NCBI GenBank assembly: GCA_003153125.1
Contig: PLWW01000123.1
Span: 10,463-71,221, forward strand
Source: Candidatus Dormiibacterota bacterium
Lineage (GTDB): Bacteria > Chloroflexota > Dormibacteria > Aeolococcales > Aeolococcaceae
DNA: 60,759 nt
Reading direction: 5' to 3'
The translations under genes and the position numbers were made by a program. The notes under the pieces are model-generated. The model was not told the origin of the DNA and searched no databases. It worked only from the letters and a program-made list of their open reading frames with translations. This document shows positions 1-60,759 of the stretch, in pieces (within the stretch, counting starts at the first letter, position 1; each line of letters opens with the position of its first letter).

Positions 1-26
1 ACGACGGCGAAGTCATATGCGCGCAT
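1..26 (-). CDS. Start of an unidentified leftward gene (partial)
   Basis: Only the first eight codons and part of a ninth lie in the window, reading MRAYDFAV on the minus strand. I call it because a near-perfect Shine-Dalgarno (AGGAGGAT, positions 38-31) sits 6 nt before the ATG. The hydrophobic FAVV run could open a Rossmann fold, but eight residues cannot identify a family. It runs divergently from the kelch-like gene to its right. Confidence 0.5.
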
Positions 27-293
27 GACTATCCTCCTGTGGCGGGCGCCGGGAGTATTCCCCAGCGGGCCCACCACCCAGGGTGCGCGTGGTGTCACGC
101 GAAACGCAACCGCTTCGAAGCGCGCATTGTCGCCTCGCGCCGCACACCTGTCGAAACCCTCGGCACCAGGCTGAGATTCGACTGATGCCACGCCACATTT
201 CTGTTCTTGATCAGCTGTCCTGAGGGCAGCATGCTGCGGTGTCGATCTGACGCCGCAGCGTCGCAGACGGGCTCGGTCGAAGGCGAGGAATCG

Positions 294-1343
294 ATGGATA
301 CTTGCCCAGTGCCCTACCGCGGCGATCGCTGGAGTCTCGCGGCTGTTGTCATGGTGGGAGTCGCGGCTGTTGTTGTCGTCGTTGTCGCCGTCGTGGCGGG
401 CGCGGGTGGCACGACGGTCGCCCCCGCGCCCGCACCGTCCACGCCACACACCCCGAGCCCGACTGCCATCCCAGCCCAGCCCCTGTTGGGCTTCGGGTTC
501 AGCGCGGTCGAGGACCCCTTGTCACATCAGGTGGTCGTCTTCGGGGGAGTGGACAGCTACGACACCACATGGCTGTGGGATGGCAAGCGGTGGTCGCTCG
601 CGCATCCCCGTCTCACCCCGCCCGGCCGGTTCGCGGCCGCGTCTGCGTATGACCCGCTCACCGGGCTCGTCATGCTCTACGGCGGACGGCTCGGCCCTGG
701 AGACGTCGTCGACGACACCTGGGCATGGGACGGCAGGACCTGGGCAGAGCTCGACAGCGGCACCGGGGCCCCGCCAGCAGGCGAGGGTTCGGTGATGGCG
801 TGGGACGGCGTACACAGGCAGATGGTCCTCGTCAACAGCGCTGGGCTTTCGGCCGGACAGACCTGGCTCTGGACCGGAGCGCGCTGGGCGCGCCAGCAGA
901 CGGGCGCTCTCCCCGTCGGCCTCTTTGTGGTGGGCATGGCGGTCGATCCCGCGACAAGCGCATTTCTCGCAGTCGGCTGTTGCGCTCCCGGCAACTCCGC
1001 GACGTCCACCTGGAGTTGGGACGGCGGTGCCTGGCACCAGGTCAGCACGCACGCCGACCCTCCAGCAGTGGTCGGTCTCGCTGCGGACCCCACCGGCGGC
1101 AGCCTCCTCCTCTGCAGTGATCCAACCACGGCGGCCACCGGCCGGCAGGTGTGGACGTGGGGCGGAAGCGACTGGATTCCACATGCGGGCGCGAGGGTTC
1201 CGGTGATCCCGGAGGCGGAGGTGACCGACGTCGACGAGGGACACGTCCTCCTTCTCGGCTCCCTCGTCCAGGCGTCGCAGGGATCCCCGCAACCCGTCCA
1301 CGTGTGGTCATGGAATGGCTCGGCCTGGAACCAACAGAGCTGA
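294..1343 (+). CDS. Kelch-like beta-propeller membrane protein
   Basis: A 349-aa protein of unknown role. Residues about 15-40 form one very Val/Ala-rich transmembrane or signal-anchor segment, followed by a Pro/Ala/Thr linker. The rest holds six kelch-like repeats of the form FGG...TWLWDGKRW, YGG...TWAWDGRTW, TWLWTGARW, TWSWDGGAW, VWTWGGSDW and VWSWNGSAW. These suggest a six- or seven-bladed propeller outside the cell. The ATG at 294 is preferred over the one at 207 because a GAGGAA ribosome site precedes it and the membrane segment then falls near the N-terminus. Kelch propellers usually bind proteins or glycans; no catalytic residues are evident. Confidence 0.75.
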   Translation: MDTCPVPYRGDRWSLAAVVMVGVAAVVVVVVAVVAGAGGTTVAPAPAPSTPHTPSPTAIPAQPLLGFGFSAVEDPLSHQVVVFGGVDSYDTTWLWDGKRWSLAHPRLTPPGRFAAASAYDPLTGLVMLYGGRLGPGDVVDDTWAWDGRTWAELDSGTGAPPAGEGSVMAWDGVHRQMVLVNSAGLSAGQTWLWTGARWARQQTGALPVGLFVVGMAVDPATSAFLAVGCCAPGNSATSTWSWDGGAWHQVSTHADPPAVVGLAADPTGGSLLLCSDPTTAATGRQVWTWGGSDWIPHAGARVPVIPEAEVTDVDEGHVLLLGSLVQASQGSPQPVHVWSWNGSAWNQQS

Positions 1344-1456
1344 GCAGGCAGGGTTCTCCAACACCCATCGCCGTCCGCAGAGCGTGACCCGCTCAGGAGT
1401 GCTGCCACCCTCTCACGGGGCGGGTCCGCACCATCGACACTCCACCAAGCCGTCGG

Positions 1457-1462
1457 TATCGT
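1457..1462 (+). promoter_or_regulatory. -10 element (TATCGT), leaderless start
   Basis: The hexamer ends 8 nt before the kinase ATG at 1471. No Shine-Dalgarno is present. Confidence 0.45.
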
Positions 1463-1470
1463 GCCCGTTC

Positions 1471-3597
1471 ATGACAGCACGGACGCGGTGGCCGGTTCGG
1501 CTCGCCTGGGGAATCGGCTTGTCCAGCTTTGTTCTACTGGTCGCAAGTGTCGTCCTGCTGGCTCTCGACTGGAAAGCGATCGACTCGCCGCTGACGGCGC
1601 AGGCACTGTATTTTCTCCAAGCGCCCATCGTCGGCATCCTCGGCGTTCTCCTCGCCGCACGGCGGCCCCGGAACCCCGTTGGTTGGTTGCTGCTGGCGAT
1701 CGCCGCCATAGGCGCGATCTACCTCACCGCCGACTTCGCTGCCATGCGCGGGCTGCTGAGCGGCGCAGGTCCGCGCAGCTGGGTAGCGTGGGCCGCCTGG
1801 GTGTTCAACAACACCGGCACGGTTGGTGGGCTCCTTCTCGGCTTCGTGATCCTGTTCTTCCCCGACGGACGTCTGCTGCCCGGACGGCTCTGGCGGTTGA
1901 TCGCATGGATCGTGTTCGCCCTCATCGGCATCGCGATCAGCACGTCGATGATCGGCGTGGGGACGATCCAGCTGTCACCGCGGCTTCCCGGCGTGCCCAA
2001 CCCGCTGGGCCTGCGTGCTCTTGACAGACTCACCAACAACGGTGCCGGCTCGACCGTTGGGCTGCTGCTGTTGCTGCTGCTCGTCTTCGCAGCAGCGGTG
2101 GTGCGCTTCCGCCGTTCTCGGGGCGTGGAGCGGAGCCAGCTTCGCTGGTTCGCGTACGTGGCCGTCGCTGCGCTGGGACTTCTTGTCTCGGGCTTCGCGC
2201 TCCCGGGCGCTGGATCCGCGGGACCGAGCGACATGGCGTGGGCCGCAGGAAGTTTCGGCCTCTTTGTCATCGTTCCAGCCACGATCGGGCTGGCCATCAT
2301 GCGGCACGGCCTGTACGACATCGACATCTTCGTCAGCCGCACCCTTGTGTACGGCTCACTTGCCGTCTTCATCACCGCCGTGTACGTGGGCATCGCCGTG
2401 GGCATCGGTACCCTGGTCGGCAGCGGCGGCAAACCCAACCTGGGCCTCTCCATCCTGGCCACCGCGGTCGTGGCTGTGGGTTTCCAGCCGGTGCGCGAGC
2501 GGGTGCAGCGGGTCGCCAACCGGCTGGTGTACGGCAGGCGGGCCACGCCGTACGAGGTGCTCTCCCAGTTCTCCGAGCGGGTCGCCGAGTCCTACGCCAG
2601 TGAGGATGTGCTCCCGCGCATGGCCCGGGTCCTCGGCGAGGGCACCAACGCCGACCTCGCCGAGGTCTGGCTGCGGCATGACGAAGCCCTGCACCGGGCG
2701 GCGGTCTTCCCACTCGATGACGCCACACCCGCGGCCGTGCACCTCAACGGCACCGCCCTGGCCATCCCCGGCGCCGACCGCTCCGTGGTGGTCCGCCACC
2801 AGGGCGAGGTGCTCGGCGCCCTCACCGTCACCAAGCGCCGCGGCGAGCAGATCACCCCCATCGAGGTCAAGCTCATGGACGACCTCGCCCACCAGGCCGG
2901 CCTGGTCCTCAAGAACGTCGGCCTCAGCGCCGACCTCCAGGCTCGCCTGGTCGACCTGCGCGCCTCCCGGCAGCGCCTCGTCGCCGCCCAGGACGACGAG
3001 CGACGCCGTCTCGAGCGCAATCTCCACGACGGCGCCCAGCAGCACCTCGTCGCTCTCAAGGTCAAGCTCGGCCTCGCCGAGATGCTGGCCAGCCGCGACC
3101 CCGAGCGCGCCCGGGCCACCGTCGCCGAGCTCAAGCACGATGCCGACGAGGCCCTGGAGACCCTCCGCGACCTGGCCCGGGGTATCTACCCGCCCCTGCT
3201 CGCTGAGAAGGGGCTGGCCGCCGCCCTGCAGGCCCAGGCCCGCAAGGCGACGCTGCCGGTCACCATCGAGGCCGACGGCATCGGCCGCTATTCCCAGGAC
3301 ACCGAGGCCGCCCTGTACTTCTGCATCCTCGAGGCCCTCCAGAACATCCAGAAGTACGCCCAGGCCTCGAGCGCGGTGGTCCGCCTCCGCGAGGACGGCG
3401 ACCGGCTCAGCGTGGAGGTCGCCGACGACGGCCGCGGCTTCGACGTCGCCGCCACCAGCCGCGGCAACGGGCTCACCAACATGGAGGACCGCCTCGACGC
3501 CCTCGGCGGCACCCTGCACATCGCCTCCAGCCCCGGCAACGGGACCACCCTGCGCGCGATCCTCCTGTTTGCTCGAGCCGTCAGCACTCGGGCGTAG
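1471..3597 (+). CDS. Sensor histidine kinase, NarL-partner (HisKA_3) type
   Basis: A 708-aa membrane kinase. The N-terminal half (to about residue 310) has roughly eight hydrophobic segments. A cytoplasmic GAF-like region follows (about 370-490). The HisKA_3 dimerisation domain has phospho-acceptor His near residue 519 in RRLERNLHDGAQQHL. A C-terminal HATPase domain follows, with DDGRGFD and GNGLTNMEDR boxes. Kinases of this class normally phosphorylate LuxR/NarL-type regulators, but none is adjacent, so it is an orphan here. The ATG at 1471 is chosen because translation from 1315 would overlap the previous gene and because a -10 element lies just upstream. The signal is unknown. Confidence 0.88.
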   Translation: MTARTRWPVRLAWGIGLSSFVLLVASVVLLALDWKAIDSPLTAQALYFLQAPIVGILGVLLAARRPRNPVGWLLLAIAAIGAIYLTADFAAMRGLLSGAGPRSWVAWAAWVFNNTGTVGGLLLGFVILFFPDGRLLPGRLWRLIAWIVFALIGIAISTSMIGVGTIQLSPRLPGVPNPLGLRALDRLTNNGAGSTVGLLLLLLLVFAAAVVRFRRSRGVERSQLRWFAYVAVAALGLLVSGFALPGAGSAGPSDMAWAAGSFGLFVIVPATIGLAIMRHGLYDIDIFVSRTLVYGSLAVFITAVYVGIAVGIGTLVGSGGKPNLGLSILATAVVAVGFQPVRERVQRVANRLVYGRRATPYEVLSQFSERVAESYASEDVLPRMARVLGEGTNADLAEVWLRHDEALHRAAVFPLDDATPAAVHLNGTALAIPGADRSVVVRHQGEVLGALTVTKRRGEQITPIEVKLMDDLAHQAGLVLKNVGLSADLQARLVDLRASRQRLVAAQDDERRRLERNLHDGAQQHLVALKVKLGLAEMLASRDPERARATVAELKHDADEALETLRDLARGIYPPLLAEKGLAAALQAQARKATLPVTIEADGIGRYSQDTEAALYFCILEALQNIQKYAQASSAVVRLREDGDRLSVEVADDGRGFDVAATSRGNGLTNMEDRLDALGGTLHIASSPGNGTTLRAILLFARAVSTRA

Positions 3598-3690
3598 GCC
3601 CGACGACGCTGAACCTCGGCAGACTGAAGTTCATGACTGCCCGGCGGGGCCTTCAGGCGCCACGACCCTCGGACTGATCTGCCGGCGGCG

Positions 3691-4308
3691 CTACCGGCCA
3701 GGTCCGGCAGTGGAAAGAGCCAGCGCGGTCATGGTCTCGACCGCCTCTCGGTCCGAGAGTTCCTGCTCGACACACAGCGACCGCCACGTGGCGAACTTCA
3801 CCGCATGTCCGAGCACGGCCTTGAGCCGGCGGCGCCGCGCACCGCGTGCCGCGAACGGCTGCAGCAGGACATCACGAAGATGGGCGTCGGTCCCCTCATT
3901 GCTTTGCCGGACATCCTCGGGGAGAACCTCCCTGTCGCGGTCCACGTTGGTCAGCATCGCTTCTCCCCCCCGGTAGAAGCGGTAGAGGTCGGACAGGCCG
4001 AGCCGCAGCCGATCGGCCGGATCCACCGTCCGAGCCCATGACGCGACGTCTGGCTGGACCTGCTGCGCCAACCAGTGCTCTTTGCAGGCCGCGTACAGCT
4101 GCTCAACGTCGGGGAAGTGGCGGTACACCGTGAGACGCGTGACGCCCGCCTGCTGGGCGATGCCGGCCACCGTTGTCGCGGCGAGACCGATGGTCGCGTG
4201 GAGATGAACCGTGGCTTCGACGATTCGCCGGCGGGTCCTGCTGACCTGCTCGGCCCGGTCGCGCATCCGGTACGTCCGCTTATTGGCGATACGGCGCTGT
4301 TCACTCAA
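3691..4308 (-). CDS. TetR-family transcriptional regulator
   Basis: A 205-aa regulator. The N-terminal helix-turn-helix domain includes TTVAGIAQQAGVTRLTVYRHF, the classic TetR recognition helix ending in Y-x-HF. The C-terminal ligand domain is divergent. The TTG at 4308 is preferred because GAGGAT lies 8 nt upstream; an ATG at 4266 would still retain the whole DNA-binding domain. It is divergent from the cupin gene, and the gap between them holds a palindromic site. It most likely represses itself and the cupin. The ligand cannot be predicted. Confidence 0.85.
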   Translation of the reverse strand: MSEQRRIANKRTYRMRDRAEQVSRTRRRIVEATVHLHATIGLAATTVAGIAQQAGVTRLTVYRHFPDVEQLYAACKEHWLAQQVQPDVASWARTVDPADRLRLGLSDLYRFYRGGEAMLTNVDRDREVLPEDVRQSNEGTDAHLRDVLLQPFAARGARRRRLKAVLGHAVKFATWRSLCVEQELSDREAVETMTALALSTAGPGR

Positions 4309-4340
4309 CTGTTGACATCCTCGCACCCGTGCCTCACTCT

Positions 4341-4365
4341 TTGGTGAACAGTATCGTTCATCCAA
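4341..4365. promoter_or_regulatory. Putative TetR operator palindrome
   Basis: TGAAC (4345-4349) and GTTCA (4356-4360) form a perfect inverted repeat with a 6-nt spacer. It extends imperfectly to TTGG on the left and CCAA on the right. It lies between the divergent TetR and cupin starts, where such regulators normally bind. Confidence 0.55.
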
Positions 4366-4383
4366 ATACGCGAGGCCTCCTGC

Positions 4384-4902
4384 ATGAGCACCACCGAATC
4401 CCCGCCACTGACGATCGTCCAACCCGGCGCCGGTCGGAGGGGTGGCCTGGCACCCGGCATTGGCGTGGTGTTCAAGCTGGGCGCCGAGGACACGACGGGG
4501 GCTCTGTCCGTGGTCGAGCATCCCTTTGAGGTCGGCGCGTTGGTTCCGCCTCATCTGCACACCCGCGAGGATGAGTACTCGATCGTCCTCGAGGGCGAGA
4601 TCGGCTTCCGCTCCGGCGACCGCGAGGTCGTGCTGGGTCCGGGTGGCTACATCACCAAGCCACGCAATGAGATGCACGCGATGTGGAACGCGGGGTCCGA
4701 GCGCGCCCGCATGATCGAGATCATCAGCCCCGCAGGGTTCGAGCGATTCTTCGCCGAGCTTGCCGACCTCGTCGAGGGCGGGGCCTTCACGATGGAGGCG
4801 ATGGCAGGCATCGCGGAAGGGTACGGCCTGAGCTTCGGCAGCCCGGATTGGTTGCCCGGCGTGGTCGAGCGCTACGGTTTGAACGCGCCGCAGGGCGGCT
4901 GA
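4384..4902 (+). CDS. Cupin-domain protein
   Basis: A 172-aa single-domain cupin. Residues about 55-80 carry the first cupin motif PPHLHTREDEYSIVLEGEIGF, with the two His and the Glu that usually bind a metal ion. The second motif is around KPRNEMHAMWN. Small cupins of this type can be dioxygenases, isomerases or binding proteins, and the substrate is not evident. It is divergently paired with the TetR regulator, so it is probably the regulated enzyme. A GAGG ribosome site precedes the ATG. Confidence 0.85.
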   Translation: MSTTESPPLTIVQPGAGRRGGLAPGIGVVFKLGAEDTTGALSVVEHPFEVGALVPPHLHTREDEYSIVLEGEIGFRSGDREVVLGPGGYITKPRNEMHAMWNAGSERARMIEIISPAGFERFFAELADLVEGGAFTMEAMAGIAEGYGLSFGSPDWLPGVVERYGLNAPQGG

Positions 4903-5047
4903 CCCGCTCCTGCTACCTCACGCGGCAGCGCCCGACGCAACGCCGAACGCGCGCATCAGCTCCGCGGCCATGTTGGAACAGGAATTCAGCAGGCCTCCCG
5001 TTGTCGACGACGCAGCCATGCGGCGGTTGCGCGGCGTCGATCGCTGC

Positions 5048-5053
5048 TAGCGT
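5048..5053 (+). promoter_or_regulatory. -10 element (TAGCGT), leaderless start
   Basis: The hexamer ends 6 nt before the methyltransferase ATG at 5060. Confidence 0.5.
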
Positions 5054-5059
5054 TGCGGC

Positions 5060-5815
5060 ATGCTCGCGCTCACCCAGCCGCTGCGTCCGCACTGGCGCAT
5101 CGAGCAGGCCGACTGCCTCGCGTTCCTCGCGTCGCTGCCCGACCGCTCGGTCGACGTCATCACCACCGACCCGGCCTACAGCGGCATGAACCAGCACATG
5201 TCCTTCGGTCGCGGACGCATCGTCGGGCGCTACGCCGACTCTGACAACGACCGCTGGTTCACTGAGTTCCGCGACGACCCGGCCACCTTCGTCACCTTCC
5301 TGCGCGAGTGCCACCGCGTGCTCGCCGACGGCGGCCACATCTACGTCATGTTCGACAGCTTCTCGCTGCTCTCCCTCGGCCACCTCATGCGTGAGGTGTT
5401 CGCGGTCAAGAACGTGATCGTGTGGGACAAGGTCAACCTGGGCATGGGCCACTACTTCCGGCGCCGCCACGAGACGATCGTGTTCGCCACCAAGGGGCAC
5501 CGCCGCCTCTCCCGCCGCGACCTGCCTGACGTGTGGGCGATCAAGCGGATCCACCGCGCCCTGTACCCGACGCAGAAACCGGTGGCGCTCTTCACCAAGA
5601 TGCTGTCCGGCAGCGCCGAGCCGGGGATGACGGTGTGCGACCCGTTCGTGGGCAGCGGCTCCTCGGCGGTGGCGGCGCTGCTCGCCGGCTGCGCAGTGGC
5701 GGCCTCGGACGTCGACCCGCGTGCGGTCGACATCGCGCGCCGGCGGTGCCTGACGGTGAGTGCGGGCGGACCCGACCCGGGCGAGCGTGCGGCGCTCGTA
5801 GACTCCGCCCCGTGA
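5060..5815 (+). CDS. Solitary DNA methyltransferase, beta class (N6-adenine or N4-cytosine)
   Basis: A 251-aa methyltransferase. Catalytic motif IV comes first (TTDPAYSGMN, about residue 37) and the SAM-binding motif I comes last (CDPFVGSGSSAVAALLAGC, about 190-208). This order defines the beta class. YPTQKPVAL precedes motif I, as is usual. The DPAY tetrad is a variant of the commoner DPPY. No restriction endonuclease or specificity subunit is adjacent, so it is either an orphan regulator-type enzyme or one half of a dispersed system. Its stop overlaps the acyl-CoA dehydrogenase start (GTGA). Confidence 0.88.
   Translation: MLALTQPLRPHWRIEQADCLAFLASLPDRSVDVITTDPAYSGMNQHMSFGRGRIVGRYADSDNDRWFTEFRDDPATFVTFLRECHRVLADGGHIYVMFDSFSLLSLGHLMREVFAVKNVIVWDKVNLGMGHYFRRRHETIVFATKGHRRLSRRDLPDVWAIKRIHRALYPTQKPVALFTKMLSGSAEPGMTVCDPFVGSGSSAVAALLAGCAVAASDVDPRAVDIARRRCLTVSAGGPDPGERAALVDSAP
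5799..5804 (+). promoter_or_regulatory. -10 element (TAGACT), leaderless start
   Basis: It ends 7 nt before the GTG at 5812, inside the end of the methyltransferase gene. It may let the dehydrogenase be transcribed on its own. Confidence 0.45.
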
Positions 5816-6969
5816 GCGTGGAACACAGCGCGGAGCAGCGCGAGATCGTTGCCCTGGTTCGGGATTTCGTGGAGCGCGAGATCCTCCCCGCCGTGCATCA
5901 GCTCGAGCATGACGACGAATACCCCACGCAGATCGTCGCCAAGATGAAGGAGCTCGGCTTCTTCGGCTTCGCCATCCCTGAGGAGTACGGCGGCACCGGG
6001 CTCGACTACGAGACCTACGCGATGTGTTGCGAGGAGATCGCCCGCGGCTGGATGTCGATCACGGGCGTCATCAACACGCACTTCATCGTCAGCTATCTCA
6101 TCGACACCTACGGCACCGCCGAGCAGAAGCAGCGGTTCCTCCCCGACATGGCGACCGGCGCCATGCACGGCGCCTTCTCGATGAGCGAGCCCAACTGCGG
6201 CAGTGACGTCCAGGCCATCGAGACGCGGGCGGTGCGCGACGGCGACGACTACGTCGTCAACGGCACCAAGATGTGGGCCACCAACGGTGAACACTCGACT
6301 GTTGTGGCGACGCTGGTGAAGACCGACCCGGGCGCCAAACCTGTCTGGAAGGGGATGTCATGCATCCTCGCGGAGAAGGTCTACGCCGGGTTTCGCTCCA
6401 CCAAGCGTATCGAGAAGCTGGGCTACAAGGGAGTGGAGACGACTGAGCTCGTCTTCGAGGACAACCGCCAGCCCGCCACCAACCTGCTCGGTGGCGTCGA
6501 GGGCCAGGGGTTCAAGCAGATGATGGCGGCCATCGAGGTGGGCCGCGTCAACGTCGCCGCCCGCGGTGTCGGTGTCGCCCAGCGCGCCTTCGAGCTGTCC
6601 ATCGAGTACGCGCAGCAGCGCCACGCCTTTGGCGTCCCCATCGCCAAGCACCAGGCCATTCAGCTGAAGCTCGCTGACATGGCCACCTCGATCACCGCAG
6701 CTCGGCTGATGACGCAGATGGCCGCCCGCAAGAAGGACGCCGGTGAGCGCGCCGACGTGGAATGCGGTATGGCCAAGCTCTTCGCCACCGAGACCTGCTT
6801 CGAGTGCGTCACGGAGGCGATGCGCATCCACGGGGGTTACGGCTTCTCGAAGGAGTACGAGGTGGAGCGGCTGTACCGCGACGCCCCGTTGCTGATCATC
6901 GGCGAGGGCACCAACGAGATCCAGAAGCTGATCATCGCCCGCGGCCTCCTGGAGCGCTACAAGGTCTGA
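5812..6969 (+). CDS. Acyl-CoA dehydrogenase
   Basis: A 385-aa FAD flavoprotein that oxidises an acyl-CoA to the trans-2-enoyl-CoA and passes electrons to ETF. The standard N-terminal helical, middle beta and C-terminal helical domains are all present. Family signatures include MSEPNCGSD, MWATNGEHS, RHAFGVPIAKHQAIQ, the C-terminal IHGGYGFSKEYEVERLYRD and IGEGTNEIQ. The Glu of GEGTNE sits at the usual catalytic-base region of short/medium-chain enzymes. The GTG at 5812 overlaps the upstream stop. Chain-length specificity cannot be read from sequence. The MaoC dehydratase 2 kb on may serve a related acyl-CoA pathway. Confidence 0.95.
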   Translation: MSVEHSAEQREIVALVRDFVEREILPAVHQLEHDDEYPTQIVAKMKELGFFGFAIPEEYGGTGLDYETYAMCCEEIARGWMSITGVINTHFIVSYLIDTYGTAEQKQRFLPDMATGAMHGAFSMSEPNCGSDVQAIETRAVRDGDDYVVNGTKMWATNGEHSTVVATLVKTDPGAKPVWKGMSCILAEKVYAGFRSTKRIEKLGYKGVETTELVFEDNRQPATNLLGGVEGQGFKQMMAAIEVGRVNVAARGVGVAQRAFELSIEYAQQRHAFGVPIAKHQAIQLKLADMATSITAARLMTQMAARKKDAGERADVECGMAKLFATETCFECVTEAMRIHGGYGFSKEYEVERLYRDAPLLIIGEGTNEIQKLIIARGLLERYKV

Positions 6970-6984
6970 AACACGCTGCATGGC

Positions 6985-7686
6985 TCAGGCGATGGAGAAT
7001 GTCTCCCCGTCCCCGTGTTGGATGCGCTCGCCGGGCGCGCCCAGAATCCACACCGAGCCTCGGCCCATGACCCGCCAGTTAGTCGGACCATCGACCATCG
7101 CTGTGTCCTCGTCGATGCCGATGACGTGCACGCCCGGTGGCGTGTGGTCGACGAACCACGTGGTGGCCCCGGGACGCCAGCGGTCGATCTGGTCGAAGTG
7201 AGGGAGCACCGCCATGCCGCGCGCCAGGCCGAAACCGGGAACCGACGGCTCGCCGCGGCGGCGGATGTCGGGAACGCTCTCTGCGAGCGCGATGGCTCCC
7301 GCGGAGCAGCCGGCGACGGCAGCCCCGCCCAGCCACGCCTCGCGGATGGCGTCACCGACACGGCTTCCCACCAACGTCCTCGCCAGGTAGGTGGGATCGC
7401 CCCCCGACATGTAGATCAGGCCCGCACCAGCGACCTGCGCCGCGATCGCGGCATCATCGGCGTGAGCGCGGTCGCGCACCATCAGGGCCGTCGCCTCGAT
7501 GTCCAGGCGCCGGTAATGGGTGCGTCCAAGTTCCACCCAGTAGGACGTTCGCTTGGCGCCCTCGAGCGCCGCCGCCGTGGGCAGGAACACGACACGCTGC
7601 TCACGACCCTTGAGAAGCGCGATGTCGACCGCCTCGGTCGCCGGCGTGAACTCACCGCTGCCGACCAGGCCGAGAGGACCGCTCAC
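6985..7686 (-). CDS. Peptidase S51 / cyanophycinase-like protein
   Basis: A 233-aa enzyme with the class-I glutamine-amidotransferase-like fold of the S51 family (dipeptidase E, cyanophycinase). It starts with the typical GPLGLVGSGEF strand, then has MSGGDPTYL and the nucleophile elbow AGCSAGAIAL, where Ser is the predicted nucleophile. Members cleave Asp-containing dipeptides or the Asp-Arg polymer cyanophycin; I cannot say which. No cyanophycin synthetase is in the window. The GTG at 7686 is chosen because it matches the family N-terminus and has a -10 hexamer 6 nt upstream; a TTG at 7743 is the longer alternative. Confidence 0.82.
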   Translation of the reverse strand: MSGPLGLVGSGEFTPATEAVDIALLKGREQRVVFLPTAAALEGAKRTSYWVELGRTHYRRLDIEATALMVRDRAHADDAAIAAQVAGAGLIYMSGGDPTYLARTLVGSRVGDAIREAWLGGAAVAGCSAGAIALAESVPDIRRRGEPSVPGFGLARGMAVLPHFDQIDRWRPGATTWFVDHTPPGVHVIGIDEDTAMVDGPTNWRVMGRGSVWILGAPGERIQHGDGETFSIA

Positions 7687-7692
7687 CGCCGC

Positions 7693-7698
7693 ATTGTG
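7693..7698 (-). promoter_or_regulatory. -10 element (CACAAT), leaderless start
   Basis: It ends 6 nt before the GTG at 7686 on the minus strand. Confidence 0.4.
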
Positions 7699-7759
7699 CA
7701 CAGCGATACGGCGCAGTCGGATGGCGTGCCGGCCGCTGCTCAATGAGCCAGCGTGCCCG

Positions 7760-8626
7760 TCAACCAGTCAGGTCGAGGACTGGAACGTCCGGCCCAAGTC
7801 GTTGCCGCATCACCGTCACAGCGTCGGCGCTGCGGTCGACAAGGACGAAGCGGCGGCCGAGGCCCTGGGCGGCGACGCCGGTCGTCCCGCTGCCGGCGCA
7901 CCAGTCGACAACAAGGTCGTCGGCACGCGATGATGCGGCCACGATGCGACGCAGCACCCCCAGGGGTTTCTGCGTCGGGTACCCGGTGCGCTCGCGCGAG
8001 TTGGTCGGCACGATCGTGTGCCACCACACATCGGTGGGCGTCTTGCCACGCGCGGCGCGGTCGCTCGTCTGCAGCCGGGGCGCCATGTACGGGATGCGGT
8101 CGACGCCGGTGAGGTCGAAATGATGAGCCCCCGCACTGCGTGCGTACACGAGGATGACGTCGTGCTTGGCGGACCAGCGCCTCGTCGAGCGCGCCCCGTA
8201 GTCGTACGCCCAGATCACCTCGTTGAGGAAGCAGTCGCGCCCGAAGACCTCGTCAAGGAGCACCTTGCAGTAGTGCGATTCACGAGGGTCGACGTGCAGG
8301 TAGAAGGTGCCGTGCCGGGCGAGCACTCGTCGCGTCTGCTCACAGTGCGGACGCAGCCAGCTCAGGTAGTCGTCGAAGCTGTCGTCGAATCCCGCCGTGC
8401 CGGTGCGCTCGGTGCGGTAGGTGGCGCCGGCGAACCCGCGGCGCGTCGCCGCATCATCGCGGGTCGCGCGCACCCGCACGCCGTCGCGACGGTTTCCCGT
8501 GTTGAAGGGCGGGTCCGCGTACACGAGGCCCGCGCAACCGTCGGGGAGTCCGCCCAGGAGCGCCAGCGCGTCCCCGTGGACGATCAGGCCTGCTCCCGAC
8601 TCCGAAGGCAGCGCGGCAGCGAACAC
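7760..8626 (-). CDS. Second solitary DNA methyltransferase, beta class
   Basis: A 288-aa SAM-dependent DNA methyltransferase. Motif IV is YADPPFNTGN (about residue 38) and motif I near the C-terminus is VVDWCAGSGTTGVAAQG, again the beta-class order. GYPTQKPLGVL lies before motif I. The DPPF tetrad fits N6-adenine enzymes, but N4-cytosine is not excluded. No endonuclease gene is adjacent. The GTG at 8626 has a TACGCT hexamer 6 nt upstream; a TTG at 8650 and a GTG at 8683 are longer alternatives. It is divergent from the MaoC gene and tail-adjacent to the S51 peptidase. It is clearly a different enzyme from the one at 5060. Confidence 0.87.
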   Translation of the reverse strand: MFAAALPSESGAGLIVHGDALALLGGLPDGCAGLVYADPPFNTGNRRDGVRVRATRDDAATRRGFAGATYRTERTGTAGFDDSFDDYLSWLRPHCEQTRRVLARHGTFYLHVDPRESHYCKVLLDEVFGRDCFLNEVIWAYDYGARSTRRWSAKHDVILVYARSAGAHHFDLTGVDRIPYMAPRLQTSDRAARGKTPTDVWWHTIVPTNSRERTGYPTQKPLGVLRRIVAASSRADDLVVDWCAGSGTTGVAAQGLGRRFVLVDRSADAVTVMRQRLGPDVPVLDLTG

Positions 8627-8632
8627 GGCTGC

Positions 8633-8638
8633 AGCGTA
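8633..8638 (-). promoter_or_regulatory. -10 element (TACGCT), leaderless start
   Basis: It ends 6 nt before the methyltransferase GTG at 8626. Confidence 0.4.
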
Positions 8639-8683
8639 CAGGAGGGCCAAGCCCCGCCCGGGACCGTCGCAGGCGGCGTCCAC

Positions 8684-8689
8684 TAGAGT
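8684..8689 (+). promoter_or_regulatory. -10 element (TAGAGT) for the MaoC-folP-folK operon
   Basis: It lies 42 nt before the MaoC ATG, leaving a short leader that contains GAGGGTGAG as ribosome site. Confidence 0.4.
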
Positions 8690-8731
8690 TGGCGGCGAAG
8701 GGGGGTCCGCCCCGACCAAGAGGGTGAGCCG

Positions 8732-9235
8732 ATGCAGTTCGGGCGCTACTACGAGGAGTTCGAGGTCGGGGCGACGTACAAGCACTGGCCGGGCAAGACG
8801 ATCACCGAGTTCGACGACCACATGTTCTGCCTGCTGACCATGAACCATCACCCTCTCCACACCGACGCTCACTACGCGGCGACGCAGACGCAGTTCAAGC
8901 GCAACGTGGTGGTGGGCAACCTGGTGTACAGCCTCGCGCTGGGGATGAGCGTCGCCGATGTCAGCGGCAAGGCGATTGCCAACCTCGAGGTCGAGAACCT
9001 CAAGCACGAGAACCCGACCTTCCACGGCGACACCATCTACGCCGAGACCACCGTGCTCGACAAGCGTGAGTCGTCGAGCAGGCCCGACCGGGGCATCGTC
9101 AGCGTGGAGACGCGCGCCTTCAACCAGCACGGCGAGCGCGTCTGCATCTTCAGGCGCAGCGTCATGGTTCCCAAGCGCGAAGCCGCCGGCGAGTTGCAGC
9201 CCGCCGACCTGCCGCCGCCCGTCAACGGCGCGTGA
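8732..9235 (+). CDS. MaoC-family dehydratase
   Basis: A 167-aa hot-dog-fold enzyme that hydrates or dehydrates an acyl-CoA double bond. The start FGRYYEEFEVGATYKHWPG and the MNHHPLHTDAHYAATQTQF segment are typical of MaoC hydratases, where Asp and His of the hydratase motif act on the thioester. GNLVYSLALGM and HGDTIYAETTV follow as in the family. It resembles mesaconyl-CoA or beta-methylmalyl-CoA dehydratase relatives, but the substrate is uncertain. Its stop overlaps the folP GTG. Confidence 0.88.
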   Translation: MQFGRYYEEFEVGATYKHWPGKTITEFDDHMFCLLTMNHHPLHTDAHYAATQTQFKRNVVVGNLVYSLALGMSVADVSGKAIANLEVENLKHENPTFHGDTIYAETTVLDKRESSSRPDRGIVSVETRAFNQHGERVCIFRRSVMVPKREAAGELQPADLPPPVNGA

Positions 9236-10464
9236 CCGACGCCGCGACGGCGGCGCGCTACAACGTGCGCCCCCTCCTGCCGGGCCCGCAGGAAGCCCTC
9301 CGTGATGCGGTGCTCCGTCTCGGGCTTCCCGCTGACCGGCTCACCGCGCTTGCCACCCACGGTGCAGTCGAGGCACTGGCGGTGCAGGGACTGTCGCCGG
9401 ACCTGACACGCGTCCTCGAGCGCGCCCTCCGTGAGGGCGGCGGCACCGTCCTCAGCGACGCAGACGGACGCCGCGCCCTGCTCCTCGGCCCCCTGATGAC
9501 CATGAGCCGGCTGCCCGCGGTCCTCTCCCAGTGGAGCGCCGCCGCGGAATCGCTCGGCGGCGCCATCGGAGACGCCCTCATGGCTCGCGGCGCGCCGCCT
9601 CCACCGCTGCGCGCGGGCGACCACGTCCTCGACTTCGGCGCGCGCACGCTGGTCATGGGCATCCTCAACGTCACCCCGGACTCCTTTGCGGGCGACTCGA
9701 TCTCCAACGACGCCGGCGCAGTCGTCGACCGCGCCCGCGGCTTCGTCGCCGCGGGCGCGGATCTCCTTGACATCGGCGGGGAGAGCACGCGCCCCAACGC
9801 GTCACCTGTCGACGCCACCGAGGAACTGGCCCGCGTCCTGCCCGCGGTGCGCGCCGTCTGCGCCGCCGTCGATGTCCCGGTGAGCATCGACACCCGCAAG
9901 TCGGAGGTGGCGCTGGCCGCGATCGCGGCGGGGGCTGTGATCGTCAACGACATCTGGGGGCTGCGTGGTGACCCGGCCATGGCGCAGGTCCTCGGCGCGC
10001 ACCCGCATGTGGCCCTCGTCGCCATGCACAACCAACGGGGCACGGACTACGACGACCTCATGGAGGACATCTGCGCGTCGCTGCGCGAGTCCGTTCGTCT
10101 CGCCCAGGAACACGGCGTCGGCGCCGAGCGCATCGTCGTCGACCCGGGCTTCGGGTTTGGCAAGACCCCAGCGCAGAATCTCGAGCTGATGCGCCGCCTG
10201 CGCGAGCTCGGCGGCCTCGGCCGGCCAGTGCTCCTCGGCCCGTCGCGGAAGTCCACCGTCGGCGCCATCCTCGGCGGCGTCGACCCGCGCGACCGTGTCG
10301 AGGGCACCCTGGCCCTGGTCGCCCTGGCCATCGATGCTGGCGTGAGCATGGTTCGCGTCCACGACGTGGCGGCGGTGGTGCGCGCCGCGCGCGTCGCCGA
10401 CGCGGTCGTGCGAGGCACCCCGGCGGCCGTCGCGGTGCTGCCGCGGCCCGGACCGACCGGTTGA
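9232..10464 (+). CDS. folP: Dihydropteroate synthase with N-terminal extension
   Basis: It joins 7,8-dihydropterin pyrophosphate to p-aminobenzoate to make dihydropteroate in folate synthesis. At 410 aa it is about 130 residues longer than usual. Residues about 1-135 form an extra, unassigned domain. The TIM-barrel then shows all expected motifs: MGILNVTPDSFAGDS, DIGGESTRPNASPV, SIDTRKSEVA, VNDIWGL, DPGFGFGKTPAQN, GPSRKSTVGAI and VRVHDVA. It starts on a GTG overlapping the MaoC stop and ends on TTGA overlapping folK, so the two folate genes are translationally coupled. folB and folE are not in the window. Confidence 0.95.
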   Translation: MTDAATAARYNVRPLLPGPQEALRDAVLRLGLPADRLTALATHGAVEALAVQGLSPDLTRVLERALREGGGTVLSDADGRRALLLGPLMTMSRLPAVLSQWSAAAESLGGAIGDALMARGAPPPPLRAGDHVLDFGARTLVMGILNVTPDSFAGDSISNDAGAVVDRARGFVAAGADLLDIGGESTRPNASPVDATEELARVLPAVRAVCAAVDVPVSIDTRKSEVALAAIAAGAVIVNDIWGLRGDPAMAQVLGAHPHVALVAMHNQRGTDYDDLMEDICASLRESVRLAQEHGVGAERIVVDPGFGFGKTPAQNLELMRRLRELGGLGRPVLLGPSRKSTVGAILGGVDPRDRVEGTLALVALAIDAGVSMVRVHDVAAVVRAARVADAVVRGTPAAVAVLPRPGPTG

Positions 10465-10913
10465 CCAACACCGACGGCCCAACGGACACCGACGTGGCCT
10501 GGGTTGCGCTTGGTTCCAACCTCGGTCACCGGGGGCAGGCGCTGGCCCTGCTCCGCCGCCTGCTGGCGCGCGACGGGATGACGGTCGAAGCGGCGTCGAG
10601 CGAGATCCTCACACGGCCCATCGGGGTCACCGGTCAGGGCGATTTCCACAACCAGCTCCTGCGCCTGCGGGCCCCCCAACCGTGGCCGCCGCAGCGATGG
10701 CTGCGCCACTGCCGCGACGCGGAGAGGGACGCAGGGCGGCGCGACAGCTACCACTGGGGGCCGCGCCGCGCCGACGTCGACCTCGTCCTCCTCGGCGAGG
10801 CCGGTGACCTCGAGGTGTCGAAGCCGGGGCTCACCGTGCCCCACCCGGAGATCGCCAACCGCCCCTTCATCACCCGGTTGCTGAACGAGATCCGCGCCCC
10901 GTCCGGCCTGTAG
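10461..10913 (+). CDS. folK: 2-amino-4-hydroxy-6-hydroxymethyldihydropteridine pyrophosphokinase
   Basis: It transfers pyrophosphate from ATP to hydroxymethyl-dihydropterin, making the substrate for the FolP encoded just upstream. The 150-aa protein has the N-terminal VALGSNLGHR strand-loop, the WGPRRADVDLVLLG stretch with the Asp pair that binds Mg-ATP, and the C-terminal VPHPEIANRPFI block. The start is a TTG overlapping the folP stop. Confidence 0.93.
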   Translation: MTNTDGPTDTDVAWVALGSNLGHRGQALALLRRLLARDGMTVEAASSEILTRPIGVTGQGDFHNQLLRLRAPQPWPPQRWLRHCRDAERDAGRRDSYHWGPRRADVDLVLLGEAGDLEVSKPGLTVPHPEIANRPFITRLLNEIRAPSGL

Positions 10914-10927
10914 GCCGCGGCGGAGCC

Positions 10928-11587
10928 TCAGATGGGGAGGCGATCGGCCAGCTGCGGAACGATGCGAAGCGCCGCCTGCACCTGGCGGGTGATCAGGAGG
11001 AGGTCGGGGGTGCGCTCGAAGTCGATGAGCCAGGAGTGCTCGGCGGTGAATTTCTCCACAAGCGTCGTCCGCCCCAGGGCGGCGAGGCCGATGTGCACCG
11101 AGGGGCGGTCGTCGTCGGGAAATGCCTTGCCGATCAACGTCTGCACCGTCTCCACCCAAGTCCCGACCTCGCCCACGTCCTGCAGCTCATAGCCGCCGTC
11201 GCCGAGCACGAACTCCGCCTCCACCTCGACGAAGGGCTGCGGGGCGAGGTGCTGGTGCGGGCAGTCCTGGGCGTCCTCCTCGTCGTGGTACAGCTCGCAG
11301 TCGGCGCCGCTCCCGTAGCTGGCGACGTAGGTCATCAGCGCGTCCCACGCGAAATTGATGTGGACGTGATAACGAGACGGCGGCTCCGATGGAGAGAGGC
11401 GCACCGTGCACTCGAAGCGGCGCTCGCCGATCCCAGGCTCCACGTGATGGCGGACGTCCTCGATGCTCAGGCCCGAGGCGTCGATCGCCTCGAGCAGGTC
11501 CGATGCGAACTCCTCGTACGACGGGAAGGGGGGGCGGGCCTGGGGCGAGTCGCTCGGCGGCGGACCTGCTCCCTGGTGCTGCGACAC
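10928..11587 (-). CDS. Hypothetical protein, acidic, with a Cys/His cluster
   Basis: A 219-aa soluble protein I do not recognise. No signal peptide or membrane segment is evident. The centre (about residues 105-125) has CELYHDEEDAQDCPHQH, which could bind a metal. The rest is rich in aromatic and acidic residues. It is the last gene of a leftward cluster (response regulator, small membrane protein, this gene). Its GTG immediately follows the stop of the membrane-protein gene, so it is probably translated by coupling. Confidence 0.7.
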   Translation of the reverse strand: MSQHQGAGPPPSDSPQARPPFPSYEEFASDLLEAIDASGLSIEDVRHHVEPGIGERRFECTVRLSPSEPPSRYHVHINFAWDALMTYVASYGSGADCELYHDEEDAQDCPHQHLAPQPFVEVEAEFVLGDGGYELQDVGEVGTWVETVQTLIGKAFPDDDRPSVHIGLAALGRTTLVEKFTAEHSWLIDFERTPDLLLITRQVQAALRIVPQLADRLPI

Positions 11588-11857
11588 CTACAGTCCCAGC
11601 CGCAGCCGGCGCATGTACCGAACACCCACAACCAGGACATCGAGAACGAATAGGACGACGGCGACGACGGCGATCCAGAACACCAGTGGCGCCTCGGCCC
11701 CGGGCGTGCGCCAGTCGTAGACCGCGAGGACCGCGGCCAGGAACAGGCCGGCAGCGACGACAGCCATGGCGGCAACGTTGACGGCCACCAGCGGATCCGG
11801 GACGAGCCGCCCGTCCGCGGAGGGTTCGCGGGAACGCAGCATCGGCGGTGTGGGCAT
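11588..11857 (-). CDS. Small two-TM membrane protein
   Basis: An 89-aa protein with two hydrophobic helices (VAVNVAAMAVVAAGLFLAAVLAV and VFWIAVVAVVLFVLDVLVVGV) and a basic C-terminus (RYMRRLRLGL). Function is unknown. The ATG at 11857 has a TAGACT -10 element 7 nt upstream, overlapping the stop of the response regulator gene. Confidence 0.72.
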   Translation of the reverse strand: MPTPPMLRSREPSADGRLVPDPLVAVNVAAMAVVAAGLFLAAVLAVYDWRTPGAEAPLVFWIAVVAVVLFVLDVLVVGVRYMRRLRLGL

Positions 11858-11864
11858 CGGCGTC

Positions 11865-11870
11865 AGTCTA
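11865..11870 (-). promoter_or_regulatory. -10 element (TAGACT), leaderless start
   Basis: It ends 7 nt before the ATG at 11857. Its TAG is also the stop codon of the response regulator. Confidence 0.4.
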
Positions 11871-12605
11871 CCGACCGTTCTCCGGGTGCGTACTCGTGAA
11901 CCGGTAGCCGATGCCGGGCACCGCGAGGATGTAGCGCGGCTGACCCGGGTCGGGCTCGATCTTGCGACGGAGGTTGCGCACGTGGACGTCGATGACGCGG
12001 GTGGCGATGGGGTGCTCGTACCCCCACACCGACGACAGAATGCGGTCCCGCGAGAGCACCTGCCCGGCATTGCCTGCGAGGAAGGCGAGCAGGTCGAACT
12101 CCGTGTGCGTCAGCGCCACTTCGTCCGCTCCGCGCACCACGCGCCGTTCGGCGGTGTCCACCGTCAGCCCCCGGAAGGCGAGACGCCTGCCCATGCCGGG
12201 GCGCGGCGTTGCCTCACTCGCCTTGCGGAGGTGCGCTGCCATGCGGGCGAGCAGTTCGCGGGGCCGGAAGGGCTTGTTGACGAAGTCGTCGGCGCCGATT
12301 TCCAGGCTGAGCACGACGTCGATCTCGTCGTGCTTGGCGGAGAGGATCAGCACGGGAACGCGGTGGCCCGCGCGACGGATCTCGCGGCAGACGTCGAATC
12401 CGCTGACGTCGGGCAGCATGAGGTCGAGAAGAACGAGGTCGGGGTGCGCCTCATCGAATGCGGCGAGCACGCCGGCACCGCGGTCGAGCTCGGCCACCGC
12501 GTAGCCCTCTGCCTCGCAGGTCAGGCGGATCGCCTTGCGGACCAGCTCGTCGTCCTCGACGACCAGCACTGTGGGCTGACGAGCATCCAACGTATGATCC
12601 TTCAC
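11868..12605 (-). CDS. OmpR/PhoB-family response regulator
   Basis: A 245-aa two-domain transcription factor. The receiver domain begins TVLVVEDDELVRKAI with the acidic pair, has the phosphorylatable Asp in LVLLDLMLPDVSGFDV (about residue 60) and the conserved Lys in FVNKPFRPRELL. The C-terminal winged helix has LTHTEFDLLAFLA, RVIDVHVRNLRRKIEPDPG and YILAVPGIGYRF. No partner kinase is adjacent. The GTG start at 12605 follows GGGAGG at some distance, with a TAGAAT hexamer near 12625 as the likely -10. Confidence 0.92.
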   Translation of the reverse strand: MKDHTLDARQPTVLVVEDDELVRKAIRLTCEAEGYAVAELDRGAGVLAAFDEAHPDLVLLDLMLPDVSGFDVCREIRRAGHRVPVLILSAKHDEIDVVLSLEIGADDFVNKPFRPRELLARMAAHLRKASEATPRPGMGRRLAFRGLTVDTAERRVVRGADEVALTHTEFDLLAFLAGNAGQVLSRDRILSSVWGYEHPIATRVIDVHVRNLRRKIEPDPGQPRYILAVPGIGYRFTSTHPENGR

Positions 12606-12689
12606 AACTCTTGATCGCCTCCCGATTCTAGGGGCGTCGAGCTGATTTGCAGAGATCGCGGCGAACTGGCCGCAACGTTGGGCGGTTGA

Positions 12690-12695
12690 TACTAT
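12690..12695 (+). promoter_or_regulatory. -10 element (TACTAT) for the DUF4388-like gene
   Basis: It lies in the gap between divergent genes, about 70 nt before the GTG at 12765, which has its own AGGAG site. TATACG overlaps it and is an alternative hexamer. Confidence 0.35.
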
Positions 12696-12764
12696 ACGGC
12701 CGATTTCGGGGTCGTCTGCCTCGCCTCTGGAGATCAGGACCGCCCGTTACAGGAGTCACCTCAA

Positions 12765-14081
12765 GTGCAGACCCAGGGTTCGCTGCAGGAGTCCGATCTC
12801 GCTTCGCTGCTGCAGACGATGCAGTCGGAGCGGGCCACCGGCACGCTCAGCCTGGAGGCGGGCGCAGAGAGCTGCTCCCTCTTCTTCCTGTTCGGTCACC
12901 TCTTTCACGCCACCGGCCCTGAGGGAGACGGCGAGGCCGTGGTGCTGCGCGCACTGTCCTGGACCGGCGGGAACTACCACTTCGATCCGCGCGCCAAGCT
13001 GCCCGCCGAGGAGACCATCAAGTCGTCGCCTGTGGAGTTGATCGCAGCCGCCGAGGACGCGGATCAGCCCGCCGCCGTGACCGCAGGCATCGCATCGGCC
13101 ACGCCGTCCTTCCACACCATCGAAGGCCAGGCTTCCGGTGTCGGCGACGGAGGCGGGGGCAGCACGCCCGAACCGTCGATCTGGAACCCCGTTGCGTCGG
13201 CGTCGGATCAGTCGCCAGACACCTCGGCAGCCTGGACAGCCCCGCAGCCCGAGCAGGCGCCGGAGCCGGCCACGATCGACTCCTGGAGCACTGGCAAGCC
13301 CGCGCCCGAGACCGCCCCCGCGTACGCCCCGGCTGAGTTCTCCCCGACGTACGCGCCTGTGACGCCGGCCCCCGTTGCCGCGCCGTCCCGGCAGTCCGGC
13401 ACGGAACGCACCAGGCCGGCGGCCTCCGGCGGCCCCGCCGGCGCCGCTCGGACAAGTTCCATGGGCAGCCTGCCCATCCCTTCCGGCCACGTGCAGTACG
13501 AGGGCCTGAAAAGCGCCTTCGTCGACTTCCCGCGCCTTCTGCGGACGCTCCGAGGCGACCGTCACACCGGTTTCATCAGGCTGAGCAGCGGTGCGGCAAC
13601 GGGCGTCCTCCTCTTCCGTGACGGCGAGGTTGTCGACGCCGAGGCCGGTGGTGACGATCCCTCGCACGGGGAGGAGGCCTTCGGCATCTTCCGCCGCCAG
13701 ATGGACACCGGCGAGGGGCTCCTCGACGTCGTCGACGTCGACGTCGACACGGTGACGTCGGTGGCGCGCCTGCTCACCGGTCCGCCGCTGTTCACCGGGC
13801 TCCTGGCCCGCTTTGTCAACTTCCCCGCCCTGCTCGAGTACCTCGCCGAGGAGAAGCTCGACGGTTCGGTGATCGTGGCGGGTGACGACCAGACGGGGGT
13901 CATCCTTCTCAAGCAGGGGGGCGTGCTGGCCGCCTACACGGCGCAGTCGCCTGCCCCGCAGACGAACACCGAGGCGGTGGCCGCCCTGGCATCGGAGCGC
14001 TCCGCTCACATCGAGGTGCGCGGTGACGACACGTCGCGCGAGGCCATCGACGCCGAGGCGCTACTGTCCCGGCCCTCCTAG
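12765..14081 (+). CDS. DUF4388-like protein with three repeated modules
   Basis: A 438-aa cytoplasmic protein. The first module (about residues 1-90) has the DUF4388/PATAN pattern: SDLASLLQTMQSERATGTL, then LFFLFGHLFHATGPEGDGEAV and YHFDP. A Pro/Ala-rich linker spans about 120-240. Two more modules follow (about 245-340 and 350-430), each with a FVDFPRLLRTL or FVNFPALLEYL helix, a G-x-I/V strand and a FRDGEV-like loop. Proteins with this domain act in two-component and gliding or chemotaxis-like signalling, probably as adaptors. An AGGAG site lies 9 nt before the GTG. Confidence 0.75.
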   Translation: MQTQGSLQESDLASLLQTMQSERATGTLSLEAGAESCSLFFLFGHLFHATGPEGDGEAVVLRALSWTGGNYHFDPRAKLPAEETIKSSPVELIAAAEDADQPAAVTAGIASATPSFHTIEGQASGVGDGGGGSTPEPSIWNPVASASDQSPDTSAAWTAPQPEQAPEPATIDSWSTGKPAPETAPAYAPAEFSPTYAPVTPAPVAAPSRQSGTERTRPAASGGPAGAARTSSMGSLPIPSGHVQYEGLKSAFVDFPRLLRTLRGDRHTGFIRLSSGAATGVLLFRDGEVVDAEAGGDDPSHGEEAFGIFRRQMDTGEGLLDVVDVDVDTVTSVARLLTGPPLFTGLLARFVNFPALLEYLAEEKLDGSVIVAGDDQTGVILLKQGGVLAAYTAQSPAPQTNTEAVAALASERSAHIEVRGDDTSREAIDAEALLSRPS

Positions 14082-15879
14082 CATCGGGACCACGTCCGTC
14101 CCGGCCCGCCCGGGACGGCTGCGCCAGGTTGTCCGGCTCTTCACGGGCGGACTGATCTCAGCGACGCTCGCCCTGATCCTCACCGCCTGCTTCTCCGCGC
14201 CCCCTCAGATCATCTCGCTCGAGCCCAATCGCGGCTCCACGTCCGTCGCAGCCGACGCGCCGGTGCGGGTGGTCTTCGACCGCCCGGTGACGCGCTCCAG
14301 CCTGGTCGGCCGGTTCACAGTCACGGCGACCTTCGGAGGGCAGAACGTCAGCCCGGCCATCCCCGGGTGCGACTTCACCACCGTGTTCGCGGCGAGCGCG
14401 AACGCGCCGTGCTGGATCCACTGGCTTGACCCGGAGCCGGGATTCGAGCTGATGCACCCGGCGGCGGTGTTCCGCGCGGCGACGCAATACCACTTCACCC
14501 TGGCCGGCGGGTTCTCCGATGCGCAGGGGGACCGCAACGGACTTGACCACCATTGGGATCTGGCCACGGCGGCGGCGCCGGCGCTGGCGGTGGCCACGCC
14601 CGGCGATCGTGCCACCGACACCGCCGTGGACGCGCGCCTGGCGGTGGCCTTCTCCGCGCCCATGGACGCGAGCACGACCGCAGCCGCGATCACCCTGACG
14701 CCGTCGATCAGCGGAACCAGGGTTGTGCGCAACTCGGTCGACCACAGCCGGTTCGTGATCCTGCCCGGCCAGCTGCTCCAGCCTGACGTCAGCTACACGA
14801 TCAGCGTCAGTCGCAAGGCGCGCGGCGACGACCAGCAGTTCATCGCCGCCGCTGCGGCCGTCCACTTCACGACGGGGTTCCGCATGGAGGCCGTCCATGC
14901 CGTGGTGCTCGCCGGGAAGCAGGGCGAGAACTCCACCGAGGTGCTCCTGCCGGCCCTCGCCCGGGGCGCCCCCGGCGAGCCGATCGCCGCCCCGGTGCTC
15001 CTCCAGGCGGAGCGTTGCTCGATCATCTCGGGCTGTGGGACCCTGCCCTTCGAGGCACCCCTCCAGACCTACTCCGCGGCCTCCACCGCTCCCGATGGAA
15101 CACACGTCGCCGTGGTCGTCAGCGACAACCTCACCTCGACCTCGTCGCTCGAGGTGATGGACACCGTGCGCGGCGCAGTCCTTGCGGACATCCCCAACGG
15201 AACCCTGCCGTCGTGGTCGCCCGACGGAACGCGGGTGGCGCTCGCGGCCGGCTCCGCGGTCGACCTTTTCGACGTGCGCTCCCAGAGCCTGTCCACCGTC
15301 GCCACCGCCTCGGCGTTGCGCACGGCGGCGCTGTGGGCGGGGAGCACCACGCTGGTGCTGAGCGCGGCCGCGGAGGCCGGGACACAATCGGCGGTGGAGT
15401 TCGTCGACCGGGCCCTGGGCGCGCGTTACGAGCTCCCCGGTGCGCCGGCGGCGTCGACGGCGGTGGCGGTGTCGCCGGCCGGCAGCCGCATCGCCCTGGC
15501 CACAGCCGACGGCGGGGTGGTGGTGACGCCGGCGCCGGGAGCACCGGGCAGCGCGCAGCGCCTGACCGGTCATCTGCAGGCTCTCGGGTTCGCCGGGGAG
15601 GGAGCGCTGGTCGCGGTCAGCAGGACCGGTGAGACCCTGCAGCTGGTGCGCATCAGCGTGGTCGGCGCCGACCACACCTCGGTGACCCTGGGCATCGGGA
15701 CGACCGACCTGCAGAGCGTTCGCGTGACCCAGGATGGGCGGCGGCTCGTCTGCCTCGCTGTCGATACGCTCGGTGTCCAGCAGGCGTACGTCGCCGACGC
15801 CGACGGGACCGGCGAGGTGGCCATGACCGGCTTCGCGGTGGGCGGCCTGGAGGCACAGGCGATCGACCTCTCGATATGA
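14023..15879 (+). CDS. Secreted lipoprotein with Ig-like domains and a beta-propeller
   Basis: A lipobox (LILTAC, lipidated Cys) follows a hydrophobic signal peptide. Two bacterial Ig-like (Big_5/SbsA) domains follow, around APVRVVFDRPVT and ARLAVAFSAPMDASTTAAAI. The C-terminal half is a TolB/WD40-like propeller (SWSPDGTRVALAAG, AVSPAGSRIALATADG, VTQDGRRLVCLAVD). Role unknown; it is probably a surface-anchored binding protein. The start is uncertain. The GTG at 14023 overlaps the previous gene and gives an unusually long n-region. A CTG at 14119 would give an ideal 24-residue lipoprotein signal but is not a standard start. Confidence 0.75.
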   Translation: MTTRRARPSTPRRYCPGPPSIGTTSVPARPGRLRQVVRLFTGGLISATLALILTACFSAPPQIISLEPNRGSTSVAADAPVRVVFDRPVTRSSLVGRFTVTATFGGQNVSPAIPGCDFTTVFAASANAPCWIHWLDPEPGFELMHPAAVFRAATQYHFTLAGGFSDAQGDRNGLDHHWDLATAAAPALAVATPGDRATDTAVDARLAVAFSAPMDASTTAAAITLTPSISGTRVVRNSVDHSRFVILPGQLLQPDVSYTISVSRKARGDDQQFIAAAAAVHFTTGFRMEAVHAVVLAGKQGENSTEVLLPALARGAPGEPIAAPVLLQAERCSIISGCGTLPFEAPLQTYSAASTAPDGTHVAVVVSDNLTSTSSLEVMDTVRGAVLADIPNGTLPSWSPDGTRVALAAGSAVDLFDVRSQSLSTVATASALRTAALWAGSTTLVLSAAAEAGTQSAVEFVDRALGARYELPGAPAASTAVAVSPAGSRIALATADGGVVVTPAPGAPGSAQRLTGHLQALGFAGEGALVAVSRTGETLQLVRISVVGADHTSVTLGIGTTDLQSVRVTQDGRRLVCLAVDTLGVQQAYVADADGTGEVAMTGFAVGGLEAQAIDLSI

Positions 15880-15901
15880 CCGGCGCCGCCTCGTGCTTGA
15901 G

Positions 15902-15907
15902 TAGGCT
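15902..15907 (+). promoter_or_regulatory. -10 element (TAGGCT), leaderless start
   Basis: It ends 9 nt before the GTG at 15917, the first gene of the glycosyltransferase-recF-dciA operon. Confidence 0.4.
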
Positions 15908-15916
15908 GCAACGCAC

Positions 15917-17077
15917 GTGGCCATCCCCCTCCTCTTCCTCATCGCCGACACGGGCGGCGGGCACCGCGCCGGCGCCACCGCTGTCGCACGCCGGCTCGAG
16001 CTCGACTGCCCCGGGGAGTTCGACGTGCACATCGTTGACCCCACCGCCGTGGCCTCACCAACCCTGCTGAGCCGCACCGCCGACCTGTACTCACCGCTGA
16101 TCCATCACGCGCGATGGGTGTGGGCGGCGCTCTACCACGCCACCAACTCCGCCCCTGCCGTGGCCGTCATCCGCGCCTCGGCACTGCGCTCGCTGGGTCG
16201 CGCGCTGCGTCAGCTCCTGGCATCGTTGCGCCCCGCCGCTGTGGTGTCCTTCCATCCACTGCTCAACCACGTCAGCGCGGCCGTGGTCCGCGAGGACGGA
16301 GTGTCGCGGGTCCCCGTGATCACGGTGATCACCGACCTCGTCGACGTGCACGCGGGGTGGGCGTGCCGTGACATCGACGCGGTGGTGATCCCCTCCCCCG
16401 GTGGACTGGATCGATGCCGGAGGGCGGGGATACCCGCAGCCCGCTGCCACCAGCTGGGGCTGCCCGTCGACTCGGCCTTCGCTCGACCCTTCCCCGACGA
16501 CGCGGAGCGCAGCGCCCTGAGGCGCCGGCTGGGGCTCGACGAGGAGCGCTTCACCGTCCTGGTGTGCGGTGGTGCGGACGGCTCCGGGTCACTGCCGGTG
16601 CGCGCTCGCGCCATCGCCGGGTCCGGGCTCCCCATCGGGCTCGCGGTGATCTGCGGTCGCAACCGGCGCGCCCACACCCAGCTCGCGGGGCTGCGCGCCG
16701 CCGGTGGGAGAGCCGTGCCGGTCATGGGATTCGTCGACAACATGGCCGAGTGGATGCGCGCCGCCGACCTGGTGGTCACCAAGGCCGGCCCCGGCACGAT
16801 CAGCGAGGCGCTCTGCTCCGGGCTGCCCATGCTCCTCACCTGGTACATCCCCGGCCAGGAGCGGGGCAACCTCGAGTGGGTGGTCGACATCGGCGCCGGC
16901 CGCTACGTCCCGGGCGCTCGTGAACTGGTCGACGCCCTGGCCGAGCTCTCCCTCCCAGGGTCGCCCGGCCTCGCCGCGATGCGCTCCGCCGTGGCCGAGG
17001 TGGCGAGGCCCGACGCGACCAGACGGATCGCGGCACTCATCGCGGACATGGCGCGGACGGCGCCGGTGCAAGGATGA
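15917..17077 (+). CDS. MurG/MGDG-synthase-like glycosyltransferase
   Basis: A 386-aa GT-B enzyme. The N-terminus LLFLIADTGGGHRAGATAV is the MGDG-synthase N-terminal signature (GGGHR loop). The C-terminal nucleotide-sugar domain has VLVCGGADGSGS, VMGFVDNMAEWM and DLVVTKAGPGTISEALCSGLPM. The family puts a sugar on diacylglycerol or on lipid-linked carriers at the inner membrane face. Monogalactosyl- or glucosyl-diacylglycerol synthesis is the likeliest role, but the acceptor is unproven. It overlaps recF by an ATGA and starts that operon. Confidence 0.85.
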   Translation: MAIPLLFLIADTGGGHRAGATAVARRLELDCPGEFDVHIVDPTAVASPTLLSRTADLYSPLIHHARWVWAALYHATNSAPAVAVIRASALRSLGRALRQLLASLRPAAVVSFHPLLNHVSAAVVREDGVSRVPVITVITDLVDVHAGWACRDIDAVVIPSPGGLDRCRRAGIPAARCHQLGLPVDSAFARPFPDDAERSALRRRLGLDEERFTVLVCGGADGSGSLPVRARAIAGSGLPIGLAVICGRNRRAHTQLAGLRAAGGRAVPVMGFVDNMAEWMRAADLVVTKAGPGTISEALCSGLPMLLTWYIPGQERGNLEWVVDIGAGRYVPGARELVDALAELSLPGSPGLAAMRSAVAEVARPDATRRIAALIADMARTAPVQG

Positions 17078-18240
17078 GCGCGCAACTCCTGCCCGTGCTG
17101 ACGACCGGCGCCTGCAGTGTCCAACGCCTGCGCATCTTCGCGTTCCGCAACTACGTCGAGCAGTCAGTGGAGTTCGGCAGCGGCCTGAACGTCGTCGGCG
17201 GCAGCAACGCCCAGGGCAAGACCAATCTGCTGGAGGCGGTGGCGACCCTTCTCCTGACGCGCTCTCCGCGTGCCGCCGGCTCGGCAGACGTGCTCGCCTG
17301 GGGCAGTGATGAGGCACTCCTCGAGGCACGCGTTCTCCGGCCCGCCGCGGACCGCACCATGGCCGTGCGCTTTCGCCGCGACCCGATGTCCGGCAGGGTG
17401 ACCCGGTCAGCGACCGTCGACGGCAGCCCACGCCGTGCCCGCGACCTGCTCGGCCTTTGCCCGGTGGTGCTCTTCTGGCCTGAGGACCTGCAACTGGTCA
17501 AGGCCGGCCCGGAGGGGCGACGGCGGCTCCTCGACATGGTTCTTGCTCAGCTCGACCAGCGGGCAGCGCTCGACCTGCTCCGCTTCCGCCACGTCCTCGA
17601 GCAGCGCAACGCACTGTTGCGCCAGGTCCGCGCGGGCACCACGCCCTCCGAGGCCCTGGACGGCTTCACGCGTGAGTTGGTCAGCAGTGGAGCCCGCATC
17701 CAGGTGGCGCGCGCCGAGTTGGTGCGCTCTCTCGCTCCCCACGCCCGTGCGGCCCTCGCCCAGATCGGGGGTGGCGAGGAGCTCGGCCTGCGCTACCTGC
17801 CGGACGGCGGCATGGACCCTGATGGTGACGCGGTCGCCGCCGAGACAGCCCTGGCCGCCACCCTCGCCCAGCGACGTCTGGAGGAGCTGGCGCGCGGAGC
17901 CACACTCGCGGGCCCGCATCGCGACGATCTCGAACTGCTGATCGGCGGCCGGCCGGCGCGCAGCGCGGCGTCGCAGGGTCAGCAGCGAAGCATCGTGCTG
18001 GCCCTCAAACTTGCCGAGGTGCGTCACATCGCCGTCCATGCCTCCGTGATGCCGGTCCTGCTCCTCGACGACGTGCTCAGCGAGCTCGACCCGCAGAGGC
18101 GACGCGATCTCATCGCCGGTCTCGCCGACGCCGGGCTGCAGACGCTGATCACGTCCAGCGAGCCGCTGCCCGGCGTGCTCCCACCGGGAACGCGCCGCTT
18201 CGAGGTCGCCAGCGGCCGCGTTGCCGTCGCGGAGAGCTGA
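17074..18240 (+). CDS. recF: DNA replication and repair protein RecF
   Basis: A 388-aa SMC-like ATPase that loads RecA at gaps together with RecO and RecR. It has Walker A GGSNAQGKTNLLEA, an N-terminal RLRIFAFRNYVEQSVEF strand typical of RecF, the signature-like SQGQQRSIVLALKLAE and Walker B VLLLDDVLSELDPQRR. A GTG a few codons in (VQRLRIF) is an alternative start, but the ATG at 17074 overlaps the upstream stop. In many bacteria recF follows dnaN directly; here it points the opposite way, about 4.5 kb from dnaN. Confidence 0.95.
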   Translation: MSAQLLPVLTTGACSVQRLRIFAFRNYVEQSVEFGSGLNVVGGSNAQGKTNLLEAVATLLLTRSPRAAGSADVLAWGSDEALLEARVLRPAADRTMAVRFRRDPMSGRVTRSATVDGSPRRARDLLGLCPVVLFWPEDLQLVKAGPEGRRRLLDMVLAQLDQRAALDLLRFRHVLEQRNALLRQVRAGTTPSEALDGFTRELVSSGARIQVARAELVRSLAPHARAALAQIGGGEELGLRYLPDGGMDPDGDAVAAETALAATLAQRRLEELARGATLAGPHRDDLELLIGGRPARSAASQGQQRSIVLALKLAEVRHIAVHASVMPVLLLDDVLSELDPQRRRDLIAGLADAGLQTLITSSEPLPGVLPPGTRRFEVASGRVAVAES

Positions 18241-18527
18241 TGGAGCGCCTCTCCGAGCTCATCGACCCGGCCCTGCGCGGCCTCGGCGTGCGCGGCCGCG
18301 TCCGCGAGGTGCAGGTCCGGGACATCTTCAACGAGGTGGTGGGTCCGGCACTTGCGCCGATGTGCCGGGCGATCACCCTGGAGCGCGGCGTGCTGCTCGT
18401 GGGTGTTGCCAACACCTCGCTCAGCCACCAGCTCCATCTCGACTCGGTGCGCCTGGTCGCACTGCTCAACGAGCGACTCGGGGCAGCTGCGGTTCGCCGC
18501 CTGCGCTTCACCACCATGGACCCGTGA
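18240..18527 (+). CDS. DUF721 / DciA-family protein
   Basis: A 95-aa protein of the DUF721 family, which includes the replicative helicase loader or operator DciA. Visible family features are the FNEVVGPALA block, the hydrophobic strand GVLLVGVANTSLSHQLHLD and LLNERLGAAAVRRLRF. The ATG overlaps the recF stop (TGATG), preserving the recF-DUF721 order known from actinobacteria. The expected gyrB does not follow. Confidence 0.85.
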   Translation: MERLSELIDPALRGLGVRGRVREVQVRDIFNEVVGPALAPMCRAITLERGVLLVGVANTSLSHQLHLDSVRLVALLNERLGAAAVRRLRFTTMDP

Positions 18528-18667
18528 ACGCCGACGCCCAGGTGCAGGCCGACCCGCGCCGTTGGAAGGCCCCTGCTTCGGCCTCGTCTTCCTGATGATC
18601 TTCGCCCTGCCCCGGCCGCAGACGTTGTACCGACCGCGGGGCGGCAGGGGCGGCCACTGAGCGGTGC
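18528..18667. other. Gap between convergent dciA and ABC exporter
   Basis: It holds two overlapping short frames, one from a GTG at 18524 (23 codons) and one from a TTG near 18562 with a hydrophobic GLVFLMIFAL stretch. Neither has a convincing ribosome site. I do not call a gene here. Confidence 0.3.
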
Positions 18668-20587
18668 TCAGGCGGCGGGTGAGCCACCGGCGTGGGCGCC
18701 CTCGACAACCGGCTCGGTGGCTGCCTGTCCCTCGAACTGGGTCCGGTAGAGCTCGGCGTACAGCCCGTCGGCCGCGAGAAGCTGGCGGTGGGTGCCCTGC
18801 TCGACGACCCGTCCCTGGTCGATGACCACGATGGCGTCCGCATCGCGGACGGTGGAGAGGCGGTGGGCGATGACCAGCGAGGTGCGCCCGATCAGGGCAT
18901 GCCGCAAGGCCTCCTGCACCGCGGCCTCGGATTCGGAGTCGAGGTGGGCGGTGGCCTCGTCGAGGACGACGATGTCCGGCGCCTTGAGGAGCAGCCGGGC
19001 GATGGCGATGCGCTGCTTCTCGCCGCCGGAGAGACGGTAACCGCGGTCCCCGACAAGGGTGTCGAGGCCGTCCGGGAGGGAGGCCACGAGCGGCAGGATC
19101 TGGGCGGCGCGCAGGGCCTCGAACAGCTCGTCGTCGGTGGCGTCGGGCTTGGCATAGGCGAGGTTGGACCGGATCGTCTCGTGGAAGAGGTGGGCGTCCT
19201 GGGTCACCACGCCGACCGTCGCCCGCACCGACTCGAGGGTGGCGTCGCGGACATCGATGCCGTTGACGCGGACCGCGCCGGCGCGCACGTCGTAGAGGCG
19301 CGGGACGAGGTGGCTGAGCGTGGTCTTGCCCGCGCCCGACGGTCCCACCAAGGCCACCAGCTGGCCCGGCTTGGCGGTGAAGCTGATGTCGAAGAGCACC
19401 TGCTGGTTGTTGGTTCGCTCGAGCACGGCGACCGACTCCAACGAGGCCAGCGATACCTCCTCGGCGGAGGGATAGCGGAAGTCGACGTGGTCGAACTCGA
19501 TCGTTGCCGGTCCTCGCGGGATGGGGACGGCCTCGGGCTTCTCGGCGATCATCGGGGGCAGGTCGAGAACCTCGAAGACGCGGTCGAAGCTGACCAGCGC
19601 CGTGAGGACGTCGACCTGCACGTTGGAGAGGGCGGTGAGGGGGCCGTAGAGGCGGTTGAGATACGCGGTCAGCGCGACCACGGTTCCCACCTGGAGGGCC
19701 CCTGTGGCGGCCTGCGCGCCGCCGAGCCCGTACACGAGAGCCGTGGCCAGCGACGCCGTGAGCAGCAGGGAGGTCATGAAGACACGCGCGTACATGGCCT
19801 GGAGGACGCCGATGTCGCGGACTCGGCGCGCCTTGGCTGCGAAGCCACGCACCTCGTCCGCGGGGTGGCCGAACAACTTCACCAGCAATGCGCCGGAGAC
19901 GTTGAACCGCTCGGTCATCGTCGTGTTCATGCGTGCGTTGAGGTTGTAGGACTCACGCGTGATGCCGGCCAGCCGCTTGCCCACCCAGCGCGCCGGGAAC
20001 AGGAACACCGGCAGGAGGATGAGCGAGAGCAGGGTGATCTGCCAGGAGAGGAAGAACATCGCCACCAGGGTGATGCTCACCCCGATCACGTTGCCGACAA
20101 CCGACGCGAAGGTATCGGTGAACGCCTGCTGCGCGCCCATCACGTCGTTGTTGAGCCGCGAGATCAGGGCTCCCGTCTGGGTACGCGTGAAGAACGAGAT
20201 GGGCATCTCGTTGATGTGGGCGAACACCTTGGTGCGCATGTCAAAGATGAGGCCTTCACCGACTCGCGATGAGATCCAGCGCTGGGCGAGGCCGAGCAGT
20301 GCGTCGAAGATGGCCAGCCCGGCGACGACGCCGGCAAGAACGGCGACGAGGTTGACGTTGTGGCCGAGGACGCCATCGTCGATGATGGCGCGGTAGATGA
20401 GAGGGTTGACCGCGCCGACGAAGGCGTCGACGACGATCAGCGCCAGGAACACGACGAGCGCGCCGCGGTAAGGCCGGGCGAACGAGGCGATGCGCCGGTA
20501 GATGCCGGGGGGGAGAACATGCTGCTTGGTTGCCTCGTCGGCGCGTAGGGAGCGCAACAGGCCCCACCCGTTCATGTGCATGCCCAT
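18668..20587 (-). CDS. ABC exporter, fused permease and ATPase
   Basis: A 639-aa type-IV ABC half-transporter that should work as a homodimer. The N-terminal membrane domain (about 35-330) has six helices. The ATPase domain has Walker A GPSGAGKTTLSHLV, the Q-loop GVVTQDAHLF, signature YRLSGGEKQRIAIARLLL, Walker B DIVVLDEATAHLD and the H-loop IAHRLSTV. The layout matches lipid or drug exporters (MsbA/LmrA-like). The substrate is unknown. An insertion of about 20 residues (VAVLERTNNQQ region) separates the two domains. It opens a leftward run with the oxidoreductase and dnaN upstream. Confidence 0.92.
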   Translation of the reverse strand: MGMHMNGWGLLRSLRADEATKQHVLPPGIYRRIASFARPYRGALVVFLALIVVDAFVGAVNPLIYRAIIDDGVLGHNVNLVAVLAGVVAGLAIFDALLGLAQRWISSRVGEGLIFDMRTKVFAHINEMPISFFTRTQTGALISRLNNDVMGAQQAFTDTFASVVGNVIGVSITLVAMFFLSWQITLLSLILLPVFLFPARWVGKRLAGITRESYNLNARMNTTMTERFNVSGALLVKLFGHPADEVRGFAAKARRVRDIGVLQAMYARVFMTSLLLTASLATALVYGLGGAQAATGALQVGTVVALTAYLNRLYGPLTALSNVQVDVLTALVSFDRVFEVLDLPPMIAEKPEAVPIPRGPATIEFDHVDFRYPSAEEVSLASLESVAVLERTNNQQVLFDISFTAKPGQLVALVGPSGAGKTTLSHLVPRLYDVRAGAVRVNGIDVRDATLESVRATVGVVTQDAHLFHETIRSNLAYAKPDATDDELFEALRAAQILPLVASLPDGLDTLVGDRGYRLSGGEKQRIAIARLLLKAPDIVVLDEATAHLDSESEAAVQEALRHALIGRTSLVIAHRLSTVRDADAIVVIDQGRVVEQGTHRQLLAADGLYAELYRTQFEGQAATEPVVEGAHAGGSPAA

Positions 20588-20679
20588 CAGTTCTGCTCCG
20601 TGTCGCCTCGTTGAGCGTCGAGCATGACACCTCGACAGGAAACGTCCGTCGCCGCCAGCGGCGGTGGCGGCGGTCGGAA

Positions 20680-21645
20680 CTACCGCGCGATCGCGGCGAC
20701 GTGGGCCATGTCGATGACGATCTTGCCCAGCTTCTGGCCCGCAACGAAGCGCGCGTAGGCCTGGTCGGCCTGCTCCAGCCCATACGTGGCGGCCACCGGG
20801 ACATGCAGGCGTCCCGTGGCGAGGGCGGGGATGACCTCGGCCTCGACGCGGCGGGCACAGTCGGCCTTCTCCTCGAGGGGCCGGGCGCGCAGGGTCGACG
20901 CCATCAGGTGCCCGCGCCGTGCCATCAGGGTGCGCAGGTCGACCTCGGCGCGCGAACCGCCCCCGATGCCGATGACGACGATGCGCCCGCGGACGGCCAG
21001 CGCTTCCACGTTGGCCGCCAGGTTGGGTGCGCCGACCAGCTCGATGATGACGTCGAACGGACCGTGGGCGGCAGCGCCGTCCGGGCCGGTGACCACGTCG
21101 GCGCCGAGCTTGGCCACCTCGGCGCGCAGCTGCTCGGCGCGCACGGTCGCGCAGACGTGCGCTCCGGCGAGGTGAGCCAGCTGGACGGCGGCGACGCCCA
21201 CCCCACCGGCGGCACCGTTGACAAGGACATGTTCGCCGCTGCGAAGCCCGGCCTGGGTGAACAGAGCGTCGTGGGCAGTGGTGAACACCTCGGCAAAGCC
21301 GCCGGCCTCGATCCAGTCCACGGTGTCGGGGATGGCCATGAGAAGGCGTTCATGGACCGTCGCCAGCTCAGCCTGACCGCCGCCGCCGACCAGGGCCATG
21401 ACCCTGTCACCGACCCTGAACCGCGATGCTGCCGTCCCCAAGGCGATGACCTCGCCAGCCAGCTCCAGGCCGAGGATGTCAGGCGGGCTCCCCGGTGGCG
21501 CCGGGTAGAACCCCTTCAGCTGCATGAGGTCTGCGCCGTTCACGCCGGCGGCACGCACCTCGACGAGCACCTCGCCGGCGCCCGGCCGCGGGTCGCGGTG
21601 ATCGCGCACGACGAGGTTGTTGCCGACCGTGGTCACCGCACGCAC
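20680..21645 (-). CDS. Zinc-free NADPH:quinone oxidoreductase-like protein
   Basis: A 321-aa medium-chain dehydrogenase/reductase of the quinone-oxidoreductase branch. The N-terminal GroES-like domain has VRAAGVNGADLMQLKGFYP and ILGLELAGEV, where zinc enzymes would have catalytic Cys/His. The Rossmann domain has VLVNGAAGGVGVAAVQLAHLAG. The structural zinc lobe is absent. It probably reduces quinones or alpha,beta-unsaturated carbonyls with NADPH. The GTG lies just past the dnaN stop. Confidence 0.9.
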   Translation of the reverse strand: MRAVTTVGNNLVVRDHRDPRPGAGEVLVEVRAAGVNGADLMQLKGFYPAPPGSPPDILGLELAGEVIALGTAASRFRVGDRVMALVGGGGQAELATVHERLLMAIPDTVDWIEAGGFAEVFTTAHDALFTQAGLRSGEHVLVNGAAGGVGVAAVQLAHLAGAHVCATVRAEQLRAEVAKLGADVVTGPDGAAAHGPFDVIIELVGAPNLAANVEALAVRGRIVVIGIGGGSRAEVDLRTLMARRGHLMASTLRARPLEEKADCARRVEAEVIPALATGRLHVPVAATYGLEQADQAYARFVAGQKLGKIVIDMAHVAAIAR

Positions 21646-21654
21646 GGTGTGTCC

Positions 21655-22773
21655 CTACGGGACTCGCACCGGCATGATGATGCAGAGGTAGTCGTCGCGC
21701 CCCGACGGCCGGATCACGCCTGGCTGCAGCGAGCCGTTGAAGCTGAGCTGCACCTCGTCGCAGTCGAGCACGCTCAGGGCGTCAAGAACATACCGCGCGT
21801 TGAAGGCGATCTGGACGTCGTCTCCCTTCACGTTGGCGCTGAGCGGCGCCTCGTCGTCGCCGACCTCGGCGGTCTGCGCCACCAGGGTCAGGGTGTTGTC
21901 GCCGACGCGCAGGCGCACCGGGTTGGCGGCGTCGCGGGCCAGCACCGAGGCCGTCTTGGCCTCCCGGAGCAGCGCTGCGGTGGGCAGTTTGACGGTGGTC
22001 GTCGACTCACCGGGGATGACCTGCGCGTAGTTGGGGTAATTGCCCTCGATGAGGCGGGACGAGATCTCCACGTCCTTGAGGCTGAAGAACACCTGGTTGC
22101 GCTGCTCGCTGAAGCTGATCGACACCGTGGCCCGCGTGGGGTTGACGGCCCGGGCCACCTCGCTCAGATGGCGCGACGGCACGATCACCGAACCGGTGAA
22201 GGGCTTCTCGCCGCGGACATTGACGTCAAGGGTCTTGACGGCCAGACGGTGCCGGTCGGTTGCAGCCAGGGTGAGGCGCTCGCCGTCGACCTGGAAGAGC
22301 ACACCGGTCAACACCGGTGACGCCTCGTCGGCGCTGGCCGCCATGGCGGTCTGGGACACCGCGTTGGCGAAGAGCGCGGCGTCGAGCTCGATGGCTGCCT
22401 CGGCATCGCGGCTGGGCAGCGGCGGGAACTCGACGGCGTCGATGCCATGGAGGTTGGTGCGGTGCACCCCGCAGCTGAGCTTGAGGACCTGCGTCGAGGG
22501 GTCGAGCTCCATGGTGCACGGGGCCTCGGCAAGGGATGCCACGTACTCGCTGAGCAGGCGCGCCGGGACGGTGGTACGCCCGTCCGTGGTCACCTCGGCA
22601 GGGACGGTGACGGACATGGTGAGGTCGAGGTTGGTGGCGGTCACGCGCAGGCCGGACTCGGTTGTCTCGAGCAGGACGTTGCCGAGCACGGGCAGCGTCG
22701 ACCGAGGTGAGACAGCGCGGGAGACGAGCGACAGTGCTGCACTGAGCATCGAGGGGGAGAGAGAGCACTTCAT
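21655..22773 (-). CDS. dnaN: DNA polymerase III beta subunit (sliding clamp)
   Basis: The 372-aa ring clamp tethers DNA polymerase III to DNA. The three repeated clamp domains are visible: LVSRAVSPRSTLPVLGNVLL (domain 1), the middle domain with VLTGVLFQVDGERLTLAATDRHRLA, and the C-terminal RYVLDALSVLDCDEVQLSFNG ending in the standard YLCIIMPVRVP tail. The ATG at 22773 is chosen over an upstream in-frame start because MKCSLSPSMLSAAL matches the family N-terminus. It lies downstream of dnaA in the usual order. Confidence 0.96.
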   Translation of the reverse strand: MKCSLSPSMLSAALSLVSRAVSPRSTLPVLGNVLLETTESGLRVTATNLDLTMSVTVPAEVTTDGRTTVPARLLSEYVASLAEAPCTMELDPSTQVLKLSCGVHRTNLHGIDAVEFPPLPSRDAEAAIELDAALFANAVSQTAMAASADEASPVLTGVLFQVDGERLTLAATDRHRLAVKTLDVNVRGEKPFTGSVIVPSRHLSEVARAVNPTRATVSISFSEQRNQVFFSLKDVEISSRLIEGNYPNYAQVIPGESTTTVKLPTAALLREAKTASVLARDAANPVRLRVGDNTLTLVAQTAEVGDDEAPLSANVKGDDVQIAFNARYVLDALSVLDCDEVQLSFNGSLQPGVIRPSGRDDYLCIIMPVRVP

Positions 22774-23032
22774 GCTGCGGAGAACCTCACGGTGGACCCG
22801 GTTGTCACCAGCGTCCCTTAAGAGTGCGGACAGAGTCTTTGAAACAGTGGTAGTACCTAGTGGGGTCGATTTGGTGAACAAGTCACCAAACCACAGCCTC
22901 CACAAGGGAATTGACGCGGAACAAGCTGTGCGTTGAGAACCCCGGGATCAGTGTTGAGCCAGGACGCGTCGCTGGCCGCAGACGAGCACACAGGTTGCGC
23001 CGCACATATCCACAGGACTGTCCCGCCAATCA
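22774..23032. promoter_or_regulatory. dnaA-dnaN intergenic region with inverted repeat and one DnaA-box-like site
   Basis: TTTGGTGA (22870-22877) and TCACCAAA (22883-22890) form a perfect 8-bp inverted repeat with a 5-nt spacer, about 100 bp before dnaN. ATATCCACA, one mismatch from the DnaA consensus TTATCCACA, lies near 23007-23015. There is no coding potential. It is a likely control region for dnaN, and a possible secondary part of the origin. Confidence 0.45.
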
Positions 23033-24463
23033 TCAGTGCTGATGGAGGCGCTGGCGGATCTGGCGGAGGTCACCCTGCAGACGCACGTCCTCGAGGACCA
23101 GGTCGGTGATCTTCTCGATGGCGTGCAGCGCGGTTGTGTGGTCCCGTCCGCCGAACGCCGCGCCGATGACGGGCAGGGACGACTCGGTTTCCTCACGCAC
23201 GATGTACATGGCCACCTGGCGCGGGAAGACGATGTGCTTGTCGCGCCGCTTGCTTTTCATCTCCTCGACCGAGATGTTGAAAAACGCGGCCACCGTCTCC
23301 TGGATCAGGTCGATGCTGAGGGGAGTCCTGTCGCCGGCCGGGATGATATCCGCAAGGATCGTCTGCGCCGCCTCGACGGTCACCGCCCGGCCGTTGATCG
23401 AGGCGTGGGCGAGGACGCGGATCAGTGCCCCCTCGAGCTCGCGGATGTTGCGCTGGATCTTGTGGGCGATGAAGCTGCACACGTCGTCGGGTACGAGCGA
23501 GCTGTGCACGCCCAGCTTGGTGTTGAGGATGGCCAGGCGCGTTTCGAAGTCCGGGGGCTGGATGTCGGCCATGAGGCCGCCCTCGAAGCGGCTGCGCAGC
23601 CGGTCCTCGAGCGTGGGGATGTCCTTGGGTGGCCGGTCGCTGCTCACCACGATCTGCTTCTGGATCTCGTGGAGCGCGTTGAAGGTGTGGAAGAACTCCT
23701 CCTGGGTGCGGTCCTTGCCGGCCAGGAACTGGATGTCGTCGATCAGGAGCACGTCGACTGTGCGGTAGCGCGTGCGGAAGTCCGAGGTGCGGTTCTCCTG
23801 GATGGAGGCGATCATCTCGTTCATGAATTTCTCGGAGGTGATGTAGGCCACCTTGGGCGGGCGGCGGTGGCCGTCGCGGACGGCGTGCCCGATCGCCTGC
23901 ATGAGGTGGGTCTTGCCGAGGCCGACGCCTCCGTAGAGGAAGAGCGGGTTGTACGCCTTTCCGGGGGCGTCGGCGACGGCGCGGCAGGCGGCGTGCGCGA
24001 ACCGGCTGCTGTTGCCCACCACGAACGTCGAGAACATAAAGTTGGGATTGAGGCGCGTCGCGTTGCTGCCAGAAGTGGCAGATTCACCAACGATGCCGTA
24101 GGCGGGTTCGGGGGCGTCGGCGATGGGGGCGGGCTCGTCCGGGGGTGGGCCCGCCGCCGGGTCGACGGTGATGATCACCTCGCAGTCGCGAGAGATGAGG
24201 CCGCTGATCGTTTCGCGGATCACCGCCGCGTAGCGCTCGATCAACCAGTCGCGAGCCAGCCTCGTGGGCACACCGATCGTGAAGGTGTATCCGTCACTGT
24301 CGACGAGAACCGCGTTTGCCAGCCAGGTCTCGTAGCCGGGGCGGGCCAGTTGGAAACGCAGTTCCTCCTGTGCGGATTGCCAGATCTGGTGGGCCTCTGA
24401 GGGAATGGTGGTGTCTGCCGGCGCATTCACGTCAACGTCGCGGGGAATGCCCGTACCAGACAA
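23033..24463 (-). CDS. dnaA: Chromosomal replication initiator DnaA
   Basis: An AAA+ initiator that binds DnaA boxes and opens the origin. The 476-aa protein has domain I (IWQSAQEELRFQLARPGYETWL), a variable Pro/Ala linker, and domain III with Walker A GGVGLGKTHLMQAIGH, Walker B VLLIDDIQFLAGKDRTQEEFFHTFN and sensor IVVSSDRPPKDIPTLEDRL. Domain IV has the DNA-binding signature FGGRDHTTALHAIEKI. The TTG at 24463 is chosen because AGGGGGAG lies about 6 nt upstream; a GTG at 24517 would overlap the DnaA-box cluster. Confidence 0.96.
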   Translation of the reverse strand: MSGTGIPRDVDVNAPADTTIPSEAHQIWQSAQEELRFQLARPGYETWLANAVLVDSDGYTFTIGVPTRLARDWLIERYAAVIRETISGLISRDCEVIITVDPAAGPPPDEPAPIADAPEPAYGIVGESATSGSNATRLNPNFMFSTFVVGNSSRFAHAACRAVADAPGKAYNPLFLYGGVGLGKTHLMQAIGHAVRDGHRRPPKVAYITSEKFMNEMIASIQENRTSDFRTRYRTVDVLLIDDIQFLAGKDRTQEEFFHTFNALHEIQKQIVVSSDRPPKDIPTLEDRLRSRFEGGLMADIQPPDFETRLAILNTKLGVHSSLVPDDVCSFIAHKIQRNIRELEGALIRVLAHASINGRAVTVEAAQTILADIIPAGDRTPLSIDLIQETVAAFFNISVEEMKSKRRDKHIVFPRQVAMYIVREETESSLPVIGAAFGGRDHTTALHAIEKITDLVLEDVRLQGDLRQIRQRLHQH

Positions 24464-24679
24464 ATCATCTCCCCCTTCTGGTTGGCCAGCCTGAGATCCG
24501 CGCCGCCACTTCTGCACAGGTTGTGCACAAGAGTGGATAAACGACGGGTTGGCGCACCGACGGAAACGATGGAGGGACGAAGTTGCGAAACGTCGCCCGC
24601 CGGGGCAGCGAGCAGTCTAGCAACGCGAAGGGGGCGTCACAATGGGCACAGGTCGCGGCCCGTTCAGCGACGCCGCTGC

Positions 24680-24685
24680 TATACT
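24680..24685 (+). promoter_or_regulatory. -10 element (TATACT) for rpmH operon
   Basis: A strong hexamer about 95 nt before rpmH. The leader that follows holds the GCGGAG ribosome site. Confidence 0.5.
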
Positions 24686-24766
24686 CCGCCGACCACTCCG
24701 ACGACCGGAGTCACCTGCCGCCACGTTCGGCGCGCCCACCTCACGCGGTCGTCGAACCTCCTCTCT

Positions 24767-24772
24767 GCGGAG
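24767..24772 (+). promoter_or_regulatory. Ribosome binding site that fixes the ATC start of rpmH
   Basis: GCGGAG ends 8 nt before ATC at 24781. That spacing is ideal, whereas no ATG, GTG or TTG is available in frame near the L34 N-terminus. Confidence 0.6.
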
Positions 24773-24780
24773 TCACCGAC

Positions 24781-24927
24781 ATCAAGCGGACCTACCAGCC
24801 CAAGAAGAAGTACCGGCGCAAGACCCACGGGTTTCGCATCCGGATGTCGACACCCGGTGGACGCCAGGTGCTCAAGGCGCGGCGTCGCAAGGGACGCAAG
24901 CGCCTGACCCCAGCGCCTCCACGGTGA
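24781..24927 (+). CDS. rpmH: 50S ribosomal protein L34, ATC start
   Basis: A small basic protein of the large ribosomal subunit. From the ATC at 24781 it is 48 residues: (M)[17 protein letters not shown], then [17 protein letters not shown], matching L34 along its length. The codon at the conserved Met is ATC, not ATG. The only in-frame ATG/GTG/TTG upstream is a TTG at 24583, which would add 66 unrelated residues. The stop overlaps the rnpA GTG, in the conserved order rpmH-rnpA-yidD-yidC-jag. Confidence 0.9.
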
Positions 24928-25319
24928 TCTCGCGACATCGCCTGCGTGGGCGACGTCGCTTTGCCGCCACCCGCGCCGGTGGGCTGCGCGCCTCCGCAGC
25001 CGGCGTCCGCGTCCACGTGGCCGGCAACGGCATGGACGTGGCGCGGGTGGGGTTCGCCCCCGTCGGTCTGCGCAGCTCGGTGCGGCGCAACCTGCTGCGC
25101 CGGCGGCTTCGCGAGGCGGTTCGCCCCCTGCTCGCCTCTCTGGCGGGCCACGACGCCGTCATCGTCGCCGGCTCGGAGGCCTCAGAGTTGTCGTTCGAAG
25201 CTCTCAGCGCCGCCGTCAGGACGTGCATCACCCGCGCCCTGCAGCGTCATGACAGTGTCGTTGCGCCCTCGACGCGGGACAATACGGTGATGGCCCACCT
25301 GCCGAGGTCGAACCGATGA
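24924..25319 (+). CDS. rnpA: Ribonuclease P protein component
   Basis: The protein subunit of RNase P, which matures tRNA 5' ends together with the catalytic RNA. The 131-aa basic protein has [10 protein letters not shown] near the N-terminus and [20 protein letters not shown], the divergent form of the RNR signature. The C-terminal [14 protein letters not shown] helix also fits. The GTG at 24924 overlaps the rpmH stop (GTGA), and the gene overlaps yidD at its end. Confidence 0.9.
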
Positions 25320-25600
25320 CCCGCCTCAGCCTCCTGCTGATCCGGGTCTACCGCGTGACCGTCGGTCCGCTGTTCGGGATGATGAGCAGCTGCCGGTACG
25401 AGCCAACCTGCTCGCAGTACGGCTACGCGTCGATCGAACGCTTCGGTGCACGGCGGGGTTGGTGGCTGGCCCTGCGACGGATCAGCAGATGCCACCCCTT
25501 CCATGAGGGCGGAATCGACCTCGTTCCCGACCAGTACTTGTCGTGGCGAGAGGCGCGCCGCCGCCGCCGCGCACCGCTGTCCGAGGGTTCCGCCCGATGA
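25316..25600 (+). CDS. yidD: Membrane protein insertion efficiency factor YidD
   Basis: A 94-aa membrane-associated protein that helps YidC insert inner-membrane proteins. The family core CRYEPTCSQYGYASIERFGARRG with its Cys pattern is present, then RRISRCHPFHEGGIDLVP. The C-terminus is a basic tail. Both ends overlap their neighbours through ATGA, as expected for the conserved rnpA-yidD-yidC order. Confidence 0.93.
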   Translation: MTRLSLLLIRVYRVTVGPLFGMMSSCRYEPTCSQYGYASIERFGARRGWWLALRRISRCHPFHEGGIDLVPDQYLSWREARRRRRAPLSEGSAR

Positions 25601-26634
25601 TGGTCGGTTCGATCTTCGATGCCCTCGGCGTTCCCTTCCAGCTCTGCCTCGAGGGCCTCACCCACTTCTTCAACGCCATCGGCCCGCTGGCCACGGTGGG
25701 TTCCTTCGGCCTGGCGGTCATCGCCACCACGATCATCATCCGTGGCGCCCTGTTCCCCATCTTCGGCTGGCAGCTGAAGACCAGCCGCCGCATCCAGGCG
25801 GAGCAGCGTCTGATCGCCCCACAACTCGCTGAGCTGCGCAAAAAATACAAGAAGGAACCACAGAAGCTCAGCGAGGAGATGAAGAAGCTCTACGCGGAGC
25901 ACCAGGTGTCGCCCTTCAGCAGCCTGTCGGGCTGCCTTCCCGCCCTGGTGCAGGCACCGGTGCTGATCGGTCTCTACCGCGGCATCACCGCTGCCACGAG
26001 CAACCTGCCCAAGGGCACAGGCCTCGGCTTCCTGTGGATCACGAACGTGTCCGAGTCGGGAGTGAAGCAGTGCTGCACCGTGGCCGGGAAGACCGACTAC
26101 CTGCAGGTCCTCGCCCACCCGGCCGCGCTGATCCTGCCCCTGCTGGCGGCCATTCTCACCTTCGCGCAGTCGCGAATGATGATGCCGCCGCAGCGGCCGG
26201 ACATGACCGACCAGGAACGCACCATGGCCAACGTGACCAAGCAGATGTCGGTCCTCTTCCCGCTGATCATCTTCTGGCTGAGCCTCAACTTCCCGCAGGG
26301 CCTTGCGCTGTACTGGGTCACCGGCACGCTGTTCATGGTTCTCCAGCAGTACCACCTCGTCGGATGGGGATCGTTGAAGGTGCCAGAGTGGTTTCCCGGC
26401 GCCGGCCGGGTCACCGCTCTCTCCTACCCCAAGCAACCACCGCCACGGGCGCCAAGGGCCACGGCGTCGGCGGCCACCAACGGAGCCGTCGCGCCAGACG
26501 GCAACGGCCGCGCGCCGTCGCGCCGGCGGGGCAGCGGTCCTGCCGTCCCGGCTCCAGCGCCGCTCGTCGCGGGTGCGGTCAACGCCCCCCCGGCGCGACC
26601 CCCCAAGAAACGCACCAACAAGCGCCGTCGCTAG
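25597..26634 (+). CDS. yidC: Membrane protein insertase YidC
   Basis: A 345-aa Oxa1/YidC insertase. The core starts with a hydrophobic helix, then TTIIIRGALFPIFGWQLKTSRR with the conserved hydrophilic-groove Arg, a coiled cytoplasmic loop (KKYKKEPQKLSEEMKKLY), and LPALVQAPVLIGLYRGI. Two further helices follow (IFWLSLNFPQGLALYWVTGTLF). It lacks the large periplasmic domain of proteobacterial YidC. The C-terminal 90 residues are a Pro/Ala-rich, strongly basic tail (PPKKRTNKRRR) likely to contact the ribosome. Confidence 0.94.
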   Translation: MMVGSIFDALGVPFQLCLEGLTHFFNAIGPLATVGSFGLAVIATTIIIRGALFPIFGWQLKTSRRIQAEQRLIAPQLAELRKKYKKEPQKLSEEMKKLYAEHQVSPFSSLSGCLPALVQAPVLIGLYRGITAATSNLPKGTGLGFLWITNVSESGVKQCCTVAGKTDYLQVLAHPAALILPLLAAILTFAQSRMMMPPQRPDMTDQERTMANVTKQMSVLFPLIIFWLSLNFPQGLALYWVTGTLFMVLQQYHLVGWGSLKVPEWFPGAGRVTALSYPKQPPPRAPRATASAATNGAVAPDGNGRAPSRRRGSGPAVPAPAPLVAGAVNAPPARPPKKRTNKRRR

Positions 26635-26658
26635 GCAGCGGAGGCTGAGGAGATCAAC

Positions 26659-27402
26659 GTGAACGACACCGAGCAGGCGCCGGCCCACTCCGCCGCGCCC
26701 GGCGTCGAGGGCACCGGCGTCACCGTCGACGAGGCCACGGCCACCGCCCTCGCCCAGCTCGGCGCGGAGCGTCACGAGGTCGTCGTCGACGTGATCTCCC
26801 GGGGTGGTGCGCGCCCGGCGCCGGGGGAGTACCTCTCGTCCAGTGCCGCCCGTGTTCGGGTGAGCCGTCTCGACGACCACACCGCTCGCGGCCGCGACCT
26901 GCTCGGCTCACTTCTCGAGGCCATGGAGATCCCGGCGCGCGTCTCGGTGCGTCGTGGCACCAGCCCTCGCGCGGGCGAGGCGGAGGCGCCACTGATCCTC
27001 GAGGTGTCCGGTGACGACCTCGGCCTGCTCATCGGCTGGCGCGGGGAGACGCTGCGGGCGCTCCAGACCACCCTCAACCTGATGATGGGCGACGACCACG
27101 CAGAGGGCCAGGGAGGTCGCCTCATCCTCGACGTCGAGCGCTACCGCGCACGCCGCGAGGACCAGGTCCGCGAGCTCGCCCAGCGGCTCGCGGAGCGCGT
27201 CAGGGTGAGCGGCGAGCGTTACACCCTCGACCCCATGCACGCCTACGAGCGCCGCATCATCCACCTGACCCTGCAGGACGACCCCGGGGTGCGCACCGAG
27301 AGCAGCGGCCAGGAGCCGGCGCGTCGCGTGGTCATCCATCCCACCGGCTCTTCCCAGGGTGGCCTGGCAGCCCGGCCGGAACGGGGGCGCGGGCGCTGGT
27401 AG
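26659..27402 (+). CDS. jag: RNA-binding protein Jag/KhpB
   Basis: A 247-aa RNA-binding protein with a Jag_N region (about 18-60), a KH domain with the GxxG loop in LLIGWRGETLRALQTTLNLMM (about 120-150), and an R3H domain with MHAYERRIIHLTLQDDP. KhpB works with KhpA in RNA control linked to cell division and envelope growth. GAGGAG lies about 7 nt before the GTG start. The C-terminal tail is basic. Confidence 0.92.
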   Translation: MNDTEQAPAHSAAPGVEGTGVTVDEATATALAQLGAERHEVVVDVISRGGARPAPGEYLSSSAARVRVSRLDDHTARGRDLLGSLLEAMEIPARVSVRRGTSPRAGEAEAPLILEVSGDDLGLLIGWRGETLRALQTTLNLMMGDDHAEGQGGRLILDVERYRARREDQVRELAQRLAERVRVSGERYTLDPMHAYERRIIHLTLQDDPGVRTESSGQEPARRVVIHPTGSSQGGLAARPERGRGRW

Positions 27403-27449
27403 CCACGGCCGCCGACCGCGGCCACGTCCGGACCATCCTGGACGGAGGA

Positions 27450-28685
27450 GTGCGCTTGCTCGCCGCCCCCATGCGTGAGCGCGCCTCGGTGAGCATCGCC
27501 TTCATGTTCGGCACCGGCTCACGCGTCGAGAAGCCCGACGAGTGCGGACTCGCCCACTTCATCGAGCACATGGTCTTCAAGGGTGGCGCGGCGTACCCCA
27601 CCGCGCGCCGGATCAGTGAGGCGATCGAGGGCGTTGGGGGCACCATCAACGCCTCCACGGACCGGGAGGCGACGATCTTCTGGGCCAAGGTCCCTGCCGA
27701 CCGTGTCGACGTCGCCGTGGCCGTTCTCGGCGACATGCTGCTCTCGCCATGCTTCCGCGAGGAGGACGTCGAGCGTGAGCGGCAGGTCGTGATCGAAGAG
27801 CTGCGCATGTACGAGGACAGCCCCCAGGACCACGTGCACACCCTCTTCGACGCCATCATGTGGCCGGACCACCCCCTCGGCTGGGACGTCGCCGGAACCG
27901 AGGCCACGGTCACGTCCTTCACGGCGGCGGACTGCCGCCGCCATCTGCGACGCCACTACCAAGGCCGCGACCTCGTCGTTTCCGTCGCCGGAGCTCTCGA
28001 CACCGACCGAGTGGCAGAACTGGTGACCGGCGCCCTGGCCGGCTGGCCCGTCCACGAAGGCTCTGCCGCCGTCCCTCTGCCCGCTGCGGATCCCACGGGC
28101 GCGGCGGTGAGCGTGCTCGACCGCCGCGCCGGACAGGCCAACATCGTGCTCGGCGCGCGCGCGCCCTCGTACCGCGATGAGCGCCGCTTCACCGCCGACA
28201 TCCTCAACGTCGTGCTCGGCGAGGGGATGTCGAGCCGGCTGTTCCTCGAACTGCGCGAGGAGCGCGCCCTCGCCTACGACGTGCATTCCTTTCTCACCAG
28301 GGTTGCCGACAGCGGGACCCTGGCCATCTCGCTCGGCTGCGAGCCCAAGCGCGCCCTGGTGGCAATCCGTGCCGCGGTCGACGAGCTGAGGCGGCTCGCC
28401 ACCGATCCTGTGCCGGCGGCAGAGCTGGAGAGGGCCAAGGAGTACGCACGCGGCCGACTCTCGGTCCAGCTGGAGAGCACATCGGCGCTGTGCAACCACC
28501 TCGGCCAGCAGGAGCTGCTGACCGGCGAGATCCTCCTCGCCGAGGACATCGCCGAGCGCCTTGTCGGCGTTGACGCCGAAGCGATCCGCTCCCTGGCGGC
28601 CGACATTCTCGGCGGCGGTCTGCGCGCCGCGGTGATCGGCCCCTTCCGCAAGCCCGACCCGTTCCTCGAGGCCCTCAACGCCTGA
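27450..28685 (+). CDS. M16-family zinc metallopeptidase
   Basis: A processing-protease-like enzyme of about 411 aa. The inverted zinc motif [11 protein letters not shown] (HxxEH) lies near residue 47 with the distal Glu about 75 residues on, in [16 protein letters not shown]. The C-terminal half-domain has the [17 protein letters not shown] pair. The GTG at 27450 cuts off the usual first strand: the preceding codons encode TILDGG, which matches the family, so translation may begin upstream, perhaps at a CTG (27396) overlapping the jag stop. Its substrates are unknown. Confidence 0.88.
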
Positions 28686-28722
28686 ACGCGACCCCGGCGG
28701 TGGCAGGGTGGCGGCGTTCGGA

Positions 28723-28728
28723 TATGGT
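28723..28728 (+). promoter_or_regulatory. -10 element (TATGGT) for ndk
   Basis: It lies about 33 nt before the ndk ATG. Confidence 0.35.
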
Positions 28729-28761
28729 GGCCGTCGCGTCCATCCGCCTGTAGAGATCACC

Positions 28762-29223
28762 ATGCACACAGAGCGAACCCTGGTGCTGATCAAGCCCGAT
28801 GCGGTCCAGCGCGGGCTGATCGGCGAGATCATCACCCGCTTCGAGCGGCGCGGCCTCCACCCGGCCGCCATCAAGCTGATGACGGTCACCACCGAGCTTG
28901 CGGAGCGCCACTATGCCGAGCACCGCGAGCGGCCCTTCTTCCCCGGCCTGCTCGAGTTCATCACCTCGTCACCGGTGGTGGCGATGGCGTGGGAGGGCCC
29001 CGGCGCCGTGGCGCTCGTCCGCTCGATGATGGGCACCACCGACCCCGCCGGCTCCCCACCGGGCACCATCCGCGGTGACCTCGCGGTGAGCCTGGCGATG
29101 AACGTCATCCACGGCAGCGACTCGGTGGAGAGCGCCGCACGCGAGGTGTCCATCTTCTTCTCCGACGCTGAACTGGTCGACTGGGAGAACAGCGCCGCCG
29201 CCTGGGTCGTCGCCGAGGACTGA
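28762..29223 (+). CDS. ndk: Nucleoside diphosphate kinase
   Basis: It balances nucleoside triphosphates by moving the gamma-phosphate between nucleotides through a phospho-His. The 153-aa protein has [19 protein letters not shown] at the N-terminus and the active site [12 protein letters not shown] with the catalytic His. It is slightly longer than most bacterial Ndk but otherwise normal. The ATG at 28762 matches the family start. Confidence 0.95.
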
Positions 29224-29239
29224 CCGCCCCTCGAGGCGG
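29224..29239. terminator. Short hairpin between convergent ndk and lepB
   Basis: CCGCC and GGCGG flank a 6-nt loop in the 20-nt gap between the two stop codons. There is no T-run, so termination is only suggested. Confidence 0.3.
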
Positions 29240-29243
29240 CCGT

Positions 29244-30008
29244 TCAGGCGCGAGCGGCGCCCGCGCGGTGACGCTGGCGCCGCCGCCGCCGCCACGACAG
29301 AAGGGCACCGCCCGGCAGCGCCAGGACGACTGCCGCTGCGGCCGGAGTGTCGAAGAGCAGGGCCGAGGGGTCGGTGACCAGCGTCGGCCCGCCGCCCAGC
29401 CCGAAGTGGGCGAAGGGCAGCACCCGCACGAATGCCTTGGCGAGGACGTTCTTGCGGGGAACGAGGCCGAAGCTTCTGGAGTCGCTGGACTTGTTGCGGT
29501 TGTCGCCCATCACGAAATACTCGCCGGCGGGGATGCTGATCGCCTCCGCAACCGACGATGCCGTGCCACCGGGGAGACAGCAGTAGTTCATCGTGTCCCA
29601 TGCCTCCGGGAGATACGGCTCCTTGACGCGCTGCCAGGGTCCGCCGCCGCCCGGCTTGATGAGCAGCGCCGTCGGCGTCTGCGCACCGTCGATCTCGAGC
29701 GTGTCGCCGGGAACGCCGATCACGCGCTTGATGAAATCCTTGGTGGGATCGGTCGGCGGGATGAGCACGACGATGTCCCCGCGCTGCGGATCCCCGAAGT
29801 AGTAGGAGATCTTGCTGGCGAGGAGAAGGTCGTTGTTCTGCAGGGTGCCGACCATGCTCTCGCCATCGACGCGCACCGTCTGGAGGGCGCTCCAGATGGC
29901 CACGTAGAGAACGAGCGCGATGATGACCACCTCGAGGACGTCACGGACGAGGCCGTGAGGGCGGCGCCCCCACCACGGCCTGGAGATCGGGGTGGGTTCT
30001 GGCTGCAC
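29244..30008 (-). CDS. lepB: Signal peptidase I
   Basis: It cleaves signal peptides from exported proteins at the outer face of the membrane. The 254-aa protein has an N-terminal anchor helix (VLEVVIIALVLYVAIWSAL). The catalytic Ser is in DGESMVGTLQNND (a variant of the usual SMxPTL) and the Lys is in KDFIKRVIGVPGD. The GEYFVMGDNRNKSSDSR block follows. A second helix near the C-terminus (LLFDTPAAAAVVLALPGGALL) ends in a basic tail. The GTG start has a perfect TATAAT 8 nt upstream. Confidence 0.93.
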   Translation of the reverse strand: MQPEPTPISRPWWGRRPHGLVRDVLEVVIIALVLYVAIWSALQTVRVDGESMVGTLQNNDLLLASKISYYFGDPQRGDIVVLIPPTDPTKDFIKRVIGVPGDTLEIDGAQTPTALLIKPGGGGPWQRVKEPYLPEAWDTMNYCCLPGGTASSVAEAISIPAGEYFVMGDNRNKSSDSRSFGLVPRKNVLAKAFVRVLPFAHFGLGGGPTLVTDPSALLFDTPAAAAVVLALPGGALLSWRRRRRQRHRAGAARA

Positions 30009-30016
30009 GCGTCGTG

Positions 30017-30022
30017 ATTATA
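30017..30022 (-). promoter_or_regulatory. -10 element (TATAAT), leaderless lepB
   Basis: A consensus hexamer ends 8 nt before the GTG at 30008. No -35 hexamer is obvious. Confidence 0.6.
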
Positions 30023-30228
30023 CGGAGGCCCCCCCGCGCCGCCCGCGCGGAACCGCAGCGACCCCGGCGGCGAGCCGCCGTGATGGCGCCGGCACGGTCA
30101 CCGCTGCAGTGATCGATGCAGCGGCGCCCCTCCCCAGGCGGGCGCTGACGTCGTGGTGTCCACGCTGCCACAATGGACAGCGGCTCCGCGGGAGCAGTGC
30201 GTCATCCAGACAACAGGCGAGGAACACG

Positions 30229-30858
30229 ATGGCTCTGCTGACACAAACGCCGTACAAGGCACGCGAGTTCGACCTCTCCGGCCTGGTCGGCATCTCCGAC
30301 AGGACGCTCGAGACCCACTTCGGTCTTTATGCCGGGTATGTCAAAAACACGAACACACTCAACGAGCAGCTCGTTGAGCTGACCCGGGCCGGCAAGGTGG
30401 GAAGCCTGTCGTACGCTGAGCTCACCCGCCGGCTCGGCTTCGAATACAACGGCATGGTGCTGCACGAGTGGTACTTCGGCAACATGACCAAGAACGGTAA
30501 CGGCGGCGAGATCTCCAGCTCCTCCGACCTCGGCCGCGCCCTCGGCGAGTCGTTCGGCGACCTCGAGACCTGGCGCAAGGACTTTGTCGGTGTGGGCGGC
30601 ATGCGCGGCGTCGGCTGGGCGGTCACCTATCTCGACCCAGCCACGGGCCGTCTCAGCAACCACTGGATCACCCTGCACGAGGATGGCAACATCGCCGGCT
30701 TCAAGCCGATCGTGGTGATGGATGTCTGGGAGCACGCCTTCCTGCTCGACTACAAGCCGGCGGAGCGCCCCAAGTACATCGAATCGTTCCTCGCCAACCT
30801 CGACGTCAGCGCCGCAGAGGCGAGACTGGCGGGGACGCTCGGCCGGCCGGTCGGCTGA
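30229..30858 (+). CDS. Fe/Mn superoxide dismutase
   Basis: A 209-aa cytoplasmic enzyme that converts superoxide to hydrogen peroxide and oxygen. Metal ligands are recognisable: the N-terminal His (ETHFGLYAGY), the His in VLHEWYFGNM, and the Asp and His in VVMDVWEHAFLLDY. The fold matches the Fe/Mn family, but metal choice cannot be read with certainty, and the VLHEWYF segment is unlike the common H-N-x-x-F form. GCGAGGA precedes the ATG. A CACAAT hexamer near 30170 may be its -10. Confidence 0.88.
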   Translation: MALLTQTPYKAREFDLSGLVGISDRTLETHFGLYAGYVKNTNTLNEQLVELTRAGKVGSLSYAELTRRLGFEYNGMVLHEWYFGNMTKNGNGGEISSSSDLGRALGESFGDLETWRKDFVGVGGMRGVGWAVTYLDPATGRLSNHWITLHEDGNIAGFKPIVVMDVWEHAFLLDYKPAERPKYIESFLANLDVSAAEARLAGTLGRPVG

Positions 30859-30871
30859 GCACTCACGCAGG

Positions 30872-31795
30872 TCAGAGCGGCGCGCCGCCCAGCTTGAGGT
30901 AGAGCGCATCGAGGTCCTCGTCGTCGTGGAATGCCACGACCACGCGGCCTCCCCTGCCCCTGCGTTCGACGTCCACCGGCAACCCGACGGCGGCCTCCAG
31001 GCCGCGCCGAAGCGCCTCGTCGTCGGGACTGAGGGGGGGCCGCGCAATGGCGGCGCGGGGTGACGGCGCACGTCCCTGCGCAGCCTGCACGGCGGTTTCC
31101 GTCTGGCGCACGGACCAGCCCTGTTCGATTGCTCGCCTCGCCATCAACTCCTGCCTCTCGTCGTCGCTCAGGCCGAGCAGGGCGCGAGCGTGGCCGGCGC
31201 TGAGCGTCCCCTGGGCGACGGCTCGCTGTATCGGGGCAGGGAGGGCGAGGAGTCGGATGGTGTTGGAGATGGCTGGACGGCTGCGTCCGAGGCGCAGGGC
31301 GATGGCCTCGTGCGACATCCCAAAGGTGTCGGCCATCCGCGAGTAGGCGGCCGCCTCCTCCATGGGGCTGAGGTCGGCGCGGGCGAGGTTCTCGGTGAGG
31401 GCGGTCTCGAGCGACTGCCGCGCCGACTCCGCCGCGGGGCGGACGATCGCCTGGATCAGGGGCAGGCCGGCGAGGCGCACCGCGCGAAGCCGTCGTTCGC
31501 CGGCCACGAGGCGGTACGGCGGCCCGGCACCCTCCACGACGATGGGATGCAGGAGCCCGTGGGTCCGGATGGATTCCCCCAGGGCGACAAGGGCGGCGGC
31601 GTCAAAATCACGGCGCGGTTGCTCCGGGTTGGGCTCCACAAGCGCGGGATCGACCTCGATCAGGGCGGCGACGTCGCCCGGGGGATGGGCGGGGCGCTCG
31701 GCGGCTGCGTCAGGAGCCGGGCCGAGCAGGGCGTCCAGGCCGCGGCCGAGGCCCCGGCGCCGTGGACCGCTGTACCCGGGGTGCTGTGTGGTCAC
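30872..31795 (-). CDS. parB: Chromosome partitioning protein ParB
   Basis: A CTP-dependent clamp that loads at parS and organises the origin region. The 307-aa protein has the N-terminal RRGLGRGLDALLG patch that stimulates ParA, the CTPase motif LVAGERRLRAVRLAGL, and TENLARADLSPMEEAAAYSRM. The helix-turn-helix is MSHEAIALRLGRSRPAISNTIRLL. A short C-terminal dimerisation domain ends the protein. The GTG overlaps the parA stop. Confidence 0.95.
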   Translation of the reverse strand: MTTQHPGYSGPRRRGLGRGLDALLGPAPDAAAERPAHPPGDVAALIEVDPALVEPNPEQPRRDFDAAALVALGESIRTHGLLHPIVVEGAGPPYRLVAGERRLRAVRLAGLPLIQAIVRPAAESARQSLETALTENLARADLSPMEEAAAYSRMADTFGMSHEAIALRLGRSRPAISNTIRLLALPAPIQRAVAQGTLSAGHARALLGLSDDERQELMARRAIEQGWSVRQTETAVQAAQGRAPSPRAAIARPPLSPDDEALRRGLEAAVGLPVDVERRGRGGRVVVAFHDDEDLDALYLKLGGAPL

Positions 31796-32601
31796 GTCGC
31801 CGCCCCCGCCGCGAGCGCGCTGCGCTGTCGCTCCCGTTCGGCCAGGCGCAGGTCGAGGTTGGCGGCCAGCTCCGCGTAGGCCAGCGCGCCTCGGCAGGTG
31901 GGGTCGTAGAGGTCCACGGGCAGGCCGTGGCTGGGGGCTTCGCTGAGGCGGACGTTGCGCGGGATGAGGGGAAGCAGGAGCTCGTCGGCGAACCTGGCCC
32001 TCACCTCGTCGACGACCTGGTGAGCCAGGGCGAGGCGACCGTCGAACAGCGTCATCACGATGCCCGCGATGCGCAGCTGGGGGTTGAGCTCACGGCGGAG
32101 CAGGCTGAGCGTGTGGGTCAGCAGGCCCAGGCCCTCGAGAGCGTAGAACTCGCACTGGATGGGCACGAGCAGCGCGCCGGCCGCGGTGGCGGCGTTGACG
32201 GTGAGCAACCCCAGGCTGGGCGGGCAGTCGATGAGGATGTAGTCGACGTTGTCGACGCCCTCGAGCGCATAGGCAAGACGGCGCTCGCGAACCGGAAGCT
32301 CGATCATCTCGATCTCGGCGCCGGCCAGGTTGAGGTCGGCCGGGACGAGCTCGAGGCCGGGCACCACCGTCTGGATGCGCGCCTCCGCGATGGGCCGGCC
32401 GGACACGATCACGTCGTAGCTGGTGCCATGCACAGCCGAGCGATCGACCCCCAGGCCCGAGGTGGCATTGGCCTGAGGATCGATGTCGATGATGAGCACC
32501 CTCCGCCCCTTCGCCGCCAGGGCGGAGCCGACGTTGATGGTGGTCGTCGTCTTGCCGACGCCCCCCTTCTGATTGGCAACGGCCAGGACATGCGGAGCCA
32601 C
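31792..32601 (-). CDS. parA: Chromosome partitioning ATPase ParA/Soj
   Basis: A Walker-type ATPase that moves ParB-parS complexes and, as Soj, can also modulate DnaA. The 269-aa protein has the deviant Walker A ANQKGGVGKTTTTINVGSAL, IDIDPQANATSGLG and the Walker B region YILIDCPPSLGLLTVNA. The GTG start follows a GATAAT hexamer by 7 nt. It forms an operon with parB. Confidence 0.95.
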   Translation of the reverse strand: MAPHVLAVANQKGGVGKTTTTINVGSALAAKGRRVLIIDIDPQANATSGLGVDRSAVHGTSYDVIVSGRPIAEARIQTVVPGLELVPADLNLAGAEIEMIELPVRERRLAYALEGVDNVDYILIDCPPSLGLLTVNAATAAGALLVPIQCEFYALEGLGLLTHTLSLLRRELNPQLRIAGIVMTLFDGRLALAHQVVDEVRARFADELLLPLIPRNVRLSEAPSHGLPVDLYDPTCRGALAYAELAANLDLRLAERERQRSALAAGAAT

Positions 32602-32608
32602 CGCCGGA

Positions 32609-32614
32609 TTATCG
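32609..32614 (-). promoter_or_regulatory. -10 element (GATAAT), leaderless parA
   Basis: It ends 7 nt before the parA GTG at 32601. Confidence 0.5.
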
Positions 32615-32670
32615 GTTGCGGCGACGGCGTGACGCTGCCGCCTCGGGGGCCAGGAGGTTCGGCAGCGGAG

Positions 32671-32758
32671 TTATCCACCGTATCCCCAACCCGGAGGACT
32701 CGCCCTGGATGGCTCGCCGAGATCAAAATGGGGCTCCGGGAAGCCCACCTGTGGAAAA
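32671..32758. promoter_or_regulatory. Two DnaA-box-like sites upstream of parA
   Basis: TTATCCACC (32671-32679, plus strand) and TTTTCCACA (32758-32750, minus strand) each differ from TTATCCACA at one position. They lie between parA and the parS site. They may be part of the origin or a DnaA-controlled parA promoter. Confidence 0.4.
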
Positions 32759-32814
32759 CTCGTGGCGTCGGAGCGTTTGCAGGTGGCGCCGGTAGCGGAG
32801 GGGCAGGAGCACGC

Positions 32815-32828
32815 GTTCCACGTGGAAC
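32815..32828. promoter_or_regulatory. parS: parS centromere site
   Basis: GTTCCACGTGGAAC is a perfect 14-bp palindrome. It matches the core of the conserved bacterial parS (GTTTCACGTGAAAC) with symmetric changes. It lies about 210 bp upstream of parA, where chromosomal parS sites commonly cluster. I found no second copy in the window. Confidence 0.85.
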
Positions 32829-32869
32829 CGCGCGGTTCGGCGGCGCGCCGTGCGGTCGACGCCGGCTCG

Positions 32870-32875
32870 TACAAT
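32870..32875 (+). promoter_or_regulatory. -10 element (TACAAT), leaderless start
   Basis: It ends 6 nt before the GTG at 32882. Confidence 0.5.
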
Positions 32876-32881
32876 CCTCGG

Positions 32882-33529
32882 GTGCCCGCCTCCCGCGCTC
32901 ACCAGTGGCGTTTTGTGGTTGCCGCGCCCCCTCGCGAGGTCTTCGCGGTCATGGAGCAGATGATCGGCACGCCCCCATACCGGTTCGAGGTCTTGGGCGA
33001 GAACAGCGCGAGGATCGTCGAGTTCCAGCGCAACAGCCTGGTGGGGCACTGGCGCCGCGTCGACGGCGGCGGCCGCGGCGCCGGCCGCGAGCGCCAGCCA
33101 ACACGCAACCAGCGTTGGGTGACCTGCTCGGCGGTCGTGGAGGACGCCGGCACGGTCATCGAGATGGAGGCAAGCAAGGGCCGCGGCACACTGCCGCGCG
33201 CCCTCCAGTTGATAGGAGTTCTCAGCCGGGGAGCGCACGATCCGCGCACCATCTACCGAACCCGCCAGATCCCGCCGGGCCCGGTCAGCCTCGTGGCCTC
33301 CTGGGCCGGCATGGGTTATGCCCTCTACGACGCCCCTGAGCGAGCGGCGCCCCGCGGCACCGCGGTGTTCACCGCGACACGGATGGCAGCGATCCCGGGT
33401 GGCACCGCGGAGTTTGTCAAGGTGCGTCTCAGCGATGGCACCGAGGGCTACGTGGAGCGCGACCAGGTGGTGTCAGCCCCCGACCGGGCCACCCGCGAAG
33501 CAGGTCTCGAGGCGGCTCGCAACGTCTGA
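32882..33529 (+). CDS. Hypothetical protein, START-like domain plus SH3-like tail
   Basis: A 215-aa soluble protein of unknown role. The N-terminal 130 residues (WRFVVAAPPREVFAVMEQMIG, then alternating strands) look like a polyketide-cyclase/START-type ligand-binding fold. The last 60 residues (TAVFTATRMAAIPGGTAEFVKVRLSDGTEGYVERDQV) resemble a bacterial SH3-like domain. The GTG at 32882 is supported by the TACAAT just upstream. It is divergent from parA and sits beside parS. Confidence 0.7.
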   Translation: MPASRAHQWRFVVAAPPREVFAVMEQMIGTPPYRFEVLGENSARIVEFQRNSLVGHWRRVDGGGRGAGRERQPTRNQRWVTCSAVVEDAGTVIEMEASKGRGTLPRALQLIGVLSRGAHDPRTIYRTRQIPPGPVSLVASWAGMGYALYDAPERAAPRGTAVFTATRMAAIPGGTAEFVKVRLSDGTEGYVERDQVVSAPDRATREAGLEAARNV

Positions 33530-33530
33530 A

Positions 33531-33572
33531 CGCAGAGAAGCGGCGGACCCATGCTGGGTCCGCCGCTCTGCG
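33531..33572. terminator. Long hairpin after the START-like gene
   Basis: CGCAGAG, a 3-nt bulge and CGGCGGACCCA pair with TGGGTCCGCCG and CTCTGCG around a TGC loop, giving an 18-bp stem. There is no T-run on the plus strand. It could end transcription from both sides. Confidence 0.6.
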
Positions 33573-34048
33573 TCGAAGCGTCGGGGACATGCGAGACGGC
33601 CTGCGTCTCTCCAGTGCACGGGCGAGCCGCGCTACCTTGTGTCCGCCCCGGCGATCAGCCCGCCACCTCGTCGCGGGTCGGCTGAGTACTACCGGAACAA
33701 TCGGTCATGGGCAGGTCCCTCCTTTTTCCAGAGTGCCCCGTCGCCGTTCCGCGTGCGTGGGTTGAGGTTGCGGGCGACTGCGGGGCCGAGAAACGCGCCG
33801 TCAGTGTATCGAACCCCGGCGCCCCGCACCATCCCTCGACCCCGGCCACCCAATGGTTACCGCCATCGTTGGCCAGATCACTCGGCCGAGCGAGAGTTGC
33901 GGCGGCGTGTGGTCGGCTCGGTGAACGCGGCGCCAACGCGATGACGCAGCGGCTCAGCGCGGAGGCGATTCCACGCCCAGAACGCAAGGGGAATCGCCAT
34001 CTGCCACAAGCCTTTTCGCGTCGCAGCGTGGCACTTCGGCGCGCCCGG
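33573..34048. other. Non-coding gap of about 475 nt with a possible mini-gene
   Basis: No conventional gene is convincing here. The only supported items are a 17-codon minus-strand frame with a strong ribosome site and an upstream TACACT hexamer, listed separately. A GAGAC/GTCTC hairpin lies near 33590-33610. Confidence 0.5.
33655..33708 (-). CDS. Candidate 17-aa mini-protein or leader peptide
   Basis: The frame reads MTDCSGSTQPTRDEVAG. It is supported by a consensus Shine-Dalgarno (AAGGAGG, 33724-33718) 9 nt before the ATG and a TACACT -10 candidate (33808-33803), leaving a leader of about 90 nt. It points toward the strong hairpin at 33531-33572. It resembles no family I know and could be a regulatory leader peptide within a small RNA. 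Confidence 0.35.
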   Translation of the reverse strand: MTDCSGSTQPTRDEVAG

Positions 34049-34780
34049 TCACGTGCTGTTGAGCGATCCCTGGATCACGGCCGAACCGGAGGGTGCGGTG
34101 CTGCCACCGACTGGTTCCGCGGTCGCGGCAACCGTCGAAAACCCGCTCAGGCTGCCGTGCATGACCGCGGTCCACGTACCGTCGGGCTGGCGGTCGAGGA
34201 AGGCGGCGGCAACCGCCGAGCCGGTGGGGCGAAGCAACCAGACCTCGTAGACGCTCGTCCCGGAGGCCACCGCCGCGGGCGCCGGCAACCCGGTCACGGT
34301 GAGCACCCCCTGCGCGTCGGCCGGCGTGTAGACGAGTTGCCCGTGCGCGTGCGGCGCCGCCGTGGTCCCGGCGATCGCCACCGTCGAGGACGCGGGCGGC
34401 CGATTGGCGAGTGACCACGAGCCGACGGCGACCAGCGCCACGACGGCCACCGCGGCGAGCGCGGTGAAGCCGCGTCCCACGGGCAACCCCGCCCACAGCC
34501 GTTGCCACCACGGCGCTTGGCGCGGCGCCGCCACCCCCCTGCCTGCCTGGGCCGCCTCGGCGTAGACGGCGCGCATCAGCCGGCCGCGCAATTCGGGCGA
34601 CGGCTGTAGCGGTTCGAGGGCGAGCGGCATGCGGGCCGCGGCGGCAAGGTAGGTCCCGGCGACGTGGCGACAGTCCGCGCCGTCGGCGAGGTGCTCCTGG
34701 AGGGGCTCCTGGTCGGCGAGGTCTAGGGAACCCACTGACAGGGCGGCAGCGAGCAGGTCGGCTTCTTCGCAGGAGATCAC
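34049..34780 (-). CDS. Anti-sigma factor, RskA-like
   Basis: A 243-aa single-pass membrane protein that should hold the ECF sigma factor encoded just upstream. The cytoplasmic N-terminus (SCEEADLLAAALSVGSLDLADQEPL) resembles the sigma-binding helices of RskA. One TM helix (FTALAAVAVVALVAVGSWSLA) follows. The extracytoplasmic RskA domain has YEVWLLRPTG, FLDRQPDGTWTAVMHG and AEPVGGSTAPSG. The GTG overlaps the sigma stop (GTGA). In mycobacteria the partner SigK is released by regulated proteolysis of RskA. Confidence 0.88.
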   Translation of the reverse strand: MISCEEADLLAAALSVGSLDLADQEPLQEHLADGADCRHVAGTYLAAAARMPLALEPLQPSPELRGRLMRAVYAEAAQAGRGVAAPRQAPWWQRLWAGLPVGRGFTALAAVAVVALVAVGSWSLANRPPASSTVAIAGTTAAPHAHGQLVYTPADAQGVLTVTGLPAPAAVASGTSVYEVWLLRPTGSAVAAAFLDRQPDGTWTAVMHGSLSGFSTVAATAEPVGGSTAPSGSAVIQGSLNST

Positions 34781-35379
34781 GCCATGCCCCCGGCGACGGG
34801 AAGCTCGAGCAACCCGCGGAGCTTGCGCAGCGCCAGCCGCGTCCGACCCTTGACCGTGCCAAGCGGCACCTGCATGAGGTCGCTGATCTCCGTCTGCGAG
34901 TACCCGCCGTAGTAGGCGAGCTCGATCGTCTCGCGCTGTTCGATCGAGAGCTCGCTCAGGGCGGTCTTCAGCTGTTCGCGCTCCAGGACCTCGACCACCT
35001 GGTCCCAGGTGTCGGAGACGGAGGTGACCGCGATCGGCGCGTGCTCGAGAGCCAGGTCCTGGCGGGGGCGCCCCGCGCGTCCGCGGAGCCGGTCGAGGGC
35101 ACGGTGATGCACGATCGAACACACCCACGTGCGCAGACTGCCGCGATCGCTGCGATAGGTCGAAGCACGCCTCCACACGCTCAAGAAGGCCTCCTGGACG
35201 ACGTCCTCGGCAGCGCCAGTGTCATTGAGGACACGGAACGCCAGGGTGTAGGCGAGGGCCGAGTAGCGGTCGTAGAGCATCTCGATCCCTTCGGGCTCGG
35301 CTCGCGCGAGGAGATCGAGCATCCTGTCGTCGGAGCCGATCACACCGTCCTGGCCGCCGTGGTCGCTCTTGCCTGGCAC
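34777..35379 (-). CDS. ECF RNA polymerase sigma factor, SigK-like
   Basis: A 200-aa group IV sigma factor. Region 2 includes LYDRYSALAYTLAFRVL, DVVQEAFLSVWRRASTYR and RGSLRTWVCSIVHHRALDRLRG. Region 4 has LSIEQRETIELAYYGGYSQ and LGTVKGRTRLALRKLRGLL. The cognate anti-sigma factor follows with a 4-nt overlap. An AAGAGGGAG site precedes the GTG. Only 42 nt separate it from sufT on the same strand, so some transcripts may come from the sufU promoter. Confidence 0.92.
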   Translation of the reverse strand: MPGKSDHGGQDGVIGSDDRMLDLLARAEPEGIEMLYDRYSALAYTLAFRVLNDTGAAEDVVQEAFLSVWRRASTYRSDRGSLRTWVCSIVHHRALDRLRGRAGRPRQDLALEHAPIAVTSVSDTWDQVVEVLEREQLKTALSELSIEQRETIELAYYGGYSQTEISDLMQVPLGTVKGRTRLALRKLRGLLELPVAGGMA

Positions 35380-35421
35380 ACGCGCTCCCTCTTACGCGCG
35401 CCGACCGCGCGTGGATCACGC

Positions 35422-35796
35422 CTAGTAGATGCCGAGCTCCAGGCGGGCCTCGTCCGAGGCCATCGTGCGCGGATCCCAGGGGGGCGACCAGACAAGTTCC
35501 ACGTGCACGTCACGCACCCCGGGGAGACCGTTGCACACTGCGTGGGCCTGTCCCTGGATGAGGCTGCCCATGGGGCAGTAGGGGGTGGTGAGCGTCATGT
35601 TGATGCTGAGCAGGCCGTTGTCGTCGATCTCCGAGCCGTAGACAAGGCCCAGCGAGACGATGTCGATACCGATCTCCGGGTCGAACACCTCGCTCAGGGC
35701 GGCGAGGACCAGCTCGGGAGACGCCTTGGCGACCGCGGGCGCGGTGATCCCGCCCGGCGGCGCCGGCTCGGTGACGATGCTGTCCCGCTCGTTCAT
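35422..35796 (-). CDS. sufT: SufT/MIP18-family Fe-S assembly factor
   Basis: A 124-aa DUF59 protein that assists Fe-S cluster maturation or carriage. The core ALSEVFDPEIGIDIVSLGLVYG and MTLTTPYCPMGSLI with its conserved Cys match the family, as does the C-terminal VELVWSPPWDPRTMASDEAR. GGAGGAT lies before the ATG. It overlaps sufU by ATGA and shares its Rrf2-type operator. Confidence 0.9.
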   Translation of the reverse strand: MNERDSIVTEPAPPGGITAPAVAKASPELVLAALSEVFDPEIGIDIVSLGLVYGSEIDDNGLLSINMTLTTPYCPMGSLIQGQAHAVCNGLPGVRDVHVELVWSPPWDPRTMASDEARLELGIY

Positions 35797-36239
35797 ATCA
35801 GATCCTCCGGCGGCCCGAGTGCCTGAAGCAGCGCGTTGCACGGGAGCGTCGCACACTTGACCCGCACGGGATATGCGCGCACGCCCTGGAGCGCCTCGAG
35901 GTCACCGAGGTCGTCGGGGCTTCCGCCCTCCACGAGCATTGCCCGGAATCGGCCGGCCACGTCGCGGGCGCGCTCCCGGCTGAGGCCGCTGACCTCGTCG
36001 CAGAGCATGCTGCAGGCCGCCTGGCTGATCGAGCAGCCGGTACCCTCGAAGCCGATGGCGGCCACCTGCTCGCCGGCGAACCGCACCGAGATGTCGATCT
36101 GGTCGCCACACAGCGGGTTGTCGGCCTCGACGACAGCGTCCGCCGGGTCGACACGACCACGGTGACGGGGGTGGCGGTAGTGGTCGAGGATGATCTCGCG
36201 GTAGAGATCGTCGGCGACCGGCGTAAATCCGACCTGCAT
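35793..36239 (-). CDS. sufU: SufU, sulfur-transfer partner of SufS
   Basis: A zinc-containing IscU-like protein that accepts persulfide sulfur from SufS. The 148-aa protein has DLYREIILDHYRHPRHRGRV, NPLCGDQIDISV with the first Cys, GFEGTGCSISQAACSML with the second, and CATLPCNALLQAL. The ATG lies 7 nt after a TATAAT. The start codon itself falls inside an inverted repeat shared with the Rrf2 gene at 44777. It is 3 kb from the main suf operon. Confidence 0.93.
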   Translation of the reverse strand: MQVGFTPVADDLYREIILDHYRHPRHRGRVDPADAVVEADNPLCGDQIDISVRFAGEQVAAIGFEGTGCSISQAACSMLCDEVSGLSRERARDVAGRFRAMLVEGGSPDDLGDLEALQGVRAYPVRVKCATLPCNALLQALGPPEDLI

Positions 36240-36252
36240 GGTCAGAATTATA
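36224..36252 (-). promoter_or_regulatory. sufU promoter with putative Rrf2 operator over the start codon
   Basis: TATAAT (36252-36247) is followed by 7 nt and the ATG. AATTCTGACC, 5 nt spanning the start codon, then GGTCGGATTT form an inverted repeat (8 of 10 paired). Over 29 nt it matches the rrf2 promoter at 26 positions. Fe-S control by the Rrf2 protein is the simplest reading. Confidence 0.7.
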
Positions 36253-36282
36253 CCGCGGCGAGCCGAGCAACCCCGGGCGGGC

Positions 36283-36288
36283 GACAAT
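36283..36288 (+). promoter_or_regulatory. -10 element (GACAAT), leaderless MFS gene
   Basis: It ends 7 nt before the ATG at 36296. The following AATTCTG matches the left half of the neighbouring sufU operator, but the right half is missing. Confidence 0.45.
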
Positions 36289-36295
36289 TCTGGGG

Positions 36296-37504
36296 ATGCT
36301 CAGGCTCCGCCGTCCGCGCACGTCTCCGCTGTTCTGGCTGCTCAGCGGCCAGCTGATCATGTTCGCCGGGGTGGCCGCCATCTTCCCGATCGCGCCGTTG
36401 TACGTGCGCAGGCACGGCGGCGGATCGCTGGCCATCGCCCTGTTCATCGCCGGCCCGCTGATCGCCAACATGCTGGTGCAGGTTCCCGCAGGTCGTCTCA
36501 CCGACCGCGTCGGCCGCCGCCCCATGCTGCTGGGCTCGCGGGCGGCGTTCGGCGCTCTCTCCCTCGCCCTGTTCGCCGACGTCGGGCCCCTCTGGCTCCT
36601 GGCCACGTTGCGAACCCTCCAGGGAGTGTCCTCAGGCGCGTATGTGCCGGCGCTGCGTGCCGCGGTCGTCGACCTCAGCGGGCCCGAGAAGCGCGCAGAG
36701 GGGTTTGCCAAGCTGCAGGCGTGCGAGATGGTCGGCCTCCTGGTCGGCCCCTTCATCGGCGGCGCCGTGGCGCTCTGGCGCGACTCGGCCATCTTCGGCG
36801 TGGCCGGCGTGGCCGTCCTCTTCGGGCTGCTGGCCATGCGGCGCATCCCCGAGACGCGCGTTCTCCATGATGCCGATGAGAAGCCCGTGCGTTTCCGCTG
36901 GTGGCGCAACCCGGGTGTCCTGGTGCCGGCCCTCGGTGTCGCGGCGCTGGGAACGGTGTTCTCGATGTACGACGTCGTCTGGCCGCTCTACCTCTCGGCG
37001 CGCGGCAACAGCAGCCTCGTCATCGGCATCACCATCAGCCTGTTCGCCGTGCCCCTGCTGATTCTGGCGCGCCCCGGCGGCCGCTTGGCGGATCGGTCCA
37101 ACCGGCGCTGGCTGATGGTGGCATCGTTCGCCGTGAGCGGCGGGTGCGCCGCGCTGTACCCCGCGCTGCGATCACTCGGGTTGATCATCGCGCTCGGCAC
37201 GGTGGAGGCCTGCGCGTATGTGCTGATCGAGCCGACCATGTTCGCTGTGATCAGTGACAGCAGCAACGCGCAGGACCGCGGCCGGGCGATGGGCATCGGT
37301 GGCCTTTTTCAGTTCGGTGGCATGGCTTTCGGCGCGCTGGTGCTCGGAGCGCTGTATGGCGTCGGGGAGGGCATCTCCTTCTGGGGGGCCGCCGGGGTCC
37401 TGGTCGCCGCGGCCGTTCTCTGTGCCTTCGCACTCCCCCCGCGAGCGCCGCAACGGCCATCGGTACGCTCGGAGCGCCTGGCCATGAACCCACTGGAGTC
37501 GTGA
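36296..37504 (+). CDS. Major facilitator superfamily transporter
   Basis: A 402-aa protein with about 12 hydrophobic helices. The MFS loop 2-3 signature is present as AGRLTDRVGRRPMLLGSR, with a degenerate copy in the second half (GGRLADRSNRRWLMV). It belongs with drug-efflux-type permeases, but the substrate is not evident. It is divergent from sufU with only 56 nt between the two starts. Confidence 0.9.
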   Translation: MLRLRRPRTSPLFWLLSGQLIMFAGVAAIFPIAPLYVRRHGGGSLAIALFIAGPLIANMLVQVPAGRLTDRVGRRPMLLGSRAAFGALSLALFADVGPLWLLATLRTLQGVSSGAYVPALRAAVVDLSGPEKRAEGFAKLQACEMVGLLVGPFIGGAVALWRDSAIFGVAGVAVLFGLLAMRRIPETRVLHDADEKPVRFRWWRNPGVLVPALGVAALGTVFSMYDVVWPLYLSARGNSSLVIGITISLFAVPLLILARPGGRLADRSNRRWLMVASFAVSGGCAALYPALRSLGLIIALGTVEACAYVLIEPTMFAVISDSSNAQDRGRAMGIGGLFQFGGMAFGALVLGALYGVGEGISFWGAAGVLVAAAVLCAFALPPRAPQRPSVRSERLAMNPLES

Positions 37505-37612
37505 CGGTCCGACCACCCAGTCTTCGCCGTGCCCATGCTGTTCTTGCGGGTGGACGCGCCGGCGGATGCGCCGTCTACGGTGGACCGCAGCTGCGCAACG
37601 CCTGACTCATCC

Positions 37613-39082
37613 TCAGCGCCGCCAGACAACCGTGCCTCCCACAACGGTCGCCACCACCCCGCTGCCGTCGAGAACTGTGAGGTCGCACTGCAGTCCCTTT
37701 CGGAGCCGCCCGGTCAACCTCTCCATCCCCGCGGCGTACGCCACCCCGCGCGAGTAGGCACGGAGAGCGGCAGCGCGGGACAGGGCCAGCTCCGGGTACC
37801 ACCCGCTCCGACGGCGCCAGGTGGTGGCGGCGTCGATGCCGAGCAACGGTGCGGCGCTGTCGACGGGAGCGTCCGAGCCGAACGCGAGCACGGCACCCGC
37901 GCGAGCGAGCGCGCCCCACGCGTACGAGGCCTCGACGCGCCCGGGCCACAGCTTCTCAACCATCTCCCGGTCCGAAACGGCGTGGAGAGGCTGCATCGAG
38001 GCGATGACCCCGCTGGCAGCGAACCGCGGAACGTCGTCGCGGTGCACACACTGAGCGTGCTCGATTCGCGGTCGCCACAGACGCCATGCGCGACCGAAGG
38101 GCTGCAGCGCGTCAAGGGCGCGGCGGACTGCCGCATCGCCGATCGCGTGGAGGCACACGTTCAGCTCCGCCACCGCGCACCGTCGCACAAGTTCGACCAA
38201 CTCTCCCTGGGGGATGCCGGTCACACCACCGCCGTCGAGCATCTCCGCGGTCCGGCTGCCGAGGGAGCCGTCGAGGAAGCTCTTCACGCCCCAAACGCGC
38301 AGGCGCTCGTCGCCGTAGCCAGAGCGGACACCCATCGCAATGGCGGCCCCGAGCTCGGCCTGGGGGAAGTTCCACACCACCCGGATGGGCAGTCGGCCTG
38401 CGTCGTGCAGCCGCTGCAGAGCGCGGAACAGGCGCGCCGAATCCATGGTATGCACCGTGGTGAGCCCAAGCCGGGCAAGGTCGCGGAGCACCGCGGCAAC
38501 GTCGGCGGTGAAGGCGTCGTCCGGCGGCTCAGGCACCATCCGCTGTGCCAGAGCAGAAGCTGCCTCCCGCACCACACCGGAGGGTTCGCCACCGCTGTCA
38601 CGATCGACGACTCCGCCTGAAGGGTCCGCGATGTCCCGGCGGAAGCCCGCCGCGCCGAGCGCCGCGGTGTTGAGCCAGGCGGAATGGCCGTCCTTGCGAG
38701 TCAGCACGGCAGGTCGTCCACCGGTCACGCTGTCGAGTTCGTGGCGGGTCGGGAACCTCGGATCATCTGTCCAGAGATCGTTGAACCACCCCGAGCCGGA
38801 TATCCAGGCGTCGGCCGCCTGGCCGGCAGCGAACTGCTCCACCCGCCTCAGAGCCTCCTGGCGTGTTCGGGCACCCGACAGGTCGACGGCGCGGCGGGAT
38901 CGCGCCAGCCATTCGAGGTGGAGATGCGCGTCCCCCAGCCCAGCCAGGGCTCGCCCGGCGAGGTCGACGCGCCGTGAGCCACGGCCCGCCGCCTCACGCG
39001 CACCATTGCCGACCCCGAGGATGGCTCCGCTCGGGCCGCATGCCACTTCAGGCGTGCATCCAACAAACACAGTGTTGGTCAT
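37613..39082 (-). CDS. Amidohydrolase, YtcJ-like
   Basis: A 489-aa metal-dependent hydrolase. The first metal motif is GLGDAHLHLEWLA (HxH), with VKSFLDGSLGSRTAEM, CLHAIGDAAVRRALDAL, RIEHAQCVHRDDVPRF and FGSDAPVDSAAPLLGIDAA following in amidohydrolase order. YtcJ-like enzymes hydrolyse amides or N-formyl compounds; the substrate here is unknown. The ATG at 39082 lies 19 nt after the sufS stop, so it may be the last gene of the suf transcript without a known Fe-S role. Confidence 0.88.
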   Translation of the reverse strand: MTNTVFVGCTPEVACGPSGAILGVGNGAREAAGRGSRRVDLAGRALAGLGDAHLHLEWLARSRRAVDLSGARTRQEALRRVEQFAAGQAADAWISGSGWFNDLWTDDPRFPTRHELDSVTGGRPAVLTRKDGHSAWLNTAALGAAGFRRDIADPSGGVVDRDSGGEPSGVVREAASALAQRMVPEPPDDAFTADVAAVLRDLARLGLTTVHTMDSARLFRALQRLHDAGRLPIRVVWNFPQAELGAAIAMGVRSGYGDERLRVWGVKSFLDGSLGSRTAEMLDGGGVTGIPQGELVELVRRCAVAELNVCLHAIGDAAVRRALDALQPFGRAWRLWRPRIEHAQCVHRDDVPRFAASGVIASMQPLHAVSDREMVEKLWPGRVEASYAWGALARAGAVLAFGSDAPVDSAAPLLGIDAATTWRRRSGWYPELALSRAAALRAYSRGVAYAAGMERLTGRLRKGLQCDLTVLDGSGVVATVVGGTVVWRR

Positions 39083-39101
39083 GTCAACGTGCCGGCTGGC
39101 C

Positions 39102-40346
39102 TTATCCGAAGATGCGGCGCACTTCCCCAAGGGCCGAGCCGAAGGCGTCGATCTCGTCGTGGGTGTTGTAGAGGTACACCGAGGCGCGCGCCGTCGCGGC
39201 CACGCCAAGCCGCTTCATGAGGGGCTGGCAGCAGTGATGGCCGGCGCGGACCGCCACACCCGATCGGTCGAGGATTGTGCCGACGTCGTGGGCGTGAACG
39301 CCGGCGACGTTGAAGCTCACGGCGCCACCGCGCCCGTCGAGGTCTTGGGGCCCATACACCTCGACGCCCTCCGTCTCCTCGAGTAGCGCGAGGAGGTGGG
39401 ACGTCAGCTCCTGCTCATGGGCGTGGATGCGGTCGAGGCCGATGGCGTCGAGGTAGTCGCAGGCGGCGGCGAGGCCCGCCGCGGCCCCGACGTCCGGCGT
39501 TCCAGCCTCGAACTTGTGGGGCACCGTGCTCCACGAGGATCGCTCCAGCGACACGCGCAGGATCATGCTGCCGCCACCGAGAAAGGGCGGCATGCGCTCG
39601 AGCAGCTCCGGGCGCGCCCAGAGCACGCCTGCCCCCATGGGCGCGCACATCTTGTGCCCGCTGAAGGCGAGGAAGTCGCAGCCGAGGTCGCGGACCGACA
39701 CGGGCATGTGCGGCACGCTCTGGGCGGCGTCGACGCACACGAGCACGTCTCGCGCGTGGGCGGCCTCGATGATCGAGCGCAGTGGCACCACGGTGCCGAG
39801 CACGTTGGACTGGTGGCCGACGCTGAGAAGGCGCGTCGGCGGGGCGAGCAGCTCGTCGAGGTTGGAGAGGTCGAGGCGGCCGTCGTTGTCGACGCGCAGA
39901 AACGCCAGCTCCAACCCGGCTCGTTCGGCGGCGAGCTGCCACGGAACAAGGTTGCTGTGATGCTCCATCTCGGTGAGCAGCACCCGGTCACCCGGGCTGA
40001 GGAGCTCACGCGCGAAGGACGAGGCGACCAGGTTGAGGGCCTCGGTGGTGTTGCGCACGAAGACGATTCCCTCGGCGGGCGCATCGATGAATCGTGCCAC
40101 GCGCTCGCGCGCGCCCTCGAAGATGTCGGTTGCCTCGTTGCCGAGCGTGTGCACGCCCCGATGCACGTTGGCGTTGTGCCCGGCGTAGTAGGCGTCGACG
40201 GCATCGAGGACCACCTGGGGCTTCTGCGACGTCGCCGCCGAGTCGAGGTACACCAGCGCATGTCCGTTGACGGAGCGCTCGAGGATGGGGAAGTCGGCGC
40301 GCAGCCGGGTGACGTCCAGCGGCGTCGTCGTGCTGGCTCCGCTCAT
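39102..40346 (-). CDS. sufS: Cysteine desulfurase SufS
   Basis: A PLP enzyme that takes sulfur from cysteine and gives it to SufU for Fe-S assembly. The 414-aa protein has YLDSAATSQKPQVVLDAV, the His stacking on PLP in LTEMEHHSNLVPW, the PLP Lys in FLAFSGHKMCAPMGAGVLW, and the catalytic Cys in VAVRAGHHCCQPLMKRLG. Its ATG overlaps the Rieske gene stop. Confidence 0.95.
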   Translation of the reverse strand: MSGASTTTPLDVTRLRADFPILERSVNGHALVYLDSAATSQKPQVVLDAVDAYYAGHNANVHRGVHTLGNEATDIFEGARERVARFIDAPAEGIVFVRNTTEALNLVASSFARELLSPGDRVLLTEMEHHSNLVPWQLAAERAGLELAFLRVDNDGRLDLSNLDELLAPPTRLLSVGHQSNVLGTVVPLRSIIEAAHARDVLVCVDAAQSVPHMPVSVRDLGCDFLAFSGHKMCAPMGAGVLWARPELLERMPPFLGGGSMILRVSLERSSWSTVPHKFEAGTPDVGAAAGLAAACDYLDAIGLDRIHAHEQELTSHLLALLEETEGVEVYGPQDLDGRGGAVSFNVAGVHAHDVGTILDRSGVAVRAGHHCCQPLMKRLGVAATARASVYLYNTHDEIDAFGSALGEVRRIFG

Positions 40347-40681
40347 GCCAGCCCCTCGGTGTTGAGCGCCACCCGGATGACGCCGTCACTGGTGTCGATA
40401 TGGTGCACGTGCACCGGTTCCACCGCCGGCAGCGACCGCGGCTCGCCGGTGCGCAGGTCGAACGCGGAGCCGTGCAGCGGGCACTCGATGAGGCAGCGAG
40501 CAGTGTCGAGGTCGCCGTCGCTCAGCGACGCCTCGGCGTGGGTGCAGGTGTCGTCGATGCAGAAGAATTCCCCATCGACATTGAAGATTGCCAGCGCCAC
40601 GTCGCCGACCTCGACTCGAGCCGCGTGCCCGGGCGGCACCTGTTCGACGCGCCCCACCTCAACCCAGCTGGCCACCCTCAT
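40343..40681 (-). CDS. Rieske [2Fe-2S] ferredoxin in the suf operon
   Basis: A 112-aa protein with one Rieske centre, ligands in CTHAEASL and CPLHGSAF. Such non-haem ferredoxins sit between sufD and sufS in many actinobacterial-type operons and may supply electrons for cluster assembly. Both ends overlap neighbouring genes through ATGA. Confidence 0.93.
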   Translation of the reverse strand: MRVASWVEVGRVEQVPPGHAARVEVGDVALAIFNVDGEFFCIDDTCTHAEASLSDGDLDTARCLIECPLHGSAFDLRTGEPRSLPAVEPVHVHHIDTSDGVIRVALNTEGLA

Positions 40682-42024
40682 GCGTCGACGACCGCGATGC
40701 CCGCCTGGGCGTTGCCCTCGAGCTCCTTCTCGAGGAGCTCGCCGATCAGCGCGGCGACGCCGGGATGCGGACAGTCGGCCAGCGCGTCGTCGAGGAAGCC
40801 GTGGACGATGAGGCGGTCGGCGTCCTCGGCGGTGACGCCGCGGGCCATCAGGTAGAAGCGGTGGTCGTCGTCGATGTGGCCGGCGGTGGCGCCGTGACCG
40901 CAGCGCACGTCGTTGGCGCGGATCTCGAGGCGGGGCACGGAGTCGGCGGTGGCCCCGTGGCTCAGCAGCAGGTTGCGGTTCTGCACGTAGGCATCGGTCT
41001 GCTGGGCGATGCGCTCGACATCGATGAGGCCGCTGTAGACGCTGCGGGCGTGGTCGCGGACGGCCACCTTGAGCTTCAGCCGGCTCGTTGTCTGAGGGGC
41101 GCGATGGGCCTGCAGCGACTGATGGTCGAGGTGCTGGGCGCCGTCCCCGAAGACCACGCCGGAGATGTTCGCCTCAGCTCCGGGCCCGTCGAGCATGACC
41201 TCCCAGTAAGCCTTCTGCAGACGCGACCCCAGCGTTGCTCCGAACATGCGCAGGCGCGCGTTCTGAGCGAGCACGGTGCGGTGGAGCGCGACGTGCCACA
41301 CCCCCTCGCCCCACTGCTGCAGGACGCAGTGATCGAGGCGCGCGTCGCGGCCCGCCACCACGATCGTCAGCGCGTCGCTGAACATCTCGTTGAGCCCGGC
41401 AGCGGACAGGTAATCGTCGACGAGCGTCAGCGACGAGTTGTCCTCGAGCAGGACCACGGTCGCGGGGAACGCGGCGCCGCGATGCCCGGCGGCGCTGTGC
41501 GCCACCCAGACGGGCACGGCGGCGTGCACCGACCGAGGGACGTAGATGAATGCGCCACCGCTCCACATGGCGTTCCAGAGCGCCACGAACGGTGACTCGG
41601 CGACGCCCACGGCGCTGAGCGCGCGCTCGACCAGCTCCGGGTGAAGCCTGGCGGCCTCGTCGAGCGAGCTGAGCACGACCCCGGCGGCGGTGAGCTCATC
41701 GCTCTGCTCGATGCGCGTCACCGGGGCGGCGTCGAGCAGCAGTGCCGCGTCCGCGGCGCCCTGGTCGCGGCGCTGCCTGATGGCGTTGACGAGCGGCTCG
41801 TCGATGCCATCGGACGGCTGGAAGCCGCTCAGCTGGAGCTTGGCGATGTCGGTGCGCCGCCAGTCCTCATCGCGCTGGGAGGACGGCATGGGCATGGTGC
41901 TGAACGCGTCCCACGCCGCCTGGCGACGGTCGCGGAGCCAGCCATGTGCGGTCGCGATGCGCTCCTCCACCGCCAGCGCGAACGCCGGGGCCGCCGGCGT
42001 CGCCGGTGGGGACCCGGTGATCAC
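40678..42024 (-). CDS. sufD: Fe-S cluster assembly protein SufD
   Basis: It forms the scaffold complex with SufB and SufC. The 448-aa protein has the N-terminal helical region ([18 protein letters not shown]) and the long right-handed beta-helix core ([20 protein letters not shown]). The C-terminal helical bundle has [20 protein letters not shown] and [20 protein letters not shown], including the conserved Cys/His region. The GTG overlaps the sufB stop. Confidence 0.94.
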
Positions 42025-43417
42025 CCGACCGACCCCTCCATGGAGAGGGCGAGAAGACGGTTGAGCTCGACTGCGTACTCCATCGGCAGTTCCTTGACGA
42101 AGGGCTCGAAGAAGCCGTTGACGATCAGGGCCGTCGCCTCCTGCTCGTCGATGCCGCGTGAGGTCAGGTAGAAGATCTGGTCCTCGCCGACCTTGCTCAC
42201 CGACGCCTCGTGGCCGACGGTGACGTCGGGACTGTTCACGTCCATGTACGGGTAGGTGTCGCTTTGCGACTCCTCGTCGAGGAGAAGTGCATCGCAGCGC
42301 ACGTTGATGCGCACGTCATGGGCCTTGGGATACACCTTGATGTGGCCGCGGTACGAGGTGCGCCCGGTGCCCTTGCTGATCGACCGCGACACGATGTTGC
42401 TCGTGGTGTGAGCGGCCACGTGGATGCACTTGGCGCCGGCGTCCTGGTGCTGGCCGGGACCGGCGAATGCCGCGCTGAGCACCTCGCCATGGGCGCCCTC
42501 GCCCATCAGGTAGATGGCGGGGTACTTCATGGTCACCTTGGAGCCGAGGTTGCCGTCGACCCACTCGACGGTGGCGTTCTCGTGGGCGATGGCTCGCTTG
42601 GTGACCAGGTTGTAGACGTTGTCCGACCAGTTCTGGATGGTCGTGTAGCGGATCTTGGCGCCCTTGTGGGCGATCAGCTCCACCACCGCGGAGTGCAGCG
42701 AGTCGCTCGAGTAGTTGGGTGCCGTGCAGCCCTCGATGTAATGGACCGAGGAGCCCTCCTCGGCGATGATCAGGGTCCGCTCGAACTGGCCCATGTTGTC
42801 GCTGTTGATGCGGAAATACGCCTGCAGGGGAACCTCGACCTTGACGCCGGCCGGCACGTAGACGAACGATCCGCCCGACCACACCGCCGAATTGAGCGCC
42901 GCGAACTTGTTGTCGTTGGGCGGGATCACGGTGCCGAAGTATTTGCGGAAGATCTCCGGGTGATCGCGAAGGCCGGTGTCGCAGTCGCAGAAGATCACGC
43001 CGAGCTTCTCGAGGTCCTCGCGGATGTTGTGGTACACGACCTCGGAGTCGTACTGGGCCGAGACTCCTGCCAGGAACTTGCGCTCCGCCTCGGGGATGCC
43101 GAGACGATCGAACGTGTTCTTGATCGACTCGGGCACGTCGTCCCAGGACCGTGACTGCTCGCCCGCGGGCTTGACGTAGTAGTAGATGTCGTCGAAGTCG
43201 ATGCCGGAGAGGTCGGCACCCCACGTCGGCATGGGCCGCTTCACGTAGTGCTCGTAGGCCTTGAGGCGGAACTTGAGCATCCACGCCGGCTCGCTCTTGT
43301 GGTCCGAGATGGCCGCAACCACCTCGGGCGAGAGGCCCTTCTCGGTGCGGAACACCGAGATGTCGACGTCGTGGAAGCCGTACTCGTAATCCTTGCTCAG
43401 CTCGTGCGCCTGGACGG

Positions 43418-43421
<4 letters not shown>
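42021..43421 (-). CDS. sufB: Fe-S cluster assembly protein SufB
   Basis: The main scaffold on which the cluster forms, in a SufBC2D complex. The 466-aa protein starts [20 protein letters not shown] and has VFCDCDTG-like [54 protein letters not shown] and [20 protein letters not shown]. It is longer and better conserved than SufD, as expected. The ATG overlaps the sufC stop. Confidence 0.96.
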
Positions 43422-44228
<807 letters not shown>

Positions 44229-44236
<8 letters not shown>

Positions 44237-44777
44237 GTGATGCCTCCGGGTGTGGGTCGGAGGGGGCCATCGCCGCGAGCAGCGACTGGTCGTGGATCAA
44301 CTCGGCAAGGGTGGTCTGGCGCAGCACGGCGTCGATGCTCTCCTTGAGGCGCAGCCACAGCCCCCGGGAGGCGCACTCGCCGTCGCGGCCGCAGCTGCCG
44401 GCGACGTAGTCGGAGGACACGCATTCCACCGGGGACACCTCGCCCTCGACTGTGTGCACCACCTCGAGCACGGAGATCAGCTCGGGGGCGCGGGCCAGGG
44501 TGTACCCGCCGTGCACCCCGCGGGTGCTCTCGACGAGGCCGCCACGGCGGAGCTGACCGGCGAGCTGCTCCAGGTAGGCGAGCGGGAGGTGCTCGACGCG
44601 CGCCACCTCAGCGATGCTCAGGGGCCCGGTGCCGTAGGCTCGGGCGAACTCCGTCATCATCCGCAGGCCGTAATGGGCCTTGGAGCTGACCCGCATCGAG
44701 AAGGACGTGCTGTGATCGGTTCGCTGGCCCGTCTCGGAGGACCGTGGGCGTGCTGCGTGGCTAATTCCGACCGTCAT
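44229..44777 (-). CDS. Rrf2-family Fe-S-responsive regulator of the suf operon
   Basis: A 182-aa winged-helix repressor. The family core starts at residue 28 (MRVSSKAHYGLRMMTEFA). The recognition region is LSIAEVARVEHLPLAYLEQL and the wing is LVESTRGVHGGYTLAR. Three Cys (C-x9-C-x5-C, in ECVSSDYVAGSC and GRDGEC) sit where IscR/SufR bind their cluster. The ATG at 44777 directly follows a TATAAT, which adds 27 unusual residues before the canonical Rrf2 start. Its gene begins the suf operon and probably autoregulates. Confidence 0.92.
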
Positions 44778-44790
44778 GGTCAGAATTATA
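44762..44790 (-). promoter_or_regulatory. rrf2-suf promoter with putative Rrf2 operator over the start codon
   Basis: TATAAT (44790-44785) lies 7 nt before the ATG. AATTCTGACC, 5 nt spanning the start codon, then GGTCGGAATT form an inverted repeat with 9 of 10 pairs. The block repeats at sufU (36252-36224). Confidence 0.75.
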
Positions 44791-44819
44791 CGCCGACGCT
44801 CAGGAGCGGGATCATCCGA

Positions 44820-44849
44820 CATACTCGAATGAGGTCTGCCGCCACGTGA
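44820..44849 (+). promoter_or_regulatory. -10 candidate (CATACT) and 6-codon upstream frame for the flippase gene
   Basis: CATACT (44820-44825) precedes an ATG at 44829 that encodes only MRSAAT. Its TGA overlaps the GTG start of the next gene (44846), so the flippase may be translated by coupling. Confidence 0.35.
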
Positions 44850-45886
44850 GCGTACCCGCCGTCGACCTCGCCCCCGCCGCCCCCGCCGTCCTGCCGGTCG
44901 ATGGGGCGTCGACGGGCAGCCGCAGGCGGCGTGTGATGGTCGCTCGGATCACCCGCGTCGCCTCCGTCGTGGTCAGCGCTGGGGCGCTGCTGATCCTGCT
45001 GCGGCGCGTCGACCTCCCCTCAGCCCTGCACACCGCCGCCGCCGAGCCGTGGCCGCTCCTGGGCGCCACCGTCGCCCTCAACGCCGTGGCCACGTGGCTG
45101 CGGGCGGGACGCTCGCAGATCGTGCTCAACACCCTCGGCCATCGCGTCAACCGGGTGAGGATGGTCGGCACCCAGCTCGCCGGCCAGACACTCAGCTGGG
45201 TCAGTCCCGTGGCCGCCGGCGACTTCGTGCGACCGTACCTCTGGCGCAGCCGTGACGGTGTGCCCCTGACCCCGGGGATCGTCACCGTGCTCTACGAGCG
45301 CATCTTCAGCTTCGGTCAGCTGGCCGTGGTCGGCTCGGCGTGTATCGCCCCGTTCGCGTTCGGCGGGGGCCTCCTCGCCGTGGCCGCCGCCGCCGGTGCC
45401 TGCCTGCTGGCCGCGCCCTGGCTGCTCGCCCGACTCATCGGCGCCGGCACCGACGCGGACCAGGCCGCTGTGTCGTCGGGCTGGCGTGATCGCCTCGTCC
45501 ACGCCGCCGGGCAGCTCTGGCGGCTGGCCGGCGACGGCCGCCTCAGCCTCCGCTTCACCGGGCTGACCATCGCCGTTGTCACCGTCAGCGCGCTGCAGAT
45601 CGAGCTCCTCGCCTCGGGGATCGGCATCGCCCTGCCGCTGTGGATCGCCGCCGCGGCGTTCGCTCTCTCCCAGGTCATCGGCAGCGCCTCCAGCCTTCCC
45701 TTCGGCATCGGACCCGCGGACGCCGTCGTCGTGGCGCTGCTTGTGCACGCCGGCACCGGCCCGGCCGGAGCCCTTGCCATCACCCTGCTGTCCAGGCTGA
45801 CGGTCACCGTGCCGCTCGGCCTCGCCGGGGCTCTCGCCTACATGCGGCTGGGCCGCCCCCCAGGGACCGAGGTCACCGCCCCGTGA
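44846..45886 (+). CDS. Flippase-like membrane protein, LPG-synthase-TM family
   Basis: A 346-aa protein with about eight hydrophobic helices of the lysylphosphatidylglycerol-synthase-TM/AglD-tail type (UPF0104). Typical elements are LNAVATWLRAGRSQIVLN, QTLSWVSPVAAGDFVRPYLW, TVLYERIFSFGQLAVVG and the C-terminal SASSLPFGIGPADAVVVALL. Family members are associated with lipid or lipid-glycan translocation and surface glycan assembly. It overlaps the epimerase gene (GTGA), tying it to sugar-nucleotide metabolism. Confidence 0.82.
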   Translation: MSVPAVDLAPAAPAVLPVDGASTGSRRRRVMVARITRVASVVVSAGALLILLRRVDLPSALHTAAAEPWPLLGATVALNAVATWLRAGRSQIVLNTLGHRVNRVRMVGTQLAGQTLSWVSPVAAGDFVRPYLWRSRDGVPLTPGIVTVLYERIFSFGQLAVVGSACIAPFAFGGGLLAVAAAAGACLLAAPWLLARLIGAGTDADQAAVSSGWRDRLVHAAGQLWRLAGDGRLSLRFTGLTIAVVTVSALQIELLASGIGIALPLWIAAAAFALSQVIGSASSLPFGIGPADAVVVALLVHAGTGPAGALAITLLSRLTVTVPLGLAGALAYMRLGRPPGTEVTAP

Positions 45887-46857
45887 GGCGACCCGAGCAT
45901 GTGGCCAGGGTCGTGGTGGTCGGCGGCGCGGGCTTCATCGGCACCCACGTCGTCGAGCGCCTGGCGGCCGCCGGGTGGGCGATCCTCGTCGTGGACGACA
46001 GCTCTCACCCCTGTGGCGTCCCTCTCCCCGGCTCAGTCGACCTGCTCTTGGCCGGCGGCGGCAGCGACGAGGCGCGCGCTGCGATGGAGCGATTCCGGCC
46101 CGCCGCCCTTGTTCACCTCGCCGCCAAGGGCGGCGTCAACCGCGCCCTCCGCGACCCGGGCGGCCACGTCGCCGACGTGCTCTCCCAATCGGTGGGGTGC
46201 TTCGCGTCCGCGGCCGCGGCCGGCTGCTCGTCGATCGTCATCGCGTCCTCGGGGGGAGCCGTGTACGGGGACCCGCGCGTCCTCCCCGCCAGCGAGCGAC
46301 TCAGGCCAGCTCCCCGGTCCGCATACGGTGCCGAGAAGCTCTGCGAGGAGACCTATCTCGCCACCGTCGCCCAGCGCGGGGTGCGCACCATGGCGCTCCG
46401 CTACGGCAACGTCTACGGGCCGCGCCAGGATGGAACGGGCGAGGCTGGGGTTGTGGCGATCACCGCGACCCGGCTCCTGGAAGGGCTCGCGCCGGTGGTT
46501 TTCGGCGACGGCCTCCAGACCCGCGACTTCGTCTACGTCGAGGACGTCGCCGAGGCCACGGTGGCCGCGCTGGGCAGCAGGCGCAGCGGCCCCGTGAACG
46601 TCGGCACGGGCAGAGAGACCAGCGTCCGCGATATCGTCAACGGCTTGGTCCAGCTCACAGGCTCCACCGCCGGCATCGAGTACCGGGCGGCACGCGATGG
46701 AGAGGTGCGCCGCGCCGCGCTCGACGCGTCGCGGGCACAGCGGTGGCTGGGCTGGCGCGCGCAGACCAAGCTGATCGATGGGCTGGCACGCACGGCGGCA
46801 TTCTTCGCCGCTCGCGGTCCGGCCGCTGCAACCAACGTTTCCGGGGGGACCACCTGA
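45883..46857 (+). CDS. NAD-dependent epimerase/dehydratase (extended SDR)
   Basis: A 324-aa sugar-nucleotide enzyme. Its NAD-binding motif is VVVVGGAGFIGTHVVERLA, the active site has SSGGAVYGD (Ser) and YGAEKLCEE (Tyr-x3-Lys), and LRYGNVYGPRQ and DFVYVEDVAEATV follow. It resembles UDP-glucose 4-epimerase relatives, but the exact sugar is unknown. The GTG at 45883 overlaps the upstream stop; a GTG at 45901 is the alternative. The UDP-sulfoquinovose synthase begins 1 nt after its stop, so they may use the same UDP-sugar pool. Confidence 0.88.
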   Translation: MRRPEHVARVVVVGGAGFIGTHVVERLAAAGWAILVVDDSSHPCGVPLPGSVDLLLAGGGSDEARAAMERFRPAALVHLAAKGGVNRALRDPGGHVADVLSQSVGCFASAAAAGCSSIVIASSGGAVYGDPRVLPASERLRPAPRSAYGAEKLCEETYLATVAQRGVRTMALRYGNVYGPRQDGTGEAGVVAITATRLLEGLAPVVFGDGLQTRDFVYVEDVAEATVAALGSRRSGPVNVGTGRETSVRDIVNGLVQLTGSTAGIEYRAARDGEVRRAALDASRAQRWLGWRAQTKLIDGLARTAAFFAARGPAAATNVSGGTT

Positions 46858-46858
46858 C

Positions 46859-48112
46859 ATGCGGATCATCGTTCTCGGCGCCGATGGTTACCTCGGCTGG
46901 CCCACCGCGTTGCACCTCTCGGCGAAGGGGCACGACGTGATCGCGGTCGACAACCTGGTGCGGCGGCGCTGGGACCGCCGCTGCGGCACCAACAGCCTGG
47001 TGCCGATCACGTCGATGGAACGGCGAATCGCCCGCTGGACGGAGTTGAGCGGCCGGCCCATCGCGTGGCACAAGCTCGACCTCTGCGACGCCGACGCCGT
47101 CACCGCCCTTGTGGAGGAGACGTCGCCGGACGCCGTCGTGCATTTCGCCGAGCAGCGATCGGCGCCGTACTCGATGATCAGCCGCGGCCACGCGGTCGAG
47201 ACGCAGGTCAACAACGTGGTCGGCACCCTCAACCTGCTGTTCGCGATCCGCGACCACGCCCCCAACTGCCACCTCATCAAGCTGGGCACGATGGGGGAGT
47301 ACGGTACCCCGAACATCGACATCGAAGAGGGGTTCATCGAGATCACGCACAACGGGCGCAGCGACCGGCTGCCCTTTCCCAAGGTGCCGGGATCGATGTA
47401 CCACCTCAGCAAGGTGCACGACAGCCACAACATCCACTTCACCTGCCGGATCTGGGGTTTGCGCGCCACCGACCTCAACCAGGGGGTGGTGTACGGGGCC
47501 CAGACCAAGGAGACCACGCTGCACCGCGACCTCGCGACCCGTTTCGACTACGACGGGATCTGGGGCACCGTTCTCAATCGCTTTTGCGCGCAGGCGGCCA
47601 TCGGCCTCCCCCTGACCGTGCACGGCAAGGGCGGCCAGACGAGAGGGTTCCTCGACATCCGCGACACGGTCGCGTGCATCGAGCTCGCCGCCCTCAACCC
47701 GCCGGCGGCCGGGGAGTTCCGGGTGTTCAACCAGTTCACCGAGCAGTTCAGCATCCTCGACCTTGCCGCGCGCGTCCAGGAAGCGCGTGCCGCCCACGGC
47801 CTCGAGACCGACATTGTCCACCAGCCCAACCCGCGCGTCGAGCTGGACACCCACTACTACAACGCCAAGCACCAGCACCTGCTCGACCTCGGCCTCCACC
47901 CGCATGCCCTCGCGGACACGCTCATCGAGGACGTGATCCACGTGGTGCAGCGCCACAAGTCGCGGGTGCGCCCCCACACCCTCGCAGCCACGGTCGACTG
48001 GCGCACGGGTGGCGACGTCTACCACGCACCCGCCGCCACCAGCGTCGCACCCCGCGAGATCGTCGGCGAGGTCACCGCGCGGGTGCCGGTGGGGGCTGCC
48101 GCGGCGCGCTGA
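46859..48112 (+). CDS. sqdB: UDP-sulfoquinovose synthase
   Basis: An SDR enzyme that makes UDP-sulfoquinovose from UDP-glucose and sulfite, the head-group donor of the sulfolipid SQDG. The 417-aa protein is very like SQD1/SqdB: GADGYLGWPTALHLSAKGHD, VDNLVRRRWD, HLIKLGTMGEYGTPNIDIEE, ITHNGRSDRLPFPK, YHLSKVHDSHNIHFTCR and LRATDLNQGVVYG. The catalytic Thr and Glu (GTMGEYG) and Tyr/Lys (YHLSK) are present. The family also occurs where sulfoquinovose enters surface glycans. The glycosyltransferase SqdX/SQD2 is not evident nearby. It meets the GT2 gene tail to tail with no gap. Confidence 0.94.
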   Translation: MRIIVLGADGYLGWPTALHLSAKGHDVIAVDNLVRRRWDRRCGTNSLVPITSMERRIARWTELSGRPIAWHKLDLCDADAVTALVEETSPDAVVHFAEQRSAPYSMISRGHAVETQVNNVVGTLNLLFAIRDHAPNCHLIKLGTMGEYGTPNIDIEEGFIEITHNGRSDRLPFPKVPGSMYHLSKVHDSHNIHFTCRIWGLRATDLNQGVVYGAQTKETTLHRDLATRFDYDGIWGTVLNRFCAQAAIGLPLTVHGKGGQTRGFLDIRDTVACIELAALNPPAAGEFRVFNQFTEQFSILDLAARVQEARAAHGLETDIVHQPNPRVELDTHYYNAKHQHLLDLGLHPHALADTLIEDVIHVVQRHKSRVRPHTLAATVDWRTGGDVYHAPAATSVAPREIVGEVTARVPVGAAAAR

Positions 48113-48835
48113 TCACCGCCGCGCCGGCAGCGACCTCCGCATCGTCCAGCGGAAGACGATCAGCTCCTTGATGGCACGCGCGATGGCGCGGGGGCGTGCC
48201 CCCGACCGCCGTCCCGCACGCCGTGCGTGGTGGGGGACGGCGTGCTGGGCGATCCGCCACCCGGCGTGGCGTGCCTTGTAGTACAGCTCGGTGTTGATGA
48301 GGGCGCTGTGGGCGTGGAGCTCCATCGAGTCCAGCACCTCACGGCGCATCACCTTCATGGCGCAGTCGATGTCGCGGTACGGCAACCGGTAGAGCACCAG
48401 CACCAGGGTGTTGAACACCCAGCTGACCACCGACCGCATGGCGGCGTCCTGGCGCTCCTCGCGCCATCCCCCGACGAGATCCGCGCCGGCCAGCAGAGGC
48501 ACGAGGATGGCGAAGTCGGCGACCTCGAACTGGCCGTCGGCGTCTGTGAACGCCACGTAAGTGAGGCGGGCGGCCCGCAGGCCGTCACCGACAGCGGCGC
48601 CGTAACCGCTCTTGCGCTCGTGACGCACGATGCGCAGGTCGACGCCGAGGTCGGCCGCAAGCGAGGTGGCCAGCTTCCCACTGCCGTCGGTGCTGCCGTC
48701 GTCGACGATCACCACCTCGAAGCGCTCGGCGAGGGTGGGCAGGGTTGCCGCCAGGTGTGGCAGCAACCAGGTGACGTTCTCGGCCTCGTTGTGGACGGGG
48801 AGGACCAGGCTGAGCTCGGGCAGGCGTGTGGTCAT
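48113..48835 (-). CDS. Family 2 glycosyltransferase, polyprenyl-phosphate-sugar synthase type
   Basis: A 240-aa GT-A enzyme like dolichyl-phosphate mannose synthase. It has LSLVLPVHNEAENV, VVIVDDGSTDGSG, AFTDADGQFEVAD (DxD motif) and DIDCAMKVMRREVLD. It lacks C-terminal membrane helices. It should load a sugar on a lipid phosphate carrier for use by a GT-C enzyme, and such a gene lies just upstream in the same operon. Confidence 0.88.
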   Translation of the reverse strand: MTTRLPELSLVLPVHNEAENVTWLLPHLAATLPTLAERFEVVIVDDGSTDGSGKLATSLAADLGVDLRIVRHERKSGYGAAVGDGLRAARLTYVAFTDADGQFEVADFAILVPLLAGADLVGGWREERQDAAMRSVVSWVFNTLVLVLYRLPYRDIDCAMKVMRREVLDSMELHAHSALINTELYYKARHAGWRIAQHAVPHHARRAGRRSGARPRAIARAIKELIVFRWTMRRSLPARR

Positions 48836-48845
48836 GGCGCGCTGA

Positions 48846-50036
48846 TCATCCGGAGATGGCGATGGCCGTGGTGAGGCCGAAGATGGAGAGCGAGATCGCG
48901 CCGGCGACGTAGGCGGCCGCGGCGACGACGATCCCGCGCCTCCGCCTGGCCCCTCGCGCCACGCCCCACACCAGCAGCAGGAGCGGACCCGCCGCCGCCA
49001 CGAGCAGGTAGCGTCCCTGCGGCTGGAACACGACCACGACGGCGTTGGCCAGCGAGAGCGCCAGCGCGCCGGCGGCGGCGAGCGCGTACGCGACCACCGC
49101 CGTCTGCCGTCCGCGCGGCCAGCCCGGCCACGCGCGCACGAGGAGAACGACGCCGACGACCAGGCCGGCGAGGAGTGCCGCCGCGAAGAACGCCATCAGG
49201 GCGCGCCCCGCAGGCGGCAGGATCAACGGCGACCCCTGGTAGCGCTCCGGTGTCAACAGCCCGTACATCGTCTGGGAGAGGAACACCCGCAGCTGCGCCA
49301 GGTTGCGCAGCCGGCTGGGAGGGACGCCGAGCGGCGTCAGCGGGGGCAGGAGGCGGTGGAAGGCGACCAGGTTGCGTGCGTACCACCAGCCCGAGATGGC
49401 GGCCACGGGCACCGCCACGGGCACGAGATGACCCGGCAACAGGTGACCACGCCAGTGCCAGAGGGCCACGGCGCCGAGCACGATGATCAGCGGGAGGTCG
49501 GTCTCCTTGGAGATCAGTCCCACGCCGACGCTCACCCCGATCAGCCAGAGGAGGCCGCGCCTGGGCAGGTCGGCGAGCGCCACCTGGGTGGTCACCAGCA
49601 GCAGCAGGGCGCCCGCCGCGGCCGCCAGGCTGTCGTCGGTGATCGACGCCGACACGAACTGAAAGCCGGGCAGCAGCGCCAGGGCTGCCGCCGTGCTCAC
49701 CGCCAGCCAGGGCCGGCGCGGCGCCAGCAGCCACACGATGCGCGCCACCAGGAGGACGGCGAGGACGCCGAGGAGGATCGACAGGAAGCGCAGGGCCACC
49801 GGGGGTGCCTGGATGCGCAGCAGGGCGGCCGCCATCAGGTAGTAGAGCGGAGGCTGCTGCCTCTCCGGGACCAGCGCCCCGGGAAGCGAGGCGTGGCCGG
49901 CGATCAGCTGCGCATAGGTGAGGTGCGAGTGTTCGTCGGCTGAGCTTCCGACGGGGATGCTCAGCGCGTACGTGACGGCAAAGACGGCGAAGACGGCCAT
50001 GGCCGCGACCAGGGCCAGAGCCGGGGCACGCCTCAC
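48846..50036 (-). CDS. GT-C membrane glycosyltransferase, family 39-like
   Basis: A 396-aa protein with about ten hydrophobic helices. The first outer loop carries the acidic pair SSADEHSHLTYAQLI typical of GT-C enzymes, then QQPPLYYLMAAALL. These use lipid-phosphate sugars outside the membrane, matching the GT2 gene 10 nt downstream. The acceptor, protein or glycan, is unknown. Its GTG overlaps the cysteine desulfurase stop. Confidence 0.8.
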   Translation of the reverse strand: MRRAPALALVAAMAVFAVFAVTYALSIPVGSSADEHSHLTYAQLIAGHASLPGALVPERQQPPLYYLMAAALLRIQAPPVALRFLSILLGVLAVLLVARIVWLLAPRRPWLAVSTAAALALLPGFQFVSASITDDSLAAAAGALLLLVTTQVALADLPRRGLLWLIGVSVGVGLISKETDLPLIIVLGAVALWHWRGHLLPGHLVPVAVPVAAISGWWYARNLVAFHRLLPPLTPLGVPPSRLRNLAQLRVFLSQTMYGLLTPERYQGSPLILPPAGRALMAFFAAALLAGLVVGVVLLVRAWPGWPRGRQTAVVAYALAAAGALALSLANAVVVVFQPQGRYLLVAAAGPLLLLVWGVARGARRRRGIVVAAAAYVAGAISLSIFGLTTAIAISG

Positions 50037-51238
50037 CCGCCGGCTGCTGTCAGGGCGCGCCGCTTCGGTGGCTTGCCCGCAGACGCCGTCGCTGTGTCGA
50101 TGGCCTCGACCAGGTGGTCGATGGCATCATCGACGTCGGTCGCGAGGGTGCCACGCCCCATGCTGAGGCGGAGCAGCGCGGTCCTGCCCGGGTCCTCGCC
50201 CATCGCCGCGAGCACGTGTGACGGCCGCGCGGCGCCGCTGGCGCAGGCCGATCCGCCCGACACCTCGACGCCGGCGCCGTCGAGGGCAGCGACCAGCGCC
50301 TCGGCGGAGGCGTCATCGACGAGCAGCGCGCTCATGTTGGGAAGCCGCTGCGCCGCCCGTGCCGCCACCCGCACGTGCGCCGCCCGCTCGAGGACGGCCG
50401 CCTCGAGGCAGTCGCGGAGCGCGCCCAACCGCGTCGCCTCGTCCTCCCGCTCGCCCTCGACCAATTCGGCGGCGACCGCGAAGCCGGCGATCGCGGCCAC
50501 GTTCTCGGTGCCACTGCGGCGCTCCCGCTCCTGGCCACCCCCATCCATCTGCGCGGTGAGGTGCGTGCCCCAGCGCGCGTACAGCACTCCACAGCCCTTG
50601 GGGCCGTAGCACTTGTGGGCGGAGAGGCTGAGCAGGTCGACGCCGAGCGCCCGGGGATCCACCGCGAGGCGACCCAGCGCCTGGACGGCGTCGGTGTGCA
50701 CCAGCGTGCGCGGGTTGGCCAGGCGCACAAGCCGGGCGGCGTCGGCGACGTCCTGGACGGCGCCGACCTCGTTGTTGGCGAGCATCATCGACACCAGCGT
50801 GGTGTCATCGCGCACAGCGGCGGCGACGCGCTCCGGGTCGACGCGCCCGGCGGCGTCGCAGCCCACCACGGTCACCTCGGCCTCGCCCCGCGCGGCCAGC
50901 GCCGCCGCGGTGCCGAGAACTGCCTCATGCTCGACGGCGCTGACGACCACGTGGCGGCCGCGCTCGCCACCCCACCTCTGCAGCGCGCCGCGCACGGCGA
51001 GGTTGTCGGCCTCGGTGCCGCCGCTGGTGAACGTGAGCTCACGTGGCGCGCAGCCGAGGACGGCGGCGAGCCGGTCACGGGCGTCGTCGATGGCGGCCCG
51101 CGCGCGCCGCCCGCGATCGTGCGCCGAGGACGGGTTTCCCCAGTGCTCGCGGAGGAACGGAAGCATCGCCTCGACCACCTCGGGTGCGGGTGGCGTCGTG
51201 GCCGCGTGGTCGAGGTAGATGCGCCGGGCCGAGATCAG
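50033..51238 (-). CDS. Cysteine desulfurase, IscS/NifS type
   Basis: A PLP enzyme of 401 aa distinct from SufS. It has YLDHAATTPPAPEVVEAM, FTSGGTEADNLAVRGAL, the PLP Lys in LSAHKCYGPKGCGVLYAR and the mobile-loop Cys in VEVSGGSACASGA. This class often supplies sulfur for tRNA thiolation. The start appears to be a CTG (51238) overlapping the stop of the dehydrogenase upstream; no in-frame ATG, GTG or TTG precedes the conserved N-terminus closely. Confidence 0.92.
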   Translation of the reverse strand: MISARRIYLDHAATTPPAPEVVEAMLPFLREHWGNPSSAHDRGRRARAAIDDARDRLAAVLGCAPRELTFTSGGTEADNLAVRGALQRWGGERGRHVVVSAVEHEAVLGTAAALAARGEAEVTVVGCDAAGRVDPERVAAAVRDDTTLVSMMLANNEVGAVQDVADAARLVRLANPRTLVHTDAVQALGRLAVDPRALGVDLLSLSAHKCYGPKGCGVLYARWGTHLTAQMDGGGQERERRSGTENVAAIAGFAVAAELVEGEREDEATRLGALRDCLEAAVLERAAHVRVAARAAQRLPNMSALLVDDASAEALVAALDGAGVEVSGGSACASGAARPSHVLAAMGEDPGRTALLRLSMGRGTLATDVDDAIDHLVEAIDTATASAGKPPKRRALTAAGG

Positions 51239-52317
51239 CTCATCCCCAGGGAGCCCCAGAGCTCGAGCTTGTTGCGGACCGCCTCGATGACTGCGGCGGT
51301 GAACTCGTCGGTGAAGGAGTGGCCGCCGAGGTCGGCGGTGCGCGTTCCGGCCCGCACCGTCTCGAAAGTGGCCTCGTACATGGCGCGCGACGCCAGCTTG
51401 CACCGAGGGTCGACTGAAAAGCTGAGCAGGGAGGCGGCGGCGAGGATCATGGCCATGGGGTTGGCGATGTTCTTCCCGAGTAGAGCCGGGGCGGTGCCGT
51501 GGGGGGCCTCGGCCATCACCACGTGCGGCCTTGTCGAGTCCTCCGTGAAGCCGAGCAGAAGTGACTCGGCGCCGGCGATGCTGCCGAAGAGCTGCAGGAC
51601 GAAATCGCTGAGGCAGTCGCCGTCACGATTCAGCGCCGGGATGACCAGGGCGTCGCCGCCGTGGGTGAGGAGCAGAGCGTAGGTGGCGTCGATCAACTGG
51701 GGCTCGTAGGCCACGTCGGGATAGCGCTGCGCGGCGGCGTCCATCTCCTCCTTGAGCATCCCCTCGTACACGGGCGACACGGTGAACTTGGGGCCGCCGA
51801 AGACGCGCGCGTGGGTGCGGCGCGCGTGCGCAAAGGCGAACTCCGACACCGCCCGGCACGTCGACCGTGAGATGTGCTCGGTGCGGAATGCGACCTCGTC
51901 GTCGCCGGACCCCTCGCGCCACTCCGTGGCGTTGTAGGAGTCGTCGACGGCCATGCGGACCACGCTGATGGGCGCGCTCACGCCGGCGACCGACGGAACC
52001 CCGGGGATGCGACGCCCGGTGCGCAGGATCACTTTGCCGCCGACCCGCTTGCGCAGCAGTGCGTTGGGGCTGCCCACGTCGCCGGCTTGCTCAGGGGTCA
52101 CCGTGGCCGCCTTCAGCCCGTAGCCACAGGCCACCATGGCGTCGGCCGCGTCGAGCACCACGGCGTTGGCGGTGGCCCGGCGGTTCTCGAGGGAGAGGTC
52201 GAAATGACGCAGCTCGAGGTCCGCGCCGATCACCTCGGGAGCGATCACCCGCAGGGCCTCCTCGAGGAGCTCCTGCCCGGTCTGGTCGCCGCCGAGCACG
52301 GCGATAGTCGTGGTCAT
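51235..52317 (-). CDS. Isocitrate/isopropylmalate dehydrogenase family protein
   Basis: A 360-aa NAD(P)-dependent beta-decarboxylating dehydrogenase. It has AVLGGDQTGQELLEEAL, the substrate-binding Ser region GSPNALLRKRVGG and RTGRRIPGV, the metal-binding NRDGDCLSDFVLQLFG, and MAEAPHGTAPALLGKNIANPM. It could oxidise isocitrate, isopropylmalate or a related 2-hydroxy acid; the GSPN phosphorylation-loop form favours isocitrate. Its ATG has a TACGCT element 8 nt upstream. It heads an unusual operon with the desulfurase and glycosyltransferases. Confidence 0.88.
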   Translation of the reverse strand: MTTTIAVLGGDQTGQELLEEALRVIAPEVIGADLELRHFDLSLENRRATANAVVLDAADAMVACGYGLKAATVTPEQAGDVGSPNALLRKRVGGKVILRTGRRIPGVPSVAGVSAPISVVRMAVDDSYNATEWREGSGDDEVAFRTEHISRSTCRAVSEFAFAHARRTHARVFGGPKFTVSPVYEGMLKEEMDAAAQRYPDVAYEPQLIDATYALLLTHGGDALVIPALNRDGDCLSDFVLQLFGSIAGAESLLLGFTEDSTRPHVVMAEAPHGTAPALLGKNIANPMAMILAAASLLSFSVDPRCKLASRAMYEATFETVRAGTRTADLGGHSFTDEFTAAVIEAVRNKLELWGSLGMS

Positions 52318-52325
52318 CGCGCCAC

Positions 52326-52331
52326 AGCGTA
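52326..52331 (-). promoter_or_regulatory. -10 element (TACGCT), leaderless dehydrogenase
   Basis: It ends 8 nt before the ATG at 52317. Confidence 0.4.
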
Positions 52332-52391
52332 GCCGCGTTCCCACGCTTCACGCAGCGCGGCGACGACCGCTGCGCAACGCGCGCGGCTGCC

Positions 52392-52397
52392 TATGAT
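52392..52397 (+). promoter_or_regulatory. -10 element (TATGAT), leaderless start
   Basis: It ends 6 nt before the GTG at 52404. Confidence 0.5.
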
Positions 52398-52403
52398 CCG
52401 CGC

Positions 52404-52937
52404 GTGCCGTCCCCCTCGCCGACCACCACCGCAGAAGAGCGCCGGCCGGCGGCGATCCTCGCCATCTACAGCTGGGACATGGTCCTCGCCCTGCTCGCCC
52501 TGCTCGGTGCCCTCGCGGCCTTCGGCGGGCAGGCCACGGTGGGGAGCAGGACGGTCAGCGTGAGCCTCGGCGAGCAGGTGCTCGCCGCCGTCGAGTCGGC
52601 GTCGTTCGCGGGGCTGCTGATCATCCTCGCGACGCTGCTGACACGGCGGCGGCGCTGGGTGCGGCGCGCTCAGATCGTCACCCTGGCGACTGCGATCGCG
52701 CTCGGGGCGGTGTCGCTGCTGCTCGCCGCCGTCGTCCCCGGCCAGGGCCTCCAGGCGAGTGCTCTGACCGCGCTCCTCGTTCTCGTGGTCGACGCCGCGG
52801 CGATCCTGGCGCTGACCGGGCAGAAGGTGATCGGCTGGTACGAGCAGGACGGCGCCATGCCCCGTTACATCAGCGGGACGATCGCCTTCTGGGCGATCAC
52901 CAGCGCGGTGCTCATCGTGCTCCAGACCCTGCGCTGA
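52404..52937 (+). CDS. Hypothetical membrane protein
   Basis: A 177-aa protein with five hydrophobic segments: MVLALLALLGALAAFGG, FAGLLIILATLLT, IVTLATAIALGAVSLLLAAVV, ALTALLVLVVDAAAILALTG and GTIAFWAITSAVLIVLQTL. No family is recognised. It converges with the single-domain response regulator gene. Confidence 0.72.
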   Translation: MPSPSPTTTAEERRPAAILAIYSWDMVLALLALLGALAAFGGQATVGSRTVSVSLGEQVLAAVESASFAGLLIILATLLTRRRRWVRRAQIVTLATAIALGAVSLLLAAVVPGQGLQASALTALLVLVVDAAAILALTGQKVIGWYEQDGAMPRYISGTIAFWAITSAVLIVLQTLR

Positions 52938-52946
52938 GGCGCTGGC

Positions 52947-53324
52947 TCAGATCATCGAGAGCAGGTCGCCGACCACGGCGACCAGGGCGTCCTCGTCCAG
53001 TGGCTTGGCGAGGACCGCGGCGGCGCCAAGCTGCAGCGCACGCTCCTTGGTCCGGACGTCCCCGGGCGGGGTGAGGATGACCACGCCCGCGCGGGGATGG
53101 TCGGGTGAGAAGCGGACCGCCTGGAAGTACTCGAGGCCGTCGACGTCGAGCGTGGTGTCGAGGAGGAGCAGGTCGGGCGGGTTGTCGTCCATCTGCTGGC
53201 GCAGCTCGCGCATCTGACGGACCCATTTGACCTCGTGGCCGGCCTCGATCAGCCGGCTCACCACCGGGGCGGCGACCGACGCCTGGTCTTCCGCGAGCAG
53301 GATCCGCGCGGGCATCCCCATCAC
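52947..53324 (-). CDS. Single-domain response regulator
   Basis: A 125-aa receiver domain without an output domain. It has ARILLAEDQASVAAPVVSRL, the probable phospho-Asp in DLLLLDTTLDVDGLEYF, and the Lys in AVLAKPLDED. The DTTLD context is unusual, because most receivers have D-x-x-M/L-P there. It may act in a phosphorelay or by direct protein binding. A GTG at 53324 follows a TACCAT element by 6 nt; the ATG at 53321 is the other option. Confidence 0.82.
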   Translation of the reverse strand: MMGMPARILLAEDQASVAAPVVSRLIEAGHEVKWVRQMRELRQQMDDNPPDLLLLDTTLDVDGLEYFQAVRFSPDHPRAGVVILTPPGDVRTKERALQLGAAAVLAKPLDEDALVAVVGDLLSMI

Positions 53325-53330
53325 CTGCGG

Positions 53331-53336
53331 ATGGTA
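53331..53336 (-). promoter_or_regulatory. -10 element (TACCAT), leaderless start
   Basis: It ends 6 nt before the GTG at 53324. Confidence 0.35.
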
Positions 53337-53396
53337 CCGAGCGGGACCTCTGCCCGGCTGCCGGTCCGGCCGTGCGGGGCGCCCCCGTCGAACGCG

Positions 53397-53402
53397 TACA
53401 CT
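53397..53402 (+). promoter_or_regulatory. -10 element (TACACT) for a coupled mini-ORF chain
   Basis: It ends 7 nt before an ATG at 53410 that opens a 14-codon frame upstream of the gene at 53480. Confidence 0.4.
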
Positions 53403-53409
53403 GACCTGG

Positions 53410-53454
53410 ATGCCCAGCACCGAGGCCAGGGTCGCCGCCGACATGACGACATGA
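53410..53454 (+). CDS. Candidate leaderless 14-aa upstream ORF
   Basis: The frame reads MPSTEARVAADMTT. It ends in ATGA overlap with a second 9-codon frame (53451-53480, MTAAPRPAA). That frame overlaps the ATG of the main gene (TGATG). The chain could carry ribosomes from the leaderless start to the main gene, which lacks its own Shine-Dalgarno. Confidence 0.35.
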   Translation: MPSTEARVAADMTT

Positions 53455-53479
53455 CGGCGGCGCCACGGCCAGCTGCCTG

Positions 53480-54088
53480 ATGCGCGGACCGCGTCTCCTG
53501 CAGCGCCTCCTCGGCGGCGGGGAGAAGGCGCGACGTCTCCCCAGAGAGGAGCGGCCCCACCTCGTCGACGCTCACACCCGCACCTTCTGGAGCCGCGGGG
53601 CGCTGTCCCCGGCGACCCTGGTGGAGAGCGACGAGGCCACGCCCGCGGCGGCGCGCGGGGGACGCGCCGCGACACTCGTCGCCGACCACCAGCGCGGCGC
53701 CACCGGCGCGGCGCTGCCGCGCGCCAACCCCGCCTTCAGCGAAGCGGTGTTCGTGGAGTTGATGCGCGCCCGCCAGTATCGGCGCGCGTTCTCCCTGCTC
53801 AGCCCCGAGTGCCAGCAGAGCTGGGGCTCGCTGCAGGCGTTCATCGATGCGCAGCGCATCGGTGCTCTCGCGCAGCTGCGCGGCGTGCAGGTGGACAGCG
53901 TGCGCCGGCTCGACAACTGGCGCGACCCGGACTCCGGAATGGTCCACGAGCACGCCGCTGAGCTTGATGTGCGCTACCAGATCGGCGACGCCACGCGCAC
54001 CATCAGCGTGCCACGCACAGTCCACCTCGTCGCCTTCGCGGGGGGGTGGCGATCGCTCTGTTACCCGACTGCGACGGGGTCGCACTGA
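53480..54088 (+). CDS. Hypothetical protein with NTF2-like C-terminal half
   Basis: A 202-aa soluble protein. The first 75 residues are basic and low in complexity. The rest (FVELMRARQYRRAFSLLSPECQQSWGSLQAFI, then strands ending GGWRSLCYP) looks like an NTF2-like/DUF4878 fold, which often binds small ligands. No catalytic residues are visible. It appears to be translated by coupling from two mini-ORFs. Confidence 0.65.
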   Translation: MRGPRLLQRLLGGGEKARRLPREERPHLVDAHTRTFWSRGALSPATLVESDEATPAAARGGRAATLVADHQRGATGAALPRANPAFSEAVFVELMRARQYRRAFSLLSPECQQSWGSLQAFIDAQRIGALAQLRGVQVDSVRRLDNWRDPDSGMVHEHAAELDVRYQIGDATRTISVPRTVHLVAFAGGWRSLCYPTATGSH

Positions 54089-54127
54089 GCTGCGTCCGCA
54101 TTGACCGGCGCGCCGCTTGAGCGTGCG

Positions 54128-54133
54128 TACAAT
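54128..54133 (+). promoter_or_regulatory. -10 element (TACAAT), leaderless start
   Basis: It ends 7 nt before the ATG at 54141. Confidence 0.5.
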
Positions 54134-54140
54134 GCAGCCG

Positions 54141-54560
54141 ATGGAGAACGCAGCGCTTCCGCAACGTGTCGGCGTCTCCGGCGACGCCGCCATTCCCCGG
54201 TATATGCCGGGGCCGCTCGAACGCACCGTCCTCGAGCTGCGCCGCATCGATCGGCACGCGGTCTGGCGCCGTCCGAGGGTGGGGCGCACCCGGTTGCTCC
54301 TGCGTGAGTCCGACGCGCTGATCGACCTCATCGAGCGCTGCCGTGAGCGCGAGGATCGGCTCCTGCCCACGCAGCTGTGGAGCGCTGTGGTGCGCTTCGT
54401 CGGAGCCCTCGACGGAGACCTCCGCGACGAGCTTGGCATCAACCGCGAGCCCGGCCATGTCGCCGACGTTGTCTTCGCCAGCCAGAGAAAGCTCCTCGAG
54501 CGCGCCCGCATGGAGCGCACCTCAGCGACCGGACGGATCATCCCGCTCTTTCGCGGCTAG
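54141..54560 (+). CDS. Hypothetical helical protein
   Basis: A 139-aa, charged, mostly helical protein. VLELRRIDRHAVWRR and ESDALIDLIERCREREDRLLP are amphipathic. No known domain is recognised, and there is no membrane segment or signal peptide. The ATG at 54141 is chosen over 54117 because the TACAAT element would place the transcript start on it. Confidence 0.65.
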   Translation: MENAALPQRVGVSGDAAIPRYMPGPLERTVLELRRIDRHAVWRRPRVGRTRLLLRESDALIDLIERCREREDRLLPTQLWSAVVRFVGALDGDLRDELGINREPGHVADVVFASQRKLLERARMERTSATGRIIPLFRG

Positions 54561-54605
54561 CGAGGGCGTGGCGGCGCCGGCCACGGCCTGCTGCGGGGCT
54601 GAGCA

Positions 54606-55466
54606 TTGACCTGGGACATCGCCGTCGCCGGCACGGTCCACGTCGACGACATCGTCACGCCGGCCGGCGCGGCCACGGGCCTGCTGGGTGGCTCCGCCGT
54701 GTATTTCGCGCTCGCGGCAGCTCGATCGGCCACCGTCCACATCAACGGCATCGTGGGCACGGACCACGCGGCCGCATTCCTCGAGCTGCTGGGTGGACCG
54801 CGGGTGACCACGGAGGGCATGGTGGTCAGCGATCTGCCCACCTTTCGCTGGCACGCACGCCACGACTTCGACCGCTGGGTCGCCGTTGACACGTTCAGCG
54901 ACGAGGGCTGTGACCCAACGTGGCGGCCGCGGCTTCCACCGGAGGCGGCGCGGGCACAGGTCCTCTTCCTGGCCAGCATGCGCCCGGCACTGCAGCGAGA
55001 GGTTCTCGCCCAGAGCGGCGCGCGCCTGGTCGGCACCGACTCGATGACCGACTACACCGGCCCCGAGCGCGAGGCGGTACGCGAGGTCGTCCACGCGTCC
55101 GACGTGCTCTTTCTCAACCGCAGCGAGCTGGCCAGTCTCACCGGTGCGCCGATCACCACGTGGCGTGAGGAGGCGATCGCAATGTGCGGGGTGGGCCGCC
55201 TCCGCGCCGTGGTCGTCAAGGCGGGCCCGAAGGGCGCCTCGCTGGTCACGGCCGACGGGGTGATCTCACTGCCACCAGCGCCCACCGGGCAGGTCGTCGA
55301 CCCCACCGGGGCCGGTGACGCGCTCGCGGGCGGATTCCTCGCCGCGTGCGCCGCTGCCGAGCGTGACGACGACGCCTATTTCGCGACCGCGCTGGAGAGC
55401 GGGCTGCGCTCTGCCGCCGCGGCCATCTCACACTTCGGCGTGGCGGGGTTGGAGGCTCCTGCCTGA
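54606..55466 (+). CDS. PfkB-family carbohydrate kinase
   Basis: A 286-aa ribokinase-fold enzyme that phosphorylates a sugar or nucleoside. The N-terminal GLLGGSAVYFALAAARS strand-helix and the C-terminal ATP/anion-hole motif VVDPTGAGDALAGGFLAAC with the catalytic Asp are clear. VVVKAGPKGASLV precedes it. The substrate is not evident. The start is a TTG with a weak ribosome site. Confidence 0.88.
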   Translation: MTWDIAVAGTVHVDDIVTPAGAATGLLGGSAVYFALAAARSATVHINGIVGTDHAAAFLELLGGPRVTTEGMVVSDLPTFRWHARHDFDRWVAVDTFSDEGCDPTWRPRLPPEAARAQVLFLASMRPALQREVLAQSGARLVGTDSMTDYTGPEREAVREVVHASDVLFLNRSELASLTGAPITTWREEAIAMCGVGRLRAVVVKAGPKGASLVTADGVISLPPAPTGQVVDPTGAGDALAGGFLAACAAAERDDDAYFATALESGLRSAAAAISHFGVAGLEAPA

Positions 55467-55470
55467 GCCG

Positions 55471-56844
55471 TCAGCCGCCGAGAAGCCCGGGGAACACGGT
55501 GGTGACCACCAGCGTGGTGGTGAGGACGGTCAGCACCGTCGCCAGGGTGACCGCGATGATGTTGTAGGCGAGCCCGTTGCAGTGCCGTCCCAGGAGCCTG
55601 CGGTCGTTGGCCAGGAGGATGATGAAGACGAGCAAGACGGGCAGGAGGATGCCGTCCAGGGTCTGCGTGCCGATGGCCACCCCTGCGATCGGCACACCCG
55701 GGATGAGCATGATCCCGGCCCCGATGGCGAGGATGCCGATGAACAGCGCGAAGAAGAGAGGGGCGTCGGCAAAGCTGCTCTGCACACTGCGCTCCGCGCC
55801 GAACGCCTCGCAGATGACGAACGCCGTGCTCAGGGGCAGGACCGCCGCGGCGAGCAGCGACGCCCCGACCAGTCCCACCGCGAACAGCTGCTGGGCGTGA
55901 ACGCCGACAAGCGGGCTCAGCGCCGACGCCGCCTGCTGCGCGGAGGCGACCCCACTGCCGGCGAGGCCGTGCGGGTACTCGACTGACGGCGAGAACAGCG
56001 TTGCCGCGGTGGTGATGACGATGAACATGGCCACGGTGACCGCGAAGAGGGAACCGCTGATGACGTCGAATCTGACCAGTTTGAGGTCGGCCTCGTGCGT
56101 GCCCTTGTCGACGATGGACGACTGTAGGAAGAGCTGCATATAGGGGGTGATCGAGGTGCCGATGAGCGCGATCAGGTCCACGAGGTAGGCGCCGGTGGGC
56201 ACCGACGACGGGTGGCCGAGGTTGGGCACCACGAGGTCGTGCCCGATCGCGGACCACTGCAGGTGCGGGGCCAGGAACGCGGTGATGATGTAGGACACGA
56301 ACGTGAGCCCCAGCGCGAGGAAGATGCGCTCCACGAGGCGGCGATTGCCGCGCATCACCACGACCCCGATGAGCGCCGCGGAGCCGATCACCGCCACCGG
56401 CAGTGGGACGCCGAGCAAGCCCAGGCCACCGGCAACCCCGGCGAACTCCGCGAGGGTGGTGCCACCGTTGGCGATGAGCACCACCACCGCAGCGAACAGC
56501 GTCCAGCGCACGCCGAAGCGCTCGCGGATGAGGTCCATGAGGCCCTTGCCCGTGACCGCGCCGAGGCGGGCGACCATCTCCTGGGTGATGATCAGCGCGA
56601 CGGCGATGGGCAGGAACGCCCAGAGCAGGCTGTAGCCGTACTTTGCGCCCGTGTTGCTGTAGGTGAAGACGCCGCCGGCGTCGTTGCCCGCGTTGGCGAC
56701 GATGATCCCCGGCCCGATGACGGCGAGGTATCGCCACAGCCCGGCGAACCGGCGCGGCCGGCCGCCGCGTCGCTCACGTCGCTGGGCGACGGCGTCCGCG
56801 GCTCGACGGCGCAGCGCGCGGGTCTGACGGGGGGCCGTCTTCAC
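55471..56844 (-). CDS. Nramp-related divalent metal transporter, possibly Mg2+ type
   Basis: A 457-aa LeuT-fold transporter with about 11 helices after a basic N-terminus. TM1 reads GPGIIVANAGNDAGGVFTYS and TM6 reads ALIGTSITPYMQLFLQSS. The canonical Nramp motifs DPGN (TM1) and MPH (TM6), which bind Mn/Fe, are absent. Loss of the MPH methionine is what I recall for the Nramp-related magnesium transporters. The gene follows a soluble MgtE-like protein by 18 nt, which supports a magnesium role. Confidence 0.85.
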   Translation of the reverse strand: MKTAPRQTRALRRRAADAVAQRRERRGGRPRRFAGLWRYLAVIGPGIIVANAGNDAGGVFTYSNTGAKYGYSLLWAFLPIAVALIITQEMVARLGAVTGKGLMDLIRERFGVRWTLFAAVVVLIANGGTTLAEFAGVAGGLGLLGVPLPVAVIGSAALIGVVVMRGNRRLVERIFLALGLTFVSYIITAFLAPHLQWSAIGHDLVVPNLGHPSSVPTGAYLVDLIALIGTSITPYMQLFLQSSIVDKGTHEADLKLVRFDVISGSLFAVTVAMFIVITTAATLFSPSVEYPHGLAGSGVASAQQAASALSPLVGVHAQQLFAVGLVGASLLAAAVLPLSTAFVICEAFGAERSVQSSFADAPLFFALFIGILAIGAGIMLIPGVPIAGVAIGTQTLDGILLPVLLVFIILLANDRRLLGRHCNGLAYNIIAVTLATVLTVLTTTLVVTTVFPGLLGG

Positions 56845-56862
56845 GTCCGCTCCGCGCGCTCA

Positions 56863-58116
56863 TCACAGGGCCCTCGCGCGCCGGCGAACTCCCGCCGGCA
56901 TCACCTCGTCCATGGCGTCGTCGATGGTGACGATGCCCTGCATCCGGTCGTCGTCGTCGACCACGGGCACCGCCAGGAGGTTGTACTTGGCGATCACGGC
57001 AGCGACGTCCTCCGGTCGGGCGTCGATGGGGACGGCGATCACGCGCTTGATCATGATGTCCGCGATGGCGGCGTCGGGCCGGGCGACGATGAGGTCGCGC
57101 AGGGAGAGGACCCCAAGCAGGCGCTCCTCCGCGTCGACCACGTAGACGTAGTAGATCGACTCGGCATCGGGCTCCAGCTCGCGCAGGCGGTCGATCGTCT
57201 GCTGGGCGGTGAGCGTCACGGGCACGGCCACGAACTCCGTCGTCATGAGACCGCCGGCGGTGTCGTCCTCGTAGCCGAGCAACTCCTCGACGTCCTCGGC
57301 CTCGTCGGCTTCCATCTTGGCGATGAGCTGCTCACGACGCTCCTCGGGGAGGTCGCCGAGCAGGTCGGCGGCCTCGTCGGGCGACATCGCCTCGAGGATG
57401 TCGGCGGCCCGATCGTCGTCGAGCCGGGCGAGGATCTGTGCCTGGACCTCCTCGGAGGACTCCTCGACCACGTCGGCGGCGATCTCGTCGTCGAGGGAGG
57501 CGAAGATGGCCGCCCGGTCGCGGCCGCCGAGCTGGCCGACGATCTCGGCGATGTCGGCAGGATGCATCTTGCTGAGCTTCTGGTGGCTGATCCGCAAGCG
57601 CATCGAGCGTTCGTCGCTGCGCACGGGGTCGACGGCGTCCCAGGAGATGAGCCGCTGCGGGAAGTCCCGCCCGACGAGGTGGGTGACGCGTCGGCCGACG
57701 CGTTCAACTCCGAGGCGTCGGAGGAGGCCGCGGGCGCCGATGTCGACGCCGACGACGAGGAGCTTGCCGTCCTGGTCCTGGAGCTGGAGGTCGTTGACGC
57801 GCACCACCCTGCGACCGTCGGTGTCGACAATCTGCTTGTCGAGGATGTCGCGCGCCAGCCAGATGTCCTCGTCGGTTCGCGGGTGCAGCTGCAGGGCCGA
57901 GGTGGGCACGTTGAGGCTCAATTCCCCGCTCTCGCCCGCCCTCACGGCACCCCAGTCGATCGTCGCGGGCAACTCCTTGCTCCGTCCCCTGATGGCGAGA
58001 GCGGTGACAACCGGGTAGGGCTCACCCATGCGCACGATGACGTCGCGGACAGACCCGACAGTCTTCTGGTCGATGTCGACCACGTCGGCGCGCAGGAAGT
58101 CGCTGAGAAAGATCAC
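56863..58116 (-). CDS. Membrane-less MgtE-like protein: PRC-type, MgtE-N and CBS domains
   Basis: A 417-aa soluble protein. The N-terminus has a PRC-barrel-like repeat (DFLRADVVDIDQKTVGSVRD and DILDKQIVDTDGRRVVRV). The middle is a full MgtE-N domain (SKMHPADIAEIVGQL through LLGDLPEERREQLI). The CBS pair follows, opened by YEDDTAGGLMTTEFVAV. It stops where the MgtE channel domain should begin. In MgtE these domains sense Mg2+ and gate the pore, so this may gate or regulate the Nramp-related transporter 18 nt downstream. The GTG at 58116 begins the conserved region; frames continuing further upstream run antisense to glpX. Confidence 0.88.
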   Translation of the reverse strand: MIFLSDFLRADVVDIDQKTVGSVRDVIVRMGEPYPVVTALAIRGRSKELPATIDWGAVRAGESGELSLNVPTSALQLHPRTDEDIWLARDILDKQIVDTDGRRVVRVNDLQLQDQDGKLLVVGVDIGARGLLRRLGVERVGRRVTHLVGRDFPQRLISWDAVDPVRSDERSMRLRISHQKLSKMHPADIAEIVGQLGGRDRAAIFASLDDEIAADVVEESSEEVQAQILARLDDDRAADILEAMSPDEAADLLGDLPEERREQLIAKMEADEAEDVEELLGYEDDTAGGLMTTEFVAVPVTLTAQQTIDRLRELEPDAESIYYVYVVDAEERLLGVLSLRDLIVARPDAAIADIMIKRVIAVPIDARPEDVAAVIAKYNLLAVPVVDDDDRMQGIVTIDDAMDEVMPAGVRRRARAL

Positions 58117-58171
58117 GGCCCGGTGATGGTGCCACCTGAGGCGATGGCACGGCGCAGGTGGCGGGCGCGGG

Positions 58172-58177
58172 TATGAT
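58172..58177 (+). promoter_or_regulatory. -10 element (TATGAT), leaderless glpX
   Basis: It ends 8 nt before the ATG at 58186. Confidence 0.5.
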
Positions 58178-58185
58178 CGCGCGGC

Positions 58186-59250
58186 ATGCCGAAGACCCCG
58201 TCGCGCGGCATCGGTACCCCGATCGACCGCAACATCGCCCTTGAGCTGGTCCGGGTGACCGAGGGCGCCGCCATGGCCGCGGCCCCGTACATGGGGCGCA
58301 ACCGCAAGAACGACGCCGACGGCGCCGCGGTCGACTCGATGCGCCGCAGCCTCAACTTCGTCGACATGGACGGCATCGTCGTGATCGGTGAAGGCGAGAA
58401 GGACGAGGCCCCGATGCTCTACATCGGCGAGCAGGTCGGCAACGGCAATGCACCGAAGGTGGACGTCGCCGTCGACCCCATCGACGGCACCCGGCTGGTC
58501 GCGCGCGGGCTCCCCGGCGGCATCGCGACGGTCTCCCTGGCCGAGCGCGGCTCCATGTTCTACACGCACATCCCCTACATGGAGAAGCTCATCGTCGGGC
58601 CCAAGGCGGCGCGGGTCATCGACATCACCGACACCGTCAAGAACAACCTGCGCCGCATCGCCAAGGCCGAGGATCGCCACATCGAGGACCTGACGGTGGT
58701 GGTGCTCGACCGCCCTCGTCATGACACGCTCCTCGAGGAGATCCGGTCCGCGGGGGCGCGCGTCAAGCTGATCATGGACGGTGACGTCGCCGCCGGCGTC
58801 ATGGCGGCGATGGAGCACCGCACCGGCATCGACGTGCTCATGGGCATCGGCGGCGCGCCAGAGGCGGTGCTGGCGGCGTGCGCCATCAAATGCATCGGTG
58901 GGTCGATGCAGGGCCGCCTCTGGCTGCGCGACGAGGACCAGGCGGTGCTCGTGAAAGAGGGCAAGACCGCCGGCCAGGTGCTCCAGCTGGCCGACCTCGT
59001 CAACGGCGACAACGTCTTCTTCGCCGCCACAGGGATCACCGACGGAGAGCTTCTCGAGGGGGTCCGCTTCCTCGAGGACAACCGCTGCCGGACCCAGAGC
59101 CTGGTGATGCGCAGCCACTCCGGGACGATCAGGTACGTGGAGGCGGAGCACAGCCTCGCCAAGCTCCGTCTGCGCCGCGAGGAGGCCGAACAGGAGGGCC
59201 CGCTCGCTGTTCGAATGGAGAGCGACGCCGCCCCCGGGATGCCCGGTTAG
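58186..59250 (+). CDS. glpX: Fructose-1,6-bisphosphatase class II
   Basis: A gluconeogenic phosphatase that converts fructose-1,6-bisphosphate to fructose-6-phosphate. The 354-aa protein has AAMAAAPYMGRNRKNDADG, VVIGEGEKDEAPMLYIGEQV and the metal/phosphate site VAVDPIDGTRLVARG. IMDGDVAAGVMAAM and GIGGAPEAVLAACAIK follow. All GlpX landmarks are in place. It is followed by yvcK, another gene linked to gluconeogenic growth. Confidence 0.95.
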   Translation: MPKTPSRGIGTPIDRNIALELVRVTEGAAMAAAPYMGRNRKNDADGAAVDSMRRSLNFVDMDGIVVIGEGEKDEAPMLYIGEQVGNGNAPKVDVAVDPIDGTRLVARGLPGGIATVSLAERGSMFYTHIPYMEKLIVGPKAARVIDITDTVKNNLRRIAKAEDRHIEDLTVVVLDRPRHDTLLEEIRSAGARVKLIMDGDVAAGVMAAMEHRTGIDVLMGIGGAPEAVLAACAIKCIGGSMQGRLWLRDEDQAVLVKEGKTAGQVLQLADLVNGDNVFFAATGITDGELLEGVRFLEDNRCRTQSLVMRSHSGTIRYVEAEHSLAKLRLRREEAEQEGPLAVRMESDAAPGMPG

Positions 59251-59297
59251 CGCAGGGCCCTCCACGACCGCCGCGTTCAAGGCAGGCGCGACCGTGG

Positions 59298-59303
59298 GAC
59301 AAT
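59298..59303 (+). promoter_or_regulatory. -10 element (GACAAT), near-leaderless yvcK
   Basis: It ends 10 nt before the ATG at 59314. Confidence 0.4.
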
Positions 59304-59313
59304 CGCGCTGAGC

Positions 59314-60615
59314 ATGAAGGTTTTCCGCCCCAGCCCTTCGCTGATGCGCTGGCTGGCCCCGGGGCTCTACATCAAGCGCTGGCTGCTGCTGCTCTTCGTC
59401 AGCATCGTGATGATCAGCCTCGCCGTCGGCTACGTATTGCGCGACATCTACAGCAGCAACGTCCGCTTCCCGCCCTGGGTGCAGACGCTGACGCTGCAGT
59501 TCCTGCCCCGCGCCGTTCGCGCCAGCCTCTTTGCGGTCGCCGGCATCGCCATCCTGCTGCTCTGCTTCTACAAGCTCAGCCAGTCCCTGCTCGGGCCGTT
59601 CATCCGCGCCGGGAACAGCAACGACCGGCGCAACCTCATCGAGCACCTGTACGCCCACCGCCAGCTCACCAAGGGGCCACGCGTCGTGGCCCTGGGCGGC
59701 GGCACCGGCCTGAGCACGCTGCTGCGAGGCATCAAGAAGTACACAGGCAACATCGTGGCCATCGTGACCGTCGCCGACGACGGCGGCTCGAGCGGCCGCC
59801 TGCGGGCCGAGTACCGCGTCCTGCCCCCCGGGGACTTCCGGCAGTGCCTCACGGCCCTTGCCGAGACCGAGCCGCTGATGACCCAGCTCTTCCAGCATCG
59901 CTTCACCGGCGAGGGCTCGCTGGGAGGTCATTCCTTCGGCAATCTCTTCATCACCGCCATGGCCGAGATCACCGGTGACTTCGAGCACGCGCTGCGGGAG
60001 TCCGGCCGGATCCTGGCGGTGCGCGGCACCATCGTTCCCAGCACGCTGAAGGACGTGGTGCTCTGTGCGACCTCGGGTGACCAGGTGCGCGTGGGCGAGT
60101 CGAAGGTGCCCCATGGCATCGGCGAGGAGCGCATCGAGCGTGTCTTCCTGCAGCCGGAGGCGCCGCCGATCAACCCTGAGGCGGAGGCGGCCGTCCTCGA
60201 CGCCGAGCTGGTCATCGTGGGCCCGGGCTCGCTGTACACCTCGATCCTCCCCAACCTGCTCGTCGACGGCATGGTGGAGGTGCTGCGCGCCACACCCGCC
60301 GTCAAGGTGTACGTCTGCAACGTTGCCAGCCAGCCGGGGGAGACGGAGGGCTACACCGTCAGCGAGCACCTCACCGCCATCGAGGACCACGTCGGCGGCA
60401 ACCTTTTCGACTACGTGATCGTGAACAGCAACCTCTCCCCGGCGCTGCCCGCGTCGGCCCAGGCGGCCGGGACCTCACGGATCCTCTTCGACCGCGAGGA
60501 GGCGTCACGCAAGGCCGTGCACTACATCCTTGCCGACGTCGTCTCCCCGGCAGTCTCCTCGCACCATGACCCCGAGAAACTGGCGCGCGTGATCATGAAG
60601 AGGATCTGGCGCTAG
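59314..60615 (+). CDS. yvcK: Gluconeogenesis factor YvcK with membrane anchor
   Basis: A CofD-fold UDP-sugar-binding regulator needed for gluconeogenic growth and cell-wall integrity in other bacteria. The 433-aa protein has a clear core: VVALGGGTGLSTLLRGIKKY, TVADDGGSSGRLRAEY, LPPGDFRQCLTALAE, GHSFGNLFITAM and VIVGPGSLYTSILPNLLV. It has an added N-terminal region with two membrane helices (LLLLFVSIVMISLAVGYVL and LFAVAGIAILLLCFYKL) not found in B. subtilis YvcK. Confidence 0.93.
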   Translation: MKVFRPSPSLMRWLAPGLYIKRWLLLLFVSIVMISLAVGYVLRDIYSSNVRFPPWVQTLTLQFLPRAVRASLFAVAGIAILLLCFYKLSQSLLGPFIRAGNSNDRRNLIEHLYAHRQLTKGPRVVALGGGTGLSTLLRGIKKYTGNIVAIVTVADDGGSSGRLRAEYRVLPPGDFRQCLTALAETEPLMTQLFQHRFTGEGSLGGHSFGNLFITAMAEITGDFEHALRESGRILAVRGTIVPSTLKDVVLCATSGDQVRVGESKVPHGIGEERIERVFLQPEAPPINPEAEAAVLDAELVIVGPGSLYTSILPNLLVDGMVEVLRATPAVKVYVCNVASQPGETEGYTVSEHLTAIEDHVGGNLFDYVIVNSNLSPALPASAQAAGTSRILFDREEASRKAVHYILADVVSPAVSSHHDPEKLARVIMKRIWR

Positions 60616-60620
60616 GAGGC

Positions 60621-60743
60621 GGGAGCGGAGGCGACATCGCTCCGGTCTCTGTCCTCGCTGAACGCTTCGGAGCCAACTCGGCTGCGCCGAGTGGATCTCC
60701 TCGCTGCTGCGGATGCTCCCTCCGCGACGTCGCCTCCGCTCCC
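60621..60743. other. Cloverleaf-like structured element
   Basis: GGGAGCGGAGGCGAC (60621-60635) pairs perfectly with GTCGCCTCCGCTCCC (60729-60743). Inside are three hairpins: GCTCCG/CGGAGC (60639-60673), ACTCGGC/GCCGAGT with a TGC loop (60676-60692) and GCGGA/TCCGC (60709-60725). No coding frame explains it. It begins 5 nt after yvcK and could be a small RNA, a complex terminator or a mobile repeat. Confidence 0.5.
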
Positions 60744-60759
60744 TTTCGGGGTCGCTAGT

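What the first reader, a model, noticed from the sequence alone, without database searches (positions are those of the whole stretch)
55471..58116. Split magnesium module: Nramp-related transporter plus membrane-less MgtE sensor
The MgtE-like protein keeps the MgtE-N and CBS domains that sense Mg2+ but lacks the channel. The next gene, 18 nt downstream, is an Nramp homologue whose TM1 and TM6 lack the DPGN and MPH motifs needed for Mn/Fe. Together they look like a transporter whose gating domain is a separate protein, with an added PRC-like domain.
Basis: partly seen in the sequence, partly recalled or inferred. Interest (0 to 1): 0.62.

Follow-up and report, generated by a model that had tools for sequence, protein, structure and literature searches.

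The report
Magnesium transporter with separate sensor protein
Two neighbouring genes in a Dormibacteria genome encode a magnesium-type Nramp transporter and a soluble protein resembling the magnesium-sensing half of the MgtE channel; this pairing was reported in 2014 and is widespread, so this is an ordinary new member, but what the sensor does to the transporter is still untested.

Summary
On the minus strand, a 417-aa protein (two PRC-barrel domains, MgtE_N, a CBS pair, no membrane segment) is followed after 18 nt by a 457-aa Nramp homologue. The transporter belongs to the NRMT (Nramp-related Mg2+ transporter) clade: signature D-x-x-G / T-x-x-T, closest solved structure EleNRMT, and a branch separate from 15 classical Nramps (SH-aLRT 100). 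The gene order is conserved in 27 of 28 testable closest relatives and about 80% of named NRMT loci from many phyla, against 0 of 60 classical Nramps. The module is not new: Shin et al. 2014 (PMC4072509) reported MgtE-cytoplasmic-domain genes beside most nrmT genes and proposed feedback control. Here I add that the PRC pair is standard, that most Mg2+-site carboxylates are kept while the plug helix is replaced by a basic tail, that Coriobacteriia versions carry a membrane tail (often an MgtE-like domain without its pore motifs), and that Actinomycetes sensors sit beside a DUF1003 protein instead. Gating of the transporter by the sensor is inferred, not shown. New member of a known kind; interest 0.33.

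The parts
56863..58116 (-). Sensor gene (P0002): PRC-PRC-MgtE_N-CBS-CBS, 417 aa, soluble, upstream gene of the pair
   Evidence: AF2 pLDDT 88; Foldseek best hit MgtE cytosolic domain 2yvy, E 7e-22
57871..58116 (-). PRC-like beta-barrel 1 (about residues 1-82)
   Evidence: Pfam PF05239, two stretches; beta strands in model; conserved in relatives
57622..57870 (-). PRC-like beta-barrel 2 (about residues 83-165), with the conserved LDKQIVDxxGxxVVRVNDL stretch
   Evidence: Pfam best PRC stretch 88-128; alignments
57262..57567 (-). MgtE_N domain (residues 184-285), holding D215, D247 and D251 at the positions of TtMgtE E59, D91 and D95
   Evidence: alignment to TtMgtE; conservation
56902..57240 (-). 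CBS pair (residues 293-405), holding D400 and D403 at the positions of TtMgtE D247 and D250; N379 at D226; L380 at F227
56866..56901 (-). Basic C-terminal tail MPAGVRRRARAL in place of the MgtE plug helix and channel
56845..56862 (-). 18-nt intergenic spacer with GGAG Shine-Dalgarno-like motif
   Evidence: sequence
55471..56844 (-). Transporter gene (P0001): NRMT-type SLC11/Nramp protein, 457 aa
   Evidence: AF2 pLDDT 90 and pTM 0.88; Foldseek best hit EleNRMT 7qia, E 1.5e-24
56671..56682 (-). TM1 binding motif D-A-G-G (D55-G58), NRMT type DxxG
   Evidence: signature from PMC8806188
56146..56157 (-). TM6 binding motif T-S-I-T (T230-T233), NRMT type TxxA/T
   Evidence: signature from PMC8806188
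58117..58185 (.). 69-nt gap between the sensor gene and the divergent glpX-type fructose-1,6-bisphosphatase gene: no M-box riboswitch, and too short for one
   Evidence: sequence; Rfam, no match in window; glpX Pfam

Best explanation
A two-gene Mg2+ uptake module of the known nrmT type. P0001 is an NRMT carrying (partly hydrated) Mg2+, and perhaps Mn2+, down its gradient without proton coupling. P0002 is a detached MgtE cytosolic sensor: when cytosolic Mg2+ is high, Mg2+ fills the carboxylate sites between its N and CBS domains, the dimer compacts, and it acts at the cytoplasmic face of the membrane on the co-produced NRMT to slow uptake. The PRC pair and basic tail probably serve docking to transporter or membrane. 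Shown here: families, motifs, conserved linkage, retained Mg2+-site residues, missing plug and channel. Inferred: Mg2+ as substrate of this protein, Mg2+ binding by the sensor, physical contact, and inhibition as the outcome.
For: Transporter: PDB best hit EleNRMT 7qia E 4e-96 against 3e-25 or weaker for classical Nramps; clade separate from classical Nramps, SH-aLRT 100; DxxG/TxxT signature; fold best match EleNRMT. Linkage: 27 of 28 testable close relatives; 53 of 90 NRMT-range Nramps against 0 of 60 classical Nramps in 201 genomes of the phylum; sensor directly upstream in 53 and nearby in 7 of 75 testable named loci; start-stop overlaps or gaps of a few nt in most. Sensor: of TtMgtE Mg2+-site residues, D91 is D in 71/81, D95 in 79/81, D247 in 72/81, E59 acidic in 75/81, D250 acidic in 63/81; mutating those sites in TtMgtE stops closure or Mg2+ response (PMC5882242). 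Membrane-facing end: basic tail of net charge +2 or more in 57 of 75 soluble sensors against 13% of random 15-mers, replaced by a membrane segment or domain in Coriobacteriia. Own genome: one CorA, no MgtE channel, no other Nramp.
Against: Direct experiment on the A. capsulatum pair showed no effect of the MgtE-like protein on Mg2+ rescue, and that NrmT carried Mn2+ (PMC4072509). The plug helix, which carries Mg2+ sites E258/D259 and links sensor to pore in MgtE, is absent; D226 is mostly N; the ATP-stacking F227 is lost. Distances of the sensor and NRMT trees correlate only weakly (r 0.22 over 75 pairs, highest of 1000 shuffles 0.20). 15 of 75 testable NRMT loci have no sensor within the fetched flank. 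The window gene pair has no M-box riboswitch, the feature Shin et al. regard as the best mark of Mg2+ specificity.
Confidence: 0.62

Rival explanations
1. The transporter mainly imports Mn2+ (or several divalent ions), and the MgtE-like partner responds to Mn2+ or to general divalent load.
For: The A. capsulatum NrmT rescued a B. subtilis Mn2+ import mutant and only weakly a Mg2+ mutant (PMC4072509); EleNRMT transports Mn2+ too (PMC8806188); this is the only Nramp in the held genome.
Against: Soft-ligand methionine and the TM6 histidine are absent; the Acidobacteriaceae proteins are a different NRMT branch; the own genome has a ZnuA-type binding protein that could serve Mn2+/Zn2+ uptake.
Confidence: 0.2
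2. The sensor does not touch the transporter's activity but acts as a Mg2+-dependent adaptor or chaperone (insertion, stability, proteolysis), or sets expression.
For: PRC barrels are protein- or RNA-interaction folds in other proteins (general knowledge, e.g. RimM); the same sensor family sits beside a different membrane protein, DUF1003, in Actinomycetes; weak tree correlation; B. subtilis co-expression had no effect on transport.
Against: Retention of the Mg2+-switch carboxylates and the membrane-facing C-terminus are more simply read as a sensor acting at the membrane.
Confidence: 0.15
3. The linkage reflects inherited neighbourhood only and the sensor is a decaying MgtE.
For: Orphan sensors and orphan NRMTs exist, e.g. 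G103.
Against: Linkage persists across many phyla with conserved length, domains and residues, and classical Nramps never show it.
Confidence: 0.03

Closest known systems
NrmT/NRMT with adjacent MgtE-like gene (Shin et al. 2014, PMC4072509; e.g. Ca_c0685, Acp2976-Acp2977)
   Same: NRMT transporter plus a separate gene for an MgtE cytosolic-domain protein; same order (sensor first) as in A. capsulatum; same proposed role
   Different: No M-box riboswitch in the window; different phylum; the 2014 text does not mention the PRC domains
EleNRMT of Eggerthella lenta (PDB 7qia, PMC8806188)
   Same: About 42% identity, same DxxG signature and fold; nearest characterised transporter in sequence, fold and tree
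   Different: TM6 site T-x-x-T instead of T-x-x-A; longer basic N-terminus; in the Coriobacteriia sampled (not E. lenta itself) the partner sensor has a membrane tail
MgtE Mg2+ channel of Thermus thermophilus (2zy9, 2yvy)
   Same: MgtE_N and CBS domains, about 40% identity, most inter-domain Mg2+-site carboxylates retained
   Different: No plug helix, no channel; two N-terminal PRC domains added; acts, if at all, on an unrelated LeuT-fold transporter

Membership tests
NRMT (Nramp-related Mg2+ transporter) | Falls in the NRMT clade, apart from classical Mn/Fe Nramps | tested here: met
   ML tree, classical Nramps one side, SH-aLRT 100
NRMT (Nramp-related Mg2+ transporter) | DxxG in TM1 and TxxA/T in TM6 | tested here: met
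   NDAGG and TSIT (signature PMC8806188)
NRMT (Nramp-related Mg2+ transporter) | LeuT-type fold closest to EleNRMT | tested here: met
   AF2 model, Foldseek TMt 0.91 to 7qia
NRMT (Nramp-related Mg2+ transporter) | Transports Mg2+, not proton-coupled | not testable with these tools
   MPH histidine missing is consistent only
nrmT-linked MgtE-like sensor | Homologous to the MgtE cytosolic domain (MgtE_N + CBS pair), no channel domain | tested here: met
nrmT-linked MgtE-like sensor | Encoded next to an NRMT gene, conserved in relatives | tested here: met
nrmT-linked MgtE-like sensor | Mg2+-site carboxylates kept | tested here: met
   5 of 6 N/CBS-site positions acidic in P0002; D226 is N
nrmT-linked MgtE-like sensor | Regulates NRMT activity | not testable with these tools
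   only published test found was negative for Mg2+ rescue (PMC4072509)
M-box-regulated nrmT operons | M-box riboswitch upstream | tested here: not met
   no Rfam match; gap to the divergent gene is 69 nt
MgtE channel | Channel domain PF01769 and plug helix | tested here: not met
Classical MntH/Nramp | DPGN and MPH motifs, classical clade | tested here: not met

The most novel reading that the evidence does not exclude
The PRC-MgtE_N-CBS protein is a portable Mg2+ sensor subunit used by unrelated membrane partners: NRMT in most phyla, a DUF1003 two-helix protein in Actinomycetes, and in Coriobacteriia NRMT again but with the sensor tethered by a single helix or by an MgtE-like membrane domain that has lost its pore motifs, i.e. 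a former channel turned into a regulatory subunit of another transporter.
Probability: 0.4. Interest if true: 0.65.

Novelty: new member of a known kind. Interest (0 to 1): 0.33.

Why it matters
NRMTs are accepted Mg2+ importers, yet how their activity is limited once cytosolic Mg2+ is sufficient is unknown; MgtE solves this with an attached sensor. A conserved, separate MgtE-type sensor next to NRMT across many phyla makes the question directly testable. The window pair is a clean example: a single-copy module in a genome with no MgtE channel found. Family-level variants found on the way (basic tail, single helix, pore-motif-less MgtE membrane domain) give natural comparisons for a reconstitution experiment.

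Tried and rejected
Riboswitch control: no Rfam hit and no room for an M-box. Sigma-70 promoter and terminator scan: nothing found. Natural fusion of sensor and NRMT in one ORF: none seen among the fetched loci; among listed Nramp hits no open frame was long enough. Truncated or mis-assembled MgtE: rejected, relatives have the same length. Mirror-tree coevolution: weak and confounded by species history, not used as support. Complex prediction of sensor with transporter: not possible with the tools (single chains only).

Full report
What is there. Two minus-strand genes occupy the stated interval exactly. P0002 (58116-56863) comes first in transcription and P0001 (56844-55471) follows after 18 nt that include GGAG ahead of the GTG start. 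Upstream, 69 nt separate P0002 from a divergent glpX-type fructose-1,6-bisphosphatase gene; on the other side lies a convergent PfkB-family gene. Rfam finds no RNA family in the window, so M-box control, known for some relatives, is absent here.

The transporter. Pfam places P0001 in Nramp (E 1.9e-75). Against solved structures the best hit is EleNRMT, the Mg2+ transporter of Eggerthella lenta (E 4e-96); classical MntH and Nramp follow at E 3e-25 and weaker. PMC8806188 defines NRMTs by D-x-x-G in TM1 and T-x-x-A/T in TM6. P0001 has D55-A-G-G58 and T230-S-I-T233; all 15 classical Nramps taken from the same phylum have DPGN, and MPH or, in one, MPS. In a maximum-likelihood tree the classical proteins form one side of a branch with SH-aLRT 100 and P0001 lies with the NRMTs, in a loosely supported group with EleNRMT, Slackia and a Herpetosiphonaceae protein. 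The predicted fold matches EleNRMT best.

The partner. P0002 holds two PRC-like domains, MgtE_N and a CBS pair and then ends. Its C-terminal 230 residues match the cytosolic half of MgtE in sequence (about 40% identity) and in predicted fold (2yvy). Using published Mg2+ sites of Thermus MgtE (PMC5882242), E59, D91, D95, D247 and D250 correspond to D215, D247, D251, D400 and D403 of P0002; D226 is N379. Over 81 sensors, D91 is D in 71, D95 in 79, D247 in 72, E59 is acidic in 75, D250 acidic in 63, while D226 is mostly N. The ATP-stacking F227 and the plug helix with sites E258 and D259 are gone. Instead there is a short tail with net charge +2 or more in 57 of 75 cases, against 13% of random 15-mers of the same proteins.

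Linkage. Of the 29 closest homologues of P0002 fetched from 201 genomes of the phylum, one sits at a contig end and 27 of the other 28 are followed directly by an NRMT. In the same genomes, 0 of 60 listed classical Nramps but 53 of 90 listed NRMT-range Nramps lie beside such a sensor (the tool's lists are truncated, so these are samples). A scan of named genomes with an NRMT profile gave 80 loci: sensor directly upstream in 53, elsewhere in the locus in 7, absent in 15, undecidable at contig ends in 5; 49 of the 53 carry PRC-PRC-MgtE_N-CBS in full. The hosts include Clostridia, Desulfobacterota-type bacteria, Nitrospirota, Acidobacteriota, Chloroflexota and Coriobacteriia. Start-stop overlaps or very short gaps are common.

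Prior knowledge. Shin et al. 2014 (PMC4072509) saw that most nrmT loci include a gene for a protein homologous to the MgtE cytoplasmic domain, suggested feedback control, and tested one pair: the A. capsulatum protein had no added effect on Mg2+ rescue and its NrmT rescued Mn2+ import. The module is therefore known and its mechanism open. I found no mention of the PRC domains in that text, but that is an addition of detail.

Mechanism. The best reading is a Mg2+ uptake system whose feedback sensor is a separate protein. Families, linkage, retained switch residues and missing channel are shown. Mg2+ as substrate rests on homology to EleNRMT. Binding of Mg2+ by the sensor, contact with the transporter and inhibition are inferred. 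The only published experiment I found would not have shown an inhibitor of uptake at high Mg2+, since it scored rescue at limiting Mg2+ (my inference). Coevolution of the two trees is weak. In the own genome (86% complete) there is one CorA, no MgtE channel and no other Nramp, and one ZnuA-type metal-binding protein.

Variants found on the way. In Coriobacteriia the sensor continues past the CBS pair into either one hydrophobic helix or a domain of about 200 residues with several hydrophobic segments, and NRMT still follows. That domain matches the MgtE membrane domain in profile comparison (probability 98.6, E 8e-16; control against NRMT 0.2), but the GGNxGxQ and DPAxxSxPxxTTxxD stretches of the pore are missing. 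In a tree of the cytosolic part, the soluble sensors lie on one side and MgtE plus the Coriobacteriia forms on the other, with weak support (60), so the direction of this change is open. In Actinomycetes, 10 of 14 examined sensor loci have instead a small two-helix protein directly downstream; six checked are DUF1003. No paper in the library holds both DUF1003 and MgtE. These suggest a sensor that always works at the membrane but with exchangeable partners; this is the most novel reading and is not tested.

Score. As an item of this window it is a clean but ordinary member of a described family. The open question it belongs to is real, and family-level variants give it some added value.

Noticed in passing
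L085 2009-3907 (P0003); L150-L178: In Coriobacteriia the NRMT-linked PRC-MgtE_N-CBS sensor carries a C-terminal membrane domain related to the MgtE channel by profile comparison but lacking its pore motifs, a probable pseudo-channel; NRMT follows directly.
   Followed up: partly
L059 2558-3907, L137, L154, L157, L173: Some Coriobacteriia sensors (e.g. Slackia) end in a single hydrophobic helix of about 20 residues after the CBS pair, directly before NRMT.
   Followed up: partly
L194-L199, L202-L205: In Actinomycetes the same PRC-MgtE_N-CBS sensor is followed directly by a DUF1003 two-helix membrane protein instead of NRMT, in 10 of 14 loci; no paper in the library mentions both.
   Followed up: partly
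L141 838-2871 (-): Thermogemmatispora encodes a full-length protein PRC-PRC-MgtE_N-CBS plus an MgtE-like membrane domain, with no NRMT found within 1.5 kb.
   Followed up: partly
window 56770-56844: The transporter has an arginine-rich N-terminal extension predicted as a helix before TM1, also long in two Dormibacteria relatives (L003, L005); possible contact for the acidic sensor.
   Followed up: no
window 52404-54560: Three consecutive plus-strand ORFs (177, 202 and 147 aa) without any Pfam match.
   Followed up: no
L006 (G103): An orphan sensor with no NRMT beside it, while an NRMT lies on another contig of the same genome.
   Followed up: no
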